From Tremella fuciformis (lineage: Eukaryota; Basidiomycota; Tremellomycetes; Tremellales; Tremellaceae): 64,000 nt of DNA. The position numbers and the translations under genes were made by a program. Shown here piece by piece: positions 1-64,000 of the stretch. A model generated the notes under the pieces. It did not search any database and had not been told where the DNA came from. It saw only the letters and a list, made by a program, of their open reading frames with translations. Position 1 is the stretch's first letter; every line of letters starts with the position of its first letter. The stretch covers positions 4,402,001 through 4,466,000 of the forward strand of contig CP136490.1 in the NCBI GenBank assembly GCA_032768795.1, given 5' to 3'.

Positions 1-3000
1 GCCTTGAGCGACTCTGGCCTTCCCATGCCCGCTTTGCCCTTGTTCCGAGACACGGCTTTGGCGCGACCGGCCGTCTGAAGGAGATCTTCGGGCGAGACGG
101 CCGCAAAGAGCTGCGACTCCATGATCGTCAACTGGCGCGCGAGCTCGAGCGTGTCAAAGTCGGTGATGGGGACTTTGAGCAAGTTGGCCGAACCGCCCGT
201 CGCCTTTTGCAACAAGTTGTGCAGCGACTTGGAAATGACAGGTGTGGGAGGGAGTCCACCTGTAGCTGGTCCAGACGAAATGTTGGTCCGCACTCTCAAG
301 CTGTCCACTGATGCCTTGACATCAAGGCTGTTGGGCGTTTTCGCGGCCGACATCGACTGGGTCTGGCGCTTCGAGATGCTGTCTAGCAGACGAGGAGCCA
401 TGCCAGGCAGAGTCCGCGTGACCTTCTCCCGGGCAAAGTCCATGAGAGGGTCGAGCACGACATTGTCCTCTTCCGGGCGCCAATTCGAGTCGAGCCACAC
501 TTTGAGAAAGTTGTACACCCGGATTCGAACGGGTACGACCTTCTTATCCTGCCAAAACGCCTTTTCGCGCTCGCCAAGTATGGTAGAAGCGGGCGGATGC
601 AGGTCGTACCGCTCTCTCATGGCCTCAAAGAGCTGAAGAGGAGTGGTGAACAGCCTGAAGGTGTAGAAGAATGTGGTGAAGAATGTCGGCTCGGCTGGGC
701 CATCGTGCGGCGTCATCTTCTCTACTAAAACTTTGAGCGACGCGCCAATGACGCTACCTTCCGAGTTGAACGTGATTTCGCGCGGGTCATAGTCGTGCGC
801 GACGACCCAGAATCGGACATCGGTATTGGCATTCGGCAGAGGGGCGGTCTGACTACGGGCAGTCGCGGGTCTGCGAGGCGTGTCATCCGACAAGGCCAGA
901 TCAGACAAAGTCGGCAGGAGCCCGTCCTTTGCGACCGATGGTGGCTGCGGCGTCTCGTCGACTGGCGTACGGGGCAAAGCGGCCAAATTGTCGCTCGAAG
1001 TGGTGTCGGTCGTTATGATGGACTGCAGAGTCCCCGCCGAAGTCCGCGAGATAGGCGTACGTGGTCCAAGATGGATATCATAGTCATTCGCTGTGTACTT
1101 GTCCAGATCGGCAGAGCGCGAAGGCGAGCGCCGTTGCGCGCGAGGTGGCACGGGTGAAGAGAGGGAGGTGGAGCGCGATCGGGTGTGCAGTTGGGGCGAG
1201 GGCGCATCGGTAAGACTACGACTGAGACCAGGACGGGTGGATGGCCCAGCATGCAGAGGCATCGCACTGGGCTGGAGGAACCTGCTGCCTATCGACGTCG
1301 ACGCAGCCGCAGCGCCCTGGTCGACATCGATGATCCCAGCCAGATCGGACTGACCAACAGCAGGAAAGCTGGATCCGGCCCGAACGGTCAGGTCCTCGCT
1401 GTCCTGGACGACTTCCTCGTCCTCGTCGTCCAGCTCGACAGGTGTGTGCTGGACCATCTGACCGTCCATCTGGAACTTGGCGCGCAAATGGCTGAGACTC
1501 GTGGCCTTGCGATGGAGGCCACTGAGGGTATGTACGCCCCTCGCACCGACCGGCTGAGGGCGGAGGACGATCGCGGCCGCCTGCATGGGCCTAGGGGAAT
1601 CGGTCGTGCTGCGCGCATCGGCGCGCGAGAGGGCGGAGAGCGACATGGCTTCGTCTTCGGGTAAACAGTTCTTGACGAGCCTGATGCAGTCTGTGCCCGC
1701 TCGAAGAGTGCCCGTCGCGCTCTGCAGCAGCCTGGACTTCTCCAAATCATACAGCTCCTCACCGGTCTCCTCGAAGGGGGCATTGGCGACGGCCTCGACA
1801 CCCTGTACGAGCCTTGAGGCAATGTCATAAAGGTTGTCCTTGGCGATCCGAAGCGTCTCCACCTCTCTCGGGCGGGCGAGGCGGATCCCAGGATTACGCC
1901 CCACAGCCTCGACAACCATGAGGAGACGGCGGACATTGTCGACTGTCTCTCTGGTCATTTCGATCAAATTGGCGTGCGAAGACGGGTGCGAGCTGATATG
2001 GTGCGAATGGATATGGCCAATGAAGGCTGCGATGATGGAGAGAAGGGCATCCTCGGCACTGCCAATGGCATCGAGAACATCGGCGACGCGGTCGAAGTCT
2101 CTCGAGTGGGCTGCATTCGACCATTGGGGCGGCGGCGTCGGGACCGGCGTTGTATCCTCCCAAGAAGAGTTCATGCCATGACCGTCAGATGACGCCAGGC
2201 TATTGGCATCGATACTGCCTTGCGCTCGTCGCATCGATCTCGAAGACATGGCAGACACTCGGCCGGACTGGAACGAAGGAGTGGCGGACATGGGCGTTGC
2301 GCTGGACGGAGTCCTCGGTCGTCCAGGTCCCGAACTAGACGCTGAGCCAGAGTTGGACGAGCTGGCCGAATCAAGTGGCGCAGTAGGTAGAGGCGGTCGA
2401 TCAGCCGGGTCTGACGCCTTTCGTCGGGCATCTCTAAGATCGCCAACACTCCGAGCACGATTTCGAAACGCTTCTCGTATTCTTGACTGGCCGGTCAGAT
2501 TTGGATCGTTGGCGGCTGCAGATGCCGAATGTCCTGAGGCGTCTGGAGCAGGCAGCATCTCATCACGCGTAAGGCTGGACCGGGGGATAGGCTCGATGCC
2601 GATATCCGCCGCGAGAACGAGGAACTTGCGGAGATAAGCCAGGACAGCGCGGGCAGAGCGCAACATGGCCTCGAGCTCTCTGCGATCTTCGGCCGAGCCA
2701 AAGGCGTCCTGCCGCTCGCTCGACTCGCGAGCGGTAGAGACGAGCTTGGAGAGTTCAACAAGGACGACCTTGCGCACCGCGCCGAGCGCGGGGTACGTCC
2801 TGAGTGTGGGCGAGTCGCGGTTGAGCGAGTCGAGCTGGAGGAGCGTGAGGCGGACCTCGGAGATGATGTAGCCCGTGGACGGCTGGAGGTGGGCGCGCTT
2901 GTTGGTGTGTATGCTCTCCTCGAGGAGGGCCAGCGTGCGCGCATTGGGCTCGAGCAGGGACCGGTAGGAGGGCGGAAGGAGGTGTCGCGAGGGGGACGAG

Positions 3001-3650
3001 GTGTTGGATGCCTGAGAGGCCTGGGAGGTGTGCGAGCGGTGAGACGTGTTGGACGTCTGGCGCGAGTGCACCGAGGCGCTCGACTCTGAGATGGCCGAGA
3101 CGGCGGACGCGTTGGTCGCTGCCGAGTCGCGCCTGTCCACCACGGGACTGGTCTGCAGAGTCAGCGCATCTTCCACGGCGCAGAGGCTCACCTCGGCGAT
3201 ATGCCGCGCATAGTTGGACGGGAACCAGCCTCTCCTGGGCCCCTGGCTCCTCCCATCCCCGGGCGTCCGCTCGCTGATCAGCTCCCCGTCCCACCAGCCC
3301 GTCTTGGCCTTGCGGTATACCCGAATGACCTCGCCCGCGCGGAAGCGGAGGTACGTGTGCCCATCGTCGGGCAGCGTAGAGGGCACGACGGCCGGGTCGA
3401 AATCGTGAATGGCCTGTACCAGTCCCAGGCCCAGCGGGGCCGGCGAGCCCGGTGTGGCGGGCGTAGCTGCAGCTGTAGCTGCAGATGCTGGCGGGCGCGC
3501 CTCGTGTGCCGAGCGCGGGTGGTGGCGATTATACGTCGACGGGCCGGCATCGGACGACGGCGAGGAGGGGTGAGAGGCGACAGGTGCCGAGTGCCCACGG
3601 TGGTGCTCGTACGCTGTCGCCGTGTATGCGTACGGCTGGTAGGCGGCCAT
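1..3650 (-). CDS. CDC25: Cdc25-type Ras guanine-nucleotide exchange factor (3' end outside the window)
   Basis: Membrane-associated activator that would load GTP on Ras and so drive cAMP/PKA signalling. The reading frame starts at the ATG at 3650 and stays open for about 1,216 codons to the window edge with no intron. Order of parts: low-complexity N-terminus; SH3 domain at about residues 72-150 (core YLRFRAGEVIRVYRK, GWWDGELI, GWFPSNYARHI); long Ser-rich region; a helical region around residues 250-620; RasGEF N-terminal module at about 957-1070 (EGSVIGASLKVLVEKMT, TFFTTFFYTFRLF); and the start of the catalytic CDC25 domain at about 1163 (DFDTLELARQLTIMES). The SH3 plus RasGEF_N plus CDC25 order is that of fungal Cdc25 proteins. 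The rest of the catalytic domain lies beyond position 1. The lack of introns over 3.6 kb contrasts with its neighbours. Confidence 0.92.
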   Translation of the reverse strand, partial: MAAYQPYAYTATAYEHHRGHSAPVASHPSSPSSDAGPSTYNRHHPRSAHEARPPASAATAAATPATPGSPAPLGLGLVQAIHDFDPAVVPSTLPDDGHTYLRFRAGEVIRVYRKAKTGWWDGELISERTPGDGRSQGPRRGWFPSNYARHIAEVSLCAVEDALTLQTSPVVDRRDSAATNASAVSAISESSASVHSRQTSNTSHRSHTSQASQASNTSSPSRHLLPPSYRSLLEPNARTLALLEESIHTNKRAHLQPSTGYIISEVRLTLLQLDSLNRDSPTLRTYPALGAVRKVVLVELSKLVSTARESSERQDAFGSAEDRRELEAMLRSARAVLAYLRKFLVLAADIGIEPIPRSSLTRDEMLPAPDASGHSASAAANDPNLTGQSRIREAFRNRARSVGDLRDARRKASDPADRPPLPTAPLDSASSSNSGSASSSGPGRPRTPSSATPMSATPSFQSGRVSAMSSRSMRRAQGSIDANSLASSDGHGMNSSWEDTTPVPTPPPQWSNAAHSRDFDRVADVLDAIGSAEDALLSIIAAFIGHIHSHHISSHPSSHANLIEMTRETVDNVRRLLMVVEAVGRNPGIRLARPREVETLRIAKDNLYDIASRLVQGVEAVANAPFEETGEELYDLEKSRLLQSATGTLRAGTDCIRLVKNCLPEDEAMSLSALSRADARSTTDSPRPMQAAAIVLRPQPVGARGVHTLSGLHRKATSLSHLRAKFQMDGQMVQHTPVELDDEDEEVVQDSEDLTVRAGSSFPAVGQSDLAGIIDVDQGAAAASTSIGSRFLQPSAMPLHAGPSTRPGLSRSLTDAPSPQLHTRSRSTSLSSPVPPRAQRRSPSRSADLDKYTANDYDIHLGPRTPISRTSAGTLQSIITTDTTSSDNLAALPRTPVDETPQPPSVAKDGLLPTLSDLALSDDTPRRPATARSQTAPLPNANTDVRFWVVAHDYDPREITFNSEGSVIGASLKVLVEKMTPHDGPAEPTFFTTFFYTFRLFTTPLQLFEAMRERYDLHPPASTILGEREKAFWQDKKVVPVRIRVYNFLKVWLDSNWRPEEDNVVLDPLMDFAREKVTRTLPGMAPRLLDSISKRQTQSMSAAKTPNSLDVKASVDSLRVRTNISSGPATGGLPPTPVISKSLHNLLQKATGGSANLLKVPITDFDTLELARQLTIMESQLFAAVSPEDLLQTAGRAKAVSRNKGKAGMGRPESLK

Positions 3651-4488
3651 GGTGTGAGGGGGCGGGGTCACTTATGGGCGGGCGGGTGTTGGAGAGACAT
3701 CGACATCGACATGGTGTGCTGCGCGAGTGGAGGGGAAGGGGTGTATGGACAGAGGTGTATGGGCAGTGACAGCGACCGTACTTTTTGGGCGTAGTGACCG
3801 TGATCGTCGCCCGTCGTGAACCCCGTCGTCAGCGGGCAGCGGGAGGAATGATCAATGATCGTGACCGAGCAGCTGCAGCTCTGAACTTTCCAGACGCTCC
3901 GTTGCCCGGAAGTGCTGTGCTCAAAGTCGTCCAGAGACACAGGCACCGCGACGCGTCGTGCAGCTCGGTCGCTGTCGTCGCAGGGCGCGCGATGGCAAGG
4001 CGAGGGGGAGTGACTGTGTATGCGTATGGAAAAGCGAGCCGCGTGAGGTTGAGCGATTTGGCGGGTTGAATGATTATCCTCTTTGTGTATTGTGAGCGGA
4101 CCGTGCTTGTGCACGGAATCGTCTTTCTTTCTTGCGCTGCCTTGGCCTTGTATCCGATGGGACCTATCTCTTGGACGCCTGCCTCCACGATGACCTCGAC
4201 GTCGCTCACCCGACCTCTGATGTGATCAATGGCAATAAGAGGAATTCAACTTGGTAGGCGATGACGGCGACCCCGGTCAAAAGTGTCCGTCGCGTCCGTC
4301 TGGTCCGAGAATCAGAGGGTTCGATCCGATCACGGCAAGTGAGGTTGATTTCGCAGAGTTTGGCACCGTGCCTGATACCCCGATATCCCATAACTCATAA
4401 CTCATGATACTCAGTAATGCCAAAAAAGAGTGGGGTCTATGACAGTGCCGAATGATTGCCTATGTACTACACTATGAACGAAAAGACT
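3651..4488. other. Intergenic region: promoter/leader of the CDC25 gene and 3' flank of the Zn2Cys6 gene
   Basis: No convincing coding sequence. Both neighbours are on the minus strand, so the part next to 3651 should hold the promoter and leader of the exchange factor, and the part next to 4488 the 3'UTR of the regulator. Short open frames on both strands have no recognisable protein character. Confidence 0.5.
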
Positions 4489-7400
4489 CTATACATTGAA
4501 TGCAAAGTCGGAAGGGTTGAACGTCAAGTCTGGTCCGAGGAATTGGGCGATCACGTCCGGGTCAAACGAAAAGCTCGACGCGTCCCAGCCGCCCCCGCCG
4601 GTCCACCCGGCGTCCTTTGTGAAGCCCATATCGCCGGTGAGAGAACCTGTCCCCGTGCCCGGTGAGGTCCCAGGGGTGACCTGGCCGATGCTGGCAGGGA
4701 GGTTGGATGACCCTGCGGTGGACGAACCCGGTGTGCGCGAAGAGGCGCCAGCAGAAGGGGTTGCTGACGACCTGTGCTGCTCATTAGGAATGTAGTTGAT
4801 GTCGAAGATCTGCTTGTTGTCCATCATGCGGAAGTGATCCTCGGGAAGCGATCCGAGCACGTCACGTTCCGCCAAAGCTTCGTTCACCATGTCGAGGTGT
4901 CGAAGACCGAGCGGGTATCGCTCTCCATATTGCTGAATAGACATCCTGCTGGTGAGATCAATCCGGTGACCAGGTCAATGAGACCCACCTGAAGACATCC
5001 ACCTCGGATCGGAAGACGGTTGCAGAAACGCTATCGCCACTGCTGACGGCCGCATCCATGAACCTCATCAAAGCGCGGCAGCAGACAAACCAGTGATACG
5101 AGCATGTGGCAGGGAGCAGAGTGACTGTCTCGGTCAGCTCAGTGTCCATGTCAATTGCAGACCAGCTCACTATCGTATGACGTGGCGGTCACTTGAACGT
5201 CAGCTTGAGTGATGGGCCGAGTTAGTCCGGACTCACAATCGTAGATGAGCGACAGCATTGCCCGAATGGCAGACAGCGAAAGTCTGCCCAATTCCTGAGT
5301 CCACGTCTCTTTGGTAATCAGAGGCTCGCCGAGGACAATGACGGCACTGAAGATCAGTCACGATCCGCTAAATGTCGACGTCACATACCCATGAAGCGTG
5401 CAGACGGTAGCGAACAGATCTGGATCCAGCTTCTCGGCTTGAGTTGGGCGGCGCATATGGGCCGGAAGGCTCATCCGGAATGCATTGAGCTTGGACAGCA
5501 GTATGCGAACGGTGGGATCTGTGGCGTATTTTCTGAATGTAAGTGCTAGTGCAGCGATCAATCCAGGCGAACTGACACAAGGGTGTGACTTCCACGGCCA
5601 TATGAGCGGAAGAAAGTACCGATATCGATGTACAGCTTGACGGCCTTGATAAACAGGCAGAAGCTCTACATATATGAGCTCTCAGTTCAAGTGCCGTAGT
5701 TCAAACTCACGTCAAGATGACGAGGCGGATCTACAATGGTCAGTGAATCATCCTGCACGAGGTAAACAGGACGCACGATGGGAATACAAGTCTGCAGACC
5801 TGCCACGAGTCAGTAAGTCGGTCGACAGACAATGATGGATGGCTCACTGTAAGGTCTGCACGCCGTCCAGCTCGCCTATACCACGATCATAGTTGTCTTG
5901 CAGGACCGGAAGCTCGACGGTGATTTCAGAGTCGTTGAGGCACTGCAGTGAGCAACGACCTCGCCAAAATCAAGTGCTTACAGTCGCCCAGTTCGTCGAG
6001 CAGACTGCACAGGACTCGAAGACATACGTCATCCTAGGGCGTGAGCGAGTCTCGGCAGCCCGGTGCGATCTTACGTACCACCAGGTTCGATCCCGCTCTG
6101 CCTGCTCCAAAGCATTCGCAGCAGGTGCGACGATGATCTTGCCGAATTGCTGTAAAGAGTCCGGCGGATTTTCTGCTGTCAGGCTGACTCTTGTGTGGTA
6201 CGTGCGCTGCAGACTCACTGGGCGACTCATTGAGCAGCATTGGTATTGCCATACGGACGGAACCACCCGCCAGCATCCACAGATCAACCCACCTTGCGGT
6301 CAGCTGCCAAGTCGCGCGCTAGACATAAAACGCACCAAGCATTGAACGAATCGACAGCCGACACGATCAGATGAGCCTGCAAGCTCTGTAGGAACTTTTC
6401 GCCGCGATCAAAGTGATGAGTGATGCTCTCGTGCGCTTTCCGTCTGTGCCAGAGCTGGAAGCGAGCTCGAGGGTCTCCCTCTTCCGTACTCTTTGCCGAG
6501 TTCCAATGTATCGTGCCCGTTCGAAGGTATCTGGAAATGGATTCCGGTGCTTGCTCGTGTATGGGGTGGACGATCGCATCGGAAGGTGCGCCAGTGGGGA
6601 AGTACGCCCTCGATGCGAGCATGTCGATAGGGATATGGAATGAGGTGACCGCGATGATGGCGTGGAGGAGACCAAGGTTCTAACATGTCAGACTCGTTCA
6701 GCCACGTGCAAAGATACTGACAGGAAAGTGAGGATGAGACGGTGGTAGTTGCAAGGAAGGCATGAACGTTGCCTTGTGGATCATTTTTGGCAGGGTCGGT
6801 ATCCTGTCGAAGAACGTGTTGACCATGTGCTGACCGTCAGCTCCATACAGCGCATGGTGCTAAAGGCGAACCTCGACGACCGATAGCATAGGCAACGACG
6901 GGGGCCAGCTGCGCGATCAGCTTCTTTACTCCTGCATGGCGAGCCACGTGAGACTCACTCGGGCCAGATCATCTCGAACGGACTGGCACCCAAAGAGTCA
7001 GGCTCGGGCTTGGTTGCGTGCACGCCTCCTGGCTCGATACCAAAGAATCCCTCCATCGTATTGACATTCTTGATCGGAGGAGCGGGGTCGACGCCTGAGA
7101 GGAAGTCGATCGAAGAGACCTGCGGGGCCTTGACGGTCTCGATCTGGGGAAACGAAGCCATGTGCCGTCCTGCGCCTGCAAACGCCACTGGAGCTTGCCC
7201 ATACATGGTAGAATGTACCCCAGGCCACTGGGACATGGCATATTGGGACGAAGAAGCTGGTTTGGAGGTGGACGCTGTCGCCTGCTGCAGCTTGATCGTT
7301 TGCTCGAATTCCGCTGGCCACGTCAGCAGCTGCCAGAACCCCGAGGGCCTCTCGCGCACCAATCTTGCGCTCCAGCTCCTCAATCTTGGATTTCTTGGCT

Positions 7401-7804
7401 GTGCCCTCTCCGACGTCCGAGTCATTGCTGTCTCCACGCTGTCGCTCTTCTGTCTCTCGCCGCTTTTTCGTCCTCACCGAGACCTCTTTGACCTCGTCCC
7501 AGGTACATGCCTCTTTCTCGGTTCCTAATATAGCCGCACCTCGTACTCTTGGCTTTGCGCAATTCGTGCATACGGGGCGGACGGCATCGCATTTCTAGAC
7601 GTGAGCTCACTGCATCGTTCATGCACCATGCATAGCGTCGCGTCGGATAGAACACGGGGGCAACTAACCAGCTTGCGCTTCCTGTGGTATTTGTCAGAAT
7701 CTTTGACACATCAACGGGGTTGCACAGGGAAGGACTGACCGGCACTGATGGCAGGCAGAGTTCCGGGCCAGAGGCTTCTGCCCCTCGAGCAGTTCCTCTG
7801 ACAT
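4489..7804 (-). CDS. Zn2Cys6 fungal transcription factor with fungal-specific regulatory domain, many introns
   Basis: DNA-binding regulator of unknown target. The ATG at 7804 opens a spliced N-terminus with the binuclear cluster: ACHQC, then RKRKLKC after a spliced junction, then CTNC and EACTW. The last loop is longer than the usual six residues, as is common in Tremellomycetes. A basic stretch and a short coiled coil (KSKIEELERKI) follow, as in Gal4-type dimerisation. The middle part shows the fungal-specific domain: MVNTFFDRIPTLPKMIHKATF and NLGLLHAIIAVTSFHIP. Downstream, exons of about 50-250 nt alternate with short introns. The last exon (4489-4944) ends in a Gly/Ser-rich, acidic-hydrophobic tail (FDPDVIAQFLGPDLTFNPSDF) that could be an activation segment. 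Exact exon borders between 4945 and 6955 were not all resolved. It is divergent from HSP90. Confidence 0.85.
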
Positions 7805-8114
7805 GGGCCGATTCTCCTATGGATTGAAACGACAGAGGAACAGATGCTTGGGCGACACAATGTACAACAGGGAGATGGGTGTGAGTCGATTCTGAAGGAG
7901 GGTGTAGGCTCCCTCGCCGCCGGAAAGATGAGGTGTGCATCACCCTTCCACGACCGAGGTTCGTAACTCGGCCATCTTACTCGATTATCTCGGCCATGCG
8001 GATCCGACGGACAAAGCTGGTCCACGAAGTGTCGTAAGCGTGATAGATTTGGCACCGCACCTCCCAAGTAACCCACGTGTAGCCCAATCATGGACCTCCA
8101 CTTGGGCAGTGGAG

Positions 8115-8127
8115 GAACATTCTGGAT
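8115..8127 (+). promoter_or_regulatory. Heat-shock element upstream of HSP90
   Basis: Sequence GAACATTCTGGAT reads as GAA-nn-TTC-nn-GAt, three alternating 5-bp Hsf1 units of which the third is imperfect. It lies about 250 bp before the HSP90 start codon, a normal place for an Hsf1 site. Confidence 0.6.
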
Positions 8128-8284
8128 CTCTGTGGTTCTCTCTGTGCGACACGAGGAAACGGGATATCCCTCAACGTCCACCTATTTCTTCTCACCATCT
8201 CTCTCCTTTTCAAAGTCATCAGACACATCTCTCGCATCGTCAATAGCATCGCTCCATTCTCATCCACCCACACTTAACGCACAC

Positions 8285-8361
8285 GTGAGTACAACCTTTC
8301 TTGTTCATTCGCGCTGGTCATCCTTTGATCCAGAGACTCAGAGCTGACCTCTTCCCGACAG
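8285..8361 (+). other. Predicted 5'UTR intron of HSP90
   Basis: A GTGAGT donor at 8285 and a CCCGACAG acceptor ending at 8361 define a 77-nt intron that ends 16 nt before the start codon. The prediction is from splice signals only. Confidence 0.55.
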
Positions 8362-8377
8362 ACATCCGCAATTCAAA

Positions 8378-10603
8378 ATGTCTACCGAGACATTCGGCTT
8401 CCAGGCCGAGATCTCTCAGCTTCTCGACCTCATCATCAACACCTTCTACTCCAACAAGGAGATCTTCCTGCGTGAACTCATCTCCAACTGTTCCGATGCC
8501 CTCGACAAAATCCGCTACCAGGCCCTCACCGACCCTTCACAACTCGAGACAGAGAAGGACCTCTACATCCGCATCACCCCCAACAAGGAGGAGGGCACCC
8601 TCACCATCCGCGACACCGGTATCGGTATGACCAAGGCCGACTTGGTCAACAACCTCGGTACCATCGCAAAGTCCGGAACAAAAGCCTTCATGGAGGCTCT
8701 CTCCTCCGGAGCTGACATTTCCATGATCGGTGAGTCGCCCACACAGGTCGCGTGTAAAGGAGGCTGACAGCACCAGGTCAGTTCGGTGTCGGTTTCTACT
8801 CGTCGTACCTTGTCGCCGAGCGTGTACAGGTCACCACCAAGCACAACGACGATGAGCAGTACATCTGGGAGTCTGCCGCTGGCGGCACCTTCACCATCAC
8901 TGAGGACACCGAGGGCCCTAGACTCGGCCGTGGTACCTCGATGAAGCTCTTCATCAAGGAAGACCTCAAGGAGTACCTCGAGGAGAAGCGCATCAAGGAG
9001 ATTGTGAAGAAGCACGTGAGCACGCCTCATTGTAGTTGACGAGTACGAGCTGACCCTCTAGTCCGAGTTCATCTCGTACCCCATCCAGCTCGTCGTCACC
9101 AAGGAGACCGAGAAGGAGGTCGAGGACGAGGAGGAGGAGGTCAAGGAGGGCGAGTCCAAGATTGAGGAGGTAGAAGACGAGGACTCGGCCAAGAAGACAA
9201 AGAAGACCAAGAAGGTCAAGGAGACCACTACCGAGAACGAGGAGCTCAACAAGCAAAAACCCATCTGGACCCGGTGAGTGACGACGAAGGTAATTGAGGC
9301 TGTACTGACTAGCAGTAACCCCTCAGACGTGACCGCCGACGAGTACGGATCGTTCTACAAGTCGATCTCCAACGACTGGGAGGACCACCTTGCCGTGAAG
9401 CACTTCTCGGTTGAAGGTCAGCTCGAGTTCAAGGCCATGCTCTACATCCCGAAGCGGGCACCGTTCGACCTCTTCGAAACCAAGAAGAAGCGCCACAACA
9501 TCAAGCTCTACGTCCGACGTGTCTTCATCACCGAAGACAACGAGGAGCTCATGCCCGAATACCTCAACTTCGTCGTTGGTGTCGTCGACTCCGAGGACCT
9601 CCCGCTCAACATCTCCCGTGAAACCCTCCAACAGAACAAGATCTTGAAGGTCATCCGCAAGAACTTGGTTAAGAAGACTCTTGAGCTCATTTCCGAAATC
9701 GCCGAGGACAAGGAGAACTTCGACAAGTTCTACACTGCCTTCTCGAAGAACTTGAAGCTTGGTATCCACGAGGACTCCAACAACCGATCGAAGATTGCCG
9801 AGTTCCTGCGCTTCCACTCGACCAAGTCTGTCGACGAGATGACCTCGTTCAAGGACTACATCACCCGCATGCCCGAGGTCCAGAAGTCGATCTACTACCT
9901 CACTGGCGAGTCACTCGAGGCCGTCAAGGACTCTCCCTTCCTCGAGGTGCTCAAGAAGAAGGGCTTCGAGGTCCTTCTCCTCGTCGACCCCATCGACGAG
10001 TACGCTGTCACCCAGCTCAAGGAGTTCGACGGCAAGAAGCTCGTCTGTGTGTCCAAGGAGGGTCTCGAGCTCGAGGAGACTCCCGAGGAGAAGGAGGCGC
10101 GTGAGAAGGACGTCAAGGAGTTCGAGGGTCTCTGCTCGGCCATCAAGGAGAACCTCGGCGACAAGGTCGAGAAGGTGATCGTCTCGAACCGTATCACCGA
10201 CTCGCCCTGCGTCCTCGTCACTGGCCAGTTCGGCTGGTCGTCCAACATGGAGCGCATCATGAAGGCCCAGGCCCTTCGCGACTCGTCAATGTCTTCGTAC
10301 ATGGCTTCGAAGAAGACCATGGAGCTCAACCCCCAGCACCCGATCATCAAGGAGCTCAAGAGCCGTGTGGCCGAGGACAAGTCCGACAAGACCGTTCGCG
10401 ACCTCACCTACCTCCTCTTCGAGACCGCCCTTCTCACCTCGGGCTTCACCCTCTCTTCCCCGCAGGACTTTGCATCGCGCATCAACCGCATGATCGCCCT
10501 TGGTCTCAGCATCGACTCGGAGCCGGAACCCGCCGCTGCCGAGGCCACCGAGGCCGCCGCACCGGCCGAAGAGGTCGGCGGCTCGATGGAGGAGGTCGAC
10601 TAG
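8378..10603 (+). CDS. HSP90: Cytosolic Hsp90 chaperone
   Basis: ATP-dependent dimeric chaperone for kinases, receptors and calcineurin. Four coding exons: 8378-8729, 8777-9015, 9062-9273 and 9316-10603, giving 696 residues, the usual cytosolic length. The start [20 protein letters not shown], the ATPase motifs [18 protein letters not shown] and [13 protein letters not shown] (split by intron 1), the acidic/lysine-rich charged linker in exon 3, the middle-domain block [13 protein letters not shown] and the C-terminal MEEVD that binds TPR co-chaperones are all present. Codon use is strongly biased to C-ending codons, consistent with high expression. The three coding introns are 47, 46 and 42 nt. 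Heat-shock control is suggested by the upstream element. Confidence 0.98.
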
Positions 10604-10790
10604 GCGCACAGCGCAGGCGAGAAGGAGCAGTCGTCGGGCGCGGCGACTTGTGCATATATATGATGTAGATTAGTAGTCTGGGTGAAGAGATCAGCACGAA
10701 GCAGCATTAATGATGCTAGGTTCTCATGCATTGTGATTCCCGTCAAAACCAAAAATGCGTACAACAGATGGCTGATGCGATGGTGTCTAA

Positions 10791-13321
10791 CTAAGTGTGT
10801 GAATGGTGTGGTGGTCTGATGGGAAAGCTGAATCCCGGCTTCTTCCTCCAACTCTTCATCCGTCTCTTTCGCCCCTCGCCGCTCTCCAAGGCGGCTCTAC
10901 GCATCTCCATGACTCGCTTGGTCGGCCAGACCCATTTCGTCGGCACGAGCCCTTGCACTGGACCTTCATGCGCCACAGCGGTATTCGGGTCGCTCGCCTC
11001 TGCCGGCGTGTCCTGTGCAGACGTCCCCTGTACTACCGACCGTTCGCGGCTCTCGCGCAGCTGTTTGTCCCGGTTGGTCATTTCGGTGGGCGAAGAGTCG
11101 CTGGGGACGGAAAGATTCTGCATCCCCTCGAGGAGCTTGTACGCGGCCTCTAGCTCCTTGCGAGCGGTCTCGACGCTCTCCCCGTCCGCCGAAGTGAGCG
11201 TGTAGTGGACCGACCCTATGTGTCAGCGACTGTAGACGGCATCGCAAACGATTCCAAAGGCTTACACGGGGGGAGCGTGCCGTCATCATTGTCTCCCGGC
11301 AGCCACTCGACGGGACCTTGCACAGGCACGCCGTCGAGCTGGTTGCGAATTTTCAGTCGTAGGGCGCGGATGGGCCGCTCGCCTTGCGTCTCATCCCAGT
11401 GGCGAGGCTGAACCAGGAACACGACGCTTTGGGCGGCACGCTTGCGATGAACAGTCACCTCGACGTCCTGAATTTCAGCAGGAATCATCATCGATGAGTA
11501 GTAGCCCACCTGGCCGGGGAAGCACTCGACTATCCGCTGCACAACCAGTTCCCACAGGGCCACACAGATTCGGAAAGCTGACTCGGCCATTGCTCTCGAG
11601 CCGAAGAGCTTTCGGTCGATCTCCTCTAGAGGCAGATACTGGAAACCGTAGATCCGGGAAGTATTGTGATATGCGAGGAAGATGCCGTCCATGTCACCGA
11701 TACGGACCTGCATCGAGAACTTCAACATGCCAGCTCGAGACAGATCGTACAGCCTTCGCGATGAGCTCAAAGAACGATTTCAGACGGGATGCTGACTCTC
11801 GCTCGTATGACTCCCACCAACCCCGCTCGAGGTAGACATCGTATGCGCTATTCGCCTGTTGTGAGCTCCCGGCAAGTTATGGGTAATCATACGCACGGCA
11901 AAATTTGCCCTGTCATGTCGGATCGGCGCACAGGCTCGCGTCTTGATGTCAAAGACACCATTTCCCGGTAAGCGAGAATCGTGACAGTCCAACTGAGATC
12001 GCATGAGCAATTTGCCGAACTGATGGTCAGCCGCAAGCAGAGGTCCAAAAGCCCAACGTGCCTTCCTGTAGCGATACGCTTCTCGAGCTGTCCTCTCTTC
12101 TTCTGGCACGGCGCTCGCAGGAGCAGACTTCAGGAACCGAGCCAGGTCTTTGCGGCTTCGGATGAGCTGGTTTTCGAGTATGCGGCCCTGTCCATTCAGT
12201 GCGATGTTCACAAAGGCACGCAAGCACGCACGTAATCGCTCAATACGTTCTCGCTGTCCCATCTCTTGTCGCTGTCGATCGTGTACACTCCATTTGAGGA
12301 TTGGCTGATGATCAGAGAAGCGGGGAGCTCGGCCCCGGGGGTGAAGCCGCTCGGCTATCGCCTCAGCTGCCGGACTCGCGCGCCGTGTGACATGACTGAC
12401 GCTATCTGCAAACTCCCGACTGAGATGCGAAGTGTCGACACCTCTACCAGAGCTCAAGGCAAAGTAGATCTGGCTAAGAGCTTGTGTCAAGGTTGACGTG
12501 GATCCGATGAATGCGCATTCGTTCGAGACGGCCATGCCCTGAAGCTCCTGCTTGGTGAGCCCGGGCGCAATCAGAATCAGTGTAAACACACTTCATCTTG
12601 GGATGGCTTGATGTACTGGGGCAGACGATCGAAAGCGAACATAGAGGGTTTGGGAATGTTGGTGTAGTGGGCGGAAAAGTTGAGAACGCCCGTGCGAGGA
12701 TCTTGCACGACTTGGACACCGTGACTGCACTGTCAATCGACCGCTTTGCCGAGACGGGCACATATCACCTGAACAGCACGCGAGAAAGATCGGGCCTCAA
12801 CGTAGCTATGTGCATTTCACGATCAGGTTTGACCTCTATCTATCAGCTTCGCAAGCAAAGAATAGACTGGACGAGCGCACCAGGTATGTAGATGGCCTGG
12901 GGGCGCAAAGTGCCTTGAGCCAGAGACTGGACATCGTTGACATCTGCGTCCTCTGTCGACGAGCTGCTGTCCAGAGCCTCTGGTCCTTCAGTCTTGCAGT
13001 CTCAGATATCGAAAGGTGAATGAGCTGACCTTCAACATCCTCATCTTTCACCCTGCCGGGGTCATCCGAATCGAGAGGATCGGCTGGCTTGATGGCCGTC
13101 TCCAATTCAATGTCATGAAAAGGCAGGTGCGGAGGCCGTTCTCTGACGCTTCTGTGGCTGCGAGTCGGTTGAGCTGGTCTGGTACGAAACGAAGCCCCGG
13201 CTGTCGCGACGAATGGACGAACACTGCAACTGGCACAAATTCGCGGGCCCAGCAAGGTCGAGCATGGATTCCGCAGGCTGCTCAGTGGACCAGGAGAGCT
13301 CGCCGCAAACCGCGACCACAT
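10791..13321 (-). CDS. PET127: Pet127-like mitochondrial RNA-processing protein
   Basis: Pet127 proteins act in mitochondria on RNA 5'-end processing and decay and have been placed in the PD-(D/E)XK nuclease superfamily. The start at 13321 gives a basic, Ser/Arg-rich presequence-like N-terminus (MWSRFAASSPGPLSSLRNPC). Family blocks in order: GVQVVQDPRTGVLNFS and FDRLPQYI (about 12,600-12,760); STSTLTQALSQIYFALSSGR (12,430-12,500); the nuclease-type block GNGVFDIKTRACAPIRHDRA (about 11,900-11,960, with the D-x-K pair); and MDGIFLAYHNTSRIYGFQYLPLEEID in the exon 11216-11770. The last exon ends KKPGFSFPIRPPHH with stop at 10791. At least five introns are needed; not every border was fixed. Family assignment rests on recalled conserved blocks. 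Confidence 0.8.
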
Positions 13322-13745
13322 CTCTGGAGTCGCCCTTGGATATATAGCCGAATGCTATACTGCGTCCGCCGCCATGATGAGGTCCTTCCAGGCGACCAAG
13401 ATGACCTTGGACGTCATGACAACCGACCACTTCGTCAAAATCGTATCGGCGATCGCCGTCAGAGATGATTCAGACTCAGGCACCGAGTCACCCCGAGTCT
13501 TCGGAATTCCCAACTGGACTCATCTGAAATCATCTCTTTATTCGTAGTAGGAATAGGAATAGCGATGCTTGCGTGCGCTGCTCCTTCTACGAACATGACC
13601 TCGCGTTTCCGAACAACTCTACCTTTGAACTCGGGATGTTCGGACTCTTGTCAGTTGCCTCGAAGACTATGTAAAGCTCGACTCGAGGGGATCTTACCTC
13701 TCTCTTGACCCCATCTTCCTACGCCGAGCGGCAAACTGACAGTCG
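13322..13745. promoter_or_regulatory. Divergent promoter between PET127-like gene and SSU1-like gene
   Basis: 424 bp between divergent start codons, no gene seen. A pyrimidine-rich stretch precedes the SSU1-like start. No specific operator was recognised. Confidence 0.45.
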
Positions 13746-15243
13746 ATGGACTCGACCTCGACACTCGTGTCTGATAAGCTCAGCATGCCCGCTCACAACG
13801 ACATTGAGCTCGCGCAGAACCTTGACGAGGATGATCGTGCGGTCGCCGCAGACCACTCGTTCAGCAACTCCAGGAGGCGGCTGCCCTCATCCTCGGCGGG
13901 CGACGTGTCGAGCAGGCGTGCCCAGACGTCCCCTTCGAGTGCTTGGGCCAGCTTCGTCGGTTCTCTCGACTTTGCTGTCCTCAATCTCGCGCCAAGCTTT
14001 TTCTCGCTCAACATGGGAACCGGCATCGTGTCGATCCTTTTACATCAACTGCCGTATAATGCCGAGTGGCTGAAACGCCTATCCATCGTCGTCTTCGTGT
14101 TCAATGTGGTCCTGTTCGTTCTGCTCGCTATCGGCAACGTCATCCGATATGTCAGGTACAAAGGTCTTTTCACCGCTGTGCTGCACCACCTCGTGTCGAG
14201 CATGTTTTGGGGGACGTTGCCCATGGGGTTTGTTACCATTGTTGTGAGCCTGGCCAAACATATAAGACGGTGATGCTGAGCAAAAGAATATGATCTGTCT
14301 CGCCTGTGTACCGTCTTGGGGATGGCATGGCGCTCAACTTGCTCTGGGTCTGATGTGGATCGATCTAGTGTTGAGTGTCATTGTGAACATCGGCATGCTG
14401 TGGATCATGCAAGTCCCCTTCGCCAGTGCTGCGGCGACGAGGCTGACAGACAGGTTCACCCGACACAATCATACCCCAGAATCTGTCGCGGCCATCTGGC
14501 TGCTTCCTATCGTCACCTGCGTCGTCGTGGCATCGACGACGGCACTTGTGGCGCAAACCATCACACCGTTCGCGCCCCAACTTGCTCGATCGACACTTCT
14601 CGTCGCATTCGTTACGTGGGGTACTGGCGTTCCCATAGCACTCATGGTCATCGCTCTTTGGATTTCGCGTCTGACCATGTATGGGCCGCCGCCCGCTGTG
14701 GCTCTCACTTCGACGTTTCTGCCCCTTGGACCATGCGGTCAAGGAGCCTACGGGATCGCCCTCATGGGCCGTGTTGCTCGCGACTTAGCCTACCAAAATG
14801 GCATTTCCTTCGCGATTGCCCTTGAAGCCGAATCGGCCAAGAGAATCGGCGACGGGGTGTACGCCGTCTGTCTCGTCACCTCCCTGATCATCTGGGGACT
14901 CGGACTTGTTTGGTACATCCTGGCACACATCCTCATCATCGAGCAGACAGTCCGCGATCGGACGTTTTTCGGCACACAAAACTTCTCTGTCGGCTTTACC
15001 GCCATCACCTTCCCCGTCGGCGTCTGGGCAAGTGCCAGTATCATACTCGCCACCGAGCTGGACTCGATGGCGTTCAAGATCATCGGCACGGTCGTCAGCC
15101 TGCAAGTCGTCTTCAACTGGATGTACGTTATGGGTATGACAGTGTGGAAGGCATGGAAAGGGACTTTCTGGGTCGACCCTGCTCTGAACGGTTTTGAGGG
15201 TGGCCGACCACCTCTCAGATTCGGCAGCAAGCATTCTCGGTAG
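13746..15243 (+). CDS. SSU1: Sulfite efflux pump, Ssu1 / TehA-SLAC1 family
   Basis: Plasma-membrane transporter that exports sulfite. Two exons, 13746-14243 and 14287-15243, split by a 43-nt intron, give 484 residues. A polar N-terminal tail of about 75 residues is followed by the family hallmark FFSLNMGTGIVSILLHQLPY and then about ten hydrophobic segments (for example WIDLVLSVIVNIGMLWIM, STTALVAQTITPF, LIIWGLGLVWYILAHILII and FVV/CVVVASTTAL-type stretches). Blocks TIVNMICLACVPSW, FLPLGPCGQGAYGI and FFGTQNFSVGFTAITFPVG match the fungal sulfite pump branch of the voltage-dependent anion channel family rather than malate permeases. Substrate assignment is inference from family. Confidence 0.85.
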
Positions 15244-15346
15244 CGCAGCACGTCGTGTACTTCATAATGTCATGTCAATGTTGTGATGTATAATTTGTGG
15301 ACGAGGTGCATATCATCGATCGCCGACGACAGAATAGGCTGACAGG

Positions 15347-15694
15347 CTACTGTCCTTGCTGGTTCGGGTCCTCCTCGGGGGGAGTGAGGGCTCGGCTCAT
15401 CCGGGTGGGGCCAACCGTGCCATCGTTGTCCGTGGCCCCCAGGGTATACGTATCTATGCACCTCTGTCTCGTGCACAGAGCTCCTGTCTCCCGGTCGGCG
15501 TGCCAGTGCAGGCTCTCAAGTTGGGTATCGCATGCCTCACACCAAGGCGGCGATAACGTGCACGACTTGACTCCGGTTTGATGGGCCGTGGCGGGCGTGT
15601 CGCAGAGGTTGAAGCCCGTTTGGACAAGCCAGCTCGCCTGCGCGATGCTCCAAGCAGTTGGAACGTGTGTGGTGGGTTGGTCAGTTTGCTGCAT
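15347..15694 (-). CDS. Small unrecognised protein, tandem paralogue of the gene at 16399-16815
   Basis: A 115-residue frame starting MQQTDQPTT at the ATG at 15694. Function unknown. It aligns with the neighbouring 138-residue protein: WLVQTGFNLCD against WLQARGFILCD, a Lys-x-Cys, a CxxC (WCEACD against TCVSCG), LHWH against MHWH, and the tail ALTPPEEDPNQQGQ against ALTPPAEAEQQPTQ. The conserved cysteines and His-Trp-His could bind a metal. The frame is open upstream of the ATG to 15850, so a longer or spliced N-terminus is possible. No signal peptide or membrane segment is obvious. Confidence 0.5.
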   Translation of the reverse strand: MQQTDQPTTHVPTAWSIAQASWLVQTGFNLCDTPATAHQTGVKSCTLSPPWCEACDTQLESLHWHADRETGALCTRQRCIDTYTLGATDNDGTVGPTRMSRALTPPEEDPNQQGQ

Positions 15695-16398
15695 GGTGCT
15701 CTTCGATGCCGGCTCCTCAGATATATTTTGGGTAGGCTGTCTTCCAAGGAAAGCGAATTCGGACTCCCTCTGGACGCTATAGATGTAAATGTACGAAGAG
15801 GTGTATGAGCCTCGCCATCCCAATGTATGTCTGTCTCGGTCAATCAGCACTCCTTGACACGCGCTACCAGGAGTCCTTACTGACGGTCAGAGAGTGAAGG
15901 GGGAAACGTCCTTTGTACACCGTCGGAGTAAGAGTGACGTCCCATTGGGATCGTGGCATCGCCCTTGGTGGGCAGACAATGCGACAGCTTCTCTGCTACT
16001 TGAGTCATGACGGGGTATGAAACAGACCGAACGCCCTCAGCGCCGCTAGACCGGCTCAGGTCTCGGAAGAACCACTGGGGATCGTAGACAAGGGAATGAC
16101 GAAACGCAGTCCGTGCGCCCTGCTGCCGAAATGGGCCGGTCATGAGGCGGGGCGGCATCTCTTTTCACCTCGTATGTCGTATTCTTGCCTCTGCCAATCT
16201 CGCTACTGCAGGAACAATGCCCTAGCCTGACAGCTTACAGTACCGCCAAAGTAGCCACCGAAGGCTGCGTGTAAAAACGGGGTTGCATGACAATCGCCAC
16301 GCACAGAGTGCTTAGACTGATGAGAAGCAGACACTGCTCTCAGAAGACGAATGATGTACGAAAGTAGTCATACCTCGTCGAGCCTGACCTGCCCGAGC
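15695..16398. other. Gap between the tandem paralogues
   Basis: About 700 bp with no supported gene. A minus-strand open frame at 15877-16158 starts MPPRLMTGPF and ends at a possible GTAAGG donor; it could be an upstream exon of the gene at 15347-15694, but it has no counterpart in the sister gene. Confidence 0.35.
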
Positions 16399-16815
16399 CT
16401 ACTGGGTGGGCTGCTGCTCTGCTTCCGCCGGCGGTGTCAACGCCCCGCTTGCCCAGGTTGCACCAGCTGCTGTCCTGCCCCTCATGGAGTCTGCCGAAGT
16501 ATTACTCGGTCCACAGGTAGGGTAGCAGAGGACCGTCTTCTCTGCCGTGTCATGCCAGAGCATGCTCAGCGGCGTCGACCCCTGCGTTGATCGATGCCAG
16601 TGCATACCCATGACACTACGACCGCAGCTCACACATGTTGGTTGCTGAGGATCCGGGCACTTGTGAACAGAAACATTCGAAGGCGCTCGGATGGTGAAGG
16701 CATAAGCATCACACAGTATGAAGCCTCGAGCCTGTAGCCACCCGGCTGTCGCTGCGTCGGACAATGTCGTTCCGCCCGAGGCGTTGGTTCGGGGTTCAGC
16801 TTGGTCTTGGTTCAT
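16399..16815 (-). CDS. Small unrecognised protein, tandem paralogue of the gene at 15347-15694
   Basis: A 138-residue frame starting MNQDQAEPRT at the ATG at 16815. The frame runs open further upstream to about 16956 without another ATG, so an upstream spliced exon is possible. Conserved with its neighbour: GWLQARGFILCD, KCPD, TCVSCG, MGMHWH and the C-terminal ALTPPAEAEQQPTQ. It additionally has CYPTCGPSNT between the HWH block and the tail. I do not recognise the family. The pair in direct repeat points to a local duplication of a lineage-specific gene. Confidence 0.5.
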   Translation of the reverse strand: MNQDQAEPRTNASGGTTLSDAATAGWLQARGFILCDAYAFTIRAPSNVSVHKCPDPQQPTCVSCGRSVMGMHWHRSTQGSTPLSMLWHDTAEKTVLCYPTCGPSNTSADSMRGRTAAGATWASGALTPPAEAEQQPTQ

Positions 16816-17198
16816 TATATCAGCAAGGATTGTTGCCAAAGTCGAGAGATCGAGGCTCGACAATGAGATGCAGGCTCTGTCGTGTGATTCGCCGTCAGCC
16901 CACTGGCTGAGGAGGGTGGTCCTGCGGTGCGAAGGCGTTGCCTTTGGTGCAGACAAAGGGGCGAGGAGAAAGGAGCGAGACTGACATGTCGGACGAGTGG
17001 ATCATTTGGGGTGATGTCATCGTGACTTCCGAGTGGAGGAGGACCAGTCTAAGGCAGCGTGAACAAGACTACCAGCCGAATGTCAACGCAGTCCGGTGCG
17101 ATACCAGGTTAGTGTAGGCCACCATCAGTCACAAAACCATAGCAAATGCAAGTGTCGTACAAATACAAGGAGAATCAAGGCCCTACAGTCGAAGGCGT
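16816..17198. other. Intergenic region upstream of the paralogue pair
   Basis: 383 bp with no gene seen. It should hold the promoter of the 16399-16815 gene and the 3' flank of the NUG1-like gene. Confidence 0.4.
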
Positions 17199-17442
17199 CT
17201 ATCGCTTTCGTTTCTCCCCCGCTTTTGCGCTCTTGGCGGCCGGCACAGATGTCGGCTTGGGTTTGCCCTTGCCGTGGCCATTGGCATGAGCCGGAGTGGA
17301 GCTGGGGATCTTCAAGATGCCCTTGATAGGCCTTGCTGGCTCAACGTGACGACCGAATGAGACCCGCTTTGCTTTCTTGACGGACTGTCTGCTTTGAGGA
17401 GAGGCGAGAGCTTTTCGTTTACCCTTTTGTGGAAGCGGCTCA

Positions 17443-17474
<32 letters not shown>

Positions 17475-19481
17475 TTCCTCTTCTTCTGCCTCCTCATCTT
17501 CGTCCTCACCATCGGAGGGGAGCGATGAACCAGAGGAAGGCTCCGGGCCATCTTCTAGCTCGAGCTCTTCCCCGTCGTCCGTACCGATGTGTAGCTCGTC
17601 CTCTTCCTCCCCTTCATCATCCTCGTCATCCGGACCGTCCACTTCATCATCCTCGGCATCGTCGTCCTCATCTTCATCGTCTTCCTCGCTTTCGGCAGCA
17701 TGGATGGCAGTGAAGTCATCATCCAGTATCACCTATCTGTCAGCTTGATCATGAGAAGAAGGACAGCCTTACCTCACGGTCATCGACCTCTCCTCCACGG
17801 AAGCGCACCAATGGCCGGGCCCGTTTCAAGTCTCTCTTGTGAGCACATTTGGAGAGTACGCTGGCCATATCTGGTCGATCGCTGCTTGCGTAAGATTGGA
17901 CTGCTTTCGGCGGTGTGGCATATTGGTATAGGGTGTTGAAAGCCCAGTCTCGCAAGAGTATGCGAGCCGATGCCTCGAGATTGGGCTCGCCGTGCTGCTT
18001 GATCAGTACCCGACATATGAGAGGTAGGAGGGTACGCACCTTCTTCAACCGACCATTCGCTCGTGCAAGCGAGGTCAAGAATGCGTCAACGTCACCCTCC
18101 TTGAAAGCAGGGATGTTGTAGTGGATCATGAGATCTTGTTGGTTTGATCGCTTAAAGATGTAGTTGACTGTAATCAGAACATGAATTTTGGACATGGAAC
18201 GGTAGACATACCCAAAGGAAAGACGTCCTTGACTCGGTCAACTCTGCCAAGATTCCTTCGAAGCAGATCTCCTGCAACGCGCTCCTCCATCGCGTCCCAC
18301 TTGGCCATGTCAGGCTCGACTTCTTCATCGGCCGCTTCCTCAGTCTCGTCATCATCGTCTTCCTCTTCATCGGCGAACTCCCATCCCGGAGTGTCGATAA
18401 CCCTGATCTTCTCCTCTCCAGCGTCAACCTCAACCTCCACCGGCGCACTGGTCGTAGGAGCCGGGTGTTTGGCAGATGCCATGCTGGGTTGCGGGGCAGC
18501 CACATCGAAAGCCCGCTTCCCTCGGATCAAGGCATTCAACACAGATGTCTTGCCAACGCTTGGAAGGCCCATAAGAGCAACAACAAGACCCTCGGATGAC
18601 TTGTCCGACTTCTCGTGCGCCCAAGCATTGAAAGCAGAGAACAGCTCATTTTTGCCAATGATGGCGTTCGGCTCGATGGTGGACGAGACAGGTGTCTTCG
18701 AGCTTGAGGCAACGGGCTCAGCGTAGGGGGATTTGAATAAGAAGGTTGGCAGATCAAGGTGGTTCAACCATGCCTCTAGCGTTTCGCAAGGGACAAGATC
18801 TACCCTTTAGCATTGCCCCTCATGCCGCCTTCCCACTAACCGATCTTGTTGACAAGAAGAGCGACTTTGCTCCCCGCCTCCTTGACCAGGTTCTCGATAA
18901 ATTTGCTCCTACCGCCCAGAATGTCTCGGGCGTCGACAACTTCGAGCACAACATCGGCTTTGTCCAGCACGTCTTGCAGAGTCGCGAGCTGGGTGTCGAC
19001 GAGATCAGGAACATCGGCCTCGATCGGGATTTGTTTGGGGGCCTTGAGCGAGCCCGTGAGAGGCGCAGAGATGGCTTTGGTCGAGCTGAGCGACTGAATC
19101 CCCGGCGTGTCTTCCTCTTCCTCGACAACTGCTGAAGCCTTTGCAGCAGTTTTCTTGGCCAATCTCGCTTCTTCAGATTGACGCTTTTCCTCGGCGAGCT
19201 CGGCCAAGATCTGATCTTTGAAGGGAAAGGAGTTTGGGACGCCGAGATCCTTCTTCTTCTCTGGATTGTCAGAGTCATGTACGTCTTGAGAAGAGGATGA
19301 CTGACTGGACTTCCATGTCGGGTCACGCTTGGCCTGCTTCTTGTTCTTCTTCCTCTGCTCGGCCGCTTTCTTGGTGACTTTGGCACGATGCCGGGTGGTC
19401 CCACGGTTGGACGTCTCTGTGAAGATTAATCTGCCATCGTTTCTGTTGCGCATGTAGCTCACTCTTCCTGATTCTAGGCAT
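17199..19481 (-). CDS. NUG1: Nucleolar circularly permuted GTPase, Nug1/GNL3 (nucleostemin) family
   Basis: Assembly GTPase for the 60S ribosomal subunit, acting in nucleolus and nucleoplasm. The 19-nt first exon (19463-19481) encodes MPRIRK and joins across a 46-nt intron to the basic GNL3 N-terminal domain TSNRGTTRHRAKVTKKAAEQ; the next family block is DLGVPNSFPFK. The G motifs are permuted as expected: G4 NKID (split by an intron near 18840) lies before G1 GLPSVGKTS and G3 DTPGWEF. Further exons carry VNYIFKRSNQQDLMIHYNIPAF and the C-terminal part. The last exon (17199-17732) is an Asp/Glu run of more than 100 residues followed by a Lys-rich tail. The acidic tail is typical of nucleolar proteins. 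Confidence 0.9.
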
Positions 19482-19609
19482 TTTGTCCGGTCGCAATGTA
19501 CAGCCAGAGCAAGGTGGACTTCAAAATTCTGGATGGATGGCCGCCCCGAAGTTGGCACGTGATTACAACAGGCACAGGAAAGTGGAGGGCTCATTTACAC
19601 AAACAGGTG

Positions 19610-20431
19610 CTAAACGTCCCGAAGTCGCCAGACGCCCACTTTCTCGCCTCCGGGAGCTCCTATCTTTCTTTGTTCACCATCTCTGAGCTCCTCGACATGA
19701 ATCAGTCTCCAATTGACATCGAGCAGCTCGTGATACGTCTGTTCCTCGAGCGGCCATGGAGGCCCTCGCTCGTCCTTCGGTCTACCGAGGGGATACATGA
19801 TTGTGATGAGTCGGGTTGTGTCTGACTTGGCCGCCAATCGCGTGACGGCCTCACTCCAGTCTTTGCGAAGTTCGAGCGGGAGAGCACAAAGAAACCTGCT
19901 CGTCAGCGCTGTGATTAACATACAGTAAAGGCTAGCTTGCGTGTAATCGACGATCAGATCGAAGCCATGCTTTGGCGAATATGCGAAGAAGTCCGTCTGA
20001 ACAATCTCCCATTTATCTTCGGCCGAACCGTGCTCTTTCAGCCACGAGCGAGCGGCTTGCACTCCAGTCGGCGCGATGTCAAGACCCGTCGAGTGCAAGC
20101 CCCGCTGGGCAAAGAGAAGGACATCGTAGCCCTGGCAGATCAGTGCCGATAAGCATGACCGGAGCTTCGATCCTACGGAACCACAGCCGGGCACAAGCGC
20201 CCTGCCCGCCGTTGGTATACCCAATGCCTCTCCTTGCTCTCGAAGCAAGCGTATGAGTGCCGGATGTGCATGTCCCTGATCCCACTTCGTGTTCTTTTCC
20301 TGCCTGAGCATTAGTCACCATGCGTGCAGCGTGCGCGTGTAACTAGCCATCGCTCTTCCCAGCGGTCTGCATCGCCGTCAGCACCTGCATTGTCATGTGG
20401 TTCGGATACTTGCTCGGATAGCCGGACTTTG
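19610..20431 (-). CDS. TPMT-family S-adenosylmethionine-dependent methyltransferase
   Basis: Predicted thiol/thiopurine-type methyltransferase. Spliced blocks: DRWEERWL joined to EKNTKWDQGHAHPALIRLL (family motif WDQG), the SAM-binding loop GRALVPGCG joined to GYDVLLFA across an intron, GLHSTGLDIAP with the acidic residue that would hold the ribose, and FDLIVDYT joined to FLCALPLELR. The last joint uses a GC-AG intron at 19896-19940. The C-terminus is GGEKVGVWRLRDV. The N-terminal exon upstream of about 20431 was not resolved: the frame runs into a stop without an ATG, and a GTACGT donor near 20476 suggests another small exon. In basidiomycetes such genes may act on sulfide or thiol metabolites; the substrate is unknown. 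Confidence 0.75.
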
Positions 20432-20811
20432 CTGGGGGCTCAATGCTTGAAGACATATTCACTGAATGCGTTCACGTACGCAACGGAATGCAGCGGTCGT
20501 CTCGGCGCGAGAACCGGACCGATAAAAATCGAGCCCCAGGCGACTCTCTGCGAATGTCTCGATCAGAAAGGTGACCTGACGCGCAAGCTCCTGCCGGTGT
20601 CCCAACATCCACAGAGCCCTGCAGGCAGTCCAGACTGATTCAGACCAGGTCGAACGACTCAAAGATCGCGTCGAGGAAGAGAGCCATTGGTGGACCACGT
20701 GGCTGCACGTACGTCATTAAGCCAGAAGTCCAGTCATCCTTGCTTTCAATGTGGACGCAACAAGTAGCAAGAAGCGTTGTTTGACTTGGAAGCAATTGAT
20801 CATACTGCCTC
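20432..20811. other. Divergent spacer between the methyltransferase and the GFA-fold gene
   Basis: 380 bp between divergently transcribed genes. It may include the unresolved first exon of the methyltransferase and holds both promoters. No other feature seen. Confidence 0.4.
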
Positions 20812-21392
20812 ATGTCGCGCCTGAACGGCAGCTGCCTGTGCGGGGACATCAAAGTGACCATTCCCACCGGGCTCAAATGGTCTAATTGCTGTGCGCATGA
20901 CCTGCGGACTGCCGTGCTACTTACTGAGGTGTAGGGTGTATGTCGTGTCGCAAGGCTTACGGCTACACGTGAGTGTATCGAAATATCAGAGGAGCTGAGC
21001 TGATCATAGACACACCGGTGATTGGGGCTGTCCGTCAGAGCAATGCGATATCAGCGGACCCGACCTGGATGTATATGCTGAGCGTGGCGAATCCGGTGGC
21101 GAGGTCTTAAGATACTCATGTCCGCGATGTCATTCGTAAGAATCGCCTTCTCCTCAACAGACTGAAGCCGACCCTTCAGACCAATCTACACGCACTCCAC
21201 GGTCGATCAGCCGGAAAACTTCTACGTTAAAATCGGTAAGGGAACCTGTTCTAGCTGACTCTCAACGACTGCTTAGCCTCAGGCTTGTTCGAGGTCAAAG
21301 ACGTGCCCCCGCCGAGCTACGTGATATGGGGAAAGAACATCGCTTCATGGGAAAAGACATATGAGGGGATCGACGTGAAGCAAAAGCAGTGA
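20812..21392 (+). CDS. GFA-fold protein (glutathione-dependent formaldehyde-activating / CENP-V family)
   Basis: Small zinc protein read from five exons. Exon 1 (20812-20890) starts MSRLNGSCLCGDIKVTIP with the first Cys-x-Cys. Exon 2 (20935-20968) reads W-CMSCRKAYGYT, completing the C-x-C-xx-C set with the preceding NC. Exon 3 (21010-21135) reads HTGDWGCPSEQCDISGPDLD and SGGEVLRYSCPRCHS, with the third zinc CxxC. Exon 4 reads PIYTHSTVDQPENFYVKI after an acceptor near 21179. Exon 5 ends ASWEKTYEGIDVKQKQ with stop at 21392. All joints keep frame. The family includes formaldehyde-glutathione adduct enzymes, but many members have unknown substrates. The Ty3/gypsy element begins only 37 nt after the stop, so its 3'UTR is disrupted. 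Confidence 0.8.
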
Positions 21393-21429
21393 ACAGCGCC
21401 TGCATCAACCGTCGCACGATTGACAGACT

Positions 21430-21742
21430 TGTCAGGACTGTGGCACTGAGACTGTGGCGGAATGAGACAAGGCCAAGTGCCACACGGCCTGACTCAGCCA
21501 ACCGCCCACTTGCCTCATCCGGGTGAAGTAGCCGAACTGCTAAATGCGGCACTCGGACTGTCTAGTATAGTTGAACGGTTTTCGAATACATATAGTAGAC
21601 ATTCGAGTAGAGAAGATCTCTAGTCGAATGTATCTCTTGTACTCTCAGTCTACTTCTAGTAACCCTACTCGATTGCATACTCCCTGCGAGGCAACCTCGA
21701 CTTCCCAGCTCGACGCGGACTATCCTACGTCCGGTCCTGACA
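21430..21742 (+). repeat. 5' LTR of element 1
   Basis: 313 bp, read as identical to 37001-37313. Perfect 9-bp terminal inverted ends TGTCAGGAC/GTCCTGACA. A TATA-like ATATAG near 21590-21595 lies about 30 nt before 21621, the predicted start of R. Confidence 0.95.
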
Positions 21743-21744
21743 TT

Positions 21745-21759
21745 AGATACATTCGACTA
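21745..21759 (+). promoter_or_regulatory. Self-priming primer-binding site of element 1
   Basis: AGATACATTCGACTA is the exact reverse complement of 21621-21635 within the 5' LTR and starts two nucleotides after the LTR. No tRNA-type TGG start is present. This is the arrangement used by the self-priming Tf1/sushi lineage, in which the 5' end of the transcript folds back as primer. Confidence 0.7.
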
Positions 21760-21790
21760 TACTCGCACTGAGTATTGCAAGTCGAGGAAC

Positions 21791-23065
21791 ATGAGTGCTT
21801 CCACTCGCCAACTACGGTCGCATGTCGACCCGGACTCGGAGGACCTCGACACTCCTACGGAGGTTGAGGAACTCCGACGTCAGATACTCGAGCTTCGCCA
21901 AGCCAAGGAGCAGAGCGACTCGGCCCTAGCGGCCGCCCGTCTCGCATTGGCCGAACGGGCCACCCCGGCAACCACTCATCACACGGGAGCCGCGCAAGGT
22001 ACACCCCTGGAAGAGATCACGGACACGGATCTCGACCACGACCACTCGCCGCTCGAGTCCGCTCAGAGGATTTCGAACGCGACGAGATCCTTCAAGGTGA
22101 ACCCCCCAGATGAATATCACGGTGACCGCGATAAGCTACCGCAATACATTACCCAGGTACGAATGTACCTTAGCATGCAAGGCGGTGGCCTGGACTCGCG
22201 GAGGCAAGTCATTTGGGCGGCATCCTACCTACGGGGAAATGCCCTTCGTTGGTGGGAACCGTACTTCAACAGGCCGAAAATCGAACAACCCCTTTTTTGC
22301 TCCGACTTGGACCATTTCATTTCCGAGTTACAGGACATGTTCGGCGACCCGGATAGACACCGAATTGCGGTGCAGCGACTCAAGAAACTGTCGCAAACCC
22401 GCACGGTCTCGGAATACTATGCACGATTCCTGGCGATCTCAGCCGATGTGGAGTATGAGGACCGTAGCCTACGAGACATGTTCGAGTCGGGTCTGCGACC
22501 CGAGATCCGCCTGGCCATAGCGAATCGCGAGCACGAGCCCAGATCCCTAAAAGAGCTGGCGGACATAGCGATTCGTCTCAATGTACAGCAGGACAGTGTC
22601 CGCAACAACTTGCTGCAGCGCAAGCCGGAGCGAGCTACCTCGAAAAGGTTCGGCGAGGCGCCGGCGACAACTCACTCTCGCGACCGCGCCGACAGACCTT
22701 CGAGGGACTACGTTCGATCCCCGAATCCGCCCTCTCGACCCCCGACCAACCAGAGATATCGGAAGGACGACGGACACTCGAGGGGTAGGATCTCGCCCAG
22801 CGAAAGACAGCGACGGATGGACAAAAACCTGTGTCTATACTGTGAGAGCCCGGATCACATTGTAGCCAACTGCCCCACGGCCCCGAAAACGCGAGCTCCT
22901 CGAAACAGCCCCGCATCGGGGGCGAACGCAGTCCGCCTCAATGGTATTAGACACGAATCACCGAACGCGAACGCCAACCTCGATCATACGAAATTCGACA
23001 AAGACGATTCGGAAAACAAGTTGGCGTACCCCAGCCCCGCGGCGGCGAGGTACGCCTCAGCGTGA
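21791..23065 (+). CDS. gag: Gag of element 1
   Basis: 424 residues from ATG 21791. It forms the particle that packages the element RNA. A coiled-coil start (PTEVEELRRQILELRQAKEQ) is followed by the retrotransposon Gag fold (region WAASYLRGNALRWWEPYF, FGDPDRHRIAVQRLKKLSQT, YYARFLAISADVEY) and one CCHC zinc knuckle CLYCESPDHIVANC near residue 351. The stop at 23063-23065 overlaps the pol frame, which is in the -1 phase. No perfect X-XXY-YYZ slippery heptamer was found in the overlap I read. Confidence 0.9.
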   Translation: MSASTRQLRSHVDPDSEDLDTPTEVEELRRQILELRQAKEQSDSALAAARLALAERATPATTHHTGAAQGTPLEEITDTDLDHDHSPLESAQRISNATRSFKVNPPDEYHGDRDKLPQYITQVRMYLSMQGGGLDSRRQVIWAASYLRGNALRWWEPYFNRPKIEQPLFCSDLDHFISELQDMFGDPDRHRIAVQRLKKLSQTRTVSEYYARFLAISADVEYEDRSLRDMFESGLRPEIRLAIANREHEPRSLKELADIAIRLNVQQDSVRNNLLQRKPERATSKRFGEAPATTHSRDRADRPSRDYVRSPNPPSRPPTNQRYRKDDGHSRGRISPSERQRRMDKNLCLYCESPDHIVANCPTAPKTRAPRNSPASGANAVRLNGIRHESPNANANLDHTKFDKDDSENKLAYPSPAAARYASA

Positions 23066-23535
23066 CCGCCACCTTCGCCGCACTCCCAATCTCGACGCCA
23101 GCTATTCCTGATACCCCAGACCTTTTCCATATACCTGTCGCGATCGCAAACAAACAATCACTAGTCTCCCGAGCGCTGCTCGACACCGGGGCCTCCCGGA
23201 ACTTTATAGAGAAAACCTACGCCATCGAGTCGAAACTCGAATTGCGCCCTTCTAGAATCAAACAGACCCTACGATTAGCGGATGGCTCCCGCAGCGCTAT
23301 CGAACAAGAGGTTACCCTCACCCTCTTGCTAGGGGAAGGGTTCCAGCCTTACACAGCTACATTTCTGGTCGCCAGACTAGATGTGGGCCCCATCATCCTT
23401 GGGGCGCCATTCTTTAAAGAAGTCAAGCCAACGCTCGACTGGGATAACCTGGCCATTCAACCTCCTCCCTCGAGATCACACCAGGGCAAGTCGGGAAAAC
23501 TAAAAGCAATCTCCCTCATCTCGGCCGAGGCATTC

Positions 23536-23970
23536 TGTCACGACGGCCACGCCCTCGACGACCTACGCACGTGACCGACACCTCTCACGTGGCCGACACG
23601 TGACCTACCTCGGGCTGGAGAACCTCGACGAGGGAGTAGACGTTGGATGAACGCGCGACGACGGGAGGCAGGCGCAGAGTCATATAGGATGCCCCGGGCG
23701 CCCGTCGTAGTTCTTCAGCACTCTCTGATTGAGTCTCATGGATCACCATTGACGATCTCACTCTCTCCGTGGCACGCAGCGTGGCTGAGTCGCACTCACG
23801 CTGTATCCTCGACGACCTTGTTACCTCGACGACCTTGTAACCTCGACGAGGATCCAACCTCGACGAGGATCCTACCTCGACATCCTCGTTTCTACCCCTT
23901 TATCCTTTATTCTTGACTCTGATATTGTGCGAGAGGGCCTCTGCCAACGGGAGAGCGCAGCATCGTGACA
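23536..23970 (+). repeat. 5' LTR of element 2
   Basis: 435 bp, read as identical to 31121-31555. It has three CACGTG sites at 23568, 23586 and 23597, a TATA-like CATATAG near 23681-23687, and direct repeats of ACCTCGACGA from about 23812 to 23885. Confidence 0.95.
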
Positions 23971-23972
23971 GT

Positions 23973-23985
23973 ATCAGAGAGTGCT
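23973..23985 (+). promoter_or_regulatory. Self-priming primer-binding site of element 2
   Basis: ATCAGAGAGTGCT is the exact reverse complement of 23717-23729 in the LTR and starts two nucleotides after the LTR, the same offset as in element 1. Position 23717 lies about 33 nt after a TATA-like box, consistent with it being the transcript 5' end. Confidence 0.7.
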
Positions 23986-24132
23986 ATTACCTCTTCGCAC
24001 AACCACGCACACCCGGGGCATATGCCCATCGAGACTCGACGTTCGACATCACTCAACCCGAACCACGAGCACCAAGCTTTACCACAGTCCCTTCGTCTTC
24101 CTCCTGCTAGCCGGTCTAGCACACCCAACAAC

Positions 24133-25101
24133 ATGGCGGATCAGGCTTCCCTCGCTCAGATCCTGCAACAGCTCGTTGCCATCGAGGCTCGACGAGCCAA
24201 CTCCCCCGCTCCCTCGACCAACGCATCATCGAGCGAGCCAAAGGCCAACCCGCCCGACACTTTCGATGGCTCAAAGCCGGAGAAACTCGAAGGATTCCTC
24301 ATGCAATGTAACATCGTCTTTCGGCTACAGCCTTCGAAGTTCACAGAGGAGTCCAAGGTCATTTACGCCATCTCCTTTCTCAGAGGATTCGTTCAGGACG
24401 CTATCCAACCTCTCGCGTCGGGAGACGAGCTCGACGAGAAGATCAGTAGCTTCCAGAGGCTGTCGAAATACTTGAGGGACAACTTCGGAGACCCCGACAT
24501 CAAGGGGACCGCTCAGAGGCGATACTTCGACTTGAAGCAGACCGGATCAGCGGCAGAGTACTTCGCGAAGCTTAGGGAGTACCTGGCGGTCTTGGGATGG
24601 GAAGCCAACGAGCAAGCTAGAGCTAGGGCGCTCGAGGGCCTCTCAGACAATCTTCGAGACGAGGTTGCTCGGACCACAGTGGAGCTGGAGACCTTCGGAG
24701 AGCTTCAGTCCTATGTCATCAAGTTGGACAACAGGCTCAGGGCAAGGGAGGCTGAGAAGAAGGCAGAGGTCAAGCGGTACGAAGAAGCTCGACGACGACC
24801 AGCCCCGACTACCCAGCAGCAAGCTGCTCTCCCTGCCTCGTCGACCTACCGACCTCTCCCGCCGATCCCGTCGACGCGTCCATCGCCAGCCCCTAGTGGC
24901 CCGCCTGGTTTCAGGTCAACGCCTCCTGGAGGTCTCGACCCTGCCGAACGTCAGAGGAGGAACGAGCAGCGCCTCTGTTTCCAATGCGGCGGAGTCGGTC
25001 ATTTCGCCAACGCCTGTGTTCCCGGGCAACGACCTCCCGTTCCTCGAGGCAGCCCTGCACCCGGCCGACCTATCGTCAAGCAGGAGGACCCAAAAGCTTG
25101 A
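24133..25101 (+). CDS. gag: Gag of element 2
   Basis: 322 residues from the ATG at 24133 (MADQASLAQILQQLVAIEAR); the frame is open upstream but that part overlaps the primer site and LTR. Gag fold blocks: PPDTFDGSKPEKLEGFL, VIYAISFLRGFVQDAIQPL and AEYFAKLREYLAVLGW. A single CCHC knuckle CFQCGGVGHFANAC lies near the C-terminus. The stop at 25099-25101 follows two codons after a slippery heptamer, and pol continues in the -1 frame. Confidence 0.9.
   Translation: MADQASLAQILQQLVAIEARRANSPAPSTNASSSEPKANPPDTFDGSKPEKLEGFLMQCNIVFRLQPSKFTEESKVIYAISFLRGFVQDAIQPLASGDELDEKISSFQRLSKYLRDNFGDPDIKGTAQRRYFDLKQTGSAAEYFAKLREYLAVLGWEANEQARARALEGLSDNLRDEVARTTVELETFGELQSYVIKLDNRLRAREAEKKAEVKRYEEARRRPAPTTQQQAALPASSTYRPLPPIPSTRPSPAPSGPPGFRSTPPGGLDPAERQRRNEQRLCFQCGGVGHFANACVPGQRPPVPRGSPAPGRPIVKQEDPKA
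25089..25095 (+). promoter_or_regulatory. Programmed -1 frameshift site of element 2
   Basis: CCCAAAA, read in the gag phase as C-CCA-AAA, fits the X-XXY-YYZ rule. It lies just before the gag stop (GCT TGA) and puts ribosomes into the pol frame reading SLRDAENIREVQ. Confidence 0.65.
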
Positions 25102-28100
25102 GGGACGCTGAGAACATACGAGAGGTCCAGCGGCCCCATCAAGACATCCTCTCGGCCACCTCCCCTCCCCATTCACCTCCCAACCCCCCTGTATCACAAT
25201 CACCTTTAATCCCGAACCTCGACGAAGAAGCGAAAGATGAGAGGGCACTGGTTGCCACGGACGGAATAGCTAGTGATGAGGAGGCATGCATTCGTGGTGA
25301 GGTTTGCTGTTTAGGCAGAGAGCAGGCTGTCGTGTCAGGAAGCGTCAATCAAGTCGACGGGGTGAAGGTGCTGCTCGACACCGGGGCCACTGGTAACTTC
25401 GTCGACTCTGTGTTCGTTGAACGGCATCACATCCCCTGTTACCCACTCCCTCGACCCCGGCAACTCCTCCTCTTTGACGGCAAACCAAGCTCAGCAGGAC
25501 AAGTAGAAAAGGGAGTGACGGGAACAGTAAAAGTCCTAGGCGGTGAAGGAAAGGAAGAGTTAGGTGTGACAACATTGGCAGGAGCGGACGTGGTGTTGGG
25601 ATATGACTGGATGAAGGAGAACGGTGTGATATTGGATGCTGGAAGGAAGAAGGCGACAAGGAAGAGGACAGGCGGGAAAGAGACGAACCAGGAGAACGGA
25701 CCACAGAACCTCGACGAGGTCTCTCGACTATCAGGAACATTGGAGACCAAGGCGGAAAGGCGACAAGGTAGACGAAGGAGCAGGCGATCGAAGGCGAACA
25801 GCATTGAGCTCCCATTCAACCGATGGGAGCAGAACCAGGGAAATACAGTCGAGCTATGCGGCACAGTGACCGAGGAGTTGAGCGAGAAGGAGGCATATAT
25901 CGACGTCCTACCCGACTATGACGAGTACGAACTCAGCCCAGAAGAGGAAGCAGCCGTGCAACATCTTGTCCCGGAGCGATATCACGAATACCTCGAGGTC
26001 TTCCATCCTCGACGAGGGGTAGAGACGCTTGCTCCAAGTAGAGAATACGACCTACGCATCACGCTTAAACCTGGAGCCGACCTACGAGTGGCCCCGCTGT
26101 ATAGCCTGAACCCAGATCAGATGGATGCGCTCGACAAGTTGCTGGATCGAGAGAGAAAGGCTGGAAGGATTCGACCCTCGAACTCGCCCTATGGGTCACC
26201 AAGCTTCTTCGTACCAAAGAAGGCCCAAGGAGAACTGAGAATGGTTGTCGACTATCGCAAGCTCAACGAGATGACGGTGCCAGACGCGTATCCGCTACCC
26301 CTGATATCCCAAGTGACCGACGACCTAGCCAAGTCGAGATACTACACGAAGCTCGACTTGCCGGGAGCATACCAGCTGCTCCGGATGGCTCCTGGACATG
26401 AGAAGTTCACAGCATTCCGTACCCCTCGAGGAATGTTCGAGTCACTGGTGGTGCGAGACGGACTTCGGAACGCGCCGAGCGTGTTCCAACACTTCTTGAA
26501 CGAAGTCCTGCACGAATTCCTGGGAAAAGGGGTCATCATCTACATCGACGACATTCTCATCCATGCGGAGAACCTCGAGGAACTTAGGAGATTGACTAAG
26601 GCGGTGCTGGAGGCGTTGCGGAAGGCTGGACTGTTTGTGAAGGCGTCTAAGTCGGAGTTCGAGCAGACTAAGGTGAAGTTCTTGGGCTTCATCATCTCGC
26701 ACGAGGGCGTCGAGGCTGACAGTGGGTATGTCGAGGGTGTTCGCAATTTCCCTACCCCTCGAAACCTACACGAAACTCGACGGTTCCTCGGTCTTGCGAG
26801 CTATTACCGACGCTTCGTACCGCAATTCTCCAAGCTCGCTGGGCCTCTCTCGCACCTCACAAGGAAGGATATCGACTTCCATTGGGGAGATGGACAGCAG
26901 TGGGCGTTCGAGGAGATCAAGAGGCGAATGAGCGAAGCACCAGTGATCGCTCACTTCAACCCGACGTTCGAGACTATCATCCAGACAGACGCCTCGGTCT
27001 ACGGATGGGGGTTCATCATCTCGCAGGTGAACTCCTCGACAGGACAAGAACACCCTGTTGCAGTCGAGTCGGGTGCCTTCTCAGGAGCGGAGCTCAACTA
27101 CACCACCACGGAGAAAGAGTTCCTCGCGATCGTCATGGCCTTCAAGCGGCGTCGGCATCTCCTTCTGCAGGTTACCTCGACGATCTTGACCGACCATCTC
27201 AACCTCACATACTGGATGGAGCCACAGAAACTCAGCCCTCGAGTTGCGAGATGGGTGGATACCCTAGCTGGCTTCTCATACAAGATCGTCTACCGACCAG
27301 GAACCAAGGCAGCCTACCCGGATGCATTATCGAGGAGAGCCGACTATATTCCACAGGGCAAGAACGCAGAACCAGAGCTAGTCCAAGCCCTGCCAAGCTT
27401 CGACAAGGAGAGTACGGCCACGTCCAGTCTGGGCTACATGTTGCGAGCGCTGGTGGAAGACGAAGAAGGAGGAGAAGACGAAGAAGGAGAAGAAGACGAG
27501 GAAGGAGAATTGAGGGGATTGTCTCGAGGAGAATTAAAGGAAGGGCAGGGCGGAGATGAGGACTTGAAGGATACATTGGAGGAGCTTGGGGAGTTAAGAG
27601 GGGAGAAGAGGATTACGAAGGAGGAGAACCCAAGGGCATGGTCATTGGCAAAAAGACTGGGCCTCGACGAGGCAAGCAAGTTCAAGTTCGACGAGGATGG
27701 CCTGCTCAGGATCAACGGGCGACTCTACATCCCGGACATCAAACAGGCAAGAGTAAAGGTCATGCGGGATCACCACGAGGGGCAATTGGCTGGACATCCT
27801 GGAGTTGCGAAGATGCTGGAGCTGGTTAGGAGGGAGTACTGTTGGTTGGGACTAAGACGGGATGTGGAGAAGTATGTGAGAGGGTGTGCAGTGTGTCAGC
27901 GGTGCAAACCGGTGCGTCAGCGTCCCCATGGACTGTTACACAGCCTGGAGATTGCTGACAGGCCATGGTCCTCGATATCCATGGACTTCATCGAGGAGCT
28001 TCCCGCCAGCTCGGGCTTCAACTCGATCCTTGTCGTCGTCGACCGGCTCACCAAATGGGCTATCTTCATCCCTACGACAACTCGGCTCAACACGGCAGGC

Positions 28101-29063
28101 CTGGTCGACCTTGTCCTCGACAATGTGGTAGCGCAGCATGGGCTACCCACGAGCATCATCTCGGATAGAGGAAGCAAGTTCACCAGCAAGCTGTGGGGGG
28201 CAATGTGCAACACCCTCGGCATCAAGGTCAGCCTCTCGACGGCCTTCCACCCTCAGACGGATGGGCAGACAGAGAGGACAAATCAAGCTCTCGAGCAATA
28301 CCTGAGGATCTTCTGCGACTACAAGCAAGACAACTGGGCTACCCTTCTCCAGCGGGCGGCGTTCGCGTACAACAACTCAATGCATTCGGCAATCATGATG
28401 ACGCCGTTTGAAGCAAATTTCGGCTACGCCCCAAGGTGGGCAGAATCCATCGTCGTCGAGGGAGAGGCTCGAGAGATCCCATCAGTCGTCGAGAAGTTTG
28501 CTTCGCTCGAGGAGGTGCACGCGTTGTGCAAGAAGAACATCGAGCTCGCCAATGAAGCATACGCTAGAGGGTATAATGCCAAGCATCAGGAGGCCCCCGA
28601 GATGAAGGTAGGGGACCAAGTGATGCTGTCGATGGAAAACATACAAACTCGACGACCCTCGAAGAAGCTCGACTTGAAATGGTGTGGACCCTACAGGATC
28701 ATCGCAAAGGCGGGCAGCGCGTACAAGCTTGAGCTGCCCGACACAATGAAGGTCAATCCAGTCTTTTCGGTGGACCGACTCAAGGTATTCGAGCCACCGA
28801 CGCTCCCAGGACAAACATACGATCCGCCAGGGCCTGTGGAAGTCGACGAGGAAGGGGAATCATTCGAGGTGAAGAGGATCATCGACTCGAGGAAAAGGAG
28901 AGGGCGATTGGAGTACAAGGTGGAGTGGCTCGGGTATGAGGGAACGGATGAGGCGACGACATGGGAACCGGCAGGGAACATTGATGGAGCCTGGGCGAGC
29001 ATTGAGAAGTTCCACAAGGAGAACCCGGAGAAGCCAGGAGGCCAAGCAGCAACCAGGGCCTAA
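25095..29063 (+). CDS. pol: Pol of element 2: protease, reverse transcriptase, RNase H, integrase, chromodomain
   Basis: About 1,322 residues, expressed as a Gag-Pol frameshift product. In order: aspartic protease (VLLDTGATGNFVDS, VVLGYDWMKENG); RT (VDYRKLNEMTVPDAYPLPL, and the intact active site IYIDDILIHA at about 26,538); RNase H (QTDASVYGWGFIISQ); a Glu/Gly-rich linker at 27,450-27,600; integrase zinc motif (H-xn-H, CAVCQRCKP), catalytic SMDF, SDRG and QTERTN; the GPYRIIAKAGSAYKLELP block; and a C-terminal chromodomain (FEVKRIIDSRKRRGRLEYKV, EWLGYEG, TTWEPAGNI). The chromodomain would direct insertion to marked chromatin. No inactivating change is seen. Confidence 0.93.
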   Translation, partial: SLRDAENIREVQRPHQDILSATSPPHSPPNPPVSQSPLIPNLDEEAKDERALVATDGIASDEEACIRGEVCCLGREQAVVSGSVNQVDGVKVLLDTGATGNFVDSVFVERHHIPCYPLPRPRQLLLFDGKPSSAGQVEKGVTGTVKVLGGEGKEELGVTTLAGADVVLGYDWMKENGVILDAGRKKATRKRTGGKETNQENGPQNLDEVSRLSGTLETKAERRQGRRRSRRSKANSIELPFNRWEQNQGNTVELCGTVTEELSEKEAYIDVLPDYDEYELSPEEEAAVQHLVPERYHEYLEVFHPRRGVETLAPSREYDLRITLKPGADLRVAPLYSLNPDQMDALDKLLDRERKAGRIRPSNSPYGSPSFFVPKKAQGELRMVVDYRKLNEMTVPDAYPLPLISQVTDDLAKSRYYTKLDLPGAYQLLRMAPGHEKFTAFRTPRGMFESLVVRDGLRNAPSVFQHFLNEVLHEFLGKGVIIYIDDILIHAENLEELRRLTKAVLEALRKAGLFVKASKSEFEQTKVKFLGFIISHEGVEADSGYVEGVRNFPTPRNLHETRRFLGLASYYRRFVPQFSKLAGPLSHLTRKDIDFHWGDGQQWAFEEIKRRMSEAPVIAHFNPTFETIIQTDASVYGWGFIISQVNSSTGQEHPVAVESGAFSGAELNYTTTEKEFLAIVMAFKRRRHLLLQVTSTILTDHLNLTYWMEPQKLSPRVARWVDTLAGFSYKIVYRPGTKAAYPDALSRRADYIPQGKNAEPELVQALPSFDKESTATSSLGYMLRALVEDEEGGEDEEGEEDEEGELRGLSRGELKEGQGGDEDLKDTLEELGELRGEKRITKEENPRAWSLAKRLGLDEASKFKFDEDGLLRINGRLYIPDIKQARVKVMRDHHEGQLAGHPGVAKMLELVRREYCWLGLRRDVEKYVRGCAVCQRCKPVRQRPHGLLHSLEIADRPWSSISMDFIEELPASSGFNSILVVVDRLTKWAIFIPTTTRLNTAGLVDLVLDNVVAQHGLPTSIISDRGSKFTSKLWGAMCNTLGIKVSLSTAFHPQTDGQTERTNQALEQYLRIFCDYKQDNWATLLQRAAFAYNNSMHSAIMMTPFEANFGYAPRWAESIVVEGEAREIPSVVEKFASLEEVHALCKKNIELANEAYARGYNAKHQEAPEMKVGDQVMLSMENIQTRRPSKKLDLKWCGPYRIIAKAGSAYKLELPDTMKVNPVFSVDRLKVFEPPTLPGQTYDPPGPVEVDEEGESFEVKRIIDSRKRRGRLEYKVEWLGYEGTDEATTWEPAGNIDGAWASIEKFHKENPEKPGGQAATRA

Positions 29064-29186
29064 GTGAAGCAGCGACAGAGCATAGGCTGAGAAGCAGTGA
29101 GCGGTGAGAGACATACATGCGGCAAGATACAAGAGTCAAGACGGCAAAAGCAAGAAGCAAGAAGTAAGAGACAAGACAAGCTACGG

Positions 29187-30780
29187 TCAAGATGTTCCCT
29201 CGAGAAACTCCCCAAGTGTCAACTCGTCGAAGTTAACACCCAAGTCACCTGCGATGTCTCGCGCCCGTGAGATAAAGTAGGTACGCATCGGTGCTTGAGT
29301 CTCTCGGCGAGCGAAGTGACTCAATTGAAATAACTCTTGCCACCGGCGGTCTGGGGCAGAGGTCGAGGTCATTGGAGCGGGTGGTGGTGGTGTTGGCGGC
29401 GGTAGCTGCATCATGGGAGGGGGTGGAGACCAGTGAGAAGTCCTTGATGGTCCGGCTTGAGGTACAGGATCGAGTCCGCCATCCCCTAGCCAACCCGTGC
29501 CAGCGTCATCCATCGGTTCCGGAGCAGGGGGAGGGAGCGGGCTCAGCCTACTCGTCGAGGTAGGATGCCCCGAGCGGAGCCTCTTGTGTGACAACGGTGA
29601 CGAAATGGGCGAGGACGAAGAGCGAGCCCGACGTTTCCCTCTTCCCTTTCCCTTCCCTTTCTTCCCAGAAGCCTTGACCGTGCCCGCTAGGTCGATGTTG
29701 GCGAGGCCAGCAGCCAAGGTCGTCGACGTGGACCGGGCTGCAGCGAGTCGGCCGGAGCGTCGGGCGCCGGGCGTGACGGGCGAGGGAGACGTGCCGCGGG
29801 CGAAGGACACCTGACGGCGCCGTGCCGATGACGAGGGGCCAGGAGTTACCGTGCCGAACGAGCAGGCCAGGGTGCCGCACGTTAAGCACTTCACTTTCTT
29901 GCCTTCCTCGACGATGCGACACGGGAGGTCGTCCGCGACACATGCCTCGCATCGCTCATCTCCCTCCAGGACTCGGATCGGCCGTGAACCCGCTTGTTGC
30001 TGAATGTCAGAGGATACCAAGTAGCTAACAATACTCACCCGGGCCCATGTCAGAGATCTGTTGTATCCCCGCTGTCCTCGGTCGGGGTAGTGGGAGCCTA
30101 CTGATCAGTTTGGGCGAAGCTTGCAGACTTTACTCACCAAAGAATGAACGGTCCAATGGCTCTGACTCCGGGACCGGCAGTCCCCATCCCTTCTTCACAT
30201 AGTATGCCTCCTCGGAGGCATTTCGCGGGTCAAATCGCCGGCTAGGAGAAATCTCCTCCTCGGACAAGCTCGACGATGCCGGAGTGTCGGGCGCTAGCTC
30301 GTCCACATCAGCCTCTACATCCAACTCCTCCTCCCCCTCTTCCTGTGGGACAGCCGCGGCAGGCGCATCGCTGAGTAGCTCCGCAGCTTGTTCGTCGGGC
30401 GGTGGGATGGCTCCGACGGCGGGGAGTGGAACAGCCTCGTCGACTGTTGGGATGTCGGCAGTCGAGGCGGCTTGCGTGGGGGATGGGAAGGGGGTGCCTT
30501 CGGGTTGGGCGGTGCCGGCACGAGATGGGGATGGGTTGGACATCGAGTCGACACTGACAGTCTCAAATCGAGAATCGGTTTCTGTGCAGAGTGTTACTGA
30601 CCCGTCTGAGTCAGAAGATGCCTCGTCTATAGTTGCCGTAGGGGTTGTAGGAGAAGGATAGGACAGCGCGTTGTCTAGAGAACTGCTGTCGAAGAGGATG
30701 TAGGGAGATGGAGGGGGCGAGCTTGTGGTGAAGGTGGATGCGTCGAGTGTTCTTGGTCTCGAGAGGTGTAGCCAGGGCAT
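29187..30780 (-). CDS. Antisense spliced accessory gene of element 2, cysteine-rich protein
   Basis: Lies between pol and the 3' LTR on the opposite strand, tail to tail with pol. Three predicted exons (30138-30780, 30039-30100, 29187-29999), with GTGAGT donors and CAG acceptors, join in frame to 505 residues. The N-terminal half is acidic, Pro/Ser-rich and disordered. The second joint leads into the cysteine cluster C-x2-C-x6-C-x10-C-x2-C-x4-C (DERCEACVADDLPC, KCLTCGTLACSFG), probably zinc-binding. A Lys/Arg-rich stretch (KKGKGKGRGKRRARSSS) looks like a nuclear signal. The C-terminus reads FISRARDIAGDLGVNFDELT. I do not recognise the family. A similar gene occupies the same place in element 1. 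Confidence 0.65.
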
Positions 30781-31120
30781 AAGGCGTGAGTTGAGGTTGA
30801 TGGTGGGGATGAGAGCGCTGACGCCCTCTCCCCCCTCTGTTTATGTCGTTTTCGAGCATCCCGCGACATGGCGACGCCCTCGAGCAACACGAGGCTACCT
30901 CGACGACGGATTGGCAGTCCTTTCACCGTTTCCTTGACGACCGCTCGACGACTTGTCGCCAGAGTTTCGCTCCCGTTACAAGCGACGTCATTCGACTGCT
31001 ATCTCGACTCATGGATCGGCAATGCGGGTGTGCTCGACGAGGACGAGGACGAGGATGAAGGCTGGAGTGGATGGAGATAGCGCGTGTCTCGCAGGAGCTC
31101 GACTTCAAAGGTGGGCAGAG

Positions 31121-31555
31121 TGTCACGACGGCCACGCCCTCGACGACCTACGCACGTGACCGACACCTCTCACGTGGCCGACACGTGACCTACCTCGGGC
31201 TGGAGAACCTCGACGAGGGAGTAGACGTTGGATGAACGCGCGACGACGGGAGGCAGGCGCAGAGTCATATAGGATGCCCCGGGCGCCCGTCGTAGTTCTT
31301 CAGCACTCTCTGATTGAGTCTCATGGATCACCATTGACGATCTCACTCTCTCCGTGGCACGCAGCGTGGCTGAGTCGCACTCACGCTGTATCCTCGACGA
31401 CCTTGTTACCTCGACGACCTTGTAACCTCGACGAGGATCCAACCTCGACGAGGATCCTACCTCGACATCCTCGTTTCTACCCCTTTATCCTTTATTCTTG
31501 ACTCTGATATTGTGCGAGAGGGCCTCTGCCAACGGGAGAGCGCAGCATCGTGACA
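31121..31555 (+). repeat. 3' LTR of element 2
   Basis: 435 bp, read as identical to the 5' copy. It is preceded by the purine-rich AAAGGTGGGCAGAG (31107-31120), the likely plus-strand primer. Confidence 0.95.
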
Positions 31556-34500
31556 CATTCGAACAGATTACGGACGAACCCAAGGGGGCGATCTACCTAC
31601 GAGCCATCTCCGTGGACCCACCTCGGATGGAGGAAGTGGTACCTACGGAATACCACGAGTTCCTGGATGTCTTCTCGGAGTCGGAGGCCACCAAGCTACC
31701 TCCTCATAGGCCTTTCGACCACCGCATCCCGCTACTCGACGGCGCTGAGCCGACATTCGGCCCGATCTACTCGCTGTCCGTGACCGAACAGGAGGCCCTC
31801 CGAGACTACTTGGATACGAACCTCAAGAAAGGCTTTATCGTACCTTCGGAGTCGCCAGCGGCCTCGCCAATTTTATTCGTAAAGAAGAAAGACGGATCCT
31901 TACGCCTCTGCGTGGACTACCGCAAGTTGAATAACATAACCGTCAAGAACCGTTATCCCCTACCGTTGATCGGAGATCTACTAGACCAACTCCGTGCGGC
32001 CACTATCTACTCAAAAATAGACCTACGTGGCGCGTACAACCTCCTCCGGATCGCCGCCGGGGAAGAATGGAAAACCGCATTCAGAACTCGGTTCGGGCTG
32101 TTCGAGTACCGAGTGATGCCATTCGGCCTCACGAATGCCCCAGCCTCATTCCAACACTTGATGAACCACATATTCCGCGATGTGCTGGACATTTTCGTCA
32201 TAGTCTATCTGGACAACATACTTATCTTCTCGAAGTCACGGAGCGAGCACGAGAGGCACGTCAAAGAAGTCCTACAACGACTGCGGAAATTCGAACTGTT
32301 CGCAAAACACGACAAGTGCCAGTTCCATACCGACTCCGTAGAGTTCCTGGGCTACATCATCGACCCGAAGGGCGTATCGATGGACCCGAACAAGGTGCGA
32401 GCGGTGTCGGCATGGCCAGCACCTCGGAACGTCAAGGAAGTCCAATCCTTCCTGGGTTTTGCAAACTTCTATCGAAGGTTCATAGCAGGGTTCGCCAAGG
32501 TAGCTAAGCCACTGCACGAACTCACTCGGAAGTCGACCCCGTTCTCCTGGTCGGAACCGCACCAGGCGGCGTTCGACCTGCTCAAGACGAAAATGACGAC
32601 CGGACCCGTCCTGAAACACTATGACCCAGACCAGGAATGCGTGGTAGAGACCGACGCGTCCGATTTCGCGATCGGGGCAGTCATATCCCAGAAAGACGGG
32701 GAGAATGGGCTGCGCCCAGTCGCATATTCGAGTCGAGTCATGTCGCCAGCCGAGTTGAACTACCCGATACACGACAAGGAATTCTTGGCAATCGTGTACG
32801 CTTTCAAGGAATGGCGACACTACCTGAAAGGTGCCCGACACCGGACACAAGTGCTCACCGACCACCGCAGCCTGGAAACCTTCTTGTCAACCAAGCAACT
32901 GACCCGACGACAGGCACGATGGGCAGAGATGATGGCAGACTTCAACTTCGAGATCTCCTATCGTTCGGGGAAGCAAAGTACTAAACCGGACGCCCTCAGT
33001 CGAAGACCGGATTACCTCCCCACCGACTCGACAGCCACGAGCCTGTCTCAGGAACTCAACGGACACAATTTCCGACCGCTCCTGTCCTCAGAACAGTTGC
33101 TACTCTCCCTACAAGTACAGCTGCTGGGCAAGACGCCGTCCGACTTGTACGAAGGGGACGACGAGCTAGGATCATTGATTGCGGACGGAAAAGTAACCCA
33201 AGACACGCAAGGATACTATAGACACTCGAAAGCATACTACTGTCCCTCGAAGTCTCGGACAGAGGTCATCGAGGCACATCACGATATAGTCTCGGCCGGT
33301 CACCCTGGACCCCGAAAGACTTATCAGGCAATTAGGCAACACTGGTGGTGGCCGAACATCAAGACGGATGTAGAGAAATCTGCGGCGGAGTGCGAGAAGT
33401 GCCAAAGAAACAAGCCCTCGAGACAGAAACCGTACGGCCTCCTTCGACCGCTCGAACCGCCACTACGACCATGGGCAGACCTGTCTGTGGACTTCATAGT
33501 CGACCTGCCCACCTCGAATACCTACGACTCCATCATGGTTGTCGTGGATCGCTTCTCGAAGATGGCAGTATTCGCGCCCTGTCACAAGTCGATCACCGCT
33601 AAAGGAATGTCCGAAATCTTCACGGATAGAGTATATACTCGTTTCGGCATACCCGACAGCATAGTGTCGGATCGTGGGAGTCTGTTCGTATCCAAATTCT
33701 GGAAAGCCTTCTGCCAAGGCCTAGGAACCAACCTGCGCTACTCGACAGCATACCACCCACAAACAGACGGACAAACCGAGAGAACGAACCAGTGGCTGGA
33801 ACAGTACCTACGCAACTATGTGAACCTCGAACAAGACAATTGGGTGCCCCTACTGCCGCACGCGGAGTTCTGCTACAATAGCACGCACCACGCCTCGCTG
33901 GGTATGAGCCCCCTGGAGGCCTACACCGGGAGAGCATATCGTACGACCCTAGTCGATCCGCCAGGAGACCTGTCCGACCTGCAAGTTCCAGCAGCCGCCG
34001 ACCGGGTTCAGCAGCTAGAACAGCTGCACCATCGAATACGAGGGAACTTGCTCAGAGCCCAAGAAGGGTGGAAGAAGCAATATGATAAGCGTCGACGTAC
34101 ACCGGACTTCCAAGTAGGGGACAAAGTCTGGCTAAATGGCAAGAACTTGCGCACGCTCCGTCCGACTAGGAAATTCGACCACCGTCACGTAGGACCGTAC
34201 TCCATACTAGAAAGGATAAACGAGAACGCATATAAACTGGACCTGCCTCCGGAATTGGTCGCCAATCGAGTTCACCCAGTCTTCAACGTAGAGCTCTTGT
34301 CGCACGTTCGTGGGGCTCGAGTCGAAGCGCAACCCGCGCTGGTCGCTCCGCCACCAGCCCCACACACTAGCGAGGAGGAGCTTTACGAAGTCGAAGGGGT
34401 ACTGAAACGAGCTCGACGATCCCGGGGTAAGGCAAGACAACTCGAGGACCAGGTCCTTGTGAAATGGAAGGGGTACCAACAACCGACCTGGCAACCAACA

Positions 34501-34661
34501 GACTCTCTAAAGAGGGACCCGCGGTTCGAGTCGTGGATGAAGGGCATCGAGGACAGCCAAGTCGAATCCCTAGTATCCGATGCAAAACGCATAAGGCGCG
34601 CCCCGCGCTGGAGAACGGAGTCGGCATGAGGTCTCTGCATAAAATACAACCTGGACTACAA

Positions 34662-36781
34662 TCACTTGCGGCGGCCGCGCTTCGTCTTGAGGGCGCCAAG
34701 CGCGGCGCGCTGTGGCGCCTTCGCCTCACTGGCAGTCTTCTCCTTGGTCTGCAGTCGGGTCGTGCGGTGCGGGATGTCGGATTCCGACTCGAGGGACTCA
34801 GCTCGGGCAGACAGAAGTCGAGTAACCGAGTGGTGCCGGTCGGGAGACGAGTGAATGGAGGGCGCGGGCGAGTCCTCCAATAGCCGCTTCAAACCACCCC
34901 CACCGACCACCGAGGGACCCGCAACCCCCTCCTCAGCGCCTTCGGCCATCGCGTCGTCCAAAGAGCTCCAGTCGAGTGTAGACACCAACGGAGGATCACC
35001 CGAGTCTAGCAGAGCGACTTGAGACTCGCCGCGGAATGCAGTCCGGTTCAAATGCTGCAAGTCAGATCTCGACAAGACCAAGACGAAATCCGACTACACT
35101 TACCTGATATTCGGAGTAATTGATTCTATAGATCTCCAAGATAGCATTACGGGCCAGACCGGGTTTCGCGTCTGCAAGTAGAGCTGCCGCCTGGCGGTGA
35201 ATTCCTGCGATAACACCCTTACGACGGACGACCTCGTCGGCAGGGAGGACGAGTTGAGCTCGGGGCCCAAGAGCGGTGTTGGGCGAAAGGGTGCAGTGTT
35301 TCGACTTGAGCATACACCCAAGACACCTATACGTCAGCGAAAATTGAGTACGGTAAGTCGAAAACATACTTCTGCGCCACATATGTCACGACGGCCACGC
35401 CCTCGACGACCTACGCACGTGACCGACACCTCTCACGTGGCCGACACGTGACCTACCTCGGGCTGGAGAACCTCGACGAGGGAGTAGACGTTGGATGAAC
35501 GCGCGACGACGGGAAGCAGGCGCAGAGTCATATAGGATGCCCCGGGCGCCCGTCGTAGTTCTTCAGCACTCTCTGATTGAGTCTCATGGATCACCATTGA
35601 CGATCTCACTCTCTCCGTGGCACGCAGCGTGGCTGAGTCGCACTCACGCTGTATCCTCGACGACCTTGTTACCTCGACGACCTTGTAACCTCGACGAGGA
35701 TCCAACCTCGACGAGGATCCTACCTCGACATCCTCGTTTCTACCCCTTTATCCTTTATTCTTGACTCTGATATTGTGCGAGAGGGCCTCTGCCAACGGGA
35801 GAGCGCAGCATCGTGACAACATACCGCCTACCATCGACCTCCACAACCGGGCAGACGCAGAGTAGACCCGAGTAGCCCGACATGGGAGGGCGATTATGGG
35901 ACACACAGGCTGCACAACGCTCCGCCCCCATCAGGACGCCCCACGAGCCGGAGTCAAGCGCTTCGAGGATGTTCGACCCGGTATCCGCGGTGTCGCCAGT
36001 ACGAGTCGAAATGTACGACTCGATCCACGAGTAGAAGGACTCGATCCTCGAGTCGTCGTGTCCAACGACCTCCGGTTCTTTCAGCGGGTACCGATACACG
36101 CGATTCAGACGCTTGACCACCAACTCTTCGCCTTCAACCCTCGGGAACACCCCACTAGGAGTTCGACCTGCCTTGGTCGGCGAAGGAGTAGGGATCGGCT
36201 GACCCGGGCTCGAGTCGGGGGCCGAGCCGAACAAGTCGCTCAGACCGACCTCAGTAGCCGAAGACACGACTTTGGCAGGCGGAGATGCGGCCTTAGGGAA
36301 GCCCAAAGGGCGATGAGCATGACCCTTTTGACTAGCCGGTGTCTCGGGAATGCTGCTCGAGCCGAAGGGTGGTTGACGAGAGATAGGAGAGGGATCCAAG
36401 ATGTGTTTCTTGGGTGAGAGACGACCGATGGGAGCAAGGGGAGCCTTGAAAGGCAATTGAATAGGCGGGAATACCGACTCAGCACGAGCAGGAGTCGACT
36501 TTACGGGAGAGGAACCCTAACAGCTTAACTTGAAGTCCGTCTACTGGCATTCGACTCACGGATTTATCCCTTTCTCGACGTAAAGCCGCCTTCCCCGCAG
36601 CAACCAGCTTGTCGACCTCAAACTTGAAAATGGCATTTTCGGGCTGCGCTTCGAGGTTCTCTCGAGCGGCCTGGAGTTGAATTCGATAGTCGTCCGCCGA
36701 GGCCGTACCGAGGTACGCCTCATCGTAGGCATCTTGTATGCCCTGCTCAACATTGAATCCGGCCAGCTCGTCGTCGACCAT
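34662..36781 (-). pseudogene. Antisense spliced accessory gene of element 1, interrupted by a solo LTR
   Basis: Sits between pol (32 nt away, tail to tail) and the 3' LTR. Exon 1 is 36560-36781 (MVDDELAGFNVEQGIQDAYD). Exon 2 starts at 36516, runs to 35819, is broken by the solo LTR and its ACATA duplication, and finishes at 35370-35378. Exon 3 is 35104-35326 and exon 4 is 34662-35054. With the insertion left out, the exon lengths sum to 1,545 nt, a multiple of three (514 residues), close to the 505 of the element-2 gene. The cysteine cluster spans exons 2 and 3: ERCAAC, LLCVC, then KCLGCMLKSKHC across the intron. C-terminus basic (TKRGRRK). Function unknown. Confidence 0.6.
35384..35818 (+). 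repeat. Solo LTR of the element-2 family
   Basis: 435 bp, same sequence as the element-2 LTRs except for one G-to-A change (GGGAAGCAGG instead of GGGAGGCAGG). It is flanked by ACATA (35379-35383 and 35819-35823), so it came from its own insertion followed by LTR-LTR recombination. Confidence 0.95.
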
Positions 36782-36982
36782 GATGAGAACAGTACGAAAG
36801 ACGACTCAAGGAAGACGAAGTCCGGACACAACAACCAGAACAACAACTTGCATGAAAGGGTAAACAACGGCGTCTCTCGGGCTTACGGGCGTGGCATCTA
36901 CCTCAACGAACCGAACACACAGTGCCAAAGGACGCAACATCGAATAAAGGATGTCAACAACCGAGGATGTCGGGTCGACATC

Positions 36983-36996
36983 AAAGAAGAGGGGGG
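36983..36996 (+). promoter_or_regulatory. Polypurine tract of element 1
   Basis: AAAGAAGAGGGGGG ends four nucleotides before the 3' LTR and is the likely primer for plus-strand synthesis. Confidence 0.65.
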
Positions 36997-37000
36997 CGAC

Positions 37001-37313
37001 TGTCAGGACTGTGGCACTGAGACTGTGGCGGAATGAGACAAGGCCAAGTGCCACACGGCCTGACTCAGCCAACCGCCCACTTGCCTCATCCGGGTGAAGT
37101 AGCCGAACTGCTAAATGCGGCACTCGGACTGTCTAGTATAGTTGAACGGTTTTCGAATACATATAGTAGACATTCGAGTAGAGAAGATCTCTAGTCGAAT
37201 GTATCTCTTGTACTCTCAGTCTACTTCTAGTAACCCTACTCGATTGCATACTCCCTGCGAGGCAACCTCGACTTCCCAGCTCGACGCGGACTATCCTACG
37301 TCCGGTCCTGACA
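37001..37313 (+). repeat. 3' LTR of element 1
   Basis: 313 bp, read as identical to 21430-21742. It is followed by the AGACT target duplication at 37314-37318. Confidence 0.95.
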
Positions 37314-37591
37314 AGACTGCACCATCGTAACATGCCCCGACATGTCAGCAGCAAGTCTCGTTCCGCCAATTGACATAGTGTATGTTTACAAATTCATCAG
37401 AAGAGCAATGGATAGTTCGTCGAGGCTCGCCAGACTCGGCCAACGGGGAAAGCCAAACGACAGTGCAAGACAGATACTCAATCGTGCTGGTATGCTTTCT
37501 AGCAGCCAACAAGACAGTCACAGTACGCACAGTGAGATGGCCACACGAAAAGGCTTGCAGCCGTCGAACATCAAGCCTGGTGAACGGCCGT

Positions 37592-38416
37592 TCAACGCCT
37601 TTTCTTGCGCGGTGTCCGCTTCTGCGGCGCCTGACCGGAGCTTTCCGTGACAGAAACAGTCTCAGCAGGCATCTCGGAGCCTTGTGTACTGCTGTCTTCA
37701 CTTACCGTGGGTCGCACGTTCTTGCGGATCCACGTCTTTGTCCTCAATGTTGAGGGGCCCGAGGCTCGATTGCGTGCATCCTGGCGGGCGAAGAATCGCT
37801 TGTTCGCCTTGTATTGAGCGCAACTGTCGCGAAACATGTGGAACCCAGCTGTGGCAAGGATGTAAGGGCTAGTCACGCTAAGTGCTGGAAACGAACCCGC
37901 CCAACCCATCTGATCTATGACAGCAACGGAAAATGGGTAGATCGGATTCCATTTGAGCCAGTCGGCAACCGTTGTCGGACGGGGAGGATTCGACGCCGTT
38001 GCATCGCCCTGACCACCTATCGAGTGCTTTGCGTCTCTGTCCTCGCTTATTACAGTACACGCATACGAAGTCATCCACGTTCCCACAACGAGATCCAACC
38101 CTTTGACCGTTCCAGTAACCGCACCGTGGTGGAGCGCTTGGTCTAGCGTGTAGGCGAACACACCGAGAACGCAGAGCGCTTCATCGCGGGAATTCCACAG
38201 AGTACTCGTTAACGCCTTGGCCCGGCGCCCCATTGTCTTGAACGACGAGGGCCGATGAGGTTTGTCATGCGGCCCTTCCACGCCCAGCAAATGGCTCGTG
38301 CTCTCAGTGTCTGCGGTGTGGATATTTTCCCCAACATTTGTGACTGGCGACCAGATTAAGGAGTCGACGTCTTCGCTCATGTGGTCGGAAGGCACTTCTG
38401 GGGTGGCCACGGGCAT
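37592..38416 (-). CDS. Unrecognised 274-residue protein with hydrophobic central region
   Basis: Single open frame from ATG 38416 (MPVATPEVPSDHMSEDVDSL). The centre has moderately hydrophobic stretches (ALCVLGVFAYTLDQALHHG, GLDLVVGTWMTSYACTVI, FSVAVIDQMGWAG, PYILATAGFHMF) that could be membrane helices. The C-terminus is polar and basic, ending QKRTPRKKRR. No domain recognised. The gene converges on the retroelement, whose 3' end lies about 280 bp past the stop. The N-terminus could be extended by splicing. Confidence 0.55.
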   Translation of the reverse strand: MPVATPEVPSDHMSEDVDSLIWSPVTNVGENIHTADTESTSHLLGVEGPHDKPHRPSSFKTMGRRAKALTSTLWNSRDEALCVLGVFAYTLDQALHHGAVTGTVKGLDLVVGTWMTSYACTVISEDRDAKHSIGGQGDATASNPPRPTTVADWLKWNPIYPFSVAVIDQMGWAGSFPALSVTSPYILATAGFHMFRDSCAQYKANKRFFARQDARNRASGPSTLRTKTWIRKNVRPTVSEDSSTQGSEMPAETVSVTESSGQAPQKRTPRKKRR

Positions 38417-39061
38417 ACTCTACTGAGGTCCAGGACGTCAGGCCGCGGCAGGACTGCAGATAGGAAGATGAATCCAAGAAAGACAGCGGCCTGTACTGCA
38501 CCTTCCCTCGCATTGCTGGACCCTTTCAGTCATTTGATTCGCCAATCCCAAAGGTACGAATATCACATGTGAGATTTAACATTGCTCCAATACATCTCAA
38601 ACAGATGTCATGTCTGTTTACAGATATGCTCTTGCCGATCTCGAAGGGTGTGATGTTTCTCTCGTGAAGACAAAGTGTTGAGCGATGAGAGGGTATTGGC
38701 AGAAAGCCCAGCGTGCAAATGGCGAGTGACGGTATATGTATGCGAGCGCGCCGCAGTTGAGATGTCTATTCTGCATGAAAAGGCGAAGACTGCCTCGTTG
38801 TCCTTTCATAACAATGCTGATTGCCAACAGGCTGTTCTTCGCACTGCTTCAGACAGTTTGAAGAGTCTTGCTGGAAGGCATCCGTTGTCTATCATGTGGT
38901 CGTTGCGAAAATCATATTCGTTTGTCAAGTTGGTCCAGGCAGCTGGCTTACGCGTTGCACCAGTTGCCGCACGCCCGGAACCACACCGAGATTTGCACAA
39001 GGTGGATGTCCTGCCGCCAAAGGAGCGTCGATGATGTGTCATACAGCAAAAGCGTGTGTCG
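38417..39061. other. Intergenic region
   Basis: 645 bp. It holds the promoter of the 37592-38416 gene and the 3' flank of the TBC gene. Short open frames on both strands show no protein-like composition. Confidence 0.4.
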
Positions 39062-41361
39062 CTAATCTGGCATCTCCCTCGTGACCAATCGCTCGAATCG
39101 GGCCTCCTTCCACCCGTCATTTGCCAACCAGTCAAATATCGCCTCCTCATTCAGGCCAAACACGCTCAACTTCCCGTCCAAGCCTTCTTGGAATGCCTCG
39201 CCCTTGAGCTTGGCTCGTTCCCTCTCTCTCTCGGTGATAGCCAACGTGGCTTTGTTCCGACCCTCAAGGACAGACAAGATCTCCTCCCGATCGGGATAAT
39301 ACATCCTGAAAGTCAGCAAAGTCAGTCGTATTGATACCGAGGGGTCACCTTGGCTCGAGGAAGCCAAATATCGCCAAGGCTGCTCGGAATATGAACCCAT
39401 CTCCATCGAGAACGATCTGATCCCAGAGCCTACAACACGCCTCAAATGGGACCTGTTCGACCAGCACGCTTCGGAAGTAGCTTTCAGGAAGCTTGAGGCC
39501 GAGATTCTTGCAATTGGCGAAGATTTTTGGAAAAGTGTCTGCTTGTAGATTTTCGAATACTCGATAGAATGCGTCTATCTCATCCTGTGTTTCGGTGTAG
39601 AAAGCATGTAGGCAAGGTCGTGACAAGAAGTTGATAAGAGACAGGAAAGCCTCTGGTGGCGGCGAATTCAGGAGAAAAGTGGCACCGAGTAGGTTGATGT
39701 ACGGCGCCTACGCATCAGTTGCTTTGAATCACTCAGTCAGAAAGCCCACATAGCCCCTGCCTTCATCGGATCGGTACACTACCCATGCACATAAAAGCTC
39801 TTTGAGTTCGTCGCGCACTGGACTGCCTCGACCAAACAGCCGCAGGGTGACGAGCGTTTCGTCCAGGTCGGCCTCCATTCGACTCAGTACATCGCTCGGA
39901 AAGCGCCCATCGGCAAGACTCTTCCTCGCTCTCGAGGAATAGGAGTTGTACGCATCTGCTCATAAGCGGAGGGGCCAGAACACAGGACAGACTCACCTTT
40001 CGATAGTGCCAAAGGGTTGCCTATTGCGGCGGCCCAGGCTCTGCCTCGAAGATGACTGGGTATACCCTCAAACCACATATGCCTGAGCTCCACGCTATTC
40101 CTGACTTTCGCTGCGCTGAAGTCTGGCGAGCCAAGTAGAGCCTCCCACCGCGGAGTCGCCAGGGCCATCTTGTGGTCTTTTGCCTTCTTCTGCGCCTCGC
40201 GCACCTTTCGAAGCTCTTTCTCGTGCTCCCGAGAATGGGTCATCATCTCCTCCCACTGATGAAGGTGGACTTCATCCTCCACCTTGTCTTTTGGCGGCAG
40301 CCAATTAGGTCTTGTTCGGGAGATGACGTCCTCGGTGCTCGTTCCCCCCTTGACCCCGAGACCTGTAGGGTGTGGCTGTCGAGATGGCCCAGCTGAGTTC
40401 ACGGGTGGCGGGGATGTAGCAGAGGGGAGAGGAAAGGGATGAGGATGCGCTGGTGGCGCTTGACGAGTTGGTGTACTCGAGCTCGACGCCTTCGTGGGCG
40501 AGGCTGCGGATGACCGTCGACTGTCAACTCCGTCGGAGACGCCGTTCGGACTCGGCGACTGGGGAGTATATGCGGATCGCTCGCCACCTTTGGTCATTCC
40601 CAGACCATTCCACGATTTTCGCTTACTGCCCTTGGGGTCCGGTGGGACGAGACTGGGCGAGGTCGGCAGAGGGACGGGAGACATCGGTGGTGGTGTGTTC
40701 TCAAGCTGTATCGATTCGAATGGTGCCGATTCATCCGGTTCTTCGCCGTTCACGTTGATGGACATTGATCGAGGGATTCTCGGCTTCGTTGACACGAACT
40801 CAGGCTCGTCTGGCATCGGCGAGCTTGGTGGAGAGCGTGATGATGATCGGGTGGGCCGAATGCCGCGAACGGAGCTGGAAGACCGTCGAGACTGCCCGGA
40901 CGAGTTACTAGGCGTGGCCGTAGGACTTTGACCAGTGTTTTCCTCCGTTTCGACGCTCTCCAATGGGCTTTCTTCCCTCCGCACAGTAGGGGTCTGAGGA
41001 AGAGCGAACTCTTCTGGAGACTCCTGCTCATGCGTCGTGAGGATATTGCCGCTCGAGGCCTGATCAGATGATCGTTTAGTCTCGGTGACTCCAATATCTC
41101 CGGTGTCATCTTCTGGAGGAATCTCGTCTGCGTTGTGCTCAGCATGCGCTCCGTTCTGCGGCTGGATGGACGAGGCCATATCCGTAGTTGGTCCTTCGTC
41201 GGTCCTAGATGCTCCCAGATCTATAGCCTCGGTGGCCTGCACAATGTCCGCGATAGGCGGACTGTCCAGCACATCGTCCGAGATGGGGATGTCGCCCTCG
41301 TCGCCAGGCTCCTGTCATTGAGTTTCGAACACACCGCGAGCTAGTGTCTTACCGTTGTCAT
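39062..41361 (-). CDS. TBC-domain protein (Rab-GAP fold) without consensus catalytic fingers
   Basis: The start is the ATG at 41361 (MTT), joined over a 35-nt intron to EPGDEGDIPISDDVLDSPP. The first about 330 residues are disordered, Ser/Pro-rich. The TBC domain begins at SVELRHMWFEGIPSHLRGRAW (about 40,050-40,100), continues after an intron with DAYNSYSSRARKSLADGRFP and RMEADLDETLVTLRLFG, then GYAPYINLLGATFLLNSPPP, and ends FRAALAIFGFLEPR and IFDWLANDGWKEARFERLV. The usual IxxDxxR arginine finger reads MEADLDE, and the usual YxQ glutamine finger reads YAP. It may regulate or bind a Rab without GAP activity, or use other residues. The role is unknown. Confidence 0.8.
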
Positions 41362-41992
41362 CTCGGCATGGATAGGATCTGCGCGAACCGAATGCAACCG
41401 CGCAGGGTCCAGCCCGGTCGTCGCAAAAGTCGTCGAGCTCTTTTGGTCGACTAATGGATGTCACTGGGAGGTCGACACGCGCCCGGACATCCTCCACTCC
41501 ACCGACACCCACCGGCCATTACTAACTTCCCATTAGGAGAGTGCATCGAAGACACGGGTCATTAGGAAATCCCGGCCAAATCTAATGACCCGATTGGGCA
41601 GAAGGACGTGCCTGCCTTTCCGCGGGTTGAGCCATCAGCCACCGCATTCTCATTTCCAAAGTGACGCGTCGGATGGACCATCTCACTCTTGCAGTCAGCT
41701 CAGCCTGAGAAGCATCTTGGTCGCACGTCGTCTCTTCTCTCTTGTCTTCTTGTACGCGCGTTTCGATCCTGTCCTACATTTCGAGGACGAGGCAAGAGCC
41801 GGTCTCTTGTCGGAGCTAGTGGAAGGTGCGGCATCAAGATCCGTATCATAGCAACCATCGGCATCGGAGCAGTCTGGCACTGCGATTATCGATAGTCACC
41901 CAGTTATTCTTCAGCTCGACCTAAATCTCTTACGGGCGATGGAGTCGCCTGTCCAGTACACTGGCTGGTCCGGTCCAAGCCCACGCGGAGCA
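41362..41992. other. Divergent spacer upstream of the TBC gene and the gene at 41993
   Basis: 631 bp between two divergent starts; the two promoters. No gene or recognised motif. Confidence 0.4.
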
Positions 41993-43335
41993 ATGGAAGC
42001 TCCCAGGACGATTGAGAGGAAGAGAAGGGGGCGAAACGTTGATGTGATGAGCATGTGCGTTGCTCATCTCTGCAAACATACAACATTCTGACAACCAGTC
42101 TCCCGACTCCTCCAAGATCTCGAGAGGTCACATATTTGCCGACGCCTGAAACGATTCGACAACCTCGAAAACCTGTTGCAAAGCCTGCCGCATCGTCCAC
42201 TCAACCACCAGCTCTTCCCACACCTCAGACTCTCCCTAGACATGGACGTCAGCAGTCACTGGAGCACGCTGTGGACAGCCAGCAACAGCCGCCATCGCCA
42301 AGTGGGCACACGACGTTCTTCCTTTCTTCGTCATCGACTGCCCCCAAATACGACCATGTCATTCGCCGTCGTCCTGGTCTTACCTTTGCTCAGCAGATGG
42401 GTCTTGTTCAATCTCAGGCCGGACCTTCGACGTCTGGCGCAGCAACATCCGGCGGTCGATCGGGTCTGGGCGTTGGGATGGGCGGTAGCCGCGCACGGGA
42501 TCATCTCAAAACCGATCATGTCGCTGGGCCACTTCTAGACGAGCCGATACATGTCGAGGAAGAGAACCCTTTCCTGTCAAGCGAGCCTGGTCGCACTTCA
42601 CTCAAGCTTCCCTTGGCTTCACCTGGCTACACAACAGGACATTTGCCTCGCGCGACACTCGATGCAGTTGAAGATGGAGATCATAATATGACTGAGGCGT
42701 CTCCCCTACAGCGACGCGTTTCGAATCTCGTCACTCCGCCGCCCACGCAACAAGCGGCACGTGTGTTGCAGTTCAAGACCCCTGGTCCTTCTCGACAACA
42801 GCAAGAAGCAAGCGAGCGAGAGAAGAAGCGACAACAGGACATCAAGCGAATGATGGACGAGGACGACAACCCGTTTCTCGCACGGCCTGGCGAGATCATT
42901 CGCCCAAATCGAGAAGAAGGCGTGGACGAATCCCGACCGTACGTGACCTATGTTTTCCGAGGAGCCAAAAAAGTCTTCGGAAATCCGTTCTATCCAGCCG
43001 ACCAGCGCTACATGCCTGCTGAGCTGGGCACCGAGCATCCGGAATACGACGCACATCCCGGTCCTGCGCCCAAGCTATTATGGCCATCTGCACCATCCCC
43101 TCCTGCGACCCGAGAGTCCCAAGCGTCTTCTCCTCCCAGCGAGATCATGCGGACGCCCGTCACTTCCCGCAGAAAGCCCTTTGTCGGCGTCCAGGAAGAA
43201 TTTGTGGAAGAAGAGGATGAGGAATTGCCCGTCCGACGGGGCATGCTATTCGCGCCCAGTAGCGGTAGCAAGCGGAGCAACGAGTCGGGCGACGAGAAGA
43301 GTGCAAAGAAGTCGAAAGGGTTAAGACGGCTGTGA
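41993..43335 (+). CDS. Unrecognised disordered protein
   Basis: Two exons, 41993-42054 (MEAPRTIERKRRGRNVDVMS) and 42099-43335, joined by a 44-nt intron with GTGCGT donor and CTGAC branch site, give 432 residues. This start was chosen because the longer downstream frame lacks an ATG and the splice keeps phase. The protein is Pro/Ser-rich, with a Lys/Arg-rich helix (SEREKKRQQDIKRMMDEDDN) and a central block that looks conserved in character (NPFLARPGEIIRPNRE, YVTYVFRGAKKVFGNPFYP). The C-terminus KSAKKSKGLRRL resembles a nuclear signal. Function not recognised. Confidence 0.6.
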
Positions 43336-43556
43336 TCATTTAGAAGCCGCCGTGATGGTGCCTGTGCATGGCTTTGCATCTCGTGCAGTTGGATCTTGTA
43401 TGCCAGACGTGAGCGTATGCATGTGGATTCTTGTTGACTTTCGGAGCCGCCACCTCTCAGACGTCATCGGGGTGACTGAAACGGAGACCAACGTTTGACA
43501 TTCTACCCAACTGGATTGGTTTCTCACCAGGTCTCAAGAATGCTCCAACGACATTG

Positions 43557-45325
43557 ATGGTCAGCAGCGCATCCGCAGTAGCCTACGAGCCTTTACCTAC
43601 ATCTTCGTCTCCGAGCCCTCGACATTCTTACCGTCGCTCTAGATTCCGGCTGCCCCTCCGACCTCTTCCTGCTCTAGTCTTTTTCCTGACTTCACTGTCA
43701 CTCGCACTTGGGTTCCTCCTGATACACGTCGAGGAGGGGCGTATGCGGGTCTGCCTTCCCTTCTCATTGCATCGTATATCATCATCTGCGCATCGAGCGT
43801 GGAGTTGCCAATCGCCTTACCGAAATCTAGCTATGTCAACTGCAAGCGGGAACCAGGCGACCGGAAGTACAGGGAGCACTGGGAGCATCCTCGGTGACTT
43901 TTTGGTCAGTCAGCGCGAGCTGTTCTTGGCGGATCTTCAGGCCGGCAAGGGCAAGGGCTGGACGGTCTCTGTGGGCAATGAAGCAGGGGGTATGTCCTCA
44001 TTCGCGATTGGGGAGTCTCAATGAGGTTGATCTGCAGATCTCGACACTCTCGCCTCTTCGGTAGCATTCGCATATCTTTCGTCTACGCTGAAAGCCGAAC
44101 GGACCGTCCCCCTCTGCCTCACTCCGTCGAGACACATGAATCTCCGACCCGAGAACCTACTGGCGTTCCAGCTATCGCAAATACCCATCGAATCCCTGCT
44201 ACACCCCGAGAATCTCTCGGTCCCACTGGCTGATCTCACCGCACAAGGCGTGTCCTACGCTCTTGTAGATCACAATCGCCTCTTGCCGCAGTTTGGTGAA
44301 GGACACGTGCGCGCGATCATCGACCATCACGAGGACGAGCAGGCGCACGCGGATGCCGAGCGCCTGATCCAGGTGCCGACCGGCAGCTGTGCGAGTTTGG
44401 TCACTCAGCATTTTCGACCGCAATGGGAGGCAGCGGCAAAGCGGCCTGGACCCAGCCAGGTCTCTGGCGAGCTGGCGACGCTGCTTCTCAGCGCGATTCT
44501 CATCGACACCGCCGGTTTGAAGAAGGGCGGAAAGGCCGTCTCGACCGACCTGGAGTCTGCCGGGTTTTTGTACCCCATCTCGACTCTTGCCGAAGGGGAA
44601 ACCGCCCTTGCCCCGAGCCCAGATGGTCAAGCAGGGGCGAGCAGCGTTACAGCCTCGTCACTTCAGCTTGATCCGCCCAAAGCCATGTCTTCTGCCGCGA
44701 CAGAGCTTATCTCGACGAAATACGACGTTTCGGCCTTGACGACGCCGCAACTGCTCCTGCGAGATTACAAGGAGTATGTCCTGCCGACCGCATCTAGCTC
44801 GTACCCCACATTACGCATGGGGCTCTCGACGGTGCCCGTAGGTTTGGCCAACTGGCTGGGGAAAGAATCGGCAGGCTGGACTTCATACCTCTCCGCACTG
44901 GATGATTACATGGCAGAGAAGGCCCTCGACATCGAAGGTGTGTTGACGACTTTTAAGTCCAACAAGGGCAAGTCGAAGCGGGAACTGCTGCTGGCTGTCA
45001 AAGAGGGCGGCGCGATACCTGCAGGACAAGCGCAGATCATACTAGACGAATTGTCTGAGGGTCTCGAGGCGAGCGGTGAGATCCTGGATCTCAAGCCGTG
45101 GGGCAAGAAGAAGGGTCTGAAAGGGGTGATGTCCAAAAAGAAGAAAGCGAATTGGCTCGAAAGCATCGCTGAGTTAGAACGCGGGGACGGCAGGTCTGGG
45201 AGGGTGTGGCAGCAGGGCAACGCGAAGAGTACACGGAAACAGGTTGCGCCCATCCTGGTAAGTGCTTGTCCCGCCAGATGGTGGCGCTGAACAGGCAGCG
45301 AGACCTGATTGCGAAGCTGCAATAA
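43557..45325 (+). CDS. PPX1: Exopolyphosphatase, Ppx1 type (DHH superfamily)
   Basis: Releases phosphate from the end of inorganic polyphosphate; manganese/magnesium enzyme. Motifs: VSVGNEAGG joined across an intron to DLDTLASSVAFAYL (metal-binding D-x-D), ALVDHN, the signature AIIDHHEDE at about 44,318, GSCASLVTQHF and ILIDTAGLKKGGK. A predicted last intron after ...KQVAPIL leads to RDLIAKLQ with stop at 45325; read-through would end at 45290 instead. The start is ambiguous: ATG 43557 adds about 92 residues with a strong hydrophobic segment (LPALVFFLTSLSLALGFLLI), while ATG 43833 (MSTASGNQATG) gives the usual family length. I favour 43833 for the core enzyme but list the longer frame. Confidence 0.88.
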
Positions 45326-45623
45326 ACATTCCGTCCGATAGATGCGCCCTAGATGCTGGAATCACTTGTTCTGGGTATTCATGAGATGCAGGTATGACAT
45401 GTGCTGGGTATACTTCCAGACAATATCCAGCAGTGTCATGGCGACTTGCGATGCTGACACTCCGTTTGGTGATTACTGTTGGCCCAGAGCCAGTCTGCCT
45501 TCTGACAGGCTCTCGAGCAATAGTGTGCAAAGGTGCACCCATCGCATTTGACGGTCGGGGGTGCCAGACGGAAGTTCAGACACCTGGCCGTTAGCTCACG
45601 ATCTCGTCAGGGCAGAAGGCAAG

Positions 45624-46895
45624 TCACCATCTGCAAACTTCCTTGCCACCCCATTGATCCGTTGGCGGTCGCTGATCTGGTCGATTCAAGGCATACCATT
45701 CGTCTCTCGTGATCTCATGGATCAACTGCGGTTTCTTGTAGTAGAAGTGTATCTGTTCCTTGACGAAGCGCATGCCCGACGAGGTGCAAAGCTTAATTGA
45801 GGCGTCGTTTCCACTTGTCGGATCAGACTATACTGCTCAGCCCCAGACAAACAGCGCCATATCCAGTGCGCACCATGACCTTTGTGCATCCCACTTCTTC
45901 CATTGCAAACCTTAAGACCTCCGTGAACGCCTCTGTCATGAGGCCTCGACCCCATAGCTGCGGATGGATCTCGTAGAACATAGTCGCATGCAGGCCGGCC
46001 TGAGCACATTGCTCGCTGGTCGGGTGCCTTGCGACGGCGCCAGCTTGTGGGAGAAGCCTGGTCTGATTCGTGTTGAGCTGAATGGCGATGTTGCCCAGGT
46101 ACCCCTCGGCGGATGTTAGCCTGTTGGCGAGCCGAAGATCGGCGTTGGGCTGGATGGTGATGGCCGCTGGGTCTTTGGCGGTTATGGCAAAGATATATTC
46201 GCTTCGACAGGTCCCTTGATCTGACACCTTGATTTTGGGTATGCACGAAACGATGTATCGCTGCAAGAAGATATCCTTCATATGGGCGAGGACTGGGGCA
46301 CCGTATCTGTGATCTCAGCTCGTCACATGACAGTTTTGTTGACAATGACGCACAATTGAGTCTTTTGGACTATCGGCTCCATCTTGATCCTCCTGATGCC
46401 GGTCAGATCTCCCCTCTCTACCGGTCGAAGGCGCAGTCGAGGCGTCTCTAGTATCACATCTCGACAGCCAGGAGTTAGGAGAGTTTCCAGCGCAGGACGG
46501 TGGGCCTCGTCCAGAGTGTTGTACTGAGGTATACGCAGCAGTTTCCCGGGGCGCCTGAAGAAGTCGCTCCACCTCGCTGCCTCCTCTGCAGTCTCTGGCG
46601 GCGGCGGCGGTCTTTCTGGCGGCACGTCACTGAGCGGTCGCCTTTTCACCTGAATATCAGCTGCTGGATCTGCGTGCCAACATTCGCGCACAGTGTCGCT
46701 TGCCGCCTTGGGCTTGGGCTTGGACTTCTTCTTCTTTTTCTTCTTCTTGGTTCCCGACGTCACGACCCCCGTCGTTTCGGCGCCGGCGTCATTCGGGGCA
46801 TCGTGCTCGCTCAGGTCGCTGAGCAGCTCGACCCCTTTTAGGTCGTCAGCGAGGTCGGCGGCAGCATCTTTTTCGTCAAGAGCGATAGTTGCCAT
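45624..46895 (-). CDS. GNAT-type N-acetyltransferase (ribosomal-protein acetyltransferase-like)
   Basis: From ATG 46895 (MATIALDEKDAAADLADDL). The N-terminal about 75 residues are polar with a run of eight lysines (TKKKKKKKKSKPKPK). The acetyltransferase fold follows: DVILETPRLRLRPVERGDL, then after an intron YGAPVLAHMKDIFLQRYIV, YIFAITAKDPAAITI and GYLGNIAIQLN. The acetyl-CoA loop is WGRGLMTEAFTEVLRFAMEE, and the end reads SGMRFVKEQIHFYYKKPQ. It belongs to the RimJ/RimL-like class. The substrate is unknown. It is divergent from the PSO2-like gene with a 249-bp spacer. Confidence 0.8.
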
Positions 46896-47144
46896 GTCCC
46901 ATGAGCAGCGTAGGGAGTGTTCGATGCCTGCGCCCCATATGTATAGCTTGAGATGCACTTTACAAAGGAATGGACTGGCTTTCACCATCGTTTCCATTCA
47001 TCTACATTCGGGAGCCCCGCAACGAATTTGCTTCCGTCGCCGCCCTGAGGTGACTAGACCGTCATCGAGAGTCGCGAGATCTTCAGTACTCGTCGTTCAC
47101 TCCTGAACCGCTGATGGGAAGCAAGGCGGTCACGTAGAGGCAAG
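46896..47144. promoter_or_regulatory. Short bidirectional promoter between the GNAT gene and PSO2
   Basis: 249 bp between two divergent ATGs. The two genes must share promoter sequence. No clear operator recognised. Confidence 0.5.
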
Positions 47145-49922
47145 ATGGCGCGAGCCGTCAAGAAGAAGGCGACGGTTGGTCCAGGAGGGGGGCCAGACAT
47201 ATCGAGCTTCTTCAAGAAGACGCCATCAAGAGCTTCGATTACCGCGGGGGAGGATGTCAAAACGACCTTGTCCCGGCCGAGCCTGAAAAGCAGAGAGGCA
47301 GTATCTGAACAGTCGGCAGGATCTGCAGTCGACCCGGTCGTCATCAGCGATGATGAAGATCTCCCGCCATCGCCTACGTTCACAAAGCGCAAGACGCCAC
47401 CTGCGGTGGAGGACGAGGTCACTCGCCTTCCTACTTCTCCCGGAGCAGGACCGTCACGTCTGCCAGCCGTGTCAGTCAAAGAAAGCAGCGCAGCGAAGAG
47501 GAGTCCCATTGCCTCACAACCAGGCTTCCAGACGCCAAAGTCGTGGCCCGAAATCATCAATGTGGGAGCAAACGGTACTGAGGACGAGATTGACGGCAAC
47601 GAGACGGACGATTCCAAGGGCACACAGGACCCTGGTGACGATTACGATGACCCGGCTCTGGACGACTCCGGCCTCGACATGGATGTCATGGAGGTGGATG
47701 AAGAACCGGTCGTTGAGCCTTCTGGGAGCCCAGAGCCTCCTGGTGTCGCCCCTGAATCTCTGCCGCCTTTAGCTGTATCCGGAAGCACCACCGTGGACCT
47801 GAGCATGGAGTGGAGTGAAGGCGATGATGAAGGCATGGGAATGGAGGAGGACGAGGACGAAGTGGCAGAGCAAGCTCAAGCTAAGCTCTCTCAGGCGAAA
47901 TCAGCGACGCGGAAGACAGACAAGCTGCAGGAGTGCCCGGTTTGCGGCAAATCCTTGAAGGGCAAGCCGAATACCGTTAGTTGCCTGTCAATCTCATTAG
48001 GCGACTCTGACGATAGGTTTCCTCGCATCATGTCAACACTTGTCTCGACTCTTCGCAGAAGAATCGTCCTATCACCTCGATGGCTCACTCATTTTCGCCT
48101 GCCCCGTCCTCGCCCTCCCCTGAACCTGAAGCGCCAGTGAAAGGACCGAATGCATTTTCGGTCTTGATGAGCGGACACAAGGAGCGAGAGCAGTGGAAAG
48201 ACGCGGAGGATGATCTCAGGAGGGATGGGAAACGCTTCTATGGTCGTCGGAAAGCACCATTCTACAAGGTGAGAGTCAAATACATACAATTGTGTACTTG
48301 AGCGGAAAGCTGACTGCTCAGGTCCTGACCGGCATGCCCGTCGCTGTCGACGCTTTCCGATACGGTGCCATCCCAAAGGTCACCGCCTATCTGCTCACGC
48401 ACGCTCACTCCGATCACTATACGAATCTGTCCAAATCATGGAATCATGGTCCCATATACTGCTCGGAAACCACCGGCAACCTGATCGTGCACATGCTCGG
48501 CGTCGAGCCTCAATGGGTGCATGGTCTTAAGAATGACGTACCGTTCGAGATGCCGAATACAGGTGGCGTTACAGTGACTTGCATCGAAGCGAATCATTGT
48601 CCGGGGTCGAGCATCTTCCTCTTCGAAGGCCCGCAGACTTCTAATGCCGGTGACTCTGGTTTCAAAAGCCCATACGTTGGTAGCAAACGTGTCTTTCGGT
48701 ATCTCCATTGCGGCGACTTTCGGGCTTGTCCAAAGATGGTTCTACATCCGGCCATCGCGCGAGCGCGCATCGATACTTGCTACCTTGACACGACATATCT
48801 CAACCCTAAGTACTGCTTTCCGCCGCAACCGCTAGTCATCGAAGCGTGTGCGACTCTGGCGCGGAAATTGGCGAAAGGTCTCCCGGAAACCGCACCTCCA
48901 TTGCCAGACCTCAAGCCAGACGTAAAGCCAGACACGAAGCCCCTGCTCAATGCACAAATGGACATCTACGCGGATGCGGCCTTGCACGAGGAAAAGAGCA
49001 AGGCCATGATGCAAGACTGGCTGGTGAAGCGGGAGGAAGGGATGGACGTGAAGGAGGAGCTGGTCGAGCTCAAGCCTGAAATTGAGAAGCCGAAGGGGCG
49101 GACGTTGATCGTCATGGGAACATATTCTATTGGCAAAGAGAGAATCGTCAAAGGTCCGCTGTTCGATAAGCCACGACTTCTGATACTTTTGGCTGACTTG
49201 GACAGGTGTTGCCAAGGCTCTGGGGACCACGATCTATTGTGATCCTCGAAAGAAGGGCATTTTGCTGTGCGAGACAGATCCTGAACTTCACGCCATGTTA
49301 TCGTCCGACCCGATAGCTGTAAGCGTCACGACTTGTTGGTCGTGTGTCAAGCTTATATGACAGTCTATGGTGCACCTCTTACCTTTGGGCAATATTCAGC
49401 TTGATCGGCTGCAGGACTATCTGGGGCGCCTGCAACCACACTTCGATCGAGTTCTTGGATTTCGTCCAACCGGGTGGTCATATTCGCCACCAGCGGGAAC
49501 TGACCTGCTGCCAGATGTCAATACTGTGATAAGGCGGGATCAAGCAAGAGGCTTCACCGATGCCGGCTTGAAGCCGATGCGAGGCTCCTGCAGGCAGTAC
49601 ATGATGTACGGTGAGCGATCTTCGCGTCTGGGAATGAGGGTGGCGGACTAATTGAACAGGCGTGCCATACTCCGAGCACTCAAGTTTCTTCGAGCTCACT
49701 TGTTTCGCTCTCAGTTTACCTGGTCCCGAACTCAAGATGATCGCCACAGTCAATGTTGGCAACGAGAAGAGCAGGGCCAAGATGAAAAAGTGGTTTGAAA
49801 AATGGTTGGCGGAGAAGTCGAAGAGGAGGGAGAAGAACCTACCATCGGTGGTCGAGTACCGGGATGAGACTTATGTGAGCTTGGCGCCGATCTCTGAGGC
49901 CTAGCTGACGCTTCAGTGGTAG
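47145..49922 (+). CDS. PSO2: DNA interstrand cross-link repair nuclease Pso2/Snm1 (metallo-beta-lactamase, beta-CASP)
   Basis: 5' exonuclease for interstrand cross-link repair in the nucleus. From ATG 47145: a basic start with GPDISSFFKK, which resembles a PCNA-binding (PIP) box; a long acidic region; a Cys-x2-Cys element LQECPVCGKSLKGK of a UBZ-type finger; then the metallo-beta-lactamase domain AYLLTHAHSDHYTNLSKSW (the HxHxDH motif, about 48,390-48,420) and EANHCPGSSIFLFEG, LHCGDFRACPKM, and DTTYLNPKYCFP. The beta-CASP part follows: LIVMGTYSIGKERIVK, and YGVPYSEHSSFFEL across an intron. The final exon adds only TYW and a stop at 49922. At least six introns. All catalytic blocks are intact. 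Confidence 0.92.
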
Positions 49923-50139
49923 CTCGTATTGTACCATAACATTCTTGTAGCATCTAGTATCAGCACGGAATGTATCATGAACGAGCCGATCCACGTGACT
50001 GCTTTCTCGATCGAGATCCGAGTGACGTTATGTTCGTTCGTCCACGTTCCTGGCATTGAAACGTCGACATGGTCTCACTGACTTCTCGCCAAGGTGTCGA
50101 CCAGTGCAGCAGCTCCAAAGAGCAGTGCAGTCTGACAGA

Positions 50140-52151
50140 ATGAGGGTCGCGATTGTCGGCTCGGGCGTGTCGGGCCTGTCAGCGCTATGGGTGAGCCTAC
50201 ACATCGATGAACCTCGAGGAGCGATGTGCTCGGAGAGAAACCAAGTTGACGGACAGCTATTGAACGAGTACTCGGATCACGAGGTGAACATCTATGAGAA
50301 AGCCGACTACCCCGGTGGTCATACTCACACAGTGACCTTCAATCGTGAGTATGACAAGGCTGAGCCTGTAACTGGCATGCCAAGCGGCGTAAGGGCGGGT
50401 CTGACGGACAGGTGATGGCAAGCCGAGCTGTGAGGTGGACACGTCTGTACACATCTGCGCGGCTAGCTGCCGGGGACTGATAGACAGCGGGTTCATCGTG
50501 CTCAACCCACCCACATATCCCAACTTCCTCAAATTCCTCCGGCTACTCAAGATCCCACTGCTCAAGACCGAGATGACCTTCTCGGTGTCAAGAGATCGGG
50601 GCGTGTTCGAATGGGCGGGTGATGGACCCGGAGCACTCTTCTGCCAGCTGACAAACCTGTGAGCCAGGAGAGTTGACTGTGCGGTGAAGCTGAGATCAGG
50701 TTCAATCCGCGCTTGTACCGCATGGTGTTTGACATCATCCGCTTCAACCTCTTTTCCCTCGACCTGTTGCGGACAAAGAGCACCGATGCGAGTGGTAGGG
50801 AGATCAGCATAGGAGAGTATCTGGATAAAGAGGGATACGGCCAGGCCTTCCGCGAGGACTACCTCTTGGCAGGTCTTTGCTGCTCGTGAGAGCCTCGCAA
50901 GCTGACGAGCAGCCGATGACAGCTGCTATATGGTCTACCCCAGCTGACCAGGCGGCTTTGGATTTCCCCGCCTCCACCTTGATCCGTTTCTTTTGGAATC
51001 ACCATATCTTGCAACTGACGGGTAAGCCCAAGTGGCTGACGGTCAAGGGCGGATCGTGAGCATCAAGCCTTAATGGCACGCCTCTGCTGACCATATAGAA
51101 AGCGATACGTCAATGCAGTGCTCGGAAAGCTACCACCAGAAAACCTGCATCTCAATACCGACATCGTCAGCGTTGCATCACATCCTGATGGTGTGGAGCT
51201 CGTCGAGGCGGGCGGCGCAAGACATATCTATGACCACGTCATTCTTGCAACACACTCCGACACTACGCTGGCTATGCTACGCAAAGGAGGAGGGGTCTCG
51301 ATCGAAGAGGAGAAGGCTCTCAATCCTTGGCAGTGGAGCAAGAATGAGGCGATTCTGCATTGGGACGAACGGGTGAGTGATGCAATTTGTCTGTATCCCA
51401 GGCTCACGGGCAGCTCATGCCAATACGAAGACGGGCTTATTCCGGTGAGCACAGGAATTGATTGATCCGATTCAGGCTGACCACCCAGCCTGGAACTACC
51501 TGACATCCTCTTTCGCGCCACACACACGTCCCAGATCCACCTCAGCCAGTGCGGTCGATACAGTATCTCTGTACGTCGCTCTTGACACACTCGGCTGATC
51601 TGATCGGTAGAACATACGATATGAACATCCTACAACACATTCCCGAAGAAAAGCACGGACCCGTCTTGGTCACCCTGAACGCCCCCTTCGAGCCAGACCC
51701 CAGCAAGGTGATCGGCCGATGGTCCTACGATCACCCGATGATGACACAGCGCTCGGTCGCCGCCCAAGACCTCCTACCGAGCATACAGAACACTCGCGGG
51801 ATCAGCTACGTTGGTGCATGGACGAAGTACGGCTTCCACGAAGACGGCTTTTCCTCAGCTTTCAAACTGGTCTCATCCGCTCCGTTCAATGCTCGACCAC
51901 CATTTGAGTGGCAGCCCGCTCAGCGAAAGATTACCGAGACCACAGCAGGAGTCAAAGCGGCTCGCGCAATCGTGACTACACTGGATGTCACCCGGAGAGA
52001 ACTGGAGCCGGTGTGGCAGTACGTCCGCTGGATCATGCTCGTCCTTCTGGTATGGCTGGAACAGCTGCTGGCCGCCATGAGTGCTTCCCGGGCGAAGGCG
52101 GCAGTCTCTCGACTGAAGGACTGCTGGTCTGACGAGCGAAAGACGCAATGA
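50140..52151 (+). CDS. FAD-dependent oxidoreductase (amine-oxidase-like, NAD(P)-binding Rossmann start)
   Basis: From ATG 50140: MRVAIVGSGVSGLSALW is a GxGxxG dinucleotide fold with the next FAD contact EKADYPGGHTHTVTF. Exons carry GFIVLNPPTYPNFLKFLRLL, NPRLYRMVFDIIRFN, PASTLIRFFWNHHILQLTGKP, WLTVKGGS, YVNAVLGKLPPENLHLNT and YDHVILATHSDTTLAML. The C-terminal exon has GISYVGAWTKYGFHEDGF, typical of the last FAD-contact block, followed by a hydrophobic segment (VRWIMLVLLVWLEQLLAAM) that may anchor the protein to a membrane. The family is common in fungi and in bacteria next to cyclopropane-fatty-acid genes; the substrate is unknown. Six to seven introns are needed. Confidence 0.8.
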
Positions 52152-52215
52152 TGAGTTCAGCTTGGGTGTTGACCTTAGACACGATTGATGCATGACCATT
52201 CACGAACATCAAACA

Positions 52216-52419
52216 GTGGCACGTCGAGGAATCGAACAGCTTTTTGCCCCTGGGTGTTGAGGGCAAAATGGCTTGCCCCGTGCCGGAATCGAACCAGAAT
52301 TAGGGGGCCGCTTCCCCAGCGGATACTCATTTCAAGCCACGAAGACCATCTCAGACGCCCTCTGTCGAACTGGGAAGCTCGGAACGACCCAGGATGTTCA
52401 GATTACATGCTCAGAGGGC
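52216..52419 (-). ncRNA. Fold-back sequence with tRNA-like B-box matches, identity unresolved
   Basis: Read on the minus strand, 52419-52357 has an 8-bp closing stem (GCCCTCTG with CAGAGGGC) enclosing a 5-bp hairpin (CTGGG with CCCAG). 52340-52216 opens GTGGC and closes GCCAC. Inside it are a 7-bp stem (TGGCTTG with CAAGCCA), a hairpin CCGCT-GGGGA-AGCGG and two T-loop-like strings GTTCGATTCC, one of which (GGTTCGATTCC) fits a Pol III B box. No complete tRNA cloverleaf could be built. It may be decayed tRNA genes, a Pol III RNA, or chance. Confidence 0.3.
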
Positions 52420-52465
52420 TAAAAAGAGGAGACAGAGCGCGAACAGAGCCCAGTTTACGTAAAAA

Positions 52466-52570
52466 TTCTCCTGCCGGGGATCGAACCCGGGTCGCCCGCG
52501 TTACGTAAGAGCAGATGAACGTGAAAGTCACGTGAAAGGCGGGTATCCTAACCACTGGACTACAGAAGAA
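52466..52570 (-). tRNA. tRNA-Glu (anticodon UUC) with a 32-nt intron
   Basis: On the minus strand the 7-bp acceptor (TTCTTCT with AGGAGAA, one G-U pair), the A-box-like D arm (AGTCCAGTGGTTAGGAT), the anticodon stem CCCGC with GCGGG and loop CTTTCAC (anticodon TTC), and the T arm CCGGG-TTCGATC-CCCGG fold cleanly. A 32-nt intron lies just after the nucleotide 3' of the anticodon. A T-run terminator follows at 52465-52461. Confidence 0.92.
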
Positions 52571-53268
52571 TTGAGCATACTGCTGGAATCGCGCTCGTCC
52601 GTTGCCCTTATAAGCATTGAAAAAGTTGCGCTTCCCTCTTACAAGACGTTGACAATCGCAGTCTGAAAGTGTCAGCAAAATCAAGCAAACATACGATGAG
52701 ATACTCACGATTGATGGGAATGGGTGACACGGATCACCACACGGACATGTCACACGGACTGGTCGACCACGGACCGCCACCATCAAACTGTATTCGACCG
52801 GGACGGAGCAGGACACGATGATGACGCAATTGATGGCGAGCGGCGGCCGAGACCGGCAAGCATCGGAGAGGCCGAGGCGCCAGGTGCGATCCCGCCAGCA
52901 ACAGATAGGCGCACGTGCGAGTGTCATGATAGCGATGAAAGTGGGAGTGGGATCATCTCGACCAAGACGAGGCGAGTTATATCGAGAACCGGCAGTGTGT
53001 GGTAGATGGTAGGAAGTGTGATAGGCGATCGTCGCATCGTCGGCTTCGTGGTCATCGAGGTCTGACAAGAATATGACTGTGGAAGGGCTGAGAGAAGAGA
53101 GGTAATTGAGTTATGGAGAAATGGAGTGATTGGCTCGTGAAGCAATTCGGCGGACGTGGCCCGAGCGTTTACGTAAGTGACTGCTGCCATCGCCACGCCC
53201 ATTGATGGACTTCGCGATTCACCCTTGTCAGCTTGCTCATTCGAAACGCTCAGTGCTATACGCGCACG
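52571..53268. other. Intergenic region before the F-box gene
   Basis: 698 bp. A minus-strand open frame reaching 53068 overlaps the tRNA and looks spurious. The part next to 53269 should be the F-box gene promoter. Nothing else supported. Confidence 0.4.
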
Positions 53269-55586
53269 ATGCTCGATCGACTCTTGGGCCGGCGCTCATC
53301 CGCAACAGCACCCTCTGCGACCATGCCTGACCCGCATGCTCCTGCGTCGCCGCCAAAGACAGGCTCATCGCCTTCCGATCGCATGTCCATGTTTCCGCCC
53401 AAGTCGAGTGGTCCGTTGCCGTATGAAGTGCCATGCCCCACTGGCGCCTGCCACCTTTTGAGACTTCCCGACGAGATCCTAGCTCGTATCTTCACACAGC
53501 TGGACCGTACAAGCTTGACGCGATGTCTTTCTGTGGGTCATATAGCTTGAGCTCCTCGCCGATCTGAGACGCAGCTGTGCAAACCCCTCAATGAGCTACT
53601 TTGTACCAATTCGGCCATCGCGCTGCACCACCTGTTGATGTGCAATTCTCTCATGGTCAACCCAAACGCTCTTCGACCCAACGCCAAATTCACGCAAGCG
53701 CCGCCCAGCTCGGCCCTCCTGCTGAACACCTTGAGGGAACGCTTGACACGTTTCCGGAACTTGACGCCAAAGGACCGGCACATGCTCGAGTTCAGCGAGC
53801 CAGAGGGACGCCTGTACGAGTATCTTGAAGGAACCCTGCTCCGAGGTGTGGGAGGGAGCAGGCTTCTCCCGCATGAGCTGGCAGTCTATGATCTCGACAA
53901 ATTGGGCGAGTGGGAAGATGTTCCAACACCAACAACCGGCTCTGCATCGTCACCATTGCCCACTGGCCGCGGGAGGGCGGCAACGGAGGAGGTGGAAGAG
54001 GTGGACGAAAGCAACGAGACTCAGGGAGAAGTCCGGAGGACCAAGCGGTTCAACTTTGAGATCGCAGAGTTTGCCGTCGATCCCGGTTCAGATTTATTGG
54101 TGCTCGTGGAGATCAGGTCAGTTCCTTCTGAGCTGTACTGTTTAGTGCCTGATCGACAGGACAAGGTCTTCGGTGCCAAGGACGTACAGCATGAATTTCC
54201 ACCTGCTGACTTTGTCTACGTTCGAACCGCATCCTCGCGCCGAACACCCGATCTTGACTTGGCCTATGCCGCTCGGTAGACATCGGGTCTCGCTTGGCTT
54301 CCAAATTTGCGATGATGGGCTATTTGTCCTGCACCACAACAACCCGCGCGGACCGCATGACCAGCTTTGCGGGTGGCAGTGGACTACGGGAAGGTTGGCA
54401 GTTGTCAGTCTATTCTACCGCCGTGTTATCGATGCGCGCAAAGCTAATGAGGTAGACACTGCGAGCCAATCCGACCATGTCTTTTGAGAACTTTGTACTG
54501 CTCACACCTTCGTCGTTCGTCATTCCGGTCATCATCACACACCTCGATGCTGCTCAAGATATCGGCGATGAGCTTGACAATCCCGCTGATCTGTCTTGGA
54601 CTCATCACCTGCATATCTACGCATTCCCGCCCCTCGCCACAACACCTCTTAATCCTGGCGACCCACATCCCCCGCCACACACGGCAGTCTCTGTGGCGAT
54701 TCTTGACCTGCCTGTCTTCCATATCGACATCTTCGCCAATATCCCACCGCCACGCTTGTCCATACGCACCGATCCGCCTCCTCGCCATACGTTCCCCTCC
54801 CATCCGGAGCACGCTCCTCCGGCGTTTGCACCCGAACCTGAATCGGGCATCATCATCATGGAAGTTCATTGCCAGGTACCTCTAGACGAGCCGGACGAGC
54901 GTGACCCGCACTTTGTGATCGCCCTTTTGAAGAAAACTTTGATACAGTATCTGCCTGCGCCGACCAGTCCTCTACTGCGCTCAGCGTTCCCGCGACCCGC
55001 GCCTGTCATCGAGTGGAGACGGTTTGCGCCAAGTGTAAGGATGTTCGGTCCAGACATGCTTCCCTCGTGTGAGTCCCATGATTGCTGTGTTGGGTTGATG
55101 GGGATGACGCTGATTTTCAGCATGGGTCTGCTATGTTTATGGGAACCGCTATGTTATCCCTGCTCGAGCCACTCCGAGCGACCGCGAGCCGTCCTTGTTA
55201 CAGTTGTACGACTTTGACCCTTTGCGAGTGCGGAAGGAATTGTGTGACCGGACGAATCAATCTGCCAGCACGACTCGCTCCAATCAAAGTCTCGACGAGG
55301 ATGCCCACCCTTACGATGGCGATCGCGACGGCATCGAGCTTGTGACATCCGAGACGGTGATTGAGCAGTGCGAGCCATTGACTGGGGCCATCATCACTGG
55401 TAGCAAGCTACCGTATATGATGGTGACGCGGCCGAACAACGCAGACGTCCTGCTGATTGACGGAGAGCGCATCATCTCTGTGCAGGTGAGCAATCGCTGA
55501 GCACGATCATGCAGGTGCTGATCGAGCAGGGCGAGTCAACTCTGACTTCCCGACTGAAGGCCAGGGCAGAGGTACTAGAGTTCTAG
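53269..55586 (+). CDS. F-box protein
   Basis: Probable substrate receptor of an SCF ubiquitin ligase. From ATG 53269 (MLDRLLGRRSSATAPSATM). A disordered start of about 60 residues precedes the F-box: CHLLRLPDEILARIFTQLDRT, then an intron, then CKPLNELLCTNSAIALHHLL. The following exons hold a large region without a recognised repeat, including FNFEIAEFAVDPGSDLLVLV, HVR/HRVSLGFQICDDGLFVLHHN and HHLHIYAFPPLATTPLNPGD, whose beta-rich pattern may be a propeller-like substrate domain. The final exon ends LKARAEVLEF with stop at 55586. Six to seven short introns. The target is unknown. Confidence 0.75.
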
Positions 55587-55632
55587 GCATAGGTCTATGT
55601 TGTACAACTAGGTGTGCAGATGTGTCGCAGGG

Positions 55633-56286
55633 TCATTCTATAAGCTTGCCCATTCGGATATACTCCTTCGGCGGCTGATCCCCGTGAATGCCTCTAAACT
55701 GCCACGTCTTCTCGTCCAACACCCCAAGGCCGATGGCCGAATAGAAGCCTCGCTGGAGGTAACGGCTGTCCAGGTGCAAAAGAATAGGTCGTTCCAATTC
55801 GGCGAAGCGCTCGAAGCCCGCCGGTGGGGATGCTTTCGGTCCGGTCGCCGTATCCCCCAACAAGCGCATGACGAAAGCCACCATCGCCCGTCCCACGCCT
55901 AGTCCCTGCAAATTAGGACGCACGGCAAACTTGTGCAGCTGTATTTCGGTCTTTGGCTCGGCCGGCAGGTCGCGCGCCCCAAGGTAAGGCTCGAACACGA
56001 GGCTGAGACATGATACCATCTCCTCTCCCTCTCCTCCGTCGGACCTCGAAGGGGGCGTCGCGAGCGGTGTGACGGGCGGAGTGGGCAGCTGTAATGGCGC
56101 AGCACCATTTGATGCTATGTCGCTGGCAGGGAGGAATGCGCCGATATGCACCGTGGAGGGGAAGTGGTCGTATGGTCTCAGTTGGTCTTCGAGAGGGAGA
56201 CCCGGCCAGAGGACGAGTTTGCGTAGGGGGATCGTGTCTTCCGCACGGACGACGCGGATGTCCAGTGATGGAGCTGGCTTGCCCAT
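55633..56286 (-). CDS. GNAT-family acetyltransferase, single exon
   Basis: 217 residues from ATG 56286 (MGKPAPSLDIRVVRAEDTIP); the open frame extends upstream but without an ATG. The acetyl-CoA-binding motif A is KFAVRPNLQGLGVGRAMVAFV, with the Q-x-x-G-x-G/A signature intact. The C-terminal strand-helix YLQRGFYSAIGLGVLDEK fits the fold. The substrate is unknown. Its stop lies 47 nt from the stop of the converging F-box gene. Confidence 0.75.
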   Translation of the reverse strand: MGKPAPSLDIRVVRAEDTIPLRKLVLWPGLPLEDQLRPYDHFPSTVHIGAFLPASDIASNGAAPLQLPTPPVTPLATPPSRSDGGEGEEMVSCLSLVFEPYLGARDLPAEPKTEIQLHKFAVRPNLQGLGVGRAMVAFVMRLLGDTATGPKASPPAGFERFAELERPILLHLDSRYLQRGFYSAIGLGVLDEKTWQFRGIHGDQPPKEYIRMGKLIE

Positions 56287-56761
56287 TCTGGCACAAGCTG
56301 AAGGAGATGGTGTGATGCTGAGTGGGGAGGGTGGGTTGTCGCTGCCTAGATATAAGCTGTAGGCGCTTGTCGACTCGGGTGGTCTCAATCTCGCGCGGTG
56401 CCTGAGATAACGCGGAGAAGCGCGGCTCTTGGCGTGTGGTCTTTCATGTGGTGTTTGTGATCATGTACGACTAGCATAGCTGTGTACATGCTGGTCAGAC
56501 GAGGGCGAAGCAGACCAGACCCGTATGCATGAGGATCCTGCTACACACCAAGGCCAATTGCAACTAGGTCATCTGCCAATGCACCTTACGTAATACAGGC
56601 GATTCACCGAGATCAGAAAGCGATGAAAGACTCCAGTCGCAGTCTTCCTCTTGAAACGCCAAGAGTCACACCTCGGACCGCCAACGTCGCCTTTCTCGGC
56701 GTCGAATATGCGACCACCCTCATCAAGCCGAACACCAACTCTGTGAAAAGGTCCACTCGGC
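56287..56761. promoter_or_regulatory. Divergent spacer between the GNAT gene and the mannosyltransferase
   Basis: 475 bp between divergent starts; the two promoters. No gene or operator recognised. Confidence 0.4.
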
Positions 56762-58244
56762 ATGGCCCGGCCTCATCCCGCTCGCAGCCGGACTCTGCCA
56801 TTACTGGTCCGCATCCAGCACCACCCGCAACGAGTGCCCATCCTCCTGCTCCTGCTCACCTTGGTCGTCCTGCTCCTCCTGCCCCTACTGAACGGCGGGC
56901 ACCACGGTACGCTCCGCCTGCCGTCGCTGCTACCATCTCAATATCCGCCCATCGCAGCGTCGTCCCGGCAGACAACAGCACTGCTCCAATCGCTCTCCGA
57001 CGCTTTCCACCACCACTGCCCCGCCGAGCCATACGAGCCCATCTACCCGTCCCCGGACCTGACCACCGCCCAGCGGAAGCGATACGACCACCTGCGCCAC
57101 CCGCGCATACCCAAGCGCGATGCCGCGAAGGGGCGATACCTCTTCACCACGCTTACGCGGGACGTACAGGCGCAGCTGCCGGACCTGCTGAATGCGCTCG
57201 TTCTGGTTACAGCGTTCCTCGGGGCGGACAGAGTGGCTTTCAGTATCCTCGAGGGGCCGTCGGGCGACTGCACACCCGATGTGCTGGAGAAGGTGCTGCA
57301 TCCTGCGCTGGTCGACATGGGGGTGCCTGCTTCGAAGATCAGCTTCCAGACTCGCGAGCCCAAGGTCGACTTTTCTGGCCGGAATCGGATAGAGGCGCTG
57401 GCGGAGCTGAGAAACCGGGCCCTGGAGCCGCTCTATGACGAGGGCATGGAAGATACGATTGCCGTGGTTTTCTATAACGACGTCTTTCTCAAGGCGTCGG
57501 ATATCCTCGAGGTGCTGCATCAGCACATCGTTGCTGGTACGCGAAGTGGGCTGGAGACTGGCATTACGGCAGCCATGGATTATTACAAGCGGTACCCGGA
57601 GTACTTTTACGATATCTGGGTCGCTCGCACGGTAAATCCAGCTTACTCGTCTTGGTCAGGATCGCGCTGACGTTCTAGTGGGACACGGGAGATCTCTTCT
57701 ACCCAATCGATCATCCGTGGTGGTCGCCCTCGGTCGATCTGTTCCATAATTCTTCCTCGTCTCTCGCGGCATATCGGAATCTGGAGCCGTTCCCTGCCTT
57801 TTCCGCGTGGAACGGCATGGTCGTTCTCTCTCCTGTTCCACTACTAGCGGGTGTCCGGCTCAGGCGCGGCGACCTGGAAAAGGGAGAATGTCCGGGCGCA
57901 GAGTGCTCTCAGCTCGCGAGTGATTATTGGAAGAAGGGCTTCGGGAGGGTGCAGATTGTGCCGAGTGTGCAATTGACGTATTGGCGGGATGTTGCGTTGG
58001 ACATTTGGGATACTTTGCAAGGGCAGCAGGAAGGGTTGGGATGGACGGAAGGAGTTCCGCCAAAGGCGTACGATACGACGGTGACGTGGCCGGACGGGTG
58101 AGCACTTGGTCTCTTGTCGGCACTTTGTAGTGAGCTGATGACAGTCCACCGGCAAAAGTCAGATGTCATCCGTGGCCCGAAGTCAATGGGCTCAGCGCGA
58201 ATGTCTGGGAGGAGACAAGATGGGTAGACCCGTGGATCGACTAG
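56762..58244 (+). CDS. CMT1: CAP59/CMT1-type alpha-1,3-mannosyltransferase family protein
   Basis: Type II Golgi membrane glycosyltransferase of the family that includes cryptococcal CMT1, CAP59 and CAP60. From ATG 56762 ([20 protein letters not shown]), one signal anchor at about residues 27-43 ([17 protein letters not shown]), then the luminal domain: [57 protein letters not shown], the acidic [18 protein letters not shown], and [20 protein letters not shown]. After an intron near 57630-57679: [18 protein letters not shown] and [12 protein letters not shown]. The last exon reads [20 protein letters not shown] and VDPWID, stop 58244. Family members build capsule or glycolipid mannan; the exact linkage here is unknown. 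Confidence 0.85.
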
Positions 58245-58401
58245 GAATGATTGGATCAGCTGCATCGTCTTGGGTGTTGGGTAAAGGTCATGACCCGGGA
58301 AGCATCTCTCTGCATATGCTGGGCTGTTCCGGGAGGCATGTGATACGACTTGAGTTATCGCTTCTTCATCTGGGACCGCTTGCCTTGACCTGGTCGTTAG
58401 C

Positions 58402-58968
58402 TCAGCTCGCCGTGTCTACATCGCAAAGCTGACCCTTTGTCGGCGGACCCTTCTTCAGCTTCCTTCTCAAGTCCACCTCGTCCATCCTCGTCCGCTCGGC
58501 CGCATCATCCAACCACCCCGCACCCGGAATACGCGCCACCTCGACCATCCGCATCACGCCCGCCGCACCTTCCTCCCCAGCCGCCGCCTCGCCCCCGCCC
58601 AGACGTCCAGCACCGAGTATGCGTTCTCTCAAGCTCAGCTGCTTGGCCTTCCACTGCCCGTTGTACCCCTTCGCCTCCGCCTCGGCGCCCTCGCCCTCGC
58701 CGATCGCGGGTTTTGGCGCGACACCGCTGCGCCACAGCGCATATGGGTTCCACGGCGCTTCTGCATTGAGGTGCTTCAGATTCGGCTTGCGCGGGTAGTA
58801 CTCGACCACACGAGGCCCGCGAAGAGAGCGCCGGAGGTACTTTGTGCCGAGTCGAGCGCCCTCTGGGTTGTGCGCCGTTTGGAAGATGCTGGACCGGAGG
58901 GATGATAGGATGTGCGGGATGGATTTGGATGACGAGGCCACAGGCGGGACTTGTGGGAGGGGCGGCAT
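58402..58968 (-). CDS. RSM27: mS33-like mitochondrial small-subunit ribosomal protein
   Basis: 188 residues from ATG 58968 (MPPLPQVPPVASSSKSIPHI); an upstream extension has only a TTG. The block SIFQTAHNPEGARLGTKYLRRS followed by LRGPRVVEYYPRKPNLKHLN matches the pattern of mS33 (Rsm27), which contacts mitoribosomal RNA. The protein is about 80 residues longer than the usual family member because of a low-complexity Ala/Gly/Glu-rich C-terminal half that ends KKGPPTKGQLCDVDTAS. Assignment rests on the one conserved block. Confidence 0.55.
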   Translation of the reverse strand: MPPLPQVPPVASSSKSIPHILSSLRSSIFQTAHNPEGARLGTKYLRRSLRGPRVVEYYPRKPNLKHLNAEAPWNPYALWRSGVAPKPAIGEGEGAEAEAKGYNGQWKAKQLSLRERILGAGRLGGGEAAAGEEGAAGVMRMVEVARIPGAGWLDDAAERTRMDEVDLRRKLKKGPPTKGQLCDVDTAS

Positions 58969-59291
58969 GCTGGCGTGCAAGCGAGAATCCAAGTCGTTCG
59001 TCAAGTTCGTTTATGAGCAGAGTGTGCAGCGAGGTGAACTTGGAATTTCTAAACGAGAGCCGACTTGGTCGAATAGGCGCGCCACATTTGGCTGATCTTC
59101 TCTTCCACTCTCATTCGCTGTCGTCGTGTGCCTGACCAGAGCCGCCGTGTCCGGAACGATGACGTCCCGTCGCCGACACGAAAGATACAACGAGGGCGCC
59201 CACATAACAGGCAACAAGACGGTGACAAGCAACCACCACCACCATTCGACCTAGCATCGAAAAACCAATCACAGACGTTTAAGTCAACGCC
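58969..59291. promoter_or_regulatory. Divergent spacer between the mS33-like gene and the 59292 gene
   Basis: 323 bp, two promoters. No gene recognised. Confidence 0.4.
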
Positions 59292-59922
59292 ATGGCCACA
59301 TCGTCCTATCCCGTTTTTGCCAGACAGTCACCCCGCACGCAAGTCGTAGCACATGTCACTCTCAAGACCGCCCAAGCAACAAGCATACTTACACCCGCCT
59401 TCTTCCTCTTCGGCGTATTGGTTCAGAAACGGCCAGCCACAATATCTCGCTATCTACGTGTGACGATGCGCAATGTCGTCGCAGGCGCAGTGGTCGGCAC
59501 GGCATTAGGCTATGGTCGACTGTACAACGAGTCGGAGGAAGCCATCATTGACAGGGCAGAACGGCTAGTGAGTGACTACATTTCGTCTTTATGAAGTCTT
59601 TTGACATGCGGTAGAGGTACAACGTGTCGCAGATCCAGTCTGACGACTACTCCTTCATCGGCGCCTCGCTTGGAGCTGTCATCACTCCCGCCCTCCTGCT
59701 TCGCAGAGCGCGACTACCCGTCCTCGTGCTGGGTGGGGCGAGTGTTGGGCTCGGAGCCGGTGTCTTGGCGCATATCGCAATGGGCGCTTCGGAAGGGCGC
59801 GACATGCGGCCGGAAGGCATGGTGAGTCGGCTCTCCGCCCGAGCAGCGAGGGCGTCGGTGCTGGTGGTGCTGATGTCCAGGTGGGAGAGATCCCCATCAT
59901 TGGAGGCAATGACAAAAAGTAG
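59292..59922 (+). CDS. Small membrane protein, DUF1757-like
   Basis: Three exons from ATG 59292 (MATSSYPVFARQSPRTQVVA). Joints: ...ERL to RYNVSQIQSDDYSFIGASLG and ...RPEGM to VGEIPIIGGNDKK, stop at 59922. Hydrophobic segments: SILTPAFFLFGVLVQ, VVAGAVVGTALGYG, FIGASLGAVITPALLL and VLVLGGASVGLGAGVLAHI, so about four membrane passes with small-residue (Gly/Ala) helices. The block RYN-x2-Q-x3-DDYS-x-IGA resembles the fungal family DUF1757, whose function is not known. The last block could be a short cytosolic tail. Confidence 0.65.
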
Positions 59923-60863
59923 TCACCGCTTTCTGAACGCCCAGTGTATCATCACCATCATCAGCAGCATTACCATTTGCCACTGCCACCCCTGTGAAGC
60001 ACTCACGCCGCACAGACGTACCTCATAGACACACACATACACACTCACGCGTCACGTCACGGACCGCCTTTTGTGTCCCTGAGTTTGCCATGTACTCGTA
60101 CTCGTACTGATGCCACTTACGGTCACTCGGCGAGGAACATCTGATTTGACCTCATCACCGCCAACATCAGCAGCTTCATCGCCACCTGTAGCTGTGCCAT
60201 CACTGTGCTAGCCTCGTGTTTACCGCGCCGAACGCACGTCACCCTCCGCACCTCGCTTGGGTAGTCTCGGACGTCACCCCCAATCCGCCCGCCGACCACG
60301 GGGCAGCACGGCAGAACATTCCACGCAGACGCTTACACTGCTGACAATGTCCGACACACCACAGCCCCATCCCGATCCCAAACACGGCTCTGCCGCTTGA
60401 TCCGTCTGTCTCCACCCTCCCTCCCTCTCTCCCTCCCCGGCTCCGTCCAACCCAGCCCAGCCCAGATTTGCCCTCGACTCGACGACCAGTGAGACGAGAG
60501 TCGTATCACCCCTTCGCGTATCGATCGGGTGGCGACAGGAGCTCAATTGAATTTTCAGGGACGATAGGTGAGGGTATAAGTATCGACCCCTTTGGCCAGA
60601 GTCTCACCTTCTTCCACATCTCTCTCGCCCCGCTCTCACTTACTTTCTCGTCTTCTCACTTGCCGTGTCGCTCTGACGTTTCCCGTCTACAGCCTCATAA
60701 TCAGATCATCGCCTCAAGCTTGCTCGCAGAACATCTGCCGCCCCGTCATCTCGCCGCTTAGCGCCCTCAAGACTTTGCCACCCACATCCAGTCTCGTCAC
60801 CTCGTGCCCGCTGTGGCGACACTCCATAGCCCCGCCACTACATTCCAGCAATACCTTGCCGCA
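59923..60863. promoter_or_regulatory. Long upstream region with pyrimidine tracts before the gene at 60864
   Basis: 941 bp without a gene. It has CT-rich stretches (60410-60450 and 60605-60670) of the kind found before strongly expressed fungal genes, and a TATA-like TATAAG near 60575. The leader of the next gene may be about 250 nt. Open frames here have no protein-like character. Confidence 0.45.
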
Positions 60864-61636
60864 ATGGCCTACCCGTACGCCATGTGGCCTGGCGGCATGC
60901 CCCAGATGTATGCAATCCCCGCGATCCCCAGCTCCAGGTGAGGCCCTCTACTGCTGATACCTCCCCCGGATATGCAGCGCCCCCACACGTCGCTCCCTCA
61001 GATTTGTGCTGACGCCGCAGCGCTTTCAGCATCAACCCCGATGGTGCCGTGCGCGATGCCATCTCGATGTACACGAACGGTGATCTGCGATCCATGTGCG
61101 ACGAGTCCCAAAAGGGCATTATCAAAATGATGCTCGGCAACGACGACCAAAAGAAAATCATCCTCGCTGTTCTCAAAGAACGACTCGGCCAAGGTTGGCC
61201 ATACAACTACAAAGCACTCGACCTGCTCGAACTCGCTGGTCCCGCCGACCTCATGGGTCTGAAAGACGACCTGAACAAACTCGCCGAGGCCGCTCCCACC
61301 GTACAGGGTCACGAGGAGCTGAAAAAGCTCGCCAAGCCGCTGGCCGGCAAGGTCAAAGAGGCCGAGAAGAAAAAAGAGGAGGAGGAGGCCAAGAAGAAGC
61401 AAGAGGCGATCGCGGCCATGTGGGGCGGCCTGTGGGCCAACGACCCGTATCGGGGACCCTCGCTCGCCGCGGCCGGATGGGCGGGCTGGCCGTACCCGTA
61501 CGTCCAGATGGCACCGGGGGTCTCGGCTCAGGCGCAGGTAGAGTGGGCCAGTAAAGCACCGGCAGGGTGGAATCCGTGGGTCGCAGTTCCAGTTGCCGTC
61601 ACTTATCCCGTATACGGTTGGCCCAAGACGGGCTGA
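60864..61636 (+). CDS. Unrecognised protein with aromatic/Gly N- and C-termini and a lysine/glutamate helix
   Basis: Exon 1 is 60864-60937 (MAYPYAMWPGGMPQMYAIPA). An 83-nt intron leads to exon 2, 61021-61636, starting AFSINPDGAVRDAISMYTNG. The middle is helical (KGIIKMMLGNDDQKKIILAV, YKALDLLELAGPADLMGLKD) with a charged coiled coil (KVKEAEKKKEEEEAKKKQ). The C-terminus is rich in Trp, Pro, Tyr and Ala (WAGWPYPYVQMAPG, WNPWVAVPVAVTYPVYGW). No domain recognised. The long leader and biased codons suggest high expression. Confidence 0.6.
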
Positions 61637-62668
61637 CCCCATTTGTTTCCCTCCTCCTCTCTCCTACCAAAACTGTATATAAGCCTTTGTCTCTATCTCT
61701 TTTCTTCTTTCCGTTCAGTGTTACTCTATACGTGGACAGTTCGTTCAATTGAGAGGAGTCCCGTTGTACTCTTTTACCACTTTTAACGAGATGGACGCTG
61801 TGCCGTCCAGCGGGTCTATCCGTGCGCTCACACCCTCAGGTCATCCATCACGCCCATGCCCCAATTCTACCCCTTTTCGCGCACCGGATATTATGCCAAT
61901 ATGGAGGAAGAGAAGAAAGGAGAGGAGAAGAAGGTCGACTCGTGGTGGGTGTCGGTCAACCTAGGCGCGCCGTCGTGAGTCCTCAGCAAGTCGAGAGGAA
62001 CGTCGCCGACAACGTCTCTTCGATATATTCGCCTAAATTCATCTTGTCCGCCTAAACTTGTCGCTACGTTGTCGTCATTGTATCCCACCACATAAATTCG
62101 CCTGTGTTGTAAATCCGTACGCGATCACTATTTTGTACCCCAGCACCAAATCAGTAGCGGCTAGCGCACAGCTGCCCGTGGGGATCGACGCTTTCTATTC
62201 CGCCATGGCGGGACAGCTCGCCGCACGCGGCTGGTAGCGAGTCTCCGACCTGCGCACACGCCCGTCAACCATAACGAACCCGAAACGACAGTACCCGACC
62301 CCACAAGATCCCGAATGGTCCTCGCAGTTATCGAAATCACCCTGGCATTTGCCGATCCGTCACACGACACCCCCGCCCACTACCTTGTAGTGATTCCTAT
62401 CCACGACTATCACTCCCTTCCCCTCTCCTCCCACCCCCCCCCCCCCCCCCCCCCCTACCATCCTCAGCTCATAGGCAAAGTATCAGCAGACTCTATGAAT
62501 GAAACTTGAAATGTGCGAATGAGGTTGTCATTACATTTTGTCAGCCGCATGTCAGTGAAAGTCAGTGAAAGTCAGACCGCCAATTGATTCATGGGCATGG
62601 CATTCATTGGTGTAGATCGTTACGCGAAGCGTCCTTGCTCTTCCTGGGCTGGTGTCATACGTCGTGCT
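61637..62668. other. Spacer between converging genes, with poly-C tract
   Basis: 1,032 bp between two stop codons; both 3'UTRs. It contains a 22-nt C run at 62434-62455 and a short direct repeat GTCAGTGAAA near 62550-62575. No gene supported. Confidence 0.5.
62434..62455 (+). repeat. Homopolymer (C)22
   Basis: Twenty-two consecutive C residues in a pyrimidine-rich setting. Confidence 0.9.
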
Positions 62669-63886
62669 TCATTTCCGGCGCTTGGGATCCCGGTCCCTCG
62701 CATCATCTCTCGAATGCGAGTGCGCATGACCCATGATCGACAAGCCATTGGGTCCGGGGCCTTTCGGTCCGCTCCCCTGCCCCTGCTCCTTCTCCTTCTC
62801 TTTCTCTTTCGGTCTGTCGCGCGGCTGCCCATCTCGATTACGGTCTCGATGGTACTTGTCCCTGTCCCGCTCACTGTTTCTATCCCTGTCCCGATTTCTG
62901 TCTTTGTCTCTGTCCCGATCTCTATCTCTGTCCCGTTCCCGATCGCGAGTATCGCTCCGACCGTCGTGCCGCCTCGAGTCGTCTGGCCTGTGGGAACGAT
63001 GTCGCGCGTCGGACTCGCGTCTGCCGGACGTGGTCTCGGCCCTGGATGTCTGGCTGGACGTGCTGGGTATCGCGGTCGATGCAGGCCCTCGAGCCGGGGG
63101 CTCTTTCCCGTCCAGCGCACCATATCGCGTGCGATACCCTTCCAGCTCGGCGCGAAGGGACTCGATGACACCCAGATGGTGCGTCAAGTCGGAGCTGTCC
63201 ATCAGTGCTGCTCTGCTCAACCTAGCCTAGACCTGTGTGGCATTGGGTATGACTCACTCCAACGAGCTAATCACTGCTTTCGACTCGTCCAACGCCTGCT
63301 GCCACGCCTCCGGGCTCGTGCGCCCCAGCTCAAATACCATCTCCCCCAGCTCTTCGTTCTCCTTCAAGAGACCCTTGAAGCGCTCTACGACCCCGGCCAG
63401 GTCGACCTTGCTCGGCAGGGCCGAGGAGGGCATTGGGCCAGATTCTGTGACACCTGCGGTGCTCGCAGACGTGGGAGACAGCAGCCCGTTCGGCGGCTTC
63501 TGCCCTGCGGTCGCCGAGGCTGAGGCGGGCGCGGAAGAGGTAGCTGGCCCGATGAAGGTGTATCGTAGTGCCTCGTTGTCTCGAGTGAGCTCGGCTATGT
63601 GGGTCTGGAGGATGTTCAGAGTCGGCAACAGCTCCTGCGGGATGACGATGCGCCCTTCGATCTGCGTCGGCGGCGGTGCGTCCTGTCGAGACTTGAGCAG
63701 TTGCAGCTCAGCCTTATGTCAGCCAGCAGTCCCGATCAGTGATGCCTGTGGACGCACCACTGCAGCATCACGCTCTCGCTCGACCTGCTCGAGCCGCATG
63801 CTCAGCCGGACCTCCGCTACAGACGGGAGGACCGGACTGGGCGCTCGACCAGCTCCCGCAGTCACAGACGACGACGAGCCCTCCAT
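62669..63886 (-). CDS. Coiled-coil protein with RD/RE-rich tail, possibly WTAP/Mum2-like
   Basis: Predicted start ATG 63886 (MEGSSSSVTAGAGRAPSPVL); further upstream exons outside the window are possible. After an intron: AELQLLKSRQDAPPPTQIEG and ILQTHIAELTRDNEALRYTF, then VVERFKGLLKENEELGEMVF, which recalls the ENxELG block of the WTAP/Mum2 subunit of the RNA m6A methyltransferase. A second intron ending GCTAG (near 63211) leads to LSRAALMDSSDLTHHLGVIE and a C-terminal tail of alternating Arg-Asp/Arg-Glu/Lys dipeptides ending DPKRRK, stop 62669. The RD/RE tail points to nuclear RNA processing. The family call is tentative. Confidence 0.6.
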
Positions 63887-64000
63887 CTTGTCGTCCTGCT
63901 CATCAGCTCTACCCAGGAAGTTGCAGGGCATCGGCCAACCTCCTCCGGTGCTGGTAAGGCAGCTGCGGGCGTCAGCTGAGTGCCCACCGACTCGAGGATC
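63887..64000. other. Window end upstream of the coiled-coil gene
   Basis: 114 bp. It may be leader, promoter or an additional exon of the minus-strand gene; nothing can be decided from this length. Confidence 0.3.

What the first reader, a model, noticed from the sequence alone, without database searches (positions are those of the whole stretch)
29187..36781. Two nested chromoviruses each carry an antisense, intron-containing gene for a cysteine-rich protein
Between pol and the 3' LTR both elements have a minus-strand multi-exon gene with good splice signals. The predicted products are 505 residues (29187-30780) and 514 residues (34662-36781 with the solo LTR left out), and in both the exon lengths add to a multiple of three. 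Each has an ERC-x2-C start and a KCL-x-C block of a six- or seven-cysteine cluster. Placing introns antisense lets a retrotransposon keep them, because they are not recognised in the sense genomic RNA. This looks like a transmissible accessory gene, perhaps a nuclear zinc protein acting on silencing or on element expression. I know of antisense frames in some plant elements but not of this family.
Basis: partly seen in the sequence, partly recalled or inferred. Interest (0 to 1): 0.85.

Follow-up and report, generated by a model that had tools for sequence, protein, structure and literature searches.

The report
Backwards spliced gene in fungal retrotransposons
Many Ty3/gypsy-type jumping genes in this fungal genome carry an extra gene written backwards, with introns, for a cysteine-rich and probably nuclear protein that selection keeps intact; backwards extra genes are known from a few plant and fungal elements, but our searches found no report of this protein family.

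Summary
Outer element A and inner element B are nested Ty3/gypsy elements, each with a minus-strand spliced gene between pol and the 3' LTR (505 and 514 codons, as stated). In the window's own A copy a solo B LTR breaks the gene inside a coding exon; 14 of 16 other A copies examined have it whole, as do 18 of 19 other B copies.

The genes are real by selection: distinct changes per site, nonsynonymous over synonymous, are 0.19-0.30 (B) and 0.19 (A). Family C shares both B introns in position and phase. A cluster Cys-x2-Cys-x6-Cys...Cys-x2-Cys-x3-6-Cys recurs in families B-G; A's is a stretched form, and 0 of 100 cysteine-keeping shuffles reach the A versus B-E profile score. Of 133 pol 3' ends listed, 113 have such an antisense cluster within 3 kb.

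Expression, zinc binding, function and occurrence in other species are untested. I favour a nuclear zinc-binding regulator of the element (about 0.4), like HTLV HBZ in layout, not in family. Antisense accessory genes are known (Boty brtn, Grande gene23, Retand), so this is a new variant of a known kind.

The parts
21430..37313 (+). outer Ty3/gypsy element A, LTRs 21430-21742 and 37001-37313, target duplication AGACT; interrupted by B and by a solo B LTR
   Evidence: Pfam domains
23536..31555 (+). inner Ty3/gypsy element B, LTRs 23536-23970 and 31121-31555, target duplication CATTC
   Evidence: Pfam domains
35384..35818 (+). solo LTR of the B family, target duplication ACATA, inside coding exon 2 of A's antisense gene
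30138..30780 (-). B antisense gene, exon 1 (ATG at 30780)
   Evidence: N:S of distinct changes 36:42, ratio 0.30
30101..30137 (-). B antisense intron 1, 37 nt, GTGAGT...CTGATCAG, phase 1
30039..30100 (-). B antisense gene, exon 2 (62 nt)
   Evidence: same length class and ends as exon 3 (56 nt) of family C
30000..30038 (-). B antisense intron 2, 39 nt, GTGAGT...CTGACATTCAG, phase 0
29187..29999 (-). B antisense gene, exon 3, with the cysteine cluster, a basic stretch and the C-terminal helical part
   Evidence: N:S 33:63, ratio 0.19
29862..29951 (-). six-cysteine cluster C-x2-C-x6-C-x10-C-x2-C-x4-C
   Evidence: kept in all 19 whole B copies
36560..36781 (-). A antisense gene, exon 1 (ATG at 36781)
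   Evidence: model from L024; positions in the window follow from exon lengths
36517..36559 (-). A antisense intron 1, 43 nt, phase 0
35819..36516 (-). A antisense gene, exon 2 as far as the solo LTR; holds the first half of the cysteine cluster
35370..35383 (-). rest of A exon 2 on the far side of the solo LTR (with the duplicated ACATA)
   Evidence: read
35327..35369 (-). A antisense intron 2, 43 nt, phase 2
35104..35326 (-). A antisense gene, exon 3, with the KC-x2-C-x6-C half of the cluster
35055..35103 (-). A antisense intron 3, 49 nt
34662..35054 (-). A antisense gene, exon 4, ends in a basic tail
24897..29063 (+). B pol frame (protease, RT, RNase H, integrase, chromodomain); tail-to-tail with the antisense gene, 123 bp between them
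31555..34629 (+). A pol frame downstream of the B insertion; 32 bp between its stop and the end of the antisense gene

Best explanation
Each element carries a third gene beside gag and pol: an antisense, spliced accessory gene between pol and the 3' LTR, passed on with the element. Shown by sequence: frames, introns, selection on the protein, one shared cysteine cluster in at least seven chromovirus families of this genome. Inferred: the minus-strand transcript starts in the spacer next to the 3' LTR or in that LTR; its introns persist because the sense genomic RNA, the template for reverse transcription, shows no splice sites there; the protein binds zinc through the cluster, enters the nucleus by its basic stretches, and binds the element's own DNA (LTR or spacer) or its chromatin, through which it tunes the element's transcription in trans, as HBZ does for HTLV-1. 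That it is a real, selected antisense gene I hold at about 0.95; that it is a nuclear zinc-binding protein about 0.65; that its job is to regulate the element's own transcription about 0.4.
For: Whole frames with ATG, stop and GT-AG introns in 18 of 19 other B copies, 14 of 16 other A copies and 14 of 20 distinct C copies (L041 and L061 are one place). Selection: B N:S 36:42 and 33:63 distinct changes in exons 1 and 3, ratios 0.30 and 0.19, p 1e-7 and 3e-15; A 107:193 over 15 other copies, ratio 0.19; C 61:97 over L043, L045, L046, ratio 0.24. In the true frame pooled pN/pS is 0.14 (exon 3), in the two other minus frames 2.5 and 1.7. B introns 1 and 2 and C introns 2 and 3 agree in place and phase. 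Profile comparison A versus B-E: score 44.8, E 1e-6; 100 shuffles that keep the cysteines reach at most 27; F, G and L079 likewise 0 of 40 each. Antisense cluster within 3 kb of 96 of 116 and 17 of 17 pol ends listed. Basic runs in A, B and C proteins. In the B model the cluster and a C-terminal three-helix part are the confident pieces.
Against: No transcript, protein or binding data. No Pfam family at the cut-off, PF00172 (Zn2Cys6) included. No fold match of note. The protein in B is acidic overall (51 K+R, 63 D+E) and its cluster has few basic residues, unlike the first loop of Gal4-type clusters (recalled). Near-identical C copies (11 N: 9 S, p 0.08) and the last exon of D (6 N: 3 S) give no sign of selection; L064 (ratio 0.80) is a decayed copy. 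Codon usage did not set the frame apart.
Confidence: 0.5

Rival explanations
1. Silencing suppressor: the protein acts on host RNAi or heterochromatin so that the element escapes silencing.
For: The genome has an Argonaute-type Piwi domain, and B, A, C and F families are young and numerous. The protein evolves faster than pol (dN/dS 0.1-0.2 against about 0.01-0.05 in B), as arms-race proteins do.
Against: No resemblance to a known suppressor was found; the cysteine cluster is the slowest part, the rest mostly disordered, which fits other roles too. Silencing in this host was not examined.
Confidence: 0.2
2. Integration or nuclear-entry cofactor: the protein joins the pre-integration complex or helps the chromodomain integrase choose sites.
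For: Found next to chromodomain pols and inherited with them; basic stretches. Vicient and Casacuberta raise this for plant antisense ORFs (PMC7264820, parts 1 and 2 of 3 seen).
Against: An antisense gene is made at a different time and place from Gag-Pol, awkward for a particle component. At least one family (L077) shows no cluster in the 2.6 kb past pol.
Confidence: 0.15
3. The antisense RNA, not a protein, is the product: it pairs with the genomic RNA and limits copy number.
For: Antisense transcripts can act so in other elements (review PMC7264820). The 340 bp between the ATG and the LTR vary less than third codon positions (24 of 340 against 99 of 506 columns).
Against: Selection on amino acids, in two frames joined across introns, and a protein cluster conserved where DNA is not. 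RNA action may come in addition.
Confidence: 0.07
4. Nucleic-acid chaperone: the zinc protein coats element RNA or cDNA, doubling Gag's nucleocapsid.
For: Cysteine cluster plus basic stretch in B.
Against: Both gags already hold a zinc-knuckle-like match (below Pfam's cut-off); the cluster is not a CCHC knuckle.
Confidence: 0.08
5. Captured host gene or chance frame without use to the element.
For: Cluster genes without a listed pol beside them exist, e.g. the subtelomeric L079, and 16 of the 108 places compared had none.
Against: Long shared history over families whose pols are only about 40-70% identical, and purifying selection in many copies.
Confidence: 0.05

Closest known systems
brtn, antisense gene of Boty-like elements of Botrytis cinerea (Zhao et al. 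2011, Virology; original paper not seen)
   Same: Fungal Ty3/gypsy element with gag-pol ending in a chromodomain, additional gene antisense to it (passages in PMC4227169, PMC8365987; figure legend in PMC7264820).
   Different: Whether brtn has introns, a cysteine cluster or any kinship could not be tested: its sequence was not at hand. Host is an ascomycete.
Antisense ORFs between pol and 3' LTR of plant elements: Grande gene23, RIRE2, Retand (Transposase 28 domain, PF04195)
   Same: Same place and orientation, kept in most copies, nuclear protein in Grande, own promoter in Grande (PMC7264820; PMC11963269 passages).
   Different: Retand elements are described as non-chromoviruses; no PF04195 match here; here introns and a cysteine cluster.
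HBZ and APH-2/3/4 of HTLV
   Same: Antisense, spliced, near the 3' LTR, nuclear regulators of the provirus (PMC10186651 passages).
   Different: HBZ is a bZIP protein; no bZIP match here. No kinship claimed: a likeness of layout only.
Fungal Zn(II)2Cys6 cluster (PF00172)
   Same: First half C-x2-C-x6-C, second half C-x2-C-x6-C in G and A; cluster followed by helical stretches in B by model.
   Different: No Pfam match up to E 10; last loop 3-5 residues in B-F; fold not established.
DUF3716 (PF12511), fungal domain of unknown function
   Same: Matches the second cluster of L075 (G2), 17.1 bits, and L079, 17.9 bits, both below the cut-off of 22.
   Different: No match for A to F; G2 itself did not clear the shuffle control against B-E (1 of 40).

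Membership tests
chromovirus (Ty3/gypsy with chromodomain) | RT, RNase H, integrase in gypsy order, then a chromodomain | tested here: met
   B: Chromo E 3e-11, above cut-off; A: Chromo 19.4 bits, below its cut-off of 25.1, so weaker for A
antisense accessory gene of LTR retrotransposons (aORF-3R) | frame between pol and 3' LTR, antisense, in most copies | tested here: met
antisense accessory gene of LTR retrotransposons (aORF-3R) | transcribed on the minus strand | not testable with these tools
   no RNA data
brtn family | sequence kinship with brtn | not tested
Retand type | Transposase 28 domain (PF04195) | tested here: not met
   Pfam-A scans
HBZ | bZIP domain | tested here: not met
   no bZIP family in Pfam-A scans
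Zn(II)2Cys6 (PF00172) | profile match | tested here: not met
   none up to E 10 (up to 0.1); HMMER's filters drop weak matches
Zn(II)2Cys6 (PF00172) | spacing C-x2-C-x6-C-x5..12-C-x2-C-x6..8-C (recalled) | tested here: not met
   B-F have x3-x5 in the last loop; G has x6 there but about x20 in the middle; A has x15 in place of x6
Zn(II)2Cys6 (PF00172) | binuclear zinc cluster fold | tested here: inconclusive
   60-residue model, mean pLDDT 69.8; no significant match
DUF3716 (PF12511) | match at the curated cut-off (22 bits) | tested here: not met
   17.1 bits G2, 17.9 bits L079; the one place over it, L078 at 22.3 with neighbours, did not read as a cluster gene in the form seen here

The most novel reading that the evidence does not exclude
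The chromoviruses of this fungus share an ancient family of element-borne, antisense, intron-bearing zinc-cluster transcription factors, each recognising its own family's LTR: an HBZ-like layer of self-control reached independently of retroviruses, and so general in the genome that gag-pol-plus-antisense-regulator is the standard plan of these elements rather than an oddity.
Probability: 0.3. Interest if true: 0.85.

Novelty: new variant of a known kind. Interest (0 to 1): 0.62.

Why it matters
It makes the long-open question of what antisense ORFs of LTR retrotransposons do directly testable: here are several families in one small haploid-size genome, with many near-identical copies, a compact domain to mutate and introns that mark the spliced RNA. 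If the proteins regulate or protect their elements, annotation of fungal genomes is also affected, since such genes look like host genes with introns and no homologues and will be counted as orphan or lineage-specific genes.

Tried and rejected
Homologues elsewhere: three protein searches gave nothing beyond the element itself: B spliced protein, region 200-330, none at E 0.01; profile A1, one protein, P0001, identical to family C; A exon 2, none at E 0.1. That database works with short shared words and single-exon predictions, so absence from other fungi is not shown. A scan of viral contigs with profile A1 did not run. PDB sequence search: best E 0.057, not a cysteine-cluster match.

Codon usage: did not separate true from false frames. 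The plus-strand frame that shares third positions gives pN/pS 0.21 (exon 3) and 0.34 (exon 1), nearly as low as the true frame (0.14, 0.25); it holds 7 and 3 stops and is rejected for that.

Papers: ten searches of an open-licence library found antisense genes in plant elements, Boty and retroviruses but no cysteine-cluster antisense gene in fungal elements; subscription papers are mostly not held. Passages only were seen of PMC8365987, PMC11963269, PMC5408684, PMC5389150, PMC11185503, PMC12477816, PMC12810828, PMC10186651 and PMC4227169; parts 1 and 2 of 3 of PMC7264820. The rotifer, Cryptococcus and Ectocarpus papers did not describe such a gene in the passages shown.

Families without a cluster seen: L077 none in 2.6 kb; L076 begins another element and cannot tell; 20 of 116 pol ends had none from the queries used, which do not exclude more divergent ones.
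Full report
What is there. Element A (LTRs 21430-21742, 37001-37313) holds element B (LTRs 23536-23970, 31121-31555) in its pol and a solo B LTR (35384-35818) near its 3' end; target duplications are AGACT, CATTC and ACATA, and the LTR pairs are identical, so the insertions are young. Both have gag, protease, RT, RNase H, integrase and a C-terminal chromodomain match, which for A is below Pfam's cut-off.

The antisense genes. In both, the stretch between pol and the 3' LTR holds a minus-strand gene, tail to tail with pol. B: three exons, 505 codons, introns of 37 and 39 nt with GTGAGT donors, CTGAT or CTGAC branch-like sites and CAG acceptors. A, modelled on uninterrupted copy L024: four exons, 514 codons, introns of 43, 43 and 49 nt. 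Three introns of the Hsp90 gene in the window are 47, 46 and 42 nt with the same look. In the window's A copy the solo LTR interrupts coding exon 2, so that copy is broken.

Copies. The last exon of B has 65 matches in the genome, the first 20 of them near-identical and open over the whole 305-residue frame; A's exon 2 has 18 matches, 17 of them without stops. Judged with all their bases in place, 18 of 19 other B copies, 14 of 16 other A copies and 14 of 20 distinct C copies are whole from ATG to stop with GT-AG introns (the table counts the C place L041/L061 twice and the reference rows). Broken ones: B L021 (514-base insertion in exon 1); A L037 (20-base insertion in exon 3) and L039 (start of the gene missing); C L042, L043, L044, L046, L047, L064. 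The decayed B relative L048 is also broken. Both B introns keep GT and AG in 21 of 21 rows, L048 included; donors vary only as GTGAGT, GTAAGT or GTTAGT.

Selection. Counting each distinct change once among B copies (L048 left out), exon 1 has 36 nonsynonymous and 42 synonymous changes, exon 3 has 33 and 63; per site the ratios are 0.30 and 0.19 (p 1e-7 and 3e-15; these treat changes as independent). In the other two minus-strand frames of exon 3 the pooled ratio is 2.5 and 1.7. The plus-strand frame that shares the wobble position reaches 0.21 but holds 7 stops. For A, 15 other copies give 107 and 193, ratio 0.19; the 12 closest give 17 and 29, ratio 0.20. For C, the divergent copies L043, L045 and L046 give 61 and 97, ratio 0.24; the near-identical copies give 11 and 9, ratio 0.47, p 0.08, and decayed L064 0.80. 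D's last exon (6 and 3) tells nothing; its middle exon gives 0 and 4. B's pol tail is more constrained than the antisense gene, except in L004, where a run of 26 amino-acid changes in the pol tail suggests a local frame break that was not examined.

A wider family. Family C (pol tail about 72% identical to B) has a four-exon antisense gene whose introns 2 and 3 match B's introns 1 and 2 in place and phase: phase 1 after the ...FF of LDRSFF/LDRAFF, phase 0 after ...TWAR/PWAL. Families D (63-64%), E (60%), F (45-46%) and G (45-46%) also have a cysteine-cluster exon antisense to pol. Cluster forms: B C-x2-C-x6-C-x10-C-x2-C-x4-C; C the same with x11 and x5; D x10 and x4; E x8 and x4; F x8 and x3; G about x20 and x6; A C-x2-C-x15-C-x-C...C-x2-C-x6-C. 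All whole B, A and C copies keep the pattern. After the cluster B, C, D and E share a short C-terminal helical stretch by eye.

Is A's protein kin? Profile comparison of A's cluster with B-E gives score 44.8, probability 91%, E 1e-6. With cysteines fixed and the other core columns shuffled, the mean score is 15.5 and the highest 27.0; 0 of 100 reach the real one. F, G and the subtelomeric L079 pass the same kind of control (0 of 40 each); a second cluster beside G, G2, does not (1 of 40). A's introns are not those of B and C.

How general. The search with B's pol tail scored 116 places (of 329 candidates). Within 3 kb downstream, on the opposite strand, lies a cluster exon for 24 of 24 B-like, 30 of 32 C-like, 15 of 15 D/E-like and 23 of 45 more distant places, in all 92 of 116; 4 same-strand cases were not looked into, and 16 of 108 cluster places had no listed pol. 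A query with L079 adds 4 of the 24 remaining. For A, 17 of 17 pol ends have the gene, at 749-1192 bp. So 113 of 133 listed pol ends have it. One family looked at directly, L077, shows none in 2.6 kb; another, L076, could not be judged.

Mechanism. Shown: a protein-coding, antisense, intron-bearing gene kept by selection and spread over the element families. Inferred: zinc binding by the cluster; nuclear entry by basic runs (KKGKGKGRGKRR in B, KRGRR at the end of A, RRRRR and KRRR in C); a promoter in the spacer or 3' LTR. The spacer upstream of B's ATG varies in 24 of 340 columns against 99 of 506 third codon positions; but the LTRs are as uniform, so recent exchange among copies could also explain this. 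The best-supported working picture is a nuclear factor that acts in trans on the element's own expression, after the plan of HBZ and of the roles proposed for plant antisense ORFs (PMC7264820, PMC11963269, PMC10186651). The silencing-suppressor rival gains from an Argonaute-type gene in the genome and from the protein's faster evolution. No tool here can choose between them.

Known or new. Antisense accessory genes are known in plants and in Boty-like elements of Botrytis, which have a chromodomain and brtn (passages). No Pfam or NCBIfam family matches at its cut-off; the nearest are sub-threshold DUF3716 matches for G2 and L079 only. Ten literature searches of an open-licence library found no cysteine-cluster antisense gene in fungal elements. 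Hence: new variant of a known kind. Occurrence in other species was not established.

Noticed in passing
L075:1233-1670 and 2125-2631 (C5:1526001-1528900): Two different cysteine-cluster frames stand in a row antisense to a family G pol; the second (G2) matches DUF3716 below the cut-off.
   Followed up: partly
L079 (C3, about 10.1 kb from the contig end): A cluster gene without a pol in the 3.1 kb fetched, near a contig end; relatives of it (32-38% identical) lie antisense to four distant pols.
   Followed up: partly
window:30781-31120 and B LTRs: Spacer and LTRs vary less among B copies than third codon positions of the antisense gene (24/340 against 99/506; LTR copies 99-100% identical): control sequences under constraint, or exchange among copies.
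   Followed up: no
L048 (C11:88901-92500): An old B relative with pieces of antisense frame still open although a cluster cysteine is lost and the gene as a whole is broken.
   Followed up: partly
L004 (C1:7595483-7599397): Pol tail differs from the other B copies by a run of amino-acid changes (26 nonsynonymous), as after a local frame break, while the antisense gene is whole.
   Followed up: no
G000:C1:6108748-6109353: Piwi domain (E 2e-56): the host seems to have an Argonaute.
   Followed up: no
L042 (C5:399001-403800): A decayed C copy and a D element stand next to each other, so elements cluster in places.
   Followed up: no
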